From Candidatus Poseidoniaceae archaeon (GTDB lineage Archaea; Thermoplasmatota; Poseidoniia; Poseidoniales; Poseidoniaceae): a DNA stretch of 38,965 bases. The translations under genes and the position numbers were made by a program. The stretch covers positions 1 to 38,965 of the forward strand of contig JAPKCS010000020.1 in assembly GCA_028822845.1 (NCBI GenBank). The letters are read 5' to 3'. The notes below the pieces were generated by a model, which had not been told where the DNA came from, made no database searches, and saw only the letters and a list, made by a program, of their open reading frames with translations. The first letter of the stretch is position 1. Each line of letters opens with the position of its first letter. Positions 1-38,965 of the stretch are shown here, in pieces.

Positions 1-40
1 CATTGTTCATGACTGGAGCAATTCCGCCATGGATGATGAT

Positions 41-116
41 TGGTGGGCTCGGCCGGAATTGAACCGGCGATCTTCGCCATGTGAAGGCGACATCATAACC
101 CCTAGACCACGAGCCC
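41..116 (-). tRNA. tRNA-Val (anticodon CAC), CCA encoded
   Basis: On the minus strand a full cloverleaf folds. The acceptor arm GGGCTCG pairs with CGAGCCC (45-51 with 110-116). The anticodon stem TCGCC/GGCGA encloses the loop TTCACAT, and the T arm GCCGG/CCGGC encloses TTCAATT. The anticodon is CAC, which reads the valine codon GUG. The discriminator A and a CCA triplet follow directly in the DNA (41-44), so the 3' end appears to be genome-encoded. No intron is visible. Confidence 0.93.
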
Positions 117-143
117 TAAGGTAGTCTGGCCTAAAGCACCGGT

Positions 144-152
144 GATATAAGT
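144..152 (-). promoter_or_regulatory. TATA box for tRNA-Val
   Basis: Read on the minus strand this is ACTTATATC, a good archaeal TATA element. It lies about 28 to 36 bases upstream of the first base of the tRNA, the spacing expected for a transcript that starts at or just before the tRNA 5' end. It sits in the short gap between the tRNA and the end of the radical SAM gene, so the tRNA probably has its own promoter. Confidence 0.7.
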
Positions 153-178
153 CTCGCCGTTCACCCCTTTCGGAGAAT

Positions 179-1264
179 TCAACGATGTTCATTGAGGTGA
201 ACCAATCCAACTTCGAGGCGGTCGTGAGTTGGGTGGACTTCCACTAAGAAGACCGGAACTTCGAGCATATCTGCAAGTTCCTCCGCAAGGGAAAGGGGCA
301 ACTCAATTCGCTCATGGTGAGCATCATAACGAATCCATCCATCAGCAACACCGAGTTCTTCTTTGAGCTCTGCAACATCGTCCATGGCATCGGCCAAGAG
401 GGTCGGTACGGCACCAAACAGAATGGTATCGTCATTGCTTAGCACTTCATACGGGCGAAGGGTGGCTTGGCCACGTCGACGGAAACGGGCACGTAATTGC
501 CCAGCATCTTTGTATCGAGCGGAGCAATACTTGAGGTGGAAATCGAGAGGTTCAGCGGCATCTTTCAATCGCAGTGCTAAATCTGCGGACCCTTCTGCAG
601 CTGCGGTGATTCCACCGCTGAGGTTGAAGCCACGAACGTCCATGTTTTCTTGATTGCCAACCGTAATTTCCAATTCATTGAGGTTCAGGAAGGAAGCCGG
701 GGAGGTATGGATTTGATCGAGGAGGCGGAATAATTGCTCTTCCTTGTCTGGTTCACATGGAAGTTCTACGCCAACTTGAATGCCGGCATCAACACAGGCT
801 TGCATCACATCGAGGTACTTATCGACGGTTCCGTCGAGGAAATGAAAGCGGATTTCGTCAAGACCTGCATCGCCAAAATCCTTGGCATGAGTGGTGGCGA
901 AAGGTATGGAAGTGTACAGATGGATGTGATGTTCAGGACCGAAGGCAGCTTTGAGTTGCTTGACGGCTTCAAGGGAGCGCGCCATGTCGAGCATCGGGTC
1001 ACCTCCAGTGATTCCAGTACCCGTGGCCCGCATGGCCTGACCTTCTTCGATGACTTCGGACCAATCTGAGCATCGACGCTCGTTAGCAAACATGTCTGGA
1101 GATTCTTTTCGGTTGTCTGAAAGCGGGCAGTAATCACAGCCCCAATGGCACTTGCCAGTCACGAAGAGAACTAATTTGCTGCCCCGTTGACATTGGACAC
1201 AACCTTCGGCTTCTCCATCCTCTGCAGGGAGGATTTCAGTTGCCATTTGTAGGGGGGTGACCAT
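179..1264 (-). CDS. Radical SAM protein, COG2108-like (PflA-related)
   Basis: A protein of about 361 residues with a radical SAM cluster motif CHWGCDYC (CX3CX2C) near the N-terminus, so it should bind a 4Fe-4S cluster and S-adenosylmethionine. A following GITGGDP stretch matches the glycine-rich SAM-binding GGEP-type motif. The later segment with YCSARYKDAGQLRARF resembles the C-terminal part of the archaeal COG2108 family, described only as related to pyruvate formate-lyase activating enzyme. The substrate is unknown. Three starts are possible: TTG at 1273, ATG at 1264 and ATG at 1246. ATG 1264 is a compromise choice without a strong ribosome site. The gene lies downstream of pdxT on the same strand with a gap of about 43 bases, so the two may be co-transcribed. 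Family assignment is fairly secure; function is not. Confidence 0.85.
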   Translation of the reverse strand: MVTPLQMATEILPAEDGEAEGCVQCQRGSKLVLFVTGKCHWGCDYCPLSDNRKESPDMFANERRCSDWSEVIEEGQAMRATGTGITGGDPMLDMARSLEAVKQLKAAFGPEHHIHLYTSIPFATTHAKDFGDAGLDEIRFHFLDGTVDKYLDVMQACVDAGIQVGVELPCEPDKEEQLFRLLDQIHTSPASFLNLNELEITVGNQENMDVRGFNLSGGITAAAEGSADLALRLKDAAEPLDFHLKYCSARYKDAGQLRARFRRRGQATLRPYEVLSNDDTILFGAVPTLLADAMDDVAELKEELGVADGWIRYDAHHERIELPLSLAEELADMLEVPVFLVEVHPTHDRLEVGLVHLNEHR

Positions 1265-1307
1265 GGAACTCAACCCGTCGTGCCGACTGTTTGGTTTGAA
1301 GCCGTCG

Positions 1308-2006
1308 CTAAGGTTCCTCTGAACTAATGCGGTCTGCTTCTGCCAACAACCATCGATGGAACCTTCGATCTGTGGTCAATTCTGGATGGAAGGTCAAGGC
1401 CAAGCGTTTTCCGTCAAGAACGCCGACTGCCTCTTCATCGAGACGTGCGATGGTCTCACATTGAACGCCACTGGTTTCGAACCGAGGAGCCCTGATGAAC
1501 ACGCCAGGGTACGCGCTGGAATCCAAAGAAGGCACACTTTGGTTGACAGGAAGCGGACGGTGATTGAACCGGTCGACTTCAGCGCTGTGTCGACCTTCAT
1601 TTTGAGCATCAGGGACGTGTAAACTTACGTCGACCTCAGCTTCAAACGATTGGCGTTGACGACCCCAAGCGTTGCGAGCGATTGAAGCGGCGATGTACGG
1701 AGTTCGATCACCATCAGGAGATGCGAGCAAGATCGCCCCAGCACAGGTCCCTAAGACAGGGCGGGTCTGGTGCTCATCCATCCACGCATAGAGGGCAGGC
1801 AGCAAAGCTTCGCTTTCACTCGCTTTTCGCATGGCCGTTGATTCTCCACCGGGCAAGACAAGACCATCGAGGCTTCCATCGACTTGGTCGCCACGGCGCA
1901 ATTCCACGACCTCCACGGAGCGTCCAAGTTCCATCGCTGCACCGTGAAGTGCTTCGATGTGTTCATGGCGTGCGCCTTGTAACATTGCAAGTCCAATGCG
2001 CACCAT
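1308..2006 (-). CDS. pdxT: Pyridoxal 5'-phosphate synthase glutaminase subunit PdxT
   Basis: A class I glutamine amidotransferase of about 232 residues. It shows the PdxT signature PGGEST, the nucleophile cysteine in GTCAGA, and the histidine/glutamate pair in FHPEL near the C-terminus. In the known pathway it releases ammonia from glutamine for the PdxS synthase, which builds pyridoxal phosphate from a pentose phosphate and a triose phosphate. No pdxS gene is in this window, so the partner must be encoded elsewhere. ATG 2006 gives the usual N-terminus (MVRIGLAMLQGARHEH) and is preceded by GGAGGTGG; an in-frame GTG lies at 2024. The stop codon is TAG. Several PLP enzymes are encoded nearby (aminotransferase, SufS, alpha-oxoamine synthase). 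Confidence 0.93.
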   Translation of the reverse strand: MVRIGLAMLQGARHEHIEALHGAAMELGRSVEVVELRRGDQVDGSLDGLVLPGGESTAMRKASESEALLPALYAWMDEHQTRPVLGTCAGAILLASPDGDRTPYIAASIARNAWGRQRQSFEAEVDVSLHVPDAQNEGRHSAEVDRFNHRPLPVNQSVPSLDSSAYPGVFIRAPRFETSGVQCETIARLDEEAVGVLDGKRLALTFHPELTTDRRFHRWLLAEADRISSEEP

Positions 2007-2141
2007 GAGGCTACCAAATGCCACCTCCCTAAGAGGTCAACGGAACCCATGAGTATCACCGCTATGGCAGGTCAACCAAAGAGAAGCATCCAAGCACCTT
2101 GATGCACGGTGTTGAAAAACCTCCAAGCGGTGCAACAACCA

Positions 2142-3323
2142 ATGGGCTACGACGATGATTGCTTCCTTGTCCCAGGACCCGTTCGAATGGGTCAGCCTTG
2201 CCTCGACGCCATGGGTACGCCAGTCATCACTGCTCGTGGTCCTGAATTTCGAGACGTTATGGCGAAATTGAACTCCGGCCTCCGCTCTGCGTTCAACCTT
2301 ACACCTTCTTCTCCGCACCGCAAATCCCAATCTTGGACGGGCGAAGACGGCTACAAAATTGTCGTCGTTTCCGGCAGTGGAACCGCTGCGATGGAAATGG
2401 TGATTGCGAACCGCTTCCGTTCCAACGATCTTGTGCTCGTTCCGACCAATGGTAAATTTGGAGAACGTGTGGCTGAAATTTGCAGCAGGTTTTGCAATGT
2501 CAAGCACCTGAAGGGTGAATGGGGTCGAACTTTTGACCTTGGAGAAGTGGAACGTCAATTGGAACGTAAGTGCTACGAAGCAGTGTTGATCTGCCACAAT
2601 GAAACCAGCACCGGCATCACTCAAGATGCTGAATCAATCGCAGAGATGTGCGCTCGCCATGAGACATCATTCATCATCGACGGCATCACCTCAGTCGGTG
2701 GCATGCCGGTTCACCCAGCAGCATGGAAGGCAGAGGCCGTCGTGGTCGGTGCCCAGAAATGCACTGCTGGCCCATCGGGTATTGCTGCTATCGCCATCAA
2801 TGACCACTACATCGAACGCGCTAAGGCCATTCGCGAACAAGGTGATGCAAACCCAACCTACTATCTGGATATGATTTCCGCCCTCAAGAAAGGCGAGGAT
2901 GACCAGACACCATGGACTCCGGCAATCAACCTCGCCATGGGCTGGGGTGCTGCTTTGGAAGTTCTGCAGAAGGAAACCAATGGAGTACGGTGGGCCCGCT
3001 GTGCCCACATGGCCAACGGCGTTCGGAACCTGTTCACAGACCTCGGGTTTGAGTTGCTCGCAGATGCCTCGGGTCGAAGTGACTCGGTCACGGCAATCAT
3101 GTACCCTGAAGGAATCGATGATGCATGGAGAGCGCGTTTGAAAGAAGAATACAACACGCAGGTCATTGGTGCTCAAGACCATCTCAAAGGAAAGATGTTC
3201 AGGATTGGTTCGATGGGTGAAACCCCAATCGAGGAAATGATCGAGGGTTGTGTTCGAATGATCGAGTGCTTTCGAGCCTGTGGTCACGCCATCCCCGAAG
3301 TGGATGTAGCAGGATATTTCTGA
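2142..3323 (+). CDS. Class V aminotransferase (alanine-glyoxylate / serine-pyruvate type)
   Basis: A PLP-dependent fold type I aminotransferase of the COG0075 family. The N-terminal FLVPGPVRM segment is the usual family opening. A GSGTAAME stretch forms the phosphate-binding region, and the PLP lysine lies in VVGAQKCTAGPSG. Relatives transfer amino groups between alanine, serine or aspartate and 2-oxoacids; the substrate cannot be chosen from sequence. ATG 2142 gives a protein of 393 residues starting eight residues before PGP. A GTG at 2109 would add 11 residues. Neither start has a clear ribosome site. The gene runs divergently from pdxT and is followed seven bases later by the NMN adenylyltransferase start region, whose ribosome site overlaps this stop codon, so the two genes are probably an operon. 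Confidence 0.9.
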   Translation: MGYDDDCFLVPGPVRMGQPCLDAMGTPVITARGPEFRDVMAKLNSGLRSAFNLTPSSPHRKSQSWTGEDGYKIVVVSGSGTAAMEMVIANRFRSNDLVLVPTNGKFGERVAEICSRFCNVKHLKGEWGRTFDLGEVERQLERKCYEAVLICHNETSTGITQDAESIAEMCARHETSFIIDGITSVGGMPVHPAAWKAEAVVVGAQKCTAGPSGIAAIAINDHYIERAKAIREQGDANPTYYLDMISALKKGEDDQTPWTPAINLAMGWGAALEVLQKETNGVRWARCAHMANGVRNLFTDLGFELLADASGRSDSVTAIMYPEGIDDAWRARLKEEYNTQVIGAQDHLKGKMFRIGSMGETPIEEMIEGCVRMIECFRACGHAIPEVDVAGYF

Positions 3324-3332
3324 AGGTGATTG

Positions 3333-3881
3333 ATGATGCGTGCCATTGTGCTCGGACGATTCCAACCGTTTCACAATGGCCATGCATACCTCGTCGCTCA
3401 AGCCGCCGCAGCATTCCCAGATGCTCCAGTCATGGTTGCTGTTGGTTCTGCTCAAAGCGAATGGGAACCAAACAACCCCTGGTCAGCAGCAGACCGAACT
3501 GCCATGATTTTAGCATGGGCTAAGTCAACCGGCCACGAGGTCGAAGTGTGCGCCATCGAAGACATCAATGATCCACCAAATTGGGTTGCTCATGCACGCA
3601 AGCACCACGGTGAAGGGACGCTCGTGACGTCTGATGAAGCGACAGCAACGCTCTACAATGACGCTAACTTCCCCGTCCACACCATTGAATTAAGTGAGCG
3701 TGAAAAGTATGAAGGATGGCGCGTTCGTCAAACCGCAAAGATGCTTTCCACCGTGTATGATGATGACGCTGTGCGCGAAGTTTTGGGTTCAAGCATCCCA
3801 ACTGCAGTGATTGAGTGGTTGATTACAAACGATGCACTGTATCGGCTTTCAACCTTTGAAACCGGTGTGCACGCTGGATGA
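3333..3881 (+). CDS. Nicotinamide-nucleotide adenylyltransferase, archaeal NadM type
   Basis: A nucleotidyltransferase of about 182 residues with the N-terminal GRFQPFHNGH motif, whose HxGH histidines bind the ATP phosphates, and an archaeal NMNAT-like segment GSAQSEWEPNNPWSAADR. It should join NMN and ATP to make NAD. The second family motif, usually ISGTxIR or SGTEIR, is here replaced by YEGWRVRQ (around residues 126-133), so the Ser-Gly-Thr is missing while the Arg is kept. A ribosome site GAAGGTGAT overlaps the stop of the upstream aminotransferase. ATG 3333 and ATG 3336 are both possible. The stop codon abuts the stop of the convergent gene at 3882 without a spare base. Confidence 0.85.
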   Translation: MMRAIVLGRFQPFHNGHAYLVAQAAAAFPDAPVMVAVGSAQSEWEPNNPWSAADRTAMILAWAKSTGHEVEVCAIEDINDPPNWVAHARKHHGEGTLVTSDEATATLYNDANFPVHTIELSEREKYEGWRVRQTAKMLSTVYDDDAVREVLGSSIPTAVIEWLITNDALYRLSTFETGVHAG

Positions 3882-4130
3882 TCACTTACGGAACAGTTTC
3901 TTTTTGACGTCTTTCTTTAACTGCTCTTTTACAGCGTCTCGAACCTTGGCTTCAGCCTTGGATTTGATTGATTCTGAAAATGCACTCGCCTTCTCTTTGA
4001 CCGCTTCTTTCATTGGTTTGGTTGCTTCATCGACCACGTTTCGTTTCACCGAGCTCGCTGCTTCTTTTGCAACAGATTTGGCAGCCCTGCTCGCAGCGCC
4101 TGCTGCTTTGCCTGCAAACTTCTTCACCAT
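3882..4130 (-). CDS. Small Lys/Ala-rich helical protein, unknown
   Basis: An 82-residue protein made mostly of Ala, Lys, Ser, Glu and Val, with no Cys, Trp or Tyr and no membrane segment. Spacing of hydrophobic residues suggests long amphipathic helices. The C-terminus is strongly basic (KKDVKKKLFRK). Composition is reminiscent of LEA-like or histone H1-tail-like proteins, but there is no motif that proves a family. It follows grpE on the same strand with a gap of about 39 bases, so a link to stress or chaperone functions is possible. The start ATGGTGAAG lacks a strong ribosome site. Real coding is likely because it fills the gap exactly between two genes, but it could be questioned. Confidence 0.6.
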   Translation of the reverse strand: MVKKFAGKAAGAASRAAKSVAKEAASSVKRNVVDEATKPMKEAVKEKASAFSESIKSKAEAKVRDAVKEQLKKDVKKKLFRK

Positions 4131-4169
4131 GATGTGTCATCAAGTGCCTTCATCAAGAAGGTTGTGTCT

Positions 4170-4718
4170 TCATTCCTCTGAAGCGACAACGACGCGAACC
4201 GCTGTGAGGACACGTTGTTTGTACATGTATCCGCCTTCAAGCACATCAACGACATGACCAGGTTGGAATGCCTCGGAAGATGGAATGGTGGTGATCGCTT
4301 CCATCTTAGCGGGATCGAATTTCTGACCTTTCGCTTCAATAGCACTGACGCCATCTGCTTGAAGTTCATGCCACATTTTGTTCCGGGTCAAACGAAGCCC
4401 TTGGGCAACGGCGCTCTCATCATCATCGCCAACACTGACAAGGGCACGGTCGACGTCACCAAGAACAGTGAGCATGCGCCGAGCCAGACCCATGCCGCTG
4501 TACTGAATGAGGTCTGCCTTTTCTGCCATCAAGCGTTTCCGCACGTTTTGTATTTCAGCGTCCTTGTAAGCAATTTCTTTTTCAGCTGTTTCAGCTCGTG
4601 AAAGTGCAACCTCCAGAGGGTCCTGCACTTCGACTTCAACTTCCTCAGTCAAGTCCATGGTTTCCATGCCCTCTTCGATGACCGGAACTTCGTCGTCAAC
4701 AACTTCGTCTTCGCTCAT
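4170..4718 (-). CDS. grpE: GrpE, nucleotide exchange factor for DnaK (Hsp70)
   Basis: A 182-residue protein with an acidic disordered N-terminus (residues 1-35), a long coiled-coil helix (about 36-75), the GrpE helical segment around MLTVLGDVDRAL, and a C-terminal beta domain ending GHVVDVLEGGYMYKQRVLTAVRVVVA, which closely follows the family pattern. GrpE releases ADP from DnaK so the chaperone can cycle. dnaK and dnaJ are not in this window. Archaea that have this system are thought to have acquired it from bacteria. The gene follows an unknown gene at 4758 by 39 bases and precedes a small basic protein gene; all three may share a transcript. Confidence 0.92.
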   Translation of the reverse strand: MSEDEVVDDEVPVIEEGMETMDLTEEVEVEVQDPLEVALSRAETAEKEIAYKDAEIQNVRKRLMAEKADLIQYSGMGLARRMLTVLGDVDRALVSVGDDDESAVAQGLRLTRNKMWHELQADGVSAIEAKGQKFDPAKMEAITTIPSSEAFQPGHVVDVLEGGYMYKQRVLTAVRVVVASEE

Positions 4719-4757
4719 AGTTTGGCGGTGCAGGAAGTGGTCTTTGAACCCCTCGTT

Positions 4758-5438
4758 TCAGCGGCTAAGAAACTCGTTGAGGTTCCAGACCCCGTGACCC
4801 CACTCCGCAGCTCGTAAGTGTTCACGGCCGACGATGCCGACAAGATCGCTTTCGGTCTGCCAACGGGTCACTGCATGGACAAGAGTTCGACTGGCCCGGT
4901 CATGTGCTTCATAGGTTGGGACAATCTTTGCATCTTCTTTCTCATCAAGAGTTTCCCCCAATGCCTTCCGACGATCCATCCAGTCAAGGCAGACCGATTG
5001 GGCAAATTCATCTTCAGGTAGACCATTCAGTCGGTTTGAAACATCAACCCATGTCGATTCACTGTAAAGGGCGTCAACATGAGGGACACTCGCTTTAAGG
5101 GCCACATCGAGGTAAAGGAAGGCACGACCCTCCCAAACTTCCCATGCGCCGGGGCTTGCAAAATGCATCAAGTGAAGAAGTCCTTCTTCTGCTTCTTTGC
5201 AGGAGGCTAAACCTTCGAGCACCGTTGGGTTGCCCTCGAGTTCACATGTGTCCATCCAGTCCAAGATTTCAGCCTCGATGTCGATGTCGAAAGGGCGTTT
5301 CAAGCGCATATCTCTTGGGGGTCTTTGGTCACGCAGGCCCCCTTTCTCCATGCCGGTGTAGAGACTGGACCATTGCATGCGAAGCAAATGTTGCAACGCT
5401 GGTTCGTCAACGAGGAGGAGCACCAACTCAAGGCCCAT
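4758..5438 (-). CDS. Hypothetical protein upstream of grpE
   Basis: A soluble protein of about 226 residues, acidic and rich in Leu, Glu and Trp, without signal peptide, membrane helix or a motif I can recognise. It opens with MGLELVLLLVDEPALQHLL, which looks like a globular beta-alpha start rather than a signal. ATG 5438 was chosen over TTG 5450. It lies directly upstream of grpE on the same strand, which suggests co-expression. I cannot assign a function. Codon use and density look like its neighbours, so it is probably a genuine lineage-specific gene. Confidence 0.75.
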   Translation of the reverse strand: MGLELVLLLVDEPALQHLLRMQWSSLYTGMEKGGLRDQRPPRDMRLKRPFDIDIEAEILDWMDTCELEGNPTVLEGLASCKEAEEGLLHLMHFASPGAWEVWEGRAFLYLDVALKASVPHVDALYSESTWVDVSNRLNGLPEDEFAQSVCLDWMDRRKALGETLDEKEDAKIVPTYEAHDRASRTLVHAVTRWQTESDLVGIVGREHLRAAEWGHGVWNLNEFLSR

Positions 5439-5571
5439 GGAGGGACCCAAGCCAGCAACCCGTTTGATGCCATCGGCTCAAAACACCCGTCTGGAAACTC
5501 CTCTTGGTCGAGAAAGCAGGCAACAGCATTGAAGAATGCGGGACGCGCCGTTCTGCTTGGAGGGTGTTGTT

Positions 5572-6687
5572 ATGGCCACAATTAAGGAGCAAATCGAATT
5601 GATTCGCGCCGAGATTGACAAGACCCAGAAAAACAAGGCTACAAACGCTCACATCGGGAAACTGAAGGCTAAAATCGCCCAGTTGAAAATCAAGGAGGAG
5701 CGTGCTCATGCTCACTCCAAAGCCAGCGGTGGTGGCAAAGGATTCGAAGTCAAGAAGTCTGGCGATGCTACCGTTGCACTCGTTGGGTTTCCATCCGTGG
5801 GTAAATCAACGCTGATTTCCCAAGTCACGGATGCACACTCGGAAGTTGCAGGCTATGCTTTCACCACCTTGACCTGTATTCCTGGTGTCATGGAGCACCG
5901 AGGTGCGAAAATTCAGATTCTGGATTTGCCCGGTTTGATCAAAGGTGCTGCTGAAGGAAAGGGTCGTGGCCGAGAAATTCTCAACGTTATTCGAAGCGCT
6001 GACATGGTGTTGTACATCGTCGATCCGTTCCAAGATGCCCACTTTAACGTCCTTCATCGAGAACTTCACAATGCAGGCCTTCGACTCAACGAAACCCGCC
6101 CGCCAGTGTTCATCAAGCGCACAGAACGTGGCGGTATCGATGTTCGAACCACCGTGGAGCAAACGCATTTGGCCAATGATGAAATCGGCGACATTATCCG
6201 TTCCTTTGGTTTCACTTCTGCCATCGTCACCCTCAGGAACGACACAACAGCAGAACAGATTGTCGATTGCCTTGCACAAAACAGAATCTATGAGAAAGCA
6301 GTTGTTGCCATCAATAAAATTGACATCGCAACAGAAGAAGAACTGGTCAAAGCACGCTCCAACCTCCCCGAAGATTGGCCCGTGATGCGAATTTCTGCGT
6401 TCAAGGGAATTGGTCTCGATGATCTCAAGGACTTCATCTATGACAACCTCGGATTCATGCGGGTGTACCTCAAACCGCAAGGCCAAGAAGCAGATATGGA
6501 AGAGCCATTGATTGTCAAGGATGACACGACGGTCGAGCACATTTGTAACAAGTTGCACCGCAACTTTGTTCGTAAATTCCGCTACGCACGGGTCAAGGGA
6601 CCGAGTGCTAAGTTTGATTGGCAACGTGTTGGCTTGGATCACTTGCTCAAGGACGGCGATTTACTCACCGTCGTTGTCAAGCGCTGA
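5572..6687 (+). CDS. DRG-family GTPase (archaeal Rbg/DRG)
   Basis: A 371-residue Obg-superfamily GTPase. An N-terminal helical, Lys-rich region (about 1-55) precedes the G domain with G1 GFPSVGKST, G3 DLPGLIKGAAEGKGRGRE and G4 NKID. A DRG-specific insertion lies inside the G domain, and a C-terminal TGS domain occupies roughly the last 80 residues (from EEPLIVKDDTTVEHICNKL). Family members associate with ribosomes and are thought to act in translation. Length and domain order match archaeal and eukaryotic DRG proteins. ATG 5572 is chosen because GGAGGGTG lies upstream; an earlier in-frame start at 5536 lacks this. No RWDD-type partner gene is seen here. The gene ends three bases from the stop of the convergent SUF operon. 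Confidence 0.95.
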   Translation: MATIKEQIELIRAEIDKTQKNKATNAHIGKLKAKIAQLKIKEERAHAHSKASGGGKGFEVKKSGDATVALVGFPSVGKSTLISQVTDAHSEVAGYAFTTLTCIPGVMEHRGAKIQILDLPGLIKGAAEGKGRGREILNVIRSADMVLYIVDPFQDAHFNVLHRELHNAGLRLNETRPPVFIKRTERGGIDVRTTVEQTHLANDEIGDIIRSFGFTSAIVTLRNDTTAEQIVDCLAQNRIYEKAVVAINKIDIATEEELVKARSNLPEDWPVMRISAFKGIGLDDLKDFIYDNLGFMRVYLKPQGQEADMEEPLIVKDDTTVEHICNKLHRNFVRKFRYARVKGPSAKFDWQRVGLDHLLKDGDLLTVVVKR

Positions 6688-6690
6688 GGT

Positions 6691-7008
6691 TCAATCCCAG
6701 ATGCCCATATCCATCTTGGCGTCTTCCGTAGCATGGATTTTTGGATCCCAGCGAGGCGACCAGACCAAATTGATGTGAACTGAGTTCAATCCCTCTGTCA
6801 TCAATGCCGCACGGTGAGTTGCAGCCATAATCTCTGGTGCAGCTGGGCAACCTGGTGAGGTCAGTGTAAGATCGATTTCAGCATGCAAGCCTTCGTCTTT
6901 GGTTTCAAATCGGACATCATAGACCAAGCCTAAATCGACAATGGAAAGTTCCAATTCGGGATCTTCAACTTCATCTAAGTGGTGCATCACATCTGCTTTT
7001 TCTACCAT
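6691..7008 (-). CDS. DUF59/MIP18-type iron-sulfur assembly factor (SufT-like)
   Basis: A 105-residue protein of the DUF59 (FeS assembly P) family. The N-terminus has the family pattern DEVEDPELELSIVDLGLV, and the conserved cysteine lies in LTSPGCPAAPEI. Relatives such as SufT, PaaD and MIP18 help mature or deliver iron-sulfur clusters. It is the last gene of the SUF operon, starting two bases after the sufE stop codon, which supports a role in cluster delivery. Its C-terminal ends in a WSPRWDPKI segment typical of the family. The gene converges with the DRG gene, leaving only three bases between stops. Confidence 0.9.
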   Translation of the reverse strand: MVEKADVMHHLDEVEDPELELSIVDLGLVYDVRFETKDEGLHAEIDLTLTSPGCPAAPEIMAATHRAALMTEGLNSVHINLVWSPRWDPKIHATEDAKMDMGIWD

Positions 7009-7010
7009 AA

Positions 7011-7424
7011 TTAAGCCTCCAGCCTTCGGATTTCCAACATCACCTTGTCAAACATGTTCCTAAACCCATTGGAACGACCAGGTGAAAGGGAGTTTAAAAT
7101 GCCCATTTCCATAGCGAAATCAGGCGAAAGCAGCAAGGCTTGGGCTGGAGCAGTTCCGTTGATGGCGATGGTGAGGATCCCCATCAAACCTTGAACGAGT
7201 TGAGCGTCAGCCCCACCAGACATGAGCACTTTTCCATCTTGCAAGGTGACGAGGACATGAGCTTCTGATTGGCAGCCCAAGATCCGTGTTTCATCCGACC
7301 AGACATCCACTGCCAAAACAAGGACCTCTTCGGCCATTTCAAACACCATCTCGAGGCGTTCCATTTGGTCTTCAACTTCTTGGAATTCCTCGATCAGTTC
7401 AACGAGGTGGACTGGGTAAGTCAT
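7011..7424 (-). CDS. sufE: SufE-type sulfur acceptor
   Basis: A 137-residue SufE-family protein. The acceptor cysteine is in the motif GCQSEA, at the place of the usual GCQSxxW; the tryptophan is not kept. In known systems SufE accepts persulfide sulfur from the cysteine desulfurase SufS and passes it to SufB. Its start codon overlaps the sufS stop in an ATGA arrangement, so translation is probably coupled and the pair expressed in fixed ratio. A typical SufE N-terminus (about 10 residues, then a helix rich in Glu and Met) is present and the length is normal. Confidence 0.9.
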   Translation of the reverse strand: MTYPVHLVELIEEFQEVEDQMERLEMVFEMAEEVLVLAVDVWSDETRILGCQSEAHVLVTLQDGKVLMSGGADAQLVQGLMGILTIAINGTAPAQALLLSPDFAMEMGILNSLSPGRSNGFRNMFDKVMLEIRRLEA

Positions 7425-8614
7425 GCAAACCTCTCCAAGATGATCTTCAATTGAGCAATGAACTGCTCTGCTTCTTCCATGGTGTTGTAGAAGTAATATG
7501 AAGCACGAACTGTGCTGGATATGCCAAGTCGATTAAGCAAGGGTTGAGCGCAGTGATGTCCAGTTCGAACAGCGTAGCCAACAGCATCAAGCAGGTGCGC
7601 CATGTCTTCGCTGTGCAACTTTGGATGTAAAAAAGAAACAACGGCGCTGTCACCGTCATCATGTCGACCGTACACCGTCATGCCCATGCCTCGCAATTCC
7701 TTAGCCGTGTACCTCGCAATTTCGAGCATACGCTTGTGTTCTTTCTCGAGGTCGAGTGTTTCCATCCAACCAAACGCTGCATTCCAGCCGATGGCTTCAG
7801 CGATGCGAGGTGTGCCCGCTTCGAACTTGTGTTCATTATCTTGATAGGTCGACCCTTCTGTGGTTACGGTTTCAATCATATCACCACCTCCCATGAAGGG
7901 CTGCATTTCTTCGAACGCATCTGGGCGAACAAGCAATGCTCCAATGCCGGTTGGACCACACATTTTGTGAGCGGAGAATGCCATGAAATCTGCACCGAAT
8001 GCATCGAAATCAATCCGAACGTGAGGCGCACCTTGCGCTGCATCGATGAGCACTTTCGCACCAGCGGCATGAGCTGATTTGATGATGCGCTCCAATGGAT
8101 TTCGGACGCCAAGCACGTTGGAAGTATGAACGACACACACAAGTTTCGCTCCGACCAGAGAAGCCTCAAACACTTCCATGTCGAGTGTGAAATCATCAAG
8201 AACTGGAACATAGCGTATCTCGACGCCCCGCTCTTCTGCCAGCATCTGCCAGGGCACAATGTCGGAATGATGTTCCATTTCGGTTAGGACAATTGCATCG
8301 TCTTTCGTAAGGTTCGCTCGACCCCAAGCATGAGCTACGAGGTTGATGGCTTCGGTTGTGCCACTGGTTAAGATCGCTCGCTCGGCATTAAACCAAGTTT
8401 TGAGACGTGTTCGGCAACCTTCGTAGCCATCGGTTGCTTCGCCGGCCAGGGTGTGAACTGCCCGGTGGACATTCGCATTGGATTGAGAGTAGTAATCGCT
8501 CATTGCATCAATGACGACCTGTGGTTTTTGTGTTGTTGCAGCGTTGTCGAGGTACACAAGTGGGTGACCGTGAACCTTTCGTTGCAAAATCGGGAAATCA
8601 TCACGCAATGCCAA
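7421..8614 (-). CDS. sufS: SufS-type cysteine desulfurase
   Basis: A PLP enzyme of about 397 residues (group II cysteine desulfurase). YLDNAATTQKP near the N-terminus is the family opening, the PLP lysine is in FSAHKMCGPTG, and the catalytic cysteine is in GHHCAQPLL. It removes sulfur from cysteine as a persulfide for cluster assembly. The start is taken as TTG 8614 because a strong site GAGGTGAT (8619-8626) lies four bases upstream and overlaps the sufD stop. The GTG at 8638 would place the start inside sufD. It overlaps sufE by four bases. Confidence 0.95.
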   Translation of the reverse strand: MALRDDFPILQRKVHGHPLVYLDNAATTQKPQVVIDAMSDYYSQSNANVHRAVHTLAGEATDGYEGCRTRLKTWFNAERAILTSGTTEAINLVAHAWGRANLTKDDAIVLTEMEHHSDIVPWQMLAEERGVEIRYVPVLDDFTLDMEVFEASLVGAKLVCVVHTSNVLGVRNPLERIIKSAHAAGAKVLIDAAQGAPHVRIDFDAFGADFMAFSAHKMCGPTGIGALLVRPDAFEEMQPFMGGGDMIETVTTEGSTYQDNEHKFEAGTPRIAEAIGWNAAFGWMETLDLEKEHKRMLEIARYTAKELRGMGMTVYGRHDDGDSAVVSFLHPKLHSEDMAHLLDAVGYAVRTGHHCAQPLLNRLGISSTVRASYYFYNTMEEAEQFIAQLKIILERFA

Positions 8615-8618
8615 ACAA

Positions 8619-8626
8619 ATCACCTC
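8619..8626 (-). promoter_or_regulatory. Ribosome binding site that decides the sufS start
   Basis: On the minus strand GAGGTGAT matches the anti-Shine-Dalgarno of archaeal 16S rRNA and ends four bases before TTG 8614. It contains the sufD stop codon TGA. This favours the TTG over the upstream in-frame GTG at 8638. Confidence 0.65.
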
Positions 8627-9654
8627 TTCAGTTCGCACTCCAAGTGAACGGTTAGCCGGGTACGCATTTGTTCAGTGAGGACTTTGTTGCTCAGGTTTGA
8701 AAATGCATCAATGAGGAAACCATTGACGACCATTGATTCTGATTCGTCCGGGCTTAAGCCACGGGACATCAGGTAGTGCAATTGTGAAGGATCGATTGGG
8801 GCGCTTGCAGCACCGTGTGCGGCAGAAACATCATCGGCGAGCACTTCGAGTTCAGGAATAGCCTCTGCTCTGGCTTTTTCGGAGAGAAGGAGATTGCGGA
8901 AGACTTGACCGGCATCCGATCGATTGGCGTTTTCAGCAATGGTCAACAACCCTGTAGCAATGAAGTGGCTGCTGTCTGCCAAGGCTGAGTTGACGATTAA
9001 ATCGGAATTGGTATGGCTGTTGAGATGGTGAATTTCAACATGATGATCGTCATGGCGTGCACCTTGACCGTGAGCGGTGATTGATTGGCGCACCGATGCA
9101 CCCTGCCCATTGAGGGTGGCTCGAAGGTCGGATTTGCATTTGAAACCGCCCACTGAAAGGGTTGCTGTGTCGAGTGAGGCATCCCGGTCCACCGTCCAAT
9201 CATCACAACGAAGCAAGTTGCTGTTGGCATCGAGTTCATTGATGAAGCCGAAACCGACGTGAGCGTTCTTGTGAAGGCTCCCCGTCAAGTGCATTCCGCA
9301 CCAGCCTGCTTCGCCCGTCAAGTGAACCAAGACGGTGGCTTCGCCTTTGATGACCAAATCAAGATGGCCAACGGCAATGTGGCCAGAGGCCCGAGCATGA
9401 ATGTGAATGGTCTCACCTTTGCCATGGATGGTGAGCCGCATTGACGAACCGCCGATGTCTTGAAGAAAGACTCGAGCGATGTCTTCGCTTTGACCATCAC
9501 GTGTAAACGGTTCTGCCTCGGCATGTTCCACCGTGAAGGTGATTTCACTGGCGTCGGGGAGTTCCTTTGTTTGCGTGGGGTGGATTCGAGGCCATGGTGT
9601 GTAACGCCACAAATGAGCCGAACGCGGAGGGACTGCCATTTGTTGGTAGTTCAT
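8620..9654 (-). CDS. sufD: SufD, subunit of the SUF scaffold complex
   Basis: A 344-residue SufB/SufD-family protein. It has the beta-helix core and the C-terminal family block SAAHGAAS followed by [14 protein letters not shown]. The histidine in SAAHGA corresponds to the conserved SufD histidine thought to help bind the nascent cluster. In bacteria SufB, SufC and SufD form a SufBC2D scaffold. The start codon overlaps the sufB stop (ATGA). It is shorter than the bacterial protein of about 420 residues, with a reduced N-terminal part. Confidence 0.92.
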
Positions 9655-11057
9655 CCAATGGACCCCTCCATTTCCAACTCGAGGAGTTTGTTGAGTTCAA
9701 CTGCGTATTCCATCGGCAATTCCCTCGTGAAGGGCTCAAAGAATCCGTTGACAATCAAGCCCATTGCTTCTGCTTCACTGAAGCCTCGACTCATGAGGTA
9801 AAACAGTTGATCGCTGGAGACCTTGGACACACTTGCTTCGTGTTCCAAATCGGCGGTAGCGTTGCCAATCTCCATTGTTGGGTAGGTGTCGGAGCGCGAT
9901 GAATCATCGAGGATCAAGGCATCACAAACAACCTTCGAACGGCATCCTGTGGCCTTTGGCATGACTTGGAGCATACCTCGGTACGAGGAACGTCCGCCTT
10001 TCTTAGAAATCGATTTTGAAAGGATGTTGGAGGTGGTGTTCGGGGCGAGATGGTGAACCTTAGCACCTGTGTCTTGGTGTTGGCCTTCACCGGCGTATGC
10101 CACTGAAATCACTTCTGCGTGGGCACCTTCACCCTTGAGAAGCACGGATGGATATTTCATTGTTAACTTGGAGCCGATGTTTCCATCCACCCATTCGACT
10201 GTGGCGTTCTTGTAAGCAACAGCACGCTTTGTAACAAGGTTGTACACGTTGCTCGACCAGTTTTGGACGGTGGAATAGCGGATTTTAGCGCCTTCCATAG
10301 CGATGAGTTCAACCACTGCAGAGTGCAGTGAATCAGTGGAATAACTTGGAGCAGTGCATCCTTCAACATAGTGAAGTGTGCTGCCTTCATCAACGATGAT
10401 GAGGGTTCGTTCAAACTGGCCCATGTTCTTGGCATTGATGCGGAAGTAGGCTTGAACCGGCATCTCGACTTCGACATTTTTAGGCACGTAAATGAACGAA
10501 CCACCGGACCAAACAGCGGTGTTGAGGGCCGAGAATTTATTGTCGGAGTGAGGGATCACGGTGCCAAAGAACTTCTTGACCAATTCAGGATGGGTTTTGA
10601 GTCCTGTATCCATGTCGAGGAAAATGACACCTTGTTCTTCGAGATCTTCCCTGATTGAGTGGTAAACTGCTTCCGATTCATACTGTGCGGTCACGCCACC
10701 GAGCCATTTTTGCTCAGCTTCTGGGATGCCCAATCGATTGAAGGTGTTCTTGATGTCATCAGGAACATTGTCCCAATCTTTTTCAGTTTTGTCCGATGAA
10801 CGGAGGAAGTAGGTGATGTTCTCAAAATTGATCGAATCGAGCAGGTTGCAATTGCCCCAATCGGGCATGGCTCGTGCTTCGAAATGGCGGTATGCTTTGA
10901 CACGGAGGTCCGTCATCCATTGAGGCTCATCTTTCAGAGCAGAGATGTCTCGGACGACCTGCTCGGACAAACCTTTGTCGAATCGGATGGTCGAGTTTTC
11001 AGGATCGTGGAACCCATAACGGTAATCGCCAACTGCTTCTAATGCTTCATCGCTCAT
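9651..11057 (-). CDS. sufB: SufB, iron-sulfur scaffold subunit
   Basis: A 468-residue SufB. The N-terminal segment with [19 protein letters not shown] and the long beta-helix are typical. The C-terminal block contains [20 protein letters not shown], with the conserved cysteine, and [10 protein letters not shown]. SufB receives sulfur from SufE and holds the growing cluster. ATG 11057 has GAGGTG five bases upstream; ATG 11060 is also possible. The ribosome site overlaps the sufC stop. Length is close to the usual 470 to 490 residues. Confidence 0.96.
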
Positions 11058-11066
11058 CATTTCACC

Positions 11067-11810
11067 TCAGGCTGCCACATCAAGCCAATCATAGCCGCGC
11101 TCTTCAAGTTCGAGCGCTAACTCTGGGCCGCCAGTTTTGACGATGGTACCGTCAATCATGGCATGGACGAAGTGGGGTTTGACATGGTCGAGAAGACGTT
11201 GGTAGTGTGTGATAATGAGGCAACCTGCAGCAGGTGCGATTTGGTTAATTCCTTTGGAAACAATCCGCAGGGCGTCGATGTCCAAGCCTGAGTCGGTTTC
11301 GTCCAGCAAGGCCAAACTCGGTTTTAAGAGGAGCATTTGCAGAATCTCAAGCCGCTTCTTTTCGCCACCGCTGAATCCGTCATTGACGTATCGAGAGAGG
11401 AAACTCTTGTCCATTTCCAACTGAGACATTGCTTCTGTGAGTTCTTTTCTGAACGCTCGACCTTTCGGGGGTTCGTCACGGACGGAGGCAACAGATTTTT
11501 TGAGGAAGGTGCCAACTTGAACGCCAGGGATCACCGCTGGGTATTGGAACGAAAGAAACATACCCGCACGAGCCCTTTCAAAGACTGCGAGTTCCTCGAG
11601 GGGTTGGCCTTGGAAGAAAATGCTACCTTCAGTGATTTCATACGCTGGGTGACCCATAACGACGTTGGCTAGGGTTGACTTCCCAGCACCGTTGCGGCCC
11701 ATGATGACGTGGATTTCCCCACGGTTGATGGTTAAATTGAGCCCTTTGATGATGGCCGTACCTTCAACGCTGACGTGAAGATTTTCAACGCGTAACATCT
11801 CGTCCTTCAT
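11067..11810 (-). CDS. sufC: SufC, ATPase of the SUF complex
   Basis: An ABC-type ATPase of about 247 residues. It carries Walker A GRNGAGKS, a SufC-type signature [11 protein letters not shown], Walker [13 protein letters not shown] and the switch histidine in [12 protein letters not shown] hydrolysis by SufC drives rearrangement of the SufB-SufD scaffold. It is the first gene of the operon sufC-sufB-sufD-sufS-sufE-DUF59. ATG 11810 matches the family N-terminus ([13 protein letters not shown] follows at once); the in-frame start at 11873 would add 21 residues without family similarity. A TATA-like element lies at 11876-11885. Confidence 0.95.
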
Positions 11811-11875
11811 CGCCACACCCAACCCTCCCTCTCGCCCCTCCCTTATCAAGTGGTGTAAGCGCTTTAGCAACATTT

Positions 11876-11885
11876 CTTTTTAAAA
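11876..11885. promoter_or_regulatory. Shared TATA-like element between sufC and the NifU-like gene
   Basis: The near-palindromic run CTTTTTAAAA sits in the 116-base gap between the divergent sufC (start 11810) and the NifU-like gene (start 11927). It is placed about 66 bases from sufC and 42 bases from the NifU-like gene, so transcripts starting about 25 bases away on each side would have short leaders. Because it reads similarly on both strands it could serve both directions. No repressor site was identified. Confidence 0.5.
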
Positions 11886-11926
11886 GGGATAAGGGGAAAT
11901 CACCGCATGAAAATCCGAGGCTTGAA

Positions 11927-12409
11927 ATGGTGGCGTTCGAACCCACCGGCATGGAGGAAGATGATTTGGTCGCCGCCTATGCTGCTGAAGCAAAGGCCGC
12001 AATGTCTGCTGAGGCAACAAAGCGCATTGCTGAAACAGTCGACCCCGAGGAAGAAAAACGCCTTCGGGCAACCTCCCTCTTGACCCTGATTCATACCACC
12101 ACAATGGTGCCTGCTTTGCTGTCTCGACTCGGCGAAGTGCGTGCTGCACTTGATGGCCATGGTGGCGGTATTGCAGTCACCAAACTGGACTGGGCTGAAG
12201 GCGAAACTGAGGCTCTGGATTTGGTTTTAGATTTAACAGGGGCATGCTTGTCCTGCGGCGCGGCACCTGGCACGCTTGAAGGGGTCAAAACCGATCTTGA
12301 AAAAGACGCTGAAATCACAAGCGTCCGATTCGACAAAGCCCTTCTGGAGTCCTTCGATGAATTGGGTCGGGAATTTATTCTCGCCCATGGTGCGGTCGAG
12401 TTTGTATGA
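11927..12409 (+). CDS. NifU-like (C-terminal domain) iron-sulfur scaffold protein
   Basis: A 160-residue protein whose second half matches the NifU C-terminal domain. A segment VRAALDGHGGGIAVTKLDW stands where NifU has its VRPxLxxDGGD pattern, followed by LDLTGACLSCGAAPGTLEG with the CxxC at residues 107 and 110. This domain can carry a labile iron-sulfur cluster and pass it to target proteins. The first 70 residues are acidic and helical and are not part of the known domain. The gene starts about 116 bases from sufC and runs divergently from the SUF operon, which supports a role in cluster transfer. The Pro after the second Cys in canonical NifU (GCPSS) is not kept. Confidence 0.75.
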   Translation: MVAFEPTGMEEDDLVAAYAAEAKAAMSAEATKRIAETVDPEEEKRLRATSLLTLIHTTTMVPALLSRLGEVRAALDGHGGGIAVTKLDWAEGETEALDLVLDLTGACLSCGAAPGTLEGVKTDLEKDAEITSVRFDKALLESFDELGREFILAHGAVEFV

Positions 12410-12475
12410 AGCGTGCATTTTTGACCCCATCCCGTGAATGGATGGATTGAAGGACACACGCCGACGGGCCACATC

Positions 12476-14743
12476 ATGGGCGCATGGAAGGAAGGACGAC
12501 GGGACGACCCGAAGCCTTGCAGAGAACAGGACCAAGGTCTGTTCGAAATCATTGGACGCGATGGACGAGCCCGTTTGGGTCGCCTTCACACATCCCACGG
12601 GGTGCTCGAAACACCGGCATTGCTCCCTGTTGTCAACCCGAACATTCGGACCATCGAACCCCGGGAAATGTGGGATCGATATGGCATTGGGGCCCTGATT
12701 ACCAACTCATACATCATCTGGAAACATGAAGAATTGAAGACCAAGGCTGCCACTGATGGCGTCCATGCCTTGTTGGATTTCCCTGGCATTGTGATGACAG
12801 ACTCTGGAACCTTCCAGTCCTACATCTATGGCGATGTCGACGTCGGCGTTGATGAAATTGTTGAGTTCCAACAAAGCATTGGTGTTGACATAGCCACAAT
12901 GCTTGATGTGTTCTCTCGACCCGATATGACCCATGAACAAGTTGAACATTGCGTGGATGAAACAATCGTACGAGCCCAACAGAGCGTCGATGCTGCTGGC
13001 ACCACAATGCTCAACGGCCCGATCCAAGGCGGGTTGTTCAAAGACCTCCGAACCAAATCAGCCAAAGGCATGGCTGCATTCGATTTCGCAGTCCATCCAA
13101 TCGGTGGAATTGTGCCGGTTATGGAACAGCACAAGTACAAGGATTATGCCAAAATCATGCTGGCAACCCTTCCCTACCTCCCATCGCAACGACCCGTTCA
13201 CATGTTTGGCTGCGGCCACCCAATGCTCTTTCCAATGTCCATTGCCCTCGGTGCAGATTTGTTTGACTCCGCTGCTTATGCATTGTTTGCCCGAGATGGT
13301 CGCCTCTTGACGCCTTGGGGCACTGAGAAAATCGAATCGCTGATGGAATGGCCGATGATGATGCCTTGTGTCGCCCACGTAACACCAATCGAGGTCAAAG
13401 CGCTTGGTAAACAAGAACGTGAAGTGCTTCTCGCACGGTACAACCTCGAGATGACGTTGAGTGAATTGAGCAGGTGTAAGCAGGCCATTCGAGACGGAAC
13501 CATCTGGCGGCTTGTCGAACGTCGAAGCCACCAACATCCGGCCCTACGTGAAGCGTTTTTGTGGCTCTCAACGCGACCACAACAGGCGATGATGAAGCTC
13601 AAAATGCTTGATGACCTGATCCTCAATGATCGGGATGCTGGTCGTGAACGTGGTGCTGAAGCAGGCGCCTGGGAAGAGGGCTGGAATTGGCTGGTTCACG
13701 CTCAAGAAACACCCCGAAAGGGTGGAGAACCTTGGGGTGGTGAAGACACCTTTGTCCGACCTCAAATCGTCGCAGCACGTCGTCAGGTGATCGACCGTTG
13801 GCAACCATCGGGAATCCTTGGCACTGGACACGAACATGTGTTGGTGATGCACGGTTCACCCGGACCTTGGCGGGACCGTCTCAGCGACATCATGGTGCGC
13901 CTTACACATCACGCACCAGGCCTCGAAGTCGTGATCCTCACACCGGTTGGTCTCGTCCCTTATTCCCTCGAAGACCTCAACCCCTACGCCCATATTGATG
14001 GTCCAGATTGGCTTTGGCGTCGGCGACCAAACCTACCGTGGGTTCGCCGAGAGTTGGACCGACTGAAGCTCGGCGAACGACAAATTGTCACCGTCGATAT
14101 GCAAGGCGAAGGCATCCAATTCCGATGCATGACCGCACTTCACGAGGCAGGTGTTTTGGAAGGCACCGATGACACGTCTGCAAGTGCAAAACCTCTTGAT
14201 CGAGAGAGCAGAGAAGCAACGAAACTTTTGATTTACAGCCGCTTGATCTCTGATAAATTTACCGTGTTAATGAACGTCGATCACGAAGCAGCACGTAAGC
14301 TCCTCCTCGGTGCGACCTTTGTTGTCAACCGGCAGGGTCGAGTCAAGAACGCCATCACTCCTGAAGGCGATCATGTGGCAAGCTCGCGTCTTGGAGACGG
14401 CGGATTGTCCTTGACCGATGCGGGTGCTGTTGCACTGCACAAATTGAGAACCCTTGATGCTCCAACAGGACTCCCACTCAGTGCTGAAAAGCCGGTGACG
14501 GGTGTTGGCCCTGCATGGATTGTGGTCGATGAGGATGCTGAACCATTTGTTCGTCAAGGCCGCAATGTGTTCCACGGCTTCGTCCTTGCTGTTGATGCTT
14601 GGATTCAACCTTCGCAAACCTGCCTCATCGTCAATCAAAAAGGGTCATTGCTTGGTCACGGTCTGTCCAATGGAACAGCCGATGAATTTGTTGGATTCAA
14701 GAAAGGAATCGCTGTAAAAACCAGAGGCGGAATACCCCTCTAG
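12476..14743 (+). CDS. tgtA: Archaeosine tRNA-guanine transglycosylase with an ArcS-like middle region
   Basis: A protein of about 755 residues. The N-terminal TGT catalytic domain (about 20-350) has the general-base aspartate in MTDSGTFQ and the nucleophile aspartate in ADLFDSAAYALFARDG. It should exchange guanine 15 of tRNA for preQ0. The zinc site of the family (CxCxxC plus a His in LLALHNL) is missing: the region reads MPCVAHVTP (Cys 298) and LLARYNL (Tyr 322). A central part with HVLVMHGSPGPWRDR (about 454-467) and VVILTPVGLVPYSLEDL (about 485-501) resembles DUF5591 of ArcS, but without the ArcS Cys and Lys. A PUA domain closes the protein (about 684-755, AEPFVRQGRNVF). ATG 12476 was chosen; a GTG at 12434 is possible. 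The stop is TAG. Confidence 0.88.
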   Translation: MGAWKEGRRDDPKPCREQDQGLFEIIGRDGRARLGRLHTSHGVLETPALLPVVNPNIRTIEPREMWDRYGIGALITNSYIIWKHEELKTKAATDGVHALLDFPGIVMTDSGTFQSYIYGDVDVGVDEIVEFQQSIGVDIATMLDVFSRPDMTHEQVEHCVDETIVRAQQSVDAAGTTMLNGPIQGGLFKDLRTKSAKGMAAFDFAVHPIGGIVPVMEQHKYKDYAKIMLATLPYLPSQRPVHMFGCGHPMLFPMSIALGADLFDSAAYALFARDGRLLTPWGTEKIESLMEWPMMMPCVAHVTPIEVKALGKQEREVLLARYNLEMTLSELSRCKQAIRDGTIWRLVERRSHQHPALREAFLWLSTRPQQAMMKLKMLDDLILNDRDAGRERGAEAGAWEEGWNWLVHAQETPRKGGEPWGGEDTFVRPQIVAARRQVIDRWQPSGILGTGHEHVLVMHGSPGPWRDRLSDIMVRLTHHAPGLEVVILTPVGLVPYSLEDLNPYAHIDGPDWLWRRRPNLPWVRRELDRLKLGERQIVTVDMQGEGIQFRCMTALHEAGVLEGTDDTSASAKPLDRESREATKLLIYSRLISDKFTVLMNVDHEAARKLLLGATFVVNRQGRVKNAITPEGDHVASSRLGDGGLSLTDAGAVALHKLRTLDAPTGLPLSAEKPVTGVGPAWIVVDEDAEPFVRQGRNVFHGFVLAVDAWIQPSQTCLIVNQKGSLLGHGLSNGTADEFVGFKKGIAVKTRGGIPL

Positions 14744-14821
14744 ACGCGATGAGCGTTCTTGGTGCCGTGGTAGCATTCAAGGGGCGTCGCTTACCTCGTT
14801 TCGGACAAGGGAGGCTGAAGT

Positions 14822-15832
14822 ATGGTTGATGAACTCATTATTCAGACGACAAACCTTACCAAATCATATGGGCCACACGTTGCCTTAGATAACCTCAATT
14901 TAGCGGTCAAAAAGGGGGCGACAGGGTTGCTTGGACCCAACGGAGCCGGAAAGTCCACCTTCCTCAAAACAATCCTTGGACTCATTCAGGCAACAGAAGG
15001 CGAGGGCACTGTTCTTGGCCACGACATTCGCACCGAAGGAGACGCGATTCGAGCACGAATTGGTTACATGCCGGAATACGATGCGTTGAATCCAGACATG
15101 GATGCCATTCATCAGGTCAGGTATTCCGGTGAGCTGCTTGGCATGAACCCGACCATCGCATTGGCACGAGCGCATGAGTCCCTGCAGTACGTCGGCATCG
15201 GTGAACAACGCTATCGTAAAATCGGCACCTTCTCGACGGGGATGAAACAAGCGACAAAATTAGCTTGTGCATTGATTCATGACCCAGAACTGATCATTGC
15301 TGATGAACCGTCGAACGGGTTGGATGCTCAAGCCCGTGAATACATGATCAAAACGTTGACAACCACTGTAAAAACAGGCCAACGGTCTGTGTTGATGGCA
15401 TCGCATCTGATGGATGACGTGGAGCGGGTGTGCGAAAACATCGTGTTGCTCCACAAAGGAAAACTCGCAGCCCAAGGGGCAATTGTTGACCTCAAAGCTA
15501 TCGACAGAGAAATCGAAATTCATGTGTGGGGCGGTGCAACCCGTCTTGCTGAAGCCATGGAGGCGGACGGACTTGTTGTCCGCCGCGAAGGGCGAGTCAT
15601 GCGAATTGGCCATACTGGCGAGGACACCACCACCAGAATCTTGAGATGCGCTGCACAAACCGGTGCTCAAATTCGACGAATGCACGAATATGAAGCATCC
15701 CTCGAAGATTTGTTTTTGGTGATCATGGAAAACCTAGGTTATGAAATCAAAACGAGCGAAGATTTGCTCGGTTCACCCGCCCTTGCACGCAAGGTCGACG
15801 CCCCTGCTCACATGGGAGGCGGAGGAGCATGA
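14822..15832 (+). CDS. ABC transporter ATP-binding protein 1
   Basis: A 336-residue ATPase of the ABC-2 (CcmA/DrrA-like) exporter class. It has Walker A GPNGAGKST, a signature FSTGMKQ, Walker B LIIADEPSNGLD and the switch histidine in MASHLMDDVER. About 100 C-terminal residues follow the ATPase domain, as in many exporters with regulatory tails. GGGAGG lies eight bases upstream of ATG 14822. It is the first gene of a five-gene operon in which every junction overlaps by one to four bases (15829, 16863, 17855, 19156). The substrate is unknown. Confidence 0.92.
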   Translation: MVDELIIQTTNLTKSYGPHVALDNLNLAVKKGATGLLGPNGAGKSTFLKTILGLIQATEGEGTVLGHDIRTEGDAIRARIGYMPEYDALNPDMDAIHQVRYSGELLGMNPTIALARAHESLQYVGIGEQRYRKIGTFSTGMKQATKLACALIHDPELIIADEPSNGLDAQAREYMIKTLTTTVKTGQRSVLMASHLMDDVERVCENIVLLHKGKLAAQGAIVDLKAIDREIEIHVWGGATRLAEAMEADGLVVRREGRVMRIGHTGEDTTTRILRCAAQTGAQIRRMHEYEASLEDLFLVIMENLGYEIKTSEDLLGSPALARKVDAPAHMGGGGA

Positions 15833-16866
15833 CCGAAGAACTGCCAGAGGATTTGGAGCCCGGTGAATACGGTGCTGAAGCACCTGTGACGGGTCAGGGC
15901 CGAATGGAAGCGGCTTGGGGTTCAAGCGAAGGTGATGAAGACCTAAGCGACACACAAGTGGCTCAACCAACCTCGACAGGGCATGTGTTTGAGCAAGTGT
16001 ACAAACCATGGCAAGGTGAACTCAACCCTCGATGGATGAGGAACTGGGCCATTCTCCGCCATCACTTGTTAGGCATCTTCAAAAAAGGTCACAGACCTTG
16101 GGGCATGCCAACTCGATTGTTCATTCTCGTCGTGTTCCTCGCCTCATTAAGCGATGCTGCTCTGACCCTCCTCTCGGGCCTGCTCGGTGAGGCTTCGCTT
16201 CACCAATTGTGGGGTGTGAGCCGTGATAATTTGTACGGGCATGTTCTTGGATTCTTCCCGAGGAACGTCCTCTATTACCCAATTATCGCCGCTTTGCTTG
16301 TCGGCAGCGTGATTTCTGAAGACCGCCAACATGGCACCTCAGCCCTCTACTTTTCAAGGCCAATCACTCGCTTTGATTACGTCGGTATGAAATTCCTTTC
16401 AGTGGCATTGATCCAATCAATTGTTGTTCTCCTCACCCTGACGCTCTACGCTCTTGCCTAGCTTATCTCCTGGGGTCGGGGGCGCGCCGGGATCTTGGAT
16501 ACGTTCCCTCTCTTCCTCGCAGCGTTCCTCTCTGGCGTCCTGCTTATCTTCACCTACACCAGCATTGGATTGGCCCTGTCCAGCGTTTCAAAAGGCAAGT
16601 TTTTCCCCGGTATTGGACTTCTAGCGATTGTTCTAGGAACCAAGGTTCTCGCCGTATTGGTGTCCACCCTCTTCGACCGTGAGATCCTCTACCTCTTGTC
16701 GCCATACGACTGCATGGCGCACGTCGGTCAAACCATCATTGGGACCCAACCAACCTATGACCAATATTCATGGACATGGTCGCTGGCTTCCCTTGTCGCC
16801 ATGAACGCCTTTGCCCTTTACACCTTGAGCGCAAGGGTCTCTTCGATGGAGGTGACTCGAGAATGA
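15829..16866 (+). pseudogene. ABC-2 type permease 1, interrupted by an in-frame TAG codon
   Basis: One reading frame of 345 codons runs from ATG 15829 (overlapping the upstream stop) to TGA 16864-16866, broken only by a TAG at 16459-16461 (codon 211). The first part has an acidic cytoplasmic N-terminus of about 85 residues, then membrane helices with the permease motif SEDRQHGTSALYFSRPITR. The TAG falls in a hydrophobic helix (SIVVLLTLTLYALA, then LISWG). The frame afterwards stays open and encodes further helices up to SSMEVTRE. The stop at 16864 overlaps the start of the next gene, so the operon structure is intact. This may be a recent nonsense mutation, a sequencing error, or readthrough. 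TAG is an ordinary stop elsewhere here (pdxT, tgtA). Confidence 0.8.
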
Positions 16867-17855
16867 TGCCGGATTTTGATCAAGATGGAAAGGGTGAAAC
16901 CAAACAATGGCAACCGGATTTGACGGTCCCCGCTGTGTTATTGGAAGGGGTTTCGAAGTCCTATGGGCGAATCTTTGCACTCTCAAACATCACCATGGCT
17001 CTCAACGGAGGCGTCACAGGCGTCCTTGGAATGAACGGAGCAGGGAAATCAACCATGTTCAAATTGCTCATGGGGAAACTCAAGCCGAGTCAAGGAAAGA
17101 TTCGCCTCTTCGGAACCGACCCGTGGAAAAACCCCGCTCCATACGCAAGGGTTGGGTTTGTCCCAGAACATGAGAAAATGTACGATTGGATGACTGCCCA
17201 TCAGTTCGTATCGACCTTTGCACGACTCAATGGCCTGACACGCGCAGAAGCCGGAGTCGAAGCCGACCGAGTGTTGAATTTCGTAGGACTCGCCGATGTA
17301 GCTCACAAGAAGTTAGGCCAATACTCCAAAGGAATGAGGCAACGAGCAAAAATCGCTCACGCCCTTGTCAACGATCCAGATCTGATCATCTTAGACGAAC
17401 CGCTGCAAGGCTGTGACCCCCTCGCCAGAACCACGATCATGAACGTGATCAGGGAATTGGGACGAATGGGGAGAACAGTCCTTGTGAGCAGTCACATCCT
17501 TCAAGAGATTGAACGAATCACGGAACAAATCATCATCCTCCATAATGGGCGCCTGCTTGCACTCGGCAACTTACATGCAATCCGAGAGAAGCTCGATCAA
17601 ATACCTCACCGCATTACCATCGAAGCAGACGATGCCAAAGCCTTAGCAAAGGATGTCATCGACATGGATGGAGTCCAGGGAATCTCTTTCCCAGACCAAA
17701 AAAATCTGACGATCCAGACACATAACCTCGGAGCAATCCATGCCCAATTGCCCAAGGTGATTGTTGATCACGCTCATACCGTTCACACCATTGACAACCC
17801 GGACGATGATTTGGCTTCGATCTTGGGCTACCTCACGAGCGGAGGTGGTGTTTGA
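16863..17855 (+). CDS. ABC transporter ATP-binding protein 2
   Basis: A 330-residue ATPase paralogous to the one at 14822. It shows Walker A GMNGAGKST, signature YSKGMRQR, Walker B LIILDEPLQGCD and switch histidine in VSSHILQEIER. The D-loop reads GCD rather than the usual GLD. An acidic N-terminal tail of about 25 residues precedes the domain. ATG 16863 overlaps the permease 1 stop in ATGA fashion. With two ATPases and two permeases in one operon, the transporter may be a heteromeric exporter. Permease 1 and this ATPase are probably translationally coupled, so loss of permease 1 would affect it. Confidence 0.92.
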   Translation: MMPDFDQDGKGETKQWQPDLTVPAVLLEGVSKSYGRIFALSNITMALNGGVTGVLGMNGAGKSTMFKLLMGKLKPSQGKIRLFGTDPWKNPAPYARVGFVPEHEKMYDWMTAHQFVSTFARLNGLTRAEAGVEADRVLNFVGLADVAHKKLGQYSKGMRQRAKIAHALVNDPDLIILDEPLQGCDPLARTTIMNVIRELGRMGRTVLVSSHILQEIERITEQIIILHNGRLLALGNLHAIREKLDQIPHRITIEADDAKALAKDVIDMDGVQGISFPDQKNLTIQTHNLGAIHAQLPKVIVDHAHTVHTIDNPDDDLASILGYLTSGGGV

Positions 17856-19159
17856 TGCAAGCAAAACCCAACACAATTTACCGTTCGCTCGACCGAAAGG
17901 CTGCCGCACTGACTGAATTCACCATGCGTCAATACCGCACAAAGGTCTCGACGTGGGTTGTATTGGGTGTTGGCTTGGTTGCTATTTCCTTGGTGATGCT
18001 CATTTACATCGACGTCATGGCAACCGGTTTTGAATCGGTGGACAACGATGGCGACAGTTATGATTTCGACAACGATGGTTACCCCAATGGTCAGGAATTG
18101 AAATTGGGAACCGACCCCTACATGGCGGATTCACACCCTGGCCTCCTTGACCCACCTGTCGAGCCCGAGCCTGCATCAAATTACATCGATGAAGATGGCT
18201 TTGACATCTCTTTACAGGGCACTTCAAACCTGCAATCCACCGGCTTCGATGACGATGGGGACTGCTACAACTACGATGGCACGTCCTCCCGAAAAGATGG
18301 AAACAACAACAACATTGAATGTGATGTTTTACTGGTTCAAAACAGATACACTGGTGAATGGGAAATTGTGTATGACCTCAACGTCGATGAAGACCCCGAC
18401 GATGCTGCATACGTTGCTGAAGCAACGCACATGGCGTTCGTGCTCGGCATTGGAAAAATGGGCTTTGTCCTTCTGCTCGGTCTTTTCCTGCCATTGTTCT
18501 TGGCCACGGGCCTGATTCGCGATGAAATGTCTGCAGGTACGATGCATTACATGTTGGCAAAACCGATTGCCAGAACCGAAGTTTTTCTCTACCGAATTTT
18601 AGGCTACCTCGGAATTGTATGGCCTTACTTCATCGTGCTCGGGGTGATCTTCGCAACCATTTCCGGATTCATGGGACCAGGTGAGGGGGTGTTCCGATTC
18701 CAAGACCTCGGTGTTTGGCTAGCGATTGTTTTCGCAACGATGATGGCTTCATTTGTCTATGGGATGTTGTTCTGCACCATGGGCGTCATGTGGCGTTACG
18801 GCATCGTTTTGGCGATTCCATTTGCCGCATGGGAACTTGGGATGTGCTTGGTTTCAATGGGTGCACCTGAAGCGGCGATCCTAAGGTTCTCAGTGATTGG
18901 TTGGGCGTTGATGATCGTCGACGCTGCCGCTGTTTTGGTTTGGCCTAACATGGACCTCTTCCTACTCAAAGGAAACTCCATGCAAGATTTTAGCGCCATC
19001 AAATCAAGTGCGCTGGCCTTGGACTTCTTCTATTCGAAACCAGGAATCGGATCAAGTGGCCTGGTTTCTTCTGTCATTGCCACGGTTGTCTTGCTGATCC
19101 AAGGAGCATTTTTGTGGTTCATCGGTGGAGCGATTTTCAAAGGGAAGGAAATTGAATGA
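17855..19159 (+). CDS. ABC-2 type permease 2 with a calcium-binding-like outer loop
   Basis: A 434-residue membrane protein. After TM1 (about 34-53) comes an outer region of about 130 residues before the other five or six helices. Its first part (about 63-88) is a thrombospondin type 3-like repeat: DNDGDSYDFDNDG, then NGQE and GTDP. A second acidic stretch (about 130-155) contains DDDGDCYNYDG and NNNNIECD with two cysteines that could pair outside the cell. The membrane core has the motif RDEMSAGTMHYMLAKPIARTE, matching the permease 1 counterpart. A strong ribosome site GGAGGTGGTG lies before ATG 17855, which overlaps the upstream TGA by one base. The substrate is unknown. Confidence 0.88.
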   Translation: MQAKPNTIYRSLDRKAAALTEFTMRQYRTKVSTWVVLGVGLVAISLVMLIYIDVMATGFESVDNDGDSYDFDNDGYPNGQELKLGTDPYMADSHPGLLDPPVEPEPASNYIDEDGFDISLQGTSNLQSTGFDDDGDCYNYDGTSSRKDGNNNNIECDVLLVQNRYTGEWEIVYDLNVDEDPDDAAYVAEATHMAFVLGIGKMGFVLLLGLFLPLFLATGLIRDEMSAGTMHYMLAKPIARTEVFLYRILGYLGIVWPYFIVLGVIFATISGFMGPGEGVFRFQDLGVWLAIVFATMMASFVYGMLFCTMGVMWRYGIVLAIPFAAWELGMCLVSMGAPEAAILRFSVIGWALMIVDAAAVLVWPNMDLFLLKGNSMQDFSAIKSSALALDFFYSKPGIGSSGLVSSVIATVVLLIQGAFLWFIGGAIFKGKEIE

Positions 19160-20361
19160 GCGAAGAGATGACCGCCTTTGCGGGCGATTTGTCCAACATG
19201 TGGAGCTTGCAAAACAGGCCGCCGCTGCATCATCTCACATGGGATTGGTGGTGGTGGCTGGTGATGCTTGAGGATCCTGACGGAAAACCAAGTGGCCGGC
19301 AATTGATGGTGCTGTGGTCAACAAAAGACAACCCGCTCGTGGAAGTGAATGGCACCCCATGGATGCCTCAAGGGCGCCCGGGTTTCGATGAACATCAAGG
19401 CATGGCACTCGACGGAATGGTCTGTGCGTGGTGGTTTGATGGAACGCAAATGCACGAGCCCGTTATCAAGCGAATCTGCCGAATTGTAGCCCTCCCTGAC
19501 ACCCATCCGAACTGGCCTGGAGCCAACGTTGGAACTGGAAAAGGTGGAGGCGCAGTGGTTCCACTTTTGGATGAAGATTTGAGCATGGGACTCAAGAGTG
19601 ATCTCAGTGAGTTCTGGCTCAACCTCACGACCGATGAAGAAGCACAGCATCCAAAGGTACCCAAAGAGATGCGGCTCAAACTCACTCCATGGAACACGGC
19701 AATGTCCACAGCAAGGGAAGCCACGGCCACCTATGCGGCAAACATGGGGTATGACATTCTCCGCCTCCACGGAACGAAAGCCGCTGGAACACTCGACGGT
19801 GAGGAAGTCAAAGGAACCGCTTATTTCCAAAAGGTGGCGGTTCAAGCACCCTCGGTACCCTGGTACTGGGGTGTGCTCCATCTCGACGATGGATCCTACA
19901 TTGATTGGTTCCTACCCCACCTTTCGTTTACGGTAACTGCACGCGATAACCGACCGTGGAAACGACGGGACTTTGGGCATCTCGGGCTCTCACAGGGCGG
20001 TCTGTTCCATGATGGGAAACACAAGCGAAGCGAACGGTTCACCAAAGTCACGGTGGAAAAACTAGGGTCGGACCGTACTGAAGGCGAACATGGACACTTC
20101 CCCGGCGCCCCATTACCGCTGTTCAACATAAAAATGTGGAACGGACGGACAACGATTGAACTCACTGTCCAGGCCATTGAACGTGCTCATTGGACCTTCA
20201 ACCAACCAACACGAGGGGGCATCACTTCTCACCTGACCTACAATGAATACCCTCTCAAACTTGAACGCATGAGGATCAAAGATGAGCATGGTGTGCGGAA
20301 GGAAACTGATTATGCTTGGGCCCGTGGCAACGCTGAACATTCTTGGGGGCTCTTGCATTGA
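19156..20361 (+). CDS. Lipocalin-like protein, possibly CrtC/AttH type, in the ABC operon
   Basis: A 401-residue Trp-rich soluble protein without signal peptide. The N-terminal LTWDWWWWLVMLEDPDGKP and repeated beta-strand segments (YWGVLHLDDGSYIDWF, TIELTVQAIERAHW) resemble the CrtC/AttH lipocalin-like double domain, which includes carotenoid hydratases and proteins of unknown role. The C-terminus ends GNAEHSWGLLH, a feature of that fold's last strand. This match is by eye and weak. The start overlaps the permease 2 stop (ATGA), so it is part of the exporter operon and may act on the exported compound, perhaps a lipid or carotenoid-like molecule. That role is inference. Confidence 0.55.
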   Translation: MSEEMTAFAGDLSNMWSLQNRPPLHHLTWDWWWWLVMLEDPDGKPSGRQLMVLWSTKDNPLVEVNGTPWMPQGRPGFDEHQGMALDGMVCAWWFDGTQMHEPVIKRICRIVALPDTHPNWPGANVGTGKGGGAVVPLLDEDLSMGLKSDLSEFWLNLTTDEEAQHPKVPKEMRLKLTPWNTAMSTAREATATYAANMGYDILRLHGTKAAGTLDGEEVKGTAYFQKVAVQAPSVPWYWGVLHLDDGSYIDWFLPHLSFTVTARDNRPWKRRDFGHLGLSQGGLFHDGKHKRSERFTKVTVEKLGSDRTEGEHGHFPGAPLPLFNIKMWNGRTTIELTVQAIERAHWTFNQPTRGGITSHLTYNEYPLKLERMRIKDEHGVRKETDYAWARGNAEHSWGLLH

Positions 20362-20464
20362 GGTGCGCTCTGGCTCTTTTGCTCAAAGACACCGCATCTA
20401 AACGAGGCATGAAGGCAAGGTCTTATTTGGGTTGTCCGCCGCACAAAAGAACGGAGCGATTGCT

Positions 20465-21502
20465 ATGAGCGAAGAATCCACTGATACTGAACTGGCGCCT
20501 GAACCAACTCCAGAGGTCGACAACAAGGCCGCTGAAGAAGCAAAACATGCCTCAGACCAAGCCAAATTAGCTAAGAAATTCCGTTTGATCACGGGTGAAG
20601 AGGTGTTGCTTACCAAGCGCCCAAGCACATTTGCTTTCCTGAACCTTTACGTCCTTGGAATCATGGTGTTGGCCGTTCATTTGCTGTTCGAGATCCAACC
20701 CGGGACTGAGAGTGAAAACCCCGTCGTCAGTCTCCTATCGGCACTGTTCTACACGAGTGGAGAGGCTGGACTCACAGCAGTCATGCTGTTCATCACTTGG
20801 ATGAACCGATTGATGAACGTTTCAACATCAGGCCGTTGGGTCACCGTCGGTTTGTTGCTCGTCACCCTTGCACCGACTCTTTTCCTGCTCGATGATGGGA
20901 TCAATTGGGTCACTGGATTGTTCATGGACGGCTCAGGTGTGCTTGGAATCCTTCCTGATTACAACTCCCTTATCGCTGGTCCAGCGTTCGTAAGCATCTA
21001 CATGGCATTGGTGTTCTATTACCAACGAAGTTTCCACTATGCCATCACAAGCGATGCCATCATTTTCGAACACAGTTTCTTACTTTCGAGGTCCCACCGC
21101 AGAATTCTATTCGATCGCATCTCAGAAGTTGTGGTCGAGCGTTCCCCCTCTGGCACCCTTCTTGGCTTCGCAACCGTCACGGTCCTCACCGATTCTGGCG
21201 TCGGCATCGTTGAGGAATCAAACGTCCCTGTGATCAACCACAGCATCCCCGGTACGACTGAAAAACCCGGTGACTCAGCAGCTGGAAAAGCAGGTAAAGG
21301 CTTGATCCGCACCGTCGTTGGGCTGATGACCTACCAGCGAACCATTCGCACCATTCGTCCCGATCCAAAGCACTGCATGTACAACATTCGCAAGTGGGAA
21401 AAGGCGAAGGGCTTGTTGAATGAAATGCACAAGAAAAACAGCCAATCCCACCTCCTCAGTGATTTGAAAAAGACAATTACTGAGACCGCATCCAAGGATT
21501 AA
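20465..21502 (+). CDS. Membrane protein with a bacterial PH-like (DUF304) domain
   Basis: A protein of about 345 residues. A charged disordered N-terminus (1-50) is followed by about four membrane helices and a DUF304/bPH2-like domain. The latter is seen from YAITSDAIIFEHSFLLSRSHRRI through FDRISEVVVERSPSGTLLGFATV, the usual pattern of that domain. A C-terminal cytoplasmic helix is rich in Lys. PH-like DUF304 proteins are membrane-linked and of unclear role. ATG 20465 is taken because GGAG precedes it; an in-frame start at 20432 is possible. It follows the ABC operon by about 100 bases, with a weak TATA-like TCTTATTT near 20419. Confidence 0.7.
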   Translation: MSEESTDTELAPEPTPEVDNKAAEEAKHASDQAKLAKKFRLITGEEVLLTKRPSTFAFLNLYVLGIMVLAVHLLFEIQPGTESENPVVSLLSALFYTSGEAGLTAVMLFITWMNRLMNVSTSGRWVTVGLLLVTLAPTLFLLDDGINWVTGLFMDGSGVLGILPDYNSLIAGPAFVSIYMALVFYYQRSFHYAITSDAIIFEHSFLLSRSHRRILFDRISEVVVERSPSGTLLGFATVTVLTDSGVGIVEESNVPVINHSIPGTTEKPGDSAAGKAGKGLIRTVVGLMTYQRTIRTIRPDPKHCMYNIRKWEKAKGLLNEMHKKNSQSHLLSDLKKTITETASKD

Positions 21503-21548
21503 ACTCAAGCCGCTCGAACGAGTGATTGAAAAGTCTGAACGCACCGGC

Positions 21549-22088
21549 ATGGAACAGGCGATGCACATGAGCGACGACGAACTCCTCCAACAACCGATTG
21601 AAATGCTACGCAGTGGCGACCTTGACGGCGCACTTGCAGACTTAGACGCAAAGATGGCTACCCACAAGACCAACGCGCAAGTTCACCACATGTACGCCGA
21701 GTTTGCGAACATGAAAAACATGGACGCTCAAGACGACGTGATCCCCGGTGGAAAAATCATGATGGCTTACAAGAAAGCAATGCAACTCGATGAGGAAAAC
21801 GAAGAATACATTGCTGATTTCGCAAGCTTTGCTCTCGAGTGCCGCCGAATTCCAGTCGCAGTGAAGGAATTCCAGCGATACGCCAAGAAACTTGAACTCA
21901 ACGACATCCCTACCGACGAGATCCTCTTCAACGCAAGCAGGAGCATTGTCGATGCAATCGAAGTTATGGACCCTTCCAAAAAGAATCCAATGGTTCAACC
22001 ATGGATTAAGCAAGCCCTCATTTGGGCTGTTGGCGGTCTTGGTTATTCCCCAGAGGAAGCCATCGAGATGCTCAGCAAAGAAGAGTGA
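21549..22088 (+). CDS. Helical (TPR-like) protein of unknown function
   Basis: An acidic, all-helical protein of about 179 residues. Segments such as GDLDGALADLDAKM and AYKKAMQLDEENEEY have the spacing of tetratricopeptide repeats, but full repeats are not clear. No membrane segment or active-site motif is seen. It lies nine bases before truA, whose ribosome site overlaps this gene's end, so co-expression with TruA is likely. Starts at GTG 21522, ATG 21549 and ATG 21561 are all open. Function unknown. Confidence 0.7.
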   Translation: MEQAMHMSDDELLQQPIEMLRSGDLDGALADLDAKMATHKTNAQVHHMYAEFANMKNMDAQDDVIPGGKIMMAYKKAMQLDEENEEYIADFASFALECRRIPVAVKEFQRYAKKLELNDIPTDEILFNASRSIVDAIEVMDPSKKNPMVQPWIKQALIWAVGGLGYSPEEAIEMLSKEE

Positions 22089-22097
22089 GGTGAACCA

Positions 22098-23012
22098 ATG
22101 ACGAACGGACCTACCGTTCGTCTTGCTTTCCGCATCGGCTACCTCGGCGATGCTTATCACGGCAGTCAAATCCAACCTGATGTCAAAACCGTGCAAGGTG
22201 AATTGGTTCGGGTCTTTCAGAACCTGAAGTGGCTGGACAAGAACGAAGAAGAACACAACTTGGTGCTCTCAAGTCGAACCGATGCTGGCGTCCACGTGCG
22301 TGTCAATGGAGGCGTTGTGCGCATCAAACGTGAGTTATGGGAAGTCCTGACACCACGCAAAATGATTCGGGCCCTCGATGATCGGCTACCAAAGGACATC
22401 GCTTTCCTCGATGTGACTGAAGTGGATGAATCATGGAACCCCAGGATGGCTGAACATCGCGTCTACCGGTACCGTCTGGAAGGAATTGAATTTTGGAAAC
22501 ACCCAGGTGAAGCCTTCAATGAATGGTTGCAGATGTTTGTTGGCACCTATGATGCCCGCAATTTCGCTCGACTCGAAGAAGGCAAGAACCCAATGCGCAC
22601 CATCCTTTCATGTGAACCGTGGGTGGTCGCTGGCCGAGTTGTTGGCTTCGAAATCGTTGGTAAGGCCTTCCTTTGGAATCAAGTCCGTCGAACCGCAATG
22701 GCGCTTCATCGAATGTGCATTGGAGAAGTGAGCCCTGAAGAAGTGCAACAAGCAATCGATTCTCCTGAGATAGAAGTCGACTTCGGTGTGGCACCAGCAG
22801 ATTGGTTGATCCTCTGGGGCGTTCATTGGCCATCGATGCCCCTTGACACAGAGCCTGTTGAGATTCAATGTTTTTCTAAGCCGCCGGAAGGTCCCGCCGT
22901 AGAACGGACCATGCGGAAACGATGGCGTGAAGCTGCTCGCCATGAACAAAAAAGCATCCTTCACAATGAATGGGCCCGCTTAGGCGAATTGCCAATCGTA
23001 CGGCACCGTTGA
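22098..23012 (+). CDS. truA: tRNA pseudouridine synthase TruA
   Basis: A 304-residue TruA-family enzyme. The catalytic aspartate lies in SSRTDAGVHVR, and the N-terminal YLGDAYHGSQIQP matches the family pattern YxGxxYxGxQ. The segment HRVYRYRL and the later KAFLWNQVRRT are also characteristic. TruA makes pseudouridine at positions 38 to 40 of the tRNA anticodon stem. A site GAGGTGAA lies shortly upstream of ATG 22098 and overlaps the stop of the preceding gene. The C-terminal tail of about 60 residues after the catalytic domain is lineage-specific. It ends three bases from the convergent riboflavin kinase gene. Confidence 0.95.
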   Translation: MTNGPTVRLAFRIGYLGDAYHGSQIQPDVKTVQGELVRVFQNLKWLDKNEEEHNLVLSSRTDAGVHVRVNGGVVRIKRELWEVLTPRKMIRALDDRLPKDIAFLDVTEVDESWNPRMAEHRVYRYRLEGIEFWKHPGEAFNEWLQMFVGTYDARNFARLEEGKNPMRTILSCEPWVVAGRVVGFEIVGKAFLWNQVRRTAMALHRMCIGEVSPEEVQQAIDSPEIEVDFGVAPADWLILWGVHWPSMPLDTEPVEIQCFSKPPEGPAVERTMRKRWREAARHEQKSILHNEWARLGELPIVRHR

Positions 23013-23015
23013 GGC

Positions 23016-23483
23016 TCAGTCCAGTTCAATTCGAACGACTGCGCCGTCTTCAAGATTGAACATTTCACGTAGGCAAGCACCTGCAATGATCTCGACCACA
23101 TCGATGTGACGGGTCAGGTCAGGAATCAGCACTGCGCATGGAATTGTTCCAGAATCGGTCATAAATAGGGCTTTGTAGGCTGTTGCTCCACCAAAGGAAA
23201 CCCCATCACGAAGGAAACCCCGAATACGGTTTGCCTCATACGGGGACACATCGACATCCAAGGCCAAAGAACGGTCTTCATCTGATGCATCCAAGGTATC
23301 GATGCCAGATTTTTTGCGCAACGCAATGTAATCTACCAAATCCGTACCTGTCACGTTCACATTGAGTGTTCCCGGCCAAGCGGTTTTTCCAAGCAATGCT
23401 CGGAATTGCTCTTGGTAATGCGGTTGTGCCATGAAGACATGAGCGCGACCGAGCCCGCTGCTGACTTCGCCGCCCAACTCCAT
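23016..23483 (-). CDS. ribK: CTP-dependent riboflavin kinase (archaeal RibK, DUF120)
   Basis: A protein of about 155 residues matching the archaeal DUF120 family. It opens with GGEVSSGLGRAHVFM, then has YQEQFRALLGKTAWPGTLNVNV, with the family PGTLNV motif, and ends with a hydrophobic C-terminal segment EIIAGACLREMFNLEDGAVVRIEL. In Methanocaldococcus this enzyme phosphorylates riboflavin to FMN using CTP. No N-terminal winged-helix extension is present. GTG 23546 would add 21 residues without family similarity; ATG 23483, with GGAGG some distance upstream, is preferred. It is divergent from the gene at 23603. Confidence 0.88.
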   Translation of the reverse strand: MELGGEVSSGLGRAHVFMAQPHYQEQFRALLGKTAWPGTLNVNVTGTDLVDYIALRKKSGIDTLDASDEDRSLALDVDVSPYEANRIRGFLRDGVSFGGATAYKALFMTDSGTIPCAVLIPDLTRHIDVVEIIAGACLREMFNLEDGAVVRIELD

Positions 23484-23602
23484 GAAGCGGCGACGAACGC
23501 CTCCTTTTTGAGGTGCATGGTCGAAGCCGATGTACAGATTGAGCACGAACCGCCCAAAGGAACATCAACGTGCGTGCCCTCCCGTCAAATGGAGGCGATG
23601 TT

Positions 23603-24784
23603 ATGCCCGGTGATATGTCTTGGATGAAAGCCCGTTACGATGAACTCGCAGACAAATCGTTGTTGTGGGAACCTCCCACCCTCGAAAGTCCAAACCAGCC
23701 ACGATGCAGGATGGACGGGAAGCCCACCATCATGCTCTCAGCGAATAACTACCTCAATCTTACAACCCACCCAAAGGTCAAGCAAGCGATGCTTGATGCA
23801 ACAGAAAAGTACGGAGCAGGCAGCGGCAGCGTACGGGCGATCGCTGGTACCATGGACATTCATCTTGAAGCAGAACGAAAGGTTGCTGAATTCAAAGGTG
23901 TGGAAGCATCCCTCATTTATTCTGCAGGTTACACAGTCAACGTGGGCTTGATTCCTACCCTCGTCACTGGGCCACAAGATGTCATCATCAGTGATTCATT
24001 GAATCACGGCTCCATCATCGATGGTGTCCGCTTGACCAAAGCCAGCCGTGGCGTCTATGCTCACAACGACATGGGCGAATTGGAAGCCGTGTTGAAGGCG
24101 CATGAAGACGCAAGCCGTAAGCTGATCATTACCGATGGTGTGTTTTCGATGGATGGGGATATTGCCCCACTTGATCAAGTGACTGCCTTGGCCGAAGAGT
24201 ATGGAGCCATGGTTTACGTTGACGATTGTCATGGTGAAGGCGTTCTTGGTGAGAAAGGAGCAGGCATTGTTGCTCAATTCAATCTTCAAGGAAAGGTCGA
24301 CTTTGAAACCGGATCGTTTTCCAAAGCGCTTGGTGTGCAAGGTGGCATTCTCGCGGGAACTGAAATGACGCGAACACATGCATTGAATCATTCACGCTCA
24401 TGGTTGCTCTCAGGTTCGCAACCACCCGGTGTAGCAGCAGCACAGAAAGCTGCGATTGAGGTTCTTATGGACGAACCTCAGCATCACGCCAAACTCTGGG
24501 AAAACACCAATTATTTCCGCAAAGAGCTGCAATCGCTCGGATTTGATACTGGTGCCTCGGTCACGCCAATCATCCCCGTGATGTGTGGCGAGTCGAGCGT
24601 AGCAAAAGCAATGACAAAGGCCCTCGGAGAGGAAGGTGTCATGGCTGGTGCGATCGTGTTTCCGATGGTTGCAAGGGAGAAGGCCCGAATCCGCACACAG
24701 ATGTCAGCAGGATTGTCACGCGACGACCTCGATGAAGTGTTGCGATTGTTCGAAAAGGTCGGACCAAGCCTTGGTCTGATCTGA
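23603..24784 (+). CDS. Alpha-oxoamine synthase (glycine C-acetyltransferase type)
   Basis: A PLP enzyme of about 393 residues, the size of 2-amino-3-ketobutyrate CoA ligase (Kbl). Motifs include SANNYLNLTTHP, YGAGSGSVRAIAGT, VDDCHGEGVLGEKGAG and the PLP lysine in TGSFSKALG. The family also includes BioF and serine palmitoyltransferase. The YGAGSGSVR motif and length favour Kbl, which interconverts glycine plus acetyl-CoA and 2-amino-3-oxobutyrate in threonine breakdown. No threonine dehydrogenase or biotin genes lie nearby, so the exact product is unresolved. GGAGGCGAT stands before ATG 23603. The stop lies one base from the convergent gene. Confidence 0.88.
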   Translation: MPGDMSWMKARYDELADKSLLWEPPTLESPNQPRCRMDGKPTIMLSANNYLNLTTHPKVKQAMLDATEKYGAGSGSVRAIAGTMDIHLEAERKVAEFKGVEASLIYSAGYTVNVGLIPTLVTGPQDVIISDSLNHGSIIDGVRLTKASRGVYAHNDMGELEAVLKAHEDASRKLIITDGVFSMDGDIAPLDQVTALAEEYGAMVYVDDCHGEGVLGEKGAGIVAQFNLQGKVDFETGSFSKALGVQGGILAGTEMTRTHALNHSRSWLLSGSQPPGVAAAQKAAIEVLMDEPQHHAKLWENTNYFRKELQSLGFDTGASVTPIIPVMCGESSVAKAMTKALGEEGVMAGAIVFPMVAREKARIRTQMSAGLSRDDLDEVLRLFEKVGPSLGLI

Positions 24785-24785
24785 T

Positions 24786-25400
24786 TTACTCTTCAGCGTA
24801 TTCTTCAACCACGGAGAGCAAATCTTCGTCATCACCAGCAAGAGTTGCAGCATCTTCGTTTGGCTCAGAGTCTTTTGATTCCATTCCCATGAACGGGTCA
24901 GCACCGTCTTCAAGCATGCACAACAAACGCCATCGTGGCGCCCAGGAGAGGTGGACATAAAGCGGTCCGGGGAGCAAAAGAAGCAACCAAACAAGGCTCA
25001 TTGGTGCTTCGAACATGTCGGTACGTGCCAGCGTGAGAAGGGCCAAGCCAACAAACGGCATAGGATAGAGAAGAATTCGTGGAGGCGCCATTGGAAACCG
25101 CTTCGACCAGCGAATCATCAGCAAGGACAAGAATCCAAGAACCAAACATGCCACCATCAAGAGCGCTGCATGGAAGATCCAATTGGCCAGCCAAGCGTTG
25201 TTGTCCTCGCCTGCAAAACGGTAAGGCATCAATAAAGCCAAAGAAATAAGCAAGCCATAGAAGGCTCCAATGTTAGCAGGATGAGACAGCCAGAGTGGGA
25301 GAGCGGTAAAACGTCGTGAAAGGGAAGTTCCAAGCAATGTTTCTTGCTCACCAAGGCTCAATTGCTCGAGCTGCTGCCCCCATCTTTTCGAAGTAGTCAC
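24786..25400 (-). CDS. Membrane protein, unknown
   Basis: A 204-residue protein with about four membrane helices (roughly residues 40-58, 70-95, 105-122 and 128-145) and an acidic cytoplasmic C-terminus of about 50 residues ending DLLSVVEEYAEE. No family motif is recognised. The GTG start at 25400 is the only good one for the N-terminal segment. It lies 60 bases after another membrane protein gene on the same strand. It may be a lineage-specific membrane protein with a cytoplasmic tail. Confidence 0.7.
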   Translation of the reverse strand: MTTSKRWGQQLEQLSLGEQETLLGTSLSRRFTALPLWLSHPANIGAFYGLLISLALLMPYRFAGEDNNAWLANWIFHAALLMVACLVLGFLSLLMIRWSKRFPMAPPRILLYPMPFVGLALLTLARTDMFEAPMSLVWLLLLLPGPLYVHLSWAPRWRLLCMLEDGADPFMGMESKDSEPNEDAATLAGDDEDLLSVVEEYAEE

Positions 25401-25460
25401 ACCTTCGGGTCGTGCTTGGTGGTTTTGAAGATGGGGGTCGATTCAAGGTCAATGCCTCGT

Positions 25461-26111
25461 TTATTCGCCGCGGAATTTGCTCAACAAACCATCCGGTTCG
25501 ATTTCGATTGTCTTTTCTTCTTCGAACCACGAACGATCCAGTAAACCCGTATCCATTTCTTCTCGTTCGCGCGCTGATTCAATGGGGTCTTCTGCTCCGT
25601 TCACCAAGTCTCGGAGGGCAATCGCTTGATTCAAAATCACGACTTGCTTCTTGATGCCCTTGTGCTGAAAGATATGATGACTAAAGTGGCCGATGCGAGT
25701 ATAATTCTCGTCGTCACGAACCAGGCAGGAACCACCGAGCAACTCATCTTCTGCAAGGCGAACACGCCCGCTACCTAATTCGGTCCAGGCTCCATCTGAC
25801 ATTCGTGCCATAAGCACGGTTTTTCCAATTGGCTCTTCATCCATGAACGGGTGGTTCATGTCCACTGCTAATGGCACATGGAGCATGCTTGCTGATTGGT
25901 ACAAGGTCCAGAGGAGGACACCTCCACCGACAAGGAGCAAAAATCCAATGAAAGCCACCCCGGTGAGCGCTACAAGGAACCAAGACAGGAAGAGAACAAC
26001 TGCAAGAACTCCAGCAGAAGCAGCAACGAAGCGGAGGATGAAAGGTCGAGCAAGAGGGAGCTGATTGAATCGGCGCATCCCCGATGGTAGACTTCCGACC
26101 TCCCCGACCAT
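25461..26111 (-). CDS. Membrane protein, unknown
   Basis: A 216-residue protein with two adjacent hydrophobic helices near the N-terminus (about 25-48 and 50-72). A soluble domain of about 140 residues follows, with alternating strands (GKTVLMARMSDGAWTELGSG, KKQVVILNQAIALRDLV) and an acidic C-terminal tail. No known domain is recognised. ATG 26111 and ATG 26078 are both possible. The gene follows the DUF309 gene by 18 bases and is upstream of another membrane protein gene, so the three form a likely operon. Confidence 0.7.
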   Translation of the reverse strand: MVGEVGSLPSGMRRFNQLPLARPFILRFVAASAGVLAVVLFLSWFLVALTGVAFIGFLLLVGGGVLLWTLYQSASMLHVPLAVDMNHPFMDEEPIGKTVLMARMSDGAWTELGSGRVRLAEDELLGGSCLVRDDENYTRIGHFSHHIFQHKGIKKQVVILNQAIALRDLVNGAEDPIESAREREEMDTGLLDRSWFEEEKTIEIEPDGLLSKFRGE

Positions 26112-26129
26112 GTGTCCACCTCGATGCGG

Positions 26130-26546
26130 TTAACTTTGAACTTCACGCTCACAGCGTGGCAAGTCATAGGACTGGGCATTCAAGGCCCAAACACCTGCAT
26201 CTGAACCAAAGAGGTTCATTGCTTCGACATGGGCTGCAATATCGATGCCCCAGACGCACGACCAAGAAGAAAGTTTGTCGTTGACTTTGATGGTGAGGTT
26301 CTTGACGCCACGAATCTTCTGGCGTTCATGGTTGAGCAGCAAGGCTGCTGTTTGGATCATACCCTGGACAAACAGCACCTCAGATGGAGGAGCACCTCTC
26401 CGTTTGTGAGCATTCCACAAATCCTCCCAATCTTCATGAGCGTGCCAATAGCGTCGAGCATCAAAATCCTCGAGACCTGCAATCCAGAGGTTCAATTCAT
26501 CACCGACCAATGGTTCAATCCCATGATGTGTTTCACCCCCGGCCAT
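26130..26546 (-). CDS. DUF309 family protein
   Basis: A 138-residue all-helical protein of the DUF309 family. The signature RYWHAHEDWEDLWNAH with paired His/Glu (HE pattern), and the later helix VLFVQGMIQTAALLL, match the family. DUF309 proteins have no established biochemical function; the His-Glu motif could bind a metal. It is the first of three minus-strand genes, followed by two small membrane protein genes. No strong ribosome site is seen before ATG 26546. Confidence 0.82.
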   Translation of the reverse strand: MAGGETHHGIEPLVGDELNLWIAGLEDFDARRYWHAHEDWEDLWNAHKRRGAPPSEVLFVQGMIQTAALLLNHERQKIRGVKNLTIKVNDKLSSWSCVWGIDIAAHVEAMNLFGSDAGVWALNAQSYDLPRCEREVQS

Positions 26547-26627
26547 GATGGTCCTATGGCTTCATGCTTGAAACGGCTATGGTCGAGTGAAATCATGCGG
26601 ACCCTTCAAGAACACTTCAGCAGGGTT

Positions 26628-26644
26628 ACACCCCAAAGGGGTGT
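26628..26644. repeat. Perfect inverted repeat just before the DUF835 gene start
   Basis: ACACCCC at 26628-26634 pairs with GGGGTGT at 26638-26644 around the loop AAA, a perfect 7-base stem. It ends six bases before ATG 26651 and covers the place where a ribosome site would be. It could be an operator for a dimeric regulator or an RNA hairpin that limits translation. No other promoter element is clear here. Confidence 0.5.
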
Positions 26645-26650
26645 TGGAAA

Positions 26651-28603
26651 ATGGTCGAATTACCGCAGGGAGACGTCACGGAAATCCGCCGTGGCGACCG
26701 CGATGCCCTCCGGATTTTATCCACTGACATGACCAAATTATCCACCACTGGATACATCAGGACTGAGCGGAAGCCGAAAGAGGCCATGCCCAGAGTCGGA
26801 CATATTTTGTTCATTGAAGGGCACCCAACATTAGCCATTCACGAAAGCGAGGCTCTTCTGTTTGGACTCGAAGCCTTGTTGGAAATTGAGAACGATGCAC
26901 TCCCCCTCGAAACACTGCTCGCAGTCCATGAATTGCCCATGCCTGATGCACAGCGAGTCTCGACCCTCCATCCGAATGCCTTCTTGCATCTCGAAACGGT
27001 TGAACCCTCAACTGAAGATCGTGAACGATGGTGGTCAAACGTTCAACTCCGACCAGGAAGTTGGAGGAGAGAAGAACGGTTGCCGGAACTCGAAGTGACG
27101 GTTGAAGCACCTGAGGCAGTGCGTCAAAGAAGCCGAGCCTATCTGCAACGCCATGAGGGAATGGAACGAATGATTCGCCCCGGTGATGCGTTTTTACTCG
27201 ACGCCCACGACCCGTCGATGCTGTTCACCCTCGCAGGTCATCTAGCCAACCATGGCCGTCCAATCCTCGTCATCTCGCGCCATGATGTGGATTCGCTCAG
27301 CGTTGAACATCAGTTGCCAGTCGCTGCATGCCATTGGCTTTCAACTGGAGATCACCCCCGGGCGATCGAACCAACATTGGAAAGCGTGCGGACGAAAGTG
27401 GATGCATTCCTATGGGAAAACATGCGGGCTGTCGTCCTCATTGAAGGCATTGAGTACCTTGCAGGCTTGAACGGTGATGCCCGCACAATTGATTTCCTTC
27501 GAGACGTCGTGGACGGCGTCCGAATGGACGACCATGTGCTGTTGACGACTGCAGACATGAACGCCTTTGAACTGGAACCGCGCCATCGTTTGAACCGTTG
27601 CCTCTCTCAGCTTCAACCAAGTGAGATCGAACACTGGCTCACTGAACCAGAACTGATCCTCGACCATCCCCTGTGCGCCCCACCAACCGAAGAGGAACGC
27701 ACATGGATTGAACAGCAACTTCAACGAGCAGTGGAGCATTCACCAGCGCCATCCACGCCCACTTCAGAGGGCACATCAATGACAGGCGGTCATGAAATGG
27801 CAAGTGAAGAGGACCGTTTACAAGCCACAGAAGCCCTTGGTGAACATGTCCGAGCATGGACTGAAGAGGAACGCTCAGCACCACTTGAAGAAACGGTTGC
27901 AGCAGAACCCCCACGGGCCGTTCACGCTGAGCAAAATGTTGAACTCACCGAACCAGCCGAAACATTCGAACACGAAGTCATTGAAGTGGCAGAGATCACA
28001 GAGCAGGCGCACGAACCTCCACAACAAGCCCATGAGGAGCCTGAACTCGATGCTCCTGTCAAGCACCGAGGGCCACGCACTGCTCAACGCCTTCGCCGAA
28101 AGAAAAAGCGTCCGGAACAACAGGTTGCAAACCAGCACCGCATCCAGACTGCTGCTGCTGCTGCACACACCCCGGTCGCCACACCGGAATTCCCCAATCG
28201 AACCCCCGTGAACCGGCCAGCAGCGATCGCTTCATCCTTGGACTCCTATGCCGCGAGGCAGCAAACAGCAATGGACAAGACATTCCAACCAACCACTTCA
28301 GTCAAGGATTCACTCGGAGCCGCAGCTCAGCAATCCTCTGCTGGAAAGCACCATCATCTCCCATCGCTGGGGGCTGGTCCGCGACCAATTTCGGCCGTCA
28401 ACAACCGGCAACCAATCGGTGCAACAACGACATTGACACCGTTGTTAGCACGACCCGGGATCAATTCAGATGCAAAGCCAAAACACATGCCACGGGAAAT
28501 AGCATCCAAGGCTCAAGCACCGCCAGCAATGGAAGATAATTTGAGTTCGTGGGAACTTGAAGACCTCGAGCGTCTTCGGAAAGAACGGGAGGGGGCCAAG
28601 TGA
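26651..28603 (+). CDS. DUF835-domain protein coupled to a DnaA-like ATPase
   Basis: A 650-residue protein. Residues 1-140 form a small domain with GYIRTERK and GHILFIEGHPTLAIHESEA, similar in style to archaeal DUF2226/DUF4388-like modules (weak). Residues about 175-330 match DUF835: a strand with PILVISRHD, then VVLIEGIEYLAGLNG near residue 261 and VLLTTADMNAFELE. DUF835 occurs in archaeal signalling proteins and has no proven activity. From about 345 to 650 the chain is disordered, acidic then basic, rich in Pro, Gln and Ala, ending in a charged helix. The next gene starts at GTG 28600 inside this stop codon (GTGA), so the products are probably made together and may interact. Confidence 0.75.
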   Translation: MVELPQGDVTEIRRGDRDALRILSTDMTKLSTTGYIRTERKPKEAMPRVGHILFIEGHPTLAIHESEALLFGLEALLEIENDALPLETLLAVHELPMPDAQRVSTLHPNAFLHLETVEPSTEDRERWWSNVQLRPGSWRREERLPELEVTVEAPEAVRQRSRAYLQRHEGMERMIRPGDAFLLDAHDPSMLFTLAGHLANHGRPILVISRHDVDSLSVEHQLPVAACHWLSTGDHPRAIEPTLESVRTKVDAFLWENMRAVVLIEGIEYLAGLNGDARTIDFLRDVVDGVRMDDHVLLTTADMNAFELEPRHRLNRCLSQLQPSEIEHWLTEPELILDHPLCAPPTEEERTWIEQQLQRAVEHSPAPSTPTSEGTSMTGGHEMASEEDRLQATEALGEHVRAWTEEERSAPLEETVAAEPPRAVHAEQNVELTEPAETFEHEVIEVAEITEQAHEPPQQAHEEPELDAPVKHRGPRTAQRLRRKKKRPEQQVANQHRIQTAAAAAHTPVATPEFPNRTPVNRPAAIASSLDSYAARQQTAMDKTFQPTTSVKDSLGAAAQQSSAGKHHHLPSLGAGPRPISAVNNRQPIGATTTLTPLLARPGINSDAKPKHMPREIASKAQAPPAMEDNLSSWELEDLERLRKEREGAK

Positions 28604-30663
28604 GTTCACGAAAAGCAAATTTGGACCTCGCTATTGCTCAAGCAAAGCAAAGGTTGTCCGATCTAGGAGCCGCAGCAAAACTACCCGAGGAAGTCCAAGC
28701 AACCAAACAAAAGGGAATGCCACCCAAGTCACGTTTGAACCGTTTGCTCGGAAAACAATCCGTCCCTGACACACGAAGGGGGACGCTGCTCCAGCGCGTC
28801 GGTGTCGTTGAGCGGCCAACCTACGATTTGGTTGCCGATGCTGTTCTTGGAAAGGAAAGCAGAGTGCACCAACCTTCCCTCAACCTCCTCACAACAGATG
28901 GTTCGCTTGCATCCATCGTTTCAACCCGTTTGAAAAGCCTCCGGGAGCGTACAGCAGAGAGCATGGAAGAACGTAAAATGCCGCTCGACAAGGATGATTT
29001 CTTTGTTGGTATGGAAACCGATGGACGACCAGTTTGGGAAAGTGTCCTCGACCATCAGCGGGGCAGAACCATCCATGACCTTCCGGAATCGCTCGCTCAA
29101 CCTGCACCTGGCACGCTGTTTCACCACAGTGTGACCGCACCTGTTGATGCCCCTTGGCCGGTCAAACTTCGCCCTGAATCACGGTTGAGCTTCAAGCAGT
29201 GGTTCACCATCGAGGAAAACCTTCGAGCAACACAAGCAGCAGAGGCAGTTGTCGATTCTCCAGGCATGGCACTCAACCCACTCGTCCTTATTGGCCCATC
29301 AGAAAGCGGCCGTTCCCATTTAATTCACGCCATATCCCAAGGGGTCCTTCGCAGACAAGAAGGGGAAGTCTACCTCCTTGCTGCCAGCGACCTGCTCCAA
29401 TTTGAGCACCTACCTCAAGGCTGGCAGGAAGCGATGTCACAAGCACGCATGTTAGCGATTGATGACACCCACCTCATGGCAGATCACCCCGTTTCATCGG
29501 CCATGCTTGGAACCATGATTGACTATGCGCTGAACATTGGCGTCCATGTCGTCCTTACAACGAGCATCGACCCCGAACGATGGCCTGCTTCAAGGCTGTG
29601 GGAACTGGTTCGGAGCGCTGCAAAGGTCCGCCTCCACAAGCCGGCAGCAACCAGCATGGTCCTCTTCGCTCGACAACTTGCGCTCAAACGTAGCCTGATG
29701 CTCGATGACGGTCAACTCGCCAGCGTGGTCTTGCATCATGAAATTGGATGGCGAGCTACCAAAGCAAACTTGGACATGATCGCCCTCGCCCTTGAATCAG
29801 GACAAGAATTGCTCGATGGAGATGATGTCACCTCTGTTCTTTCGGGAGAACCGGTCCATTCCAACCAAGCCATGCCTCAAATCGAGCGAGAGAACGTCGC
29901 TGACATTGCTACAAAATTGATTTCAGAGGCAGTTGATGTCGTGTACAGCGACAACACGATTGGTGGTATTGAACTCCACTCACCATTGCCTGAAATCGGC
30001 GACGACACGTATGAGCCTCCTCAGTTCGATACCGAATCAATGGCTAAAAACGCTCAATCACGTCATGAGGCCTACATGAAGACAGCGCTTCATGACATCG
30101 ATTTGAAAGTTCCATCTGTGCTTGATTTGGATGAACGTGATGCCCACCTCGTCGCCCGTTCTGGAAGAATCGAAGAGCGAGACTACAGCACTGCTGCAGA
30201 TATCCTCACCGATTTGGATGAAACAATTGACCGGACACTTGGTTCCTTTGAGTCTGAACTCGCCACACGATCGATTCACTTGGAACAACTTGAGCAACGA
30301 ATGATGGACTTGGGCCAGCAAACCTCCGAAGCGACCATCGAGGAATTGATTCAAATCGCAGATGATCTCCGTCACCTCGAGGAAGAACTCGTTGAAATCG
30401 ACCCAGAACGTGGCCCACTTCCTCCTTTCGAAGAAGATGCCGTCGAGACCAAAAAACGAAGCGTTGGCCGGAGAAAAACACAATCGAACGACAATCCAGC
30501 CCCGTCAGCGCTCGACAGTTTCACACCTGAAGGTGAATGGGATGTTGATGCTGCAAACGTCGACATGCTTGACCTGCTTGAGAATGCGGAAAAGAGCCAA
30601 CGAAAAATCACCCTTTCAACCATTACCTCAGTTCAATCAACACCCGATGGTGAAGAGGAATGA
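28600..30663 (+). CDS. DnaA-like AAA+ protein with a degenerate Walker A
   Basis: A 687-residue protein. Residues 1-190 are basic and mostly disordered. About 195-430 align by eye with the AAA+ domain of bacterial DnaA: LSFKQWFTIEENLRATQAA (DnaA: TFDNFVxGxSN), NPLVLIGPSESGRSHLIHAI (DnaA: [20 protein letters not shown]), Walker B LAIDDTHL (Asp 288, 289), sensor-1-like VVLTTSIDPERW and SRLWELVRS at the arginine-finger place. The Walker A lysine is Arg 238, so ATP use may be weak or absent. No DnaA domain IV DNA-binding helix-turn-helix is seen; the C-terminus (about 480-687) is acidic with a coiled coil near 565-610. It overlaps both neighbours (GTGA at the start, ATGA at the end). This is not expected to be a replication initiator, as archaea use Orc1/Cdc6. 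Confidence 0.75.
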   Translation: MSSRKANLDLAIAQAKQRLSDLGAAAKLPEEVQATKQKGMPPKSRLNRLLGKQSVPDTRRGTLLQRVGVVERPTYDLVADAVLGKESRVHQPSLNLLTTDGSLASIVSTRLKSLRERTAESMEERKMPLDKDDFFVGMETDGRPVWESVLDHQRGRTIHDLPESLAQPAPGTLFHHSVTAPVDAPWPVKLRPESRLSFKQWFTIEENLRATQAAEAVVDSPGMALNPLVLIGPSESGRSHLIHAISQGVLRRQEGEVYLLAASDLLQFEHLPQGWQEAMSQARMLAIDDTHLMADHPVSSAMLGTMIDYALNIGVHVVLTTSIDPERWPASRLWELVRSAAKVRLHKPAATSMVLFARQLALKRSLMLDDGQLASVVLHHEIGWRATKANLDMIALALESGQELLDGDDVTSVLSGEPVHSNQAMPQIERENVADIATKLISEAVDVVYSDNTIGGIELHSPLPEIGDDTYEPPQFDTESMAKNAQSRHEAYMKTALHDIDLKVPSVLDLDERDAHLVARSGRIEERDYSTAADILTDLDETIDRTLGSFESELATRSIHLEQLEQRMMDLGQQTSEATIEELIQIADDLRHLEEELVEIDPERGPLPPFEEDAVETKKRSVGRRKTQSNDNPAPSALDSFTPEGEWDVDAANVDMLDLLENAEKSQRKITLSTITSVQSTPDGEEE

Positions 30664-31130
30664 AAGGCGGATGGTGGATGGGAGGCGTCCCGTTCAGTTG
30701 CCAGCCAAACTGTGGGAGGTGTTGTGATGAACCGGGCGGTATTGTTTACCTCTCAACCAGGGATGCAGAGCGCATCTCTGCTCATCATGAGATGGAAGTT
30801 GATGCATGGCTTGAACGCGATTGCCGTCAAACACTGGATGGACGTTATGTTCTCAAAAGTCGAGAAAGCGATGATGTCTGTATTTTCCTTGATGGCGAAA
30901 AGCGATGTTCAATCTACGAAGTGAGACCCCAGCAATGCGCTGCGTTCCCTTGGTGGTCTGAGAATTTGGCAACAGAGCGGGCTTGGAACGAAGTCAAGGA
31001 ATCATGCCCCGGGATCACGGCTGAAGATGCAATCGTTGTCGAAGGCGAAACCATCAGAATACATGTCTTCGCTGATCGTGAATCTTCGAAGGGTTTCCGT
31101 ACGTGGCCGCCAGAGAATCGGCGGAAATGA
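30660..31130 (+). CDS. YkgJ-type cysteine-cluster protein
   Basis: A 156-residue protein of the CxxxCxxCC (YkgJ) family, annotated as putative zinc- or iron-chelating. The N-terminal cluster is FSCQPNCGRCCDEPGG, then come Cys in DDVCIFLD, KRCSIYEVRPQQCAAFPWW and KESCPG, the usual spacing. The function of the family is unproven. Its start ATGA overlaps the stop of the DnaA-like gene, making a tight three-gene unit with DUF835. A metal- or cluster-binding partner for that system is possible, but the coupling may only reflect shared expression. Confidence 0.88.
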   Translation: MKGGWWMGGVPFSCQPNCGRCCDEPGGIVYLSTRDAERISAHHEMEVDAWLERDCRQTLDGRYVLKSRESDDVCIFLDGEKRCSIYEVRPQQCAAFPWWSENLATERAWNEVKESCPGITAEDAIVVEGETIRIHVFADRESSKGFRTWPPENRRK

Positions 31131-31154
31131 ACATTTCGAATGGAAGACTAGGTA

Positions 31155-31177
31155 TCCCGAACTACACCTATTCGGGA
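31155..31177. repeat. Perfect inverted repeat upstream of citrate synthase
   Basis: TCCCGAA (31155-31161) and TTCGGGA (31171-31177) form a perfect 7-base palindromic pair with a 9-base spacer. It lies between the YkgJ gene and the citrate synthase gene, upstream of a TATA-like TTTATAC (31203-31209). It could be an operator or the hairpin of a transcript end. Confidence 0.5.
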
Positions 31178-31202
31178 CACCGCGTAGGGTGAAGCAACCG
31201 GC

Positions 31203-31209
31203 TTTATAC
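31203..31209 (+). promoter_or_regulatory. TATA-like element for citrate synthase
   Basis: TTTATAC lies 35 to 41 bases before ATG 31245. A transcript would then begin about 31230, giving a short leader that contains the GAGGT ribosome site. It sits 25 bases after the inverted repeat at 31155-31177. Confidence 0.5.
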
Positions 31210-31244
31210 GAGGAGCCTTGGTGGATGAGCACGGTGAGGTCCAA

Positions 31245-32411
31245 ATGAGCGATAAAGAAGTCTTGCTAGAAGTGACATCGGACCACCTAAACACTGGTTT
31301 GCGAGGGGTCCCCGTGGGCACCTGTCGAACCTCATTCGTAACACCTACAGAAGGCGTTCATTATTGCGGTTATCCAATCACAGAATTGGCCTCTTTCGCC
31401 CCTGAAGACATCATCTACCTTTTGTTCAATAAGGAACTCCCCAATGCCCAACAATCCGAAGAAATCCGAGCTGAACTATCGGCTCGGGCAACGATTCCTG
31501 GCGACATCGAAACGGTCCTCAAGACCCTCCCTAAGAACGGACATCCGATGGATTGGCTCAGCGTAGGCATCCACACCTTGGGCATGTTGGAAACTACGAA
31601 TGATTGGCGAGCAGATGCGATGAACCTCATCGCCCGCATGCCTCGACTTATGGGCCTGATCTTCCGAATTCGTGATGGACGGGACGAGAACATTCCTGCT
31701 GATGATCCATCAGCCACCCTTGTCGACCGATTTGTCAATGCTCTCGATCTCAACAACGTGGACAAGGCAAAAATGACCCGTGTCATCTCCACCTACCTCG
31801 TGCTTCACATGGATCACGGCGGTGGAAATCTTTCCACCTTCACCGGAAAGGCAATCGCGTCAGGTCAAGCGACGGTCTATTCCGCCATGGCAGGGGCTAT
31901 GAATGCCCTATCCGGGCCACTGCATGGCCGAGCAAACCAATCCTGCCTTGAATTCGTTCTCCGTGTTGGAACCAGCGACCCTCAAGCAGTCGAGGACTTT
32001 GTCCGAGCAGAATTAGAAGCAAAGCGACCTGTCTTCGGCTTTGGGCACGCAGTTCTACGGACCGAAGACCCTCGTGCAACGGCACAGTTCGCATTAGGGC
32101 AAGAGATTTGCCCTGATGATGAAAACTTCAAGATCATTCGCACCCTTCGTGAAGTTGCCCCTCGAGTCCTCTCCGAGAATCCTAAAATCAGCAATCCAAA
32201 CGCCAACGTCGATATCGCAAGTGGCGCCCTCCTGTACCACATTGGTTTGACAGACCCGACCTACTACACCACCTTCTTTGGCTGGGCACGGGTCGCTGGA
32301 ATCGGGGCTCAAATTGTTGACGAGCGAAATGTGATGCGGGACGGAAAGGGCATACCGATCTACCGACCAAAGTACATTGCAGAAGAACAAACCTTGCGTC
32401 ACGTCGAGTGA
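31245..32411 (+). CDS. Citrate synthase, eukaryote-like type
   Basis: A 388-residue citrate synthase that condenses oxaloacetate and acetyl-CoA at the entry of the citric acid cycle. The catalytic His motifs are HMDHGGGNLSTFT, GPLHGRANQ and FGFGHAVLRTEDPRA; the catalytic Asp is in NVDIASGALLYHIG. GHAVL with DPR, HxDHxGGN and YYTTFFGWARV resemble mitochondrial-type synthases more than the short archaeal or GltA types, which read GHRVY. A 2-methylcitrate synthase role is less likely. ATG 31245 follows GAGGT; an in-frame earlier start at 31218 has no support. It is monocistronic between the YkgJ gene and a convergent gene. Confidence 0.93.
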   Translation: MSDKEVLLEVTSDHLNTGLRGVPVGTCRTSFVTPTEGVHYCGYPITELASFAPEDIIYLLFNKELPNAQQSEEIRAELSARATIPGDIETVLKTLPKNGHPMDWLSVGIHTLGMLETTNDWRADAMNLIARMPRLMGLIFRIRDGRDENIPADDPSATLVDRFVNALDLNNVDKAKMTRVISTYLVLHMDHGGGNLSTFTGKAIASGQATVYSAMAGAMNALSGPLHGRANQSCLEFVLRVGTSDPQAVEDFVRAELEAKRPVFGFGHAVLRTEDPRATAQFALGQEICPDDENFKIIRTLREVAPRVLSENPKISNPNANVDIASGALLYHIGLTDPTYYTTFFGWARVAGIGAQIVDERNVMRDGKGIPIYRPKYIAEEQTLRHVE

Positions 32412-32414
32412 TGC

Positions 32415-33569
32415 TCAAGGAAACACTGGCCGCGAAGTTTTACCCGAGCCACGGTGACCAATCAAACGAACAGCTTGCCATGGTGGACTTGAGGCATCCT
32501 CGAGTGCGGGGTTGAACGACGGGCGCTCAACTTCACGCCACGACCAACGCTTTGACCACATCGACATCAATTCAGTTCTTCGCGCTGAGTCACATTCAAT
32601 CCACGGCGTCACCTCGGATTTCAATTCTGCGAGAACATCGAGGTGAGTGTCTTCAGTGGCTCCATTCAAAAGTTCGGATTGCTCAGCATCCATTGGAAGG
32701 GTCGCCGGTCGCGTCCAACGGGCATGACCAGAAGGGAGCCAAGTGAAATCGGGGTCTGCGTGATCGGTTAACCCAGTTAGCCCTGCTGCAAGCACTTTAT
32801 GTTCAATGTCAGGCCTTGTTGGCCACACATAAACTGGGAAACCCCCTTGAGCCATTTTGAGATGTTCCGCACCTTTCCCGCTCAGCCCGACTTTTTTCCC
32901 AAGTGGCAATTTGTTCATCGGGGGGACAAAATATTCGATTGCACAAGGAATCATCGACGCTCCAGCGGAACGGTGCCGCTCAACCAATCGAGAAAAGGAA
33001 TGCGTTACAAATTGAGGCAGCGCTCTGAGACGTTTGGTCTGTCGGTTTCCAAAGGGAGGAATATAGGGCAATAATTCAGCCCACGGACGCGAGGTGGACG
33101 AGGCTTCAATCGAGGGGCTCATGCCAGTGTGAAAGGCATAGTAAACGCTGTTTTCTTTTGGCACCTCAAATTCATTGAGCAAAACATCAGCAGCATCGAT
33201 CAATTCAGTGACATGACGTTTGTGGGTTTTGGTTCCAAAAAAACCACCACCTTTGTCCGCCTTTGGGTGGGGTCGTTTCAATTCCACACAGCCCATCTTA
33301 CCGTGATCTCGCCACTGTTCCAAAACCACGGAATCTTCCAGCAGCGATCGAAACGAGCAGAAACCAAACGATTCAAGTTCGTCAAGCGTGTAATTCTCAA
33401 CCCAAGGCTTTGGCGACGTGAGTCGCTCTTTCGCGATGGAAACATCTTCATCATGATGGAGAATAACCTCACCATCCTTTGTCAGTCGAAGGTCGAATTC
33501 AATACCGTCGTGGAATTGAATCGCGTGCCTCAAACTTTCGAGGGTGTTTTCGGGGGCTTGTTGCCACAT
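32415..33569 (-). CDS. Glycerophosphodiester phosphodiesterase, apparently circularly permuted
   Basis: A 384-residue protein. The N-terminus is MWQQAPENTLESL, followed by GIEFDLRLTKDGEVILHHDED with metal/catalytic residues Glu 24, Asp 26 and His 39; these are GDPD hallmarks. GCVELKRP is the later Glu strand and GLTGLTDHADPDFTW the last strand. The usual N-terminal HRG strand is absent, and no HRG occurs in any frame just upstream. Instead VRLIGHRGSGKTSRP stands at the extreme C-terminus (His 372). That is what a TIM barrel permuted between strand 1 and helix 1 would look like. GHRGSGKT also fits a P-loop, so a truncated fused kinase is an alternative. Enzymes of this family cleave glycerophosphodiesters to glycerol 3-phosphate. 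It is divergent from a PAP2-type gene. Confidence 0.82.
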   Translation of the reverse strand: MWQQAPENTLESLRHAIQFHDGIEFDLRLTKDGEVILHHDEDVSIAKERLTSPKPWVENYTLDELESFGFCSFRSLLEDSVVLEQWRDHGKMGCVELKRPHPKADKGGGFFGTKTHKRHVTELIDAADVLLNEFEVPKENSVYYAFHTGMSPSIEASSTSRPWAELLPYIPPFGNRQTKRLRALPQFVTHSFSRLVERHRSAGASMIPCAIEYFVPPMNKLPLGKKVGLSGKGAEHLKMAQGGFPVYVWPTRPDIEHKVLAAGLTGLTDHADPDFTWLPSGHARWTRPATLPMDAEQSELLNGATEDTHLDVLAELKSEVTPWIECDSARRTELMSMWSKRWSWREVERPSFNPALEDASSPPWQAVRLIGHRGSGKTSRPVFP

Positions 33570-33700
33570 GGTCGTATCGATTCAAGGACAGGACCCCTCC
33601 TCTTTGACCTCTTGCTCGGTTTCTTGTGTATTTTGGTGAACCAGCCCCTCGACGGTTGAAAGGTCATAACGCCTAAAGCAAGGGTCGAGTCCCACGGGGT

Positions 33701-35131
33701 ATGGACCCATACGATATCATGATGGGTCTGATTTTGGTATTGACGCCAATCATCTGTTGGTTTTTCACCCTTCATGACAAAGATATGCGCACCCCATTTC
33801 GCTCTTGGGGCGAGGTCATCCATAACCAGCGGTACTATTTGCACGCCATGGGCTACATCGTCATCATTCGTTGGAAGTCGATCACTGACAAGTTGAATGA
33901 GCCCATCAAAATGGAGACAGGACACTGGACTGCCTGGGTCTATGGCCTCGAAGGAGACTTCACATTGCACGTTCAGAACATGTTTGCCAACGATGCATTA
34001 ACCTCCTTCCTTAATTTCCACTACCTTTTCATTTACCTGTTTTTAATTTACGTCACAACGGTGTATTTCGCTTACTCTGGGGACAGGGACATGACGGACA
34101 AAGTGACCCTCAATTACCTGCTCATTTACGCCCTTGCCGTACCATATTACCTCTTTTTCAATGTTGAAGTCACCTCCTCCTGGATTCCTGGAATGGAGGC
34201 TTTGCTCTATCATGAAGGATGGTACAGTGTGTTTTATGCCTCACATGACCCATTGGACAATGCTGTGCCATCGTTGCACGTAGCCATTCCTTTCGGTATT
34301 ATTTTGCTCAACTGGCTTCATGTTCGTGAGCAAGGTGGCACCATGAAGAAGTGGCGGCATTATCGTTACCATGTGTTTGTTTGTGTGAACACAGTCTTGT
34401 TCATGTTCACCATCCTTTACCTCGGAATCCACTGGGTGGTTGACATCCCGCTTGGAATGCTTATTGGCGGCATAGGCGCCTTGTTCATCCACCACTTGCA
34501 ACCAAGGCTTCGCAATGATCATGGTGGCTTCTTCAAAGGGTTCACAACACAGAAAATTCGAAGACACGTGTTGATCGAAGGCATCGTCACACTCATCATG
34601 GTCACGATGATCTTGATGGCAGTCAACGTCCAAACCAACTCTGTTGATGAGCGGGTGTCCTACCAACTTGGCCCGGAAGATTCGACCTATGAGATCATTC
34701 AGAAGTTCTCCCCTGGCAGCAGCGTCGATACCACAGTCACCAACCTTCACAGCGACATCACCATTGAGGTCGTGGTCATCATTGTTGAATCTGCAACACC
34801 TGCGATGGAAAATGGAAGCATCGATTGGGCCGTGATGAAGACCTTGGGTGAACATTACACCGTGGCTCCAAATTCCACTTTAGTCCTCGAAATAGATGCT
34901 CCAAAGGTCTTCAGTTTGGTCGTCATGCATAATCCAAGCGAGGGCGAGGATGATGTTGTTCAAGTTCGGGTGATCAATGATTACCACGAAGATGTGATGC
35001 TGCTTGCCATCCTCCTTTCACTTCCATCCCTTTGGATCACAGGTTTTGTCGTTCACCGGTTGCGCAGACTCAACAAGCATGGCAGAAGCCTCATCGATTC
35101 CACTCCATCACACCTTTGGGAAAGCGAATGA
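33701..35131 (+). CDS. PAP2-superfamily membrane protein (lipid phosphotransferase/phosphatase-like)
   Basis: A 476-residue membrane protein with about six to seven N-terminal helices. PAP2 motif C2 is in NAVPSLHVAIPFGI and C3 in YLGIHWVVDIPLG, providing the two histidines and the aspartate of the vanadium-haloperoxidase-like site. The K-x6-RP motif C1 is not seen, which fits the inositol-phosphotransferase-like PAP2_3 group. After the last core helix near residue 300 a beta-rich outer domain of about 130 residues and one more helix follow, ending in a basic tail. It probably works on lipid phosphates or head groups. The GDPD gene on the other strand and the shared upstream region of 131 bases suggest a joint role in lipid metabolism. 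A weak TGTATTTT at 33627 could be a TATA element. Confidence 0.82.
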   Translation: MDPYDIMMGLILVLTPIICWFFTLHDKDMRTPFRSWGEVIHNQRYYLHAMGYIVIIRWKSITDKLNEPIKMETGHWTAWVYGLEGDFTLHVQNMFANDALTSFLNFHYLFIYLFLIYVTTVYFAYSGDRDMTDKVTLNYLLIYALAVPYYLFFNVEVTSSWIPGMEALLYHEGWYSVFYASHDPLDNAVPSLHVAIPFGIILLNWLHVREQGGTMKKWRHYRYHVFVCVNTVLFMFTILYLGIHWVVDIPLGMLIGGIGALFIHHLQPRLRNDHGGFFKGFTTQKIRRHVLIEGIVTLIMVTMILMAVNVQTNSVDERVSYQLGPEDSTYEIIQKFSPGSSVDTTVTNLHSDITIEVVVIIVESATPAMENGSIDWAVMKTLGEHYTVAPNSTLVLEIDAPKVFSLVVMHNPSEGEDDVVQVRVINDYHEDVMLLAILLSLPSLWITGFVVHRLRRLNKHGRSLIDSTPSHLWESE

Positions 35132-35176
35132 ATCGCAAACGGTGTGTGTTATGAGGGCGTGGCACCTCCACACACC

Positions 35177-35989
35177 ATGGCCGGAGCAGATGATATGGCC
35201 AGCACAGTCAACGAACTGTTAGAGAGCCCCGGAGGGCGGCTCCTGCTCGACATCAAGGCCCATTTACGCCGTAGGCTGAACCTTCTTGTCGTGGTGTTCG
35301 GTCTCATCTTCGTGGCTACATTTCCCCTTGCCTCTTCCGTTATTTCGTGGCTCATCCTACCCGAACGCCTACCAGAAGATGTCAACATCATCGTTACCAC
35401 ACCGGTTGAGTTCATTCTGTTGCAGGTGAAACTTGCAGCTTACTGTGCTGCCTTTGGCGTCTTGACCATTCTGCTCACTGAAGGCGCATGGCGGGGCAGC
35501 AAAAATCCCGCTCTAAAGCAGAGGCTGGGTGAACTAAAAGCGACTGCACCACGCCCTTCACTGGCCATGCTCGTAACCCTGATCGGCGTTCTTGTTCTTG
35601 CGAGCCTCGGAATCACCTATGCTTGGAACCTCCTTATCCCGATGCTCTTGGAGTACCTCACAACCGATGCCCAAAGCGTCGGTTTGTCAACAGAATGGCG
35701 CCTTTCGAGTTACGTCGGCTTCATCACAAATTTGGCTGTTGCTTCTGCCGTTGGATTTCAAGCACCGGTTGCAACGCTTCTTGTTCTTCGACTTGAAGTC
35801 GTGACGCGCGATGTTGTCCGAAGTTACCGTCGACACATCTGGTTCACCGCTTTTGTTCTCGGTGCTTTTCTTTCTCCACCAGATCCGCTCTCACTCTTCT
35901 TGGTCGCTCTACCGGTCATTGTGTTGTTTGAAGCAGCCCTCATCCTCGATGCCATCACCCGAAATGGCAAGGCATCAGAGGCTCAATGA
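35177..35989 (+). CDS. tatC: TatC-like Sec-independent protein translocase subunit
   Basis: A protein of about 270 residues with six membrane helices. The TatC landmarks are the TTPVEFILLQVKLA segment in the first outer loop and next helix, and the C-terminal SPPDPLSLFLVALPVIVLFEA. TatC is the receptor for twin-arginine signal peptides of folded proteins. The insert between helices 2 and 3 is longer than in the core family, with a Lys-rich cytoplasmic segment. tatA is not encoded here. ATG 35177 is chosen; GTG 35144 would add 11 residues. It follows the PAP2-type gene by 45 bases and its 3' end overlaps the convergent PHP gene by 15 bases. Confidence 0.88.
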   Translation: MAGADDMASTVNELLESPGGRLLLDIKAHLRRRLNLLVVVFGLIFVATFPLASSVISWLILPERLPEDVNIIVTTPVEFILLQVKLAAYCAAFGVLTILLTEGAWRGSKNPALKQRLGELKATAPRPSLAMLVTLIGVLVLASLGITYAWNLLIPMLLEYLTTDAQSVGLSTEWRLSSYVGFITNLAVASAVGFQAPVATLLVLRLEVVTRDVVRSYRRHIWFTAFVLGAFLSPPDPLSLFLVALPVIVLFEAALILDAITRNGKASEAQ

Positions 35990-36865
35990 AGGTGGAAGGT
36001 CAGAGAGTGGAAGGGGCATGTTCCCTGGCGACTGCTGGTATGATTGGCCGTGGAAATCAGAACCACAGGTGGAACTCAGACCACCGTCTCGTACCGCCAT
36101 CAGCAATGCGTGGCGGTAAGGATCAGGATGGCTGCGATGAAAACACTCGATGGCGTCAACACCTGCCGATTTGCAATGTTGAACCAGCGGTCCGACCGGG
36201 ACGCCGTAATAGATTGGGTGGGCCAGAGAAACAAATCCACCGCTCGCATGGACTGCAGCAGCTGCTTCTTCGATGCTCGGTTTCTTGCGAACAATGGCAA
36301 GTGGGCGACCGTCGCCAAGCCACTGATCAAACACCTCTTGTCGATCCGTTGCATAGCCTTGAGCAATGATTTCGTCCGCAAGGTGGGGTCGGCCAACTGA
36401 GCCATCTGCACGTGCGAACACAGCCTTGATGTCGATGTTCAATCCATGTTGATTGGCCAGCGCAACCATTTGTTCCATGCGGGGACCTCGACTTTCACCA
36501 AGTGGAGCAAGCCAATTGGCAAAGTCTGCTCGTTGTTGTGGCGAAAAGGTCGCACTTGGAAAATAAGCGAGCAAGTGCCATGATGTCGGCGCTCTATCAC
36601 GTCCCCAAAGGGTCATCTCTTCCTCGACGATTGGAAGACCTGGTTCACATGTGATTTCCACACCGGGAATAAAATCAATTCCGACCTCGAGTGCAGCTTT
36701 TTCGGCTTGGTCCCAACCCGCAATGGTGTCGTGGTCAGTAAGCGCCCAATGCTTGACTCCTGCAGCAGCCATCAACTTAGCCACGGTGTCAACTGAATGC
36801 TCGCCGTCACTGTTGGTGGAGTGGCTGTGCAAATCGAACGCATCAGACCACATTGTTTGTACCAT
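35975..36865 (-). CDS. PHP-domain phosphoesterase
   Basis: A 296-residue PHP protein. Metal-binding motifs are DLHSHSTNSDGE, ALTDHDTIAGW, PGVEITC, SLAHPIYYG and GSDFHG, in the right order. The layout resembles the YciV/RNase AM and 3',5'-nucleotide bisphosphatase group, with a helical insert after about residue 100. Substrate (nucleotide or RNA end) is not defined. Starts ATG 36865 and ATG 36853 are both possible. The gene is third in a row with folD and a membrane protein, 30 bases after the latter. Its 3' end overlaps tatC by 15 bases. Confidence 0.9.
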   Translation of the reverse strand: MVQTMWSDAFDLHSHSTNSDGEHSVDTVAKLMAAAGVKHWALTDHDTIAGWDQAEKAALEVGIDFIPGVEITCEPGLPIVEEEMTLWGRDRAPTSWHLLAYFPSATFSPQQRADFANWLAPLGESRGPRMEQMVALANQHGLNIDIKAVFARADGSVGRPHLADEIIAQGYATDRQEVFDQWLGDGRPLAIVRKKPSIEEAAAAVHASGGFVSLAHPIYYGVPVGPLVQHCKSAGVDAIECFHRSHPDPYRHALLMAVRDGGLSSTCGSDFHGQSYQQSPGNMPLPLSDLPPSLSL

Positions 36866-36895
36866 TGATTCAACCCCTATTGACCTTCGCTTGTT

Positions 36896-37864
36896 TCAAA
36901 AAAGATCATCCAGGTCTGGCAGATCGGGTGTCGTTGCTTTCATAGGAGCCTGCACGGCCGGAGCAAGGAGAAGATCATCGATGCTTGGAATGTTGGGTAG
37001 AGCAGGGCTGGATGCTACCGTTGGTTGGGGTCCTGGTCCTGATGGAGGTAACAAATCGCTCAAGTCAGGCATGGATGGAAGGGGATTAAAATCCCTTGAT
37101 TCTTGACGCTGATTTACAGAACCAGCAGGAGGCAGGGGGATGTTGCTGAGAGGTGCCCGTGTATGTGACGAAGCGAGTGAGCCTATGCTTTGCGTGAACT
37201 GTCGACCTTGCTCGGTATGGACGTGTGGTGGAGGGTGTTTTGCTGCCTGTTCAGCAGCAGCGGCCCCGTGGGCTCCAGAGGTCAATGAAGCCAGGGCTGA
37301 GGCGATCGACTCGGTACTCGGGGCTGGGGCTGGAGTTGGAACTGGAACAGGGGCCGGGGATCCTGCAGCAGCCATGAGTGCGGCCGTCACCTGAAGGGCG
37401 GCGAGCGAACTCTCTTCAGATGGCTGAGCAGCGGTCGCTTGATTCCCCGCAGGTTGTGGTGATGGGGTGGTGGTGCTGTACGGTGTTGCAGCAGCCGTCA
37501 TGAGTGAGGCTGTCACCTGGAGGGCGGCGAGCGAATTCAATTCAGATGGCTGGGCAGTGGCCGCTTGTTGATGCACAGGTTGTGAGGGTGATGTGGTGCT
37601 GCTGTACGGTGTTGGCGTGGAATCAAAGGCCTCATATTGCTCTTGAACGCTCGGGTGGTTCGGTAATTCTGGGACGAAGCGTTCCCGTGAAGCAAAAAAG
37701 GAAACGATGAAAAGAACACCAGCCAATGCAAGACTCATGAATTCTTCAATGCTCCAACCGTTCGTAAAAGCCAGGTTCGACAATCCATTGATCACGGCAA
37801 AAGCGACGAGTAAAGCGCCTGCTACGAGGGTTGCGCTGGAAAGTCGGGGGGCTTTTTCTTCCAT
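36896..37864 (-). CDS. Membrane-anchored low-complexity protein with repeats
   Basis: A 322-residue protein. Two membrane helices (about 12-32 and 42-58) precede a long disordered part rich in Ala, Pro, Ser and Thr. Two tandem 42-residue units occur (TPYSSTTSPSQP and TPYSTTTPSPQP openings, LAALQVTA endings). The C-terminal quarter has a thrice-repeated short motif: PDLSDLLPP, PSIDDLLLAP and PDLDDLF, separated by 20 to 30 residues. These could be docking sites for a partner. No known family. The gene starts nine bases after folD, with GAGGTGAAT before ATG 37864, so it is coupled to folD. Topology suggests the tail faces the cytoplasm, but this is inference. Confidence 0.8.
   Translation of the reverse strand: MEEKAPRLSSATLVAGALLVAFAVINGLSNLAFTNGWSIEEFMSLALAGVLFIVSFFASRERFVPELPNHPSVQEQYEAFDSTPTPYSSTTSPSQPVHQQAATAQPSELNSLAALQVTASLMTAAATPYSTTTPSPQPAGNQATAAQPSEESSLAALQVTAALMAAAGSPAPVPVPTPAPAPSTESIASALASLTSGAHGAAAAEQAAKHPPPHVHTEQGRQFTQSIGSLASSHTRAPLSNIPLPPAGSVNQRQESRDFNPLPSMPDLSDLLPPSGPGPQPTVASSPALPNIPSIDDLLLAPAVQAPMKATTPDLPDLDDLF
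37361..37612. repeat. Tandem duplication, two 126-base units
   Basis: Two in-frame units, 37361-37486 and 37487-37612, encode similar 42-residue blocks in the membrane-anchored protein. Landmarks shared by both are GCTGTACGGTGT at one end and CAGATGGCTG in the middle. Differences between the units show that the duplication is not brand new. Confidence 0.8.
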
Positions 37865-37873
37865 ATATTCACC

Positions 37874-38806
37874 TCACTGGGGCACGGCATGCTCTGCCGC
37901 TCGAACGGTGTTCTCCATCAGCATAGCGATGGTCATTGGACCGACGCCACCGGGAACTGGTGAGAGCCAAGCAGCCTTCTGTGCTACTTCTGGATGCACA
38001 TCTCCGGCCAATCGCCATCCTCGTTCTCGTGAATCATCATCAACACGGTTGATGCCGACATCAACCACCACTGCTCCAGGTTTGATCCAATCAGCACGAA
38101 CCATCTCAGGACGGCCGATTGCAGCCACCACGATGTCTGCTTGAGCACAGACTGCTTGGGCATTCTTGGTTCTTGAATGGACGATGGTCACGGTCGCATC
38201 GGAACCTTTAGCGCCAAGCAAAAGCGCTTGTGGGTTTCCAACGATGCGGGAGCGACCAAGGACAACGGCTTGCTTCCCAGTCAAATCAATGCCAGCCCAT
38301 TTGAGCATGCGCATCACGCCACTTGGCGTGCAAGGAAGCATACCATCCAGCCGCCCCTGAACCAAGCGGCCCAAATTCTCGGGGTGGAACCCGTCAACAT
38401 CCTTGTCTGGGTCAATCAAATCGGTCAACGCTTCTTCATCCATGTGCGATGGAAGAGGGGATTGAACGAGGATACCATGCAGTGAGGTATCGTCGTTAAG
38501 CCGTTGAATGACTTCACGAACTTCCCTTTCAGTGGATGCTTCCGGCAACGAAACATGGGTGCTTTTGATGCCAAGCCGTTCACACGCTTTGACTTTGGAA
38601 TTCACATACACATGGCTGGCAGGATCATCACCGACAATCACGACGGACAAATGAGGCTCGACACCTGCTGAGCGGCAGGCGGAAATGCGGTCGTGAAGTT
38701 CGTCCTCCACGCTTGCGGCACAGGCTTTGCCATCCAAACGTTGTGCGACCATGCTTTGGCCAGCCGCTCTTCGAACTTGAGCGTTCGCTTCAGAAACTTC
38801 TGCCAT
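37874..38806 (-). CDS. folD: FolD, methylenetetrahydrofolate dehydrogenase/cyclohydrolase
   Basis: A protein of about 310 residues with the FolD motifs YVNSKVKACERLGI (catalytic Lys/Tyr region), GILVQSPLP, DVDGFHPENLGRL, VVLGRSRIVGNP (NADP binding) and SPVPGGVGPMTIAMLMENT. It oxidises methylene-tetrahydrofolate and hydrolyses the methenyl form to 10-formyl-tetrahydrofolate. Presence implies tetrahydrofolate-type one-carbon metabolism. ATG 38806 has AGGTG six bases upstream; GTG 38815 is less likely. The N-terminal 20 residues before the family start are an extension. A TATA-like box is at 38837-38845. It heads a minus-strand group with the membrane and PHP genes. Confidence 0.96.
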   Translation of the reverse strand: MAEVSEANAQVRRAAGQSMVAQRLDGKACAASVEDELHDRISACRSAGVEPHLSVVIVGDDPASHVYVNSKVKACERLGIKSTHVSLPEASTEREVREVIQRLNDDTSLHGILVQSPLPSHMDEEALTDLIDPDKDVDGFHPENLGRLVQGRLDGMLPCTPSGVMRMLKWAGIDLTGKQAVVLGRSRIVGNPQALLLGAKGSDATVTIVHSRTKNAQAVCAQADIVVAAIGRPEMVRADWIKPGAVVVDVGINRVDDDSRERGWRLAGDVHPEVAQKAAWLSPVPGGVGPMTIAMLMENTVRAAEHAVPQ

Positions 38807-38836
38807 CAGCGACACCTTTCATCCCGGGAAGCGTTG

Positions 38837-38845
38837 TAAAAATAG
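38837..38845 (-). promoter_or_regulatory. TATA box for folD
   Basis: Read on the minus strand this is CTATTTTTA, a plausible archaeal TATA element, 31 to 39 bases before ATG 38806. The transcript would begin almost at the start codon, with a very short leader holding the AGGTG site. Confidence 0.55.
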
Positions 38846-38906
38846 AGAATCATCTTGGAAGGACAGCATGTTTTGAAGCAACTAAAACAAGCTCACGACC
38901 TTCTCG

Positions 38907-38912
38907 AAAAAA
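38907..38912 (-). terminator. Poly-T terminator after tRNA-Thr
   Basis: On the minus strand the tRNA 3' end is followed at once by TTTTTT, then CGAGAAGG. A T-run like this is a typical archaeal transcription stop. It separates the tRNA from folD. Confidence 0.55.
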
Positions 38913-38914
38913 GG

Positions 38915-38965
38915 AGCCTGCGGAGGGACTCGAACCCCCGGCCTTCGGATTACAAATCCGATGCA
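38915..38965 (-). tRNA. tRNA-Thr (anticodon UGU), partial at window edge
   Basis: The 3' half of a tRNA on the minus strand. The anticodon stem TCGGA/TCCGA encloses TTTGTAA, giving anticodon TGT (threonine codon ACA). The T arm GGGGG/CCCTC encloses TTCGAGT, and CGCAGGC is the 3' acceptor strand, with discriminator T. The 5' half lies beyond the window. CCA is not encoded (TCCT follows), unlike the tRNA-Val at the other end. Confidence 0.88.

Follow-up and report, generated by a model that had tools for sequence, protein, structure and literature searches.

The window, the whole stretch of 38,965 nucleotides that was analysed, carries three overlapping genes on the forward strand. Gene A (26651-28603, 650 aa) encodes an N-terminal domain (residues 1-110, 26651-26980), a DUF835 domain (residues 197-316, 27239-27598) and a long low-complexity tail. 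Gene B (28600-30663) encodes a DnaA-like protein of 687 aa; its GTG start at 28600 overlaps the stop of gene A in GTGA (28600-28603), and its stop at 30663 overlaps the start of gene C in ATGA. Gene C (30660-31130, 156 aa) encodes a CxxCxxCC zinc/iron-chelating domain (PF03692, E 4.6e-12). Neighbouring genes scanned in the window encode citrate synthase, DUF309, an aminotransferase and a PAP2 protein. The archaeal host assumed in the preliminary description is borne out by a PUA-bearing tRNA-guanine transglycosylase encoded in the window, by two Orc1/Cdc6 genes in the same genome and by named relatives that are mostly Ca. Poseidoniales or Poseidoniaceae; gyrB of this genome lies on a different contig from the A-B locus. 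In a 2025 paper on initiation in archaea, DnaA is the bacterial and Orc1/Cdc6 the archaeal initiator (PMC11880632).

The DUF835 domain of gene A was identified with PF05763 (E 5.7e-13, 49.3 bits against a gathering score of 33.1). FlaH is its best Foldseek match (2.8e-5), followed by RecA and KaiC, so that gene A has both the domain and the FlaH/RecA/KaiC-like fold in common with other DUF835 proteins. The 50 structural matches listed are all RecA/KaiC-like, and none is to the N-terminal domain by itself. DUF835 is known from REC-DUF835 proteins as an inactivated KaiC, and the architectures given in the accessible part of that source are linked to REC and PAS, none to DnaA (PMC5847659). A PHROGs search at E 0.01 returned no match for gene A or gene B.

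The DnaA-type AAA+ domain of B comprises residues about 190-415 (29167-29844), aligned with residues 97-322 of DnaA 8btg; the preliminary description had recognised the domain correctly but had drawn it too far, to residues 195-430. Pfam PF00308 (Bac_DnaA) matches residues 195-326 (E 6.7e-8, 33.3 bits, cut-off 23), and B is the sole match to this model in its own genome. PF00308 alone was rejected as proof of a DnaA, and only matches of at least 79 bits were counted, because the model also exceeds its cut-off in three control archaea, M. jannaschii, H. volcanii and M. acetivorans. With B taken alone, the NCBIfam models for DnaA (TIGR00362, 1.3e-10, 40.9 bits) and Hda (TIGR03420, 1.8e-10, 40.8 bits) tie, both miss their equivalog scores (343.9 and 194.8 bits, respectively), and the Hda model covers the longer stretch.

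A profile of 30 family members was compared with the PDB. Its best match is domain III of bacterial DnaA (8btg, E 4.9e-26), with DnaC at 1e-4 and Hda at 2e-3; DnaA is ahead of DnaC, Hda and IstB by more than 20 orders of magnitude, and of Hda by at least 53 bits. DnaC and IstB, helicase-loader-like ATPases of the same wider AAA+ clade as DnaA, are weak matches. Orc1/Cdc6 is absent among the 60 of 69 PDB matches listed, and the Orc1/Cdc6 proteins of the same genome, themselves initiator-type AAA+ ATPases, score below zero against this profile (-0.3 and -1.2 bits). One homologue (L058) was left out of one family alignment. A structure model of residues 190-415 (block pLDDT 81-95) gave 11 DnaA and 5 Hda chains as its first 16 Foldseek matches, with E 2.0e-13 and a TM score of 0.82 by target for DnaA 8bv3. 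The DnaA-like core reported for B is thus confirmed; DnaA is clearly the best match with the family profile, and only B by itself leaves it level with Hda. The outcome that the preliminary description had named as refuting it, a placement in Orc1/Cdc6 or another ATPase clade, did not arise. On sequence comparison gene B falls into the DnaA branch of AAA+ ATPases, as a diverged archaeal member with homology to DnaA domain III and without domain IV; it was found in all 34 relatives of the same genus. The SSV 'DnaA-like' ATPase of archaeal viruses (arCOG07960, PMC4158269) resembles B in its name and in having an AAA+ domain encoded in archaeal genomes, but is virus-associated.

B shares with bacterial DnaA the N-terminal box F..f...N..A..AA..V...PG...NPL.I.G, the Walker B aspartate pair, the lid and the sensor 2 arginine. 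Walker A (GPSESGRS, residues 232-239, 29293-29316) has arginine for the usual lysine, Walker B (LAIDD, residues 285-289, 29452-29466) is intact, and sensor 2 (WR, residues 384-385, 29749-29754) keeps its arginine. In the box VII region (residues 330-344, 29587-29631) leucine occupies the position of the DnaA arginine finger, the role described for R264 of B. subtilis (PMC10721633), and the initiator-specific motif (ISM) has 24 residues against 30, with the I190 column missing. The Walker A position is lysine in 20, arginine in 8 and cysteine in 2 of the 30 aligned family members; among the 19 Poseidoniales rows the lysine is present in 14. None of these 19 rows has the arginine finger, which is found in all 12 bacterial rows and in 20 of the 24 other archaeal rows. 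Hda was excluded from the motif counts, and the DnaA of G413, which the motif of the script had missed, was excluded from both these counts and the tree. Residues 526-600 of B (30175-30399; modelled helices 526-577 and 580-600) form a long helical, coiled-coil-like segment that is conserved in the family alignment.

The absence of domain IV noted in the preliminary description was upheld. The Pfam scan found no DnaA C-terminal domain in B, and the NCBIfam match of B to full-length DnaA stops at position 245 of 437. Nine archaeal DnaA-core proteins scanned with Pfam also have no such domain, and strong TIGR00362 matches to archaeal DnaA-core proteins reach only positions 291-368 of 437, in contrast to the match of a contaminant bacterial DnaA (1-436). 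In one pairwise comparison, with L074, dN/dS of B is 0.06 for the whole gene and 0.02 for the AAA+ domain. Despite its loss of the arginine finger and of part of the ISM, Poseidoniales B is under purifying selection. It is probably not an initiator, and its motifs and constraint point to a repurposed ATP-binding scaffold or regulator.

In the phylogenetic tree the Poseidoniales B proteins form one clade (19 rows, support 100/99), and bacterial and other archaeal rows are intermixed with weak support. A single clade of all archaeal rows was not rejected (p-AU 0.22, with 7 long-branched of 56 rows left out). Hda is unplaced, on a very long branch. Owing to the long branches, the place of Poseidoniales B is unsure. 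The truncated sequence ARC_G271c was left out of the trees, and the bacterial contaminant of G113 was left out of the family counts.

In 26 of 29 family loci the gene immediately upstream of B is A, and the B locus is syntenic in tens of genomes, one complete chromosome included. Gene C stands beside B in 26 of the 29 loci (same strand in 19, opposite strand in 7) and was not found in the remaining 3; it was rejected as a fixed third member, being co-directional in only 19 loci, and the trio of the preliminary description is reduced to the pair A-B. Among 145 Poseidoniales genomes both A and B are present in 83, B only in 2, A only in 1 and neither in 59, counts that ignore kinship; none of the 59 genomes belongs to family f1. 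G050 and G123 were removed from the count of gene A because only a second DUF835 paralogue had matched.

Among 292 genomes sampled from the phylum, 25, all outside Poseidoniales, hold much closer DnaA-core proteins (at least 79 bits). Their aligned rows, 24 in number, retain Walker A in 24, the arginine finger in 20, sensor 2 in 18 and a full-length ISM in 22 cases. In at least 12 of the 292 genomes the DnaA core and DUF835 share one reading frame, and seven of the fusion proteins were confirmed for both domains by Pfam; in a thirteenth genome, G271, the two are adjacent genes with a stop between them. Most of the fusions read also carry the N-terminal domain. In hhalign comparisons, uncut gene A matched the fusion profile in DUF835 alone (E 3.1e-22); once the domains had been cut out, the N-terminal domain of gene A proved homologous to that of the fusion proteins (probability 99.2, E 5.4e-20). 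Gene A thus matches both ends of the fusion protein and B its middle. The two-gene form is a rearrangement and not a plain split, since the DnaA core of the fusion is flanked by the N-terminal domain on one side and by DUF835 on the other. Elsewhere in this archaeal phylum the DnaA core is better preserved and shares a polypeptide with DUF835, and in Poseidoniales the N-terminal domain and DUF835 make up gene A, directly upstream of B. With both domains in neighbouring genes, A-B belongs to the Thermoplasmatota DnaA-DUF835 group as defined here, and the fusions, together with the close co-occurrence of A and B, support the earlier suggestion that a DnaA-type module has been repurposed and works with the neighbouring DUF835 protein.

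The DnaA-core proteins in 25 of 292 genomes and their fusions to DUF835 are new here. No prior account of them was found among the open-licence PMC papers listed, most of which were judged by title and the start of the abstract, and the word 'DnaA' is absent from a paper on archaeal gyrase (PMC9348778). An archaeal phylum holds DnaA-core proteins beside Orc1/Cdc6, most of the aligned ones with the motifs for polymerising and for binding single-stranded DNA, and its marine members pair a conserved DnaA-core protein with a KaiC-like one, the domain of which occurs fused to a DnaA core in related archaea. The role of a DnaA motor that has lost its DNA-reading domain thereby becomes directly testable, as does the question whether two ATPases of initiator type divide the work within a single cell.

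We lean, with some reserve, towards A and B as one complex that serves as an ATP-switch regulator in chromosome maintenance beside Orc1/Cdc6, and not as an origin-binding initiator. A and B would pair up as the rearranged two-gene counterpart of the DnaA-DUF835 fusion, as the domain correspondence suggests. B would bind ATP, perhaps with slow turnover, as a conformational switch and docking platform, and would not polymerise on single-stranded DNA. The complex might then act as a regulator in replication control, supercoiling or repair. Its assignment to chromosome maintenance is the more tentative part. In its favour, among 17 loci of other lineages, some of them with fusion genes, gyrB-gyrA lies near in 4 and a Rad51-family gene in 2. 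On the other side, B gives no direct sign of binding DNA, the gyrase neighbourhood is confined to those 4 loci, may be inherited gene order and also takes in ThiC, a protein unconnected with DNA, and the window neighbours are largely metabolic. Against a shared role of A and B, their co-occurrence may reflect few events of gain or loss.

The metabolic neighbours are also consistent with a scaffold for signalling or positioning without a role at DNA, in which the DnaA core would be a mere ATP-driven conformational switch. This has an appreciable, though lesser, probability; it accords with the KaiC-like nature of DUF835, a domain known from two-component proteins of archaea, with its listing as an inactivated KaiC in REC-DUF835 proteins (PMC5847659) and with the missing arginine finger and incomplete ISM of Poseidoniales B. 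However, most of the less diverged archaeal relatives retain the contact motifs of DnaA for single-stranded DNA and for oligomers, and gyrBA or a Rad51-family gene is close in 6 of the 17 loci.

Hda couples the inactivation of DnaA to the sliding clamp, and its arginine finger is needed for hydrolysis of DnaA-ATP. An Hda-like brake that regulates Orc1/Cdc6 or couples to PCNA is unlikely for B. B and E. coli Hda do share a DnaA-type AAA+ domain of similar fold, a short ISM, arginine for the Walker A lysine and the lack of domain IV; Hda equals DnaA in score with B alone, over a longer stretch, and is the next structural match after DnaA. Nevertheless, the family profile favours DnaA, E. coli Hda keeps the arginine finger that B has lost, and the long, unplaced branch of Hda lends no help. 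B is also about three times longer than Hda and has a DUF835 protein as its partner.

It is very improbable that B works in the manner of DnaA, be it as an initiator of replication, auxiliary or alternative, or as a helicase loader. The motifs retained in the wider group of Thermoplasmatota would suit it, but those of relevance are lost in Poseidoniales B, and 59 of the 145 Poseidoniales genomes do without both A and B. Bacterial DnaA has domains I and IV, neither of which was found in B, and an arginine finger with a full ISM; B has different flanking domains and a host with Orc1/Cdc6, which is above the cut-off in all 18 carrier genomes tested.

An artefact (bacterial contamination, chance AAA+ resemblance or a decaying gene) might be suspected from the contaminant dnaA contig that the same profile found in MAG G113, from the PF00308 matches of the three unrelated controls, from the eroded motifs in the window and from the top PF00308 score of G271, a 5.0 Mb bin with 7% contamination, but for the window gene it is in our view already refuted by the synteny, the contigs shared with orc1, the E value of 4.9e-26 and the dN/dS of 0.06.

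For the phylum as a whole, a bolder scenario is rather doubtful. Thermoplasmatota might have acquired the bacterial DnaA motor as an ATP-driven polymer that binds single-stranded DNA without an origin-reading domain, and fused it to a KaiC-like domain as a second, hitherto undescribed chromosome-control machine beside Orc1/Cdc6, in places near gyrase or recombinase genes; in Poseidoniales it would have become a two-gene, non-polymerising switch.

A link to motility was rejected. Archaellin (PF01917), present in 92 of the 145 genomes, does not track B. In genus g7, G043 and G057 carry B but gave no archaellin match; conversely, B is missing from the matched genomes of genera g4 and g20, which do have archaellin. 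A link to the origin by position was likewise set aside. On the complete chromosome G059, B lies at 1.52 Mb and the two orc1 genes at 1.83 and 0.70 Mb, and the gap from B to either is no less than about 306 kb. In three genomes orc1 is on the same contig as a DnaA gene of fusion or short type, at about 46 kb in G396, about 28 kb in G232 and about 156 kb in G211, too loose a spacing to serve as an argument.

The DnaA-like gene, gene B, lies at 28600-30663 on the forward strand, starts with GTG and encodes a protein of 687 aa, in which Pfam recognized Bac_DnaA at residues 195-326 (E 6.7e-8). It is flanked on the same strand by gene A (26651-28603; DUF835, Pfam E 5.7e-13) and gene C (30660-31130; CxxCxxCC, Pfam E 4.6e-12). 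The start of B and the stop of A overlap within GTGA; ATGA likewise contains both the stop of B and the start of C. The closest named relatives belong to the family Poseidoniaceae of Ca. Poseidoniales, with bacterial titles on 2 of the 80 loci kept. The window also encodes a tRNA-guanine transglycosylase with PUA, an archaeal arrangement, and the genome (1.92 Mb, 57 contigs) contains two Orc1/Cdc6 genes (426 and 201 bits). A GrpE co-chaperone gene is located at window positions 4173-4718 (E 1.1e-32) in this archaeal genome. A short acidic tail, GEEE, ends B in 15 of 16 genus-level rows of alignment A1.

The preliminary description had recognized a DnaA-like AAA+ core in an apparently archaeal genome, and profile and structure comparisons bore this out. 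A family profile, built from the clean alignment A3 of 30 family members, was run against all PDB chains. The top matches were five bacterial DnaA sequences (4.9e-26 to 7.9e-17), the best spanning DnaA residues 97-322, i.e. domain III, followed below by DnaC (1.3e-4) and by Hda and IstB (2.4e-3); Orc1/Cdc6 was absent among the best 60 of 69 matches. In direct controls the same profile gave 72-113 bits with 12 bacterial DnaA, 57-120 bits with 25 other archaeal proteins, 18 bits with E. coli Hda, and less than zero bits with both Orc1/Cdc6 proteins of the same genome. The predicted model of B has a mean pLDDT of 69.5 overall, with residues 191-420 in blocks of 81-95, and its first 16 Foldseek matches were eleven DnaA and five Hda chains. 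Two results count against identification as DnaA: the window's B alone scored equally with the DnaA and Hda profiles (40.9 vs 40.8 bits), and the PF00308 cut-off was also passed in the control archaea M. jannaschii, H. volcanii and M. acetivorans. B is almost certainly homologous to DnaA domain III.

Domain IV, described as missing, was indeed not found in B, where the match to TIGR00362 (DnaA) stops at position 245. Strong matches in other archaeal carriers reach only positions 291-368 of 437, a contaminant bacterial DnaA is matched over 1-436, and a Pfam scan of nine DnaA-core proteins detected no DnaA C-terminal domain in any of them. Motifs were counted in a 56-row alignment, with Hda excluded from counting. 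The Walker A lysine is present in 12/12 bacterial, 24/24 other archaeal and 14/19 Poseidoniales rows, the arginine finger in 12/12, 20/24 and 0/19, and the sensor 2 arginine in 12/12, 18/24 and 10/19, respectively. The initiator-specific motif (ISM) stretch is 30 residues long in the bacterial rows and 21-27 in the Poseidoniales rows; of the 24 other archaeal rows, 22 have 29-31. PMC10721633 assigns R264 (the arginine finger, B. subtilis numbering), I190 and the ISM roles in oligomerization and ssDNA binding. B is under constraint despite the loss of motifs, with a dN/dS against locus L074, the single usable pair, of 0.06 for the whole gene and 0.02 for the AAA+ domain; in three further pairs synonymous sites were too saturated for use.

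B was present in all 34 same-genus relatives and in 85 of the 145 genomes of the order (86 reported, minus one contaminant): 71/72 in family f1 and 14/73 in the others. Gene A was counted in 84, after exclusion of two genomes in which a paralogue with DUF835 was the sole match. Both genes occur in 83 genomes, B alone in two (G136 and G123, both holding B fragments), A alone in one (G071) and neither in 59. Of 29 family loci, 26 have A immediately upstream of B; of the other three, L054 and L055 carry a diverged A upstream and L057 stops inside B. Many Poseidoniales genomes encode a further DUF835 protein, about 300 aa long and distinct from A (e.g. G000:C51:756-1205).

The better preserved relatives elsewhere in the phylum carry more of the interest than the window's eroded copy. 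PF00308 was searched against 292 genomes of the phylum. It gave matches of at least 79 bits, the threshold for counting, in 25 genomes of 12 families outside Poseidoniales; the highest, 239 bits, is in G271, a bin of 5.0 Mb whose contamination is 7%. Three kinds of protein were read among the best loci of this wider group. The first, of 485-977 aa, has the DnaA core followed by DUF835, both domains being backed by Pfam in all seven proteins scanned; of the nine aligned in A4, an N-terminal domain is present in seven and a zinc-ribbon-like pair of cysteines in six. The second is short (about 390-450 aa), with a coiled coil and the DnaA core. The third comprises giants of 1250-1407 aa (L191, L195, L198) with coiled-coil repeats and the DnaA core; L191 and L195 additionally have zinc-ribbon-like cysteines. 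With the A4 fusion profile, at least 12 of the 292 genomes showed DnaA and DUF835 within a single frame; the profile matches 201 genomes in all, many by DUF835 alone among the matches listed. In G271 the two genes share a frame with a stop codon between them. By eye, the short proteins L192, L194, L166, L169, L171 and L173 have a similar MGxxxW-like start, recalling membrane-targeting ends, then a coiled coil. Very long coiled-coil DnaA-core proteins with zinc-ribbon-like cysteines near the C-terminus occur in other Thermoplasmatota (L191, L195, L160, L161).

The DnaA core lies mid-protein in the fusion, whereas in Poseidoniales it is a separate gene. The DUF835 of A aligns to that of the fusion (E 3.1e-22), the N-terminal domain of A, cut out, to its counterpart (E 5.4e-20), and B to the DnaA core (E 4.1e-27); the pair therefore represents the same three domains, regrouped. 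The earlier suggestion of a DnaA module tied to its DUF835 neighbour thus gained ground, both from these domains and from the co-occurrence in 83/145 genomes, and a partnership of A and B is probable. The two proteins would act as one complex. The model of the DUF835 of A is FlaH/RecA/KaiC-like, and PMC5847659 lists this domain as an inactivated KaiC.

The DnaA-like genes of the members checked are not contamination: orc1 shares a contig with fusion or short DnaA genes in G396, G232 and G211, the fusions carry DnaA in frame with DUF835, and a relative of B is present in the complete chromosome G059. A true contaminant is the full-length bacterial dnaA on a bacterial-looking contig of the Poseidoniales MAG G113 (G113:C23, L058 / L202), adjoined by dnaN-, recF- and yidC-like ORFs (named by eye); picked up by the family profile, it served as an unplanned positive control. 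The records of L151 and L133 (G412, G413), titled Deltaproteobacteria and Phycisphaerae, bear the Poseidoniales locus. G413, in which a DnaA-like protein also matches profile positions 5-426 of 437, may be a mixed bin. The proposed phylogeny placed Poseidoniales B in one clade on a long branch; it gave the deeper order weak support and did not reject a single archaeal origin, so that homology is claimed and not a dated transfer.

Orc1/Cdc6 was above the cut-off in 18/18 carrier genomes tested and is thus not replaced in them by the DnaA-like protein. The latter is very probably not the initiator. A gyrB-gyrA pair is close to the fusion gene in 4 of 17 loci (L179-L182; families f38, f30, f42 and f37), the 17 including L197 with only a weak match; thiC alone intervenes in three, and thiC plus one more ORF in L181. 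These genes were identified by Pfam in L179 and by BLAST clusters in the rest. A Rad51-family gene directly follows the fusion gene in L187 and L188. Bacterial dnaA is found near gyrB too; the bacterial order observed comprises dnaA-dnaN-recF only. The gyrBA and Rad51-family neighbours point to DNA, but may reflect inherited gene order, and a DNA-related role is proposed only tentatively. The neighbours scanned in the window are mostly metabolic, and gyrB lies on a different contig. The gyrA of G336 (L179:11776-14001) matches intein splicing and Hint domains.
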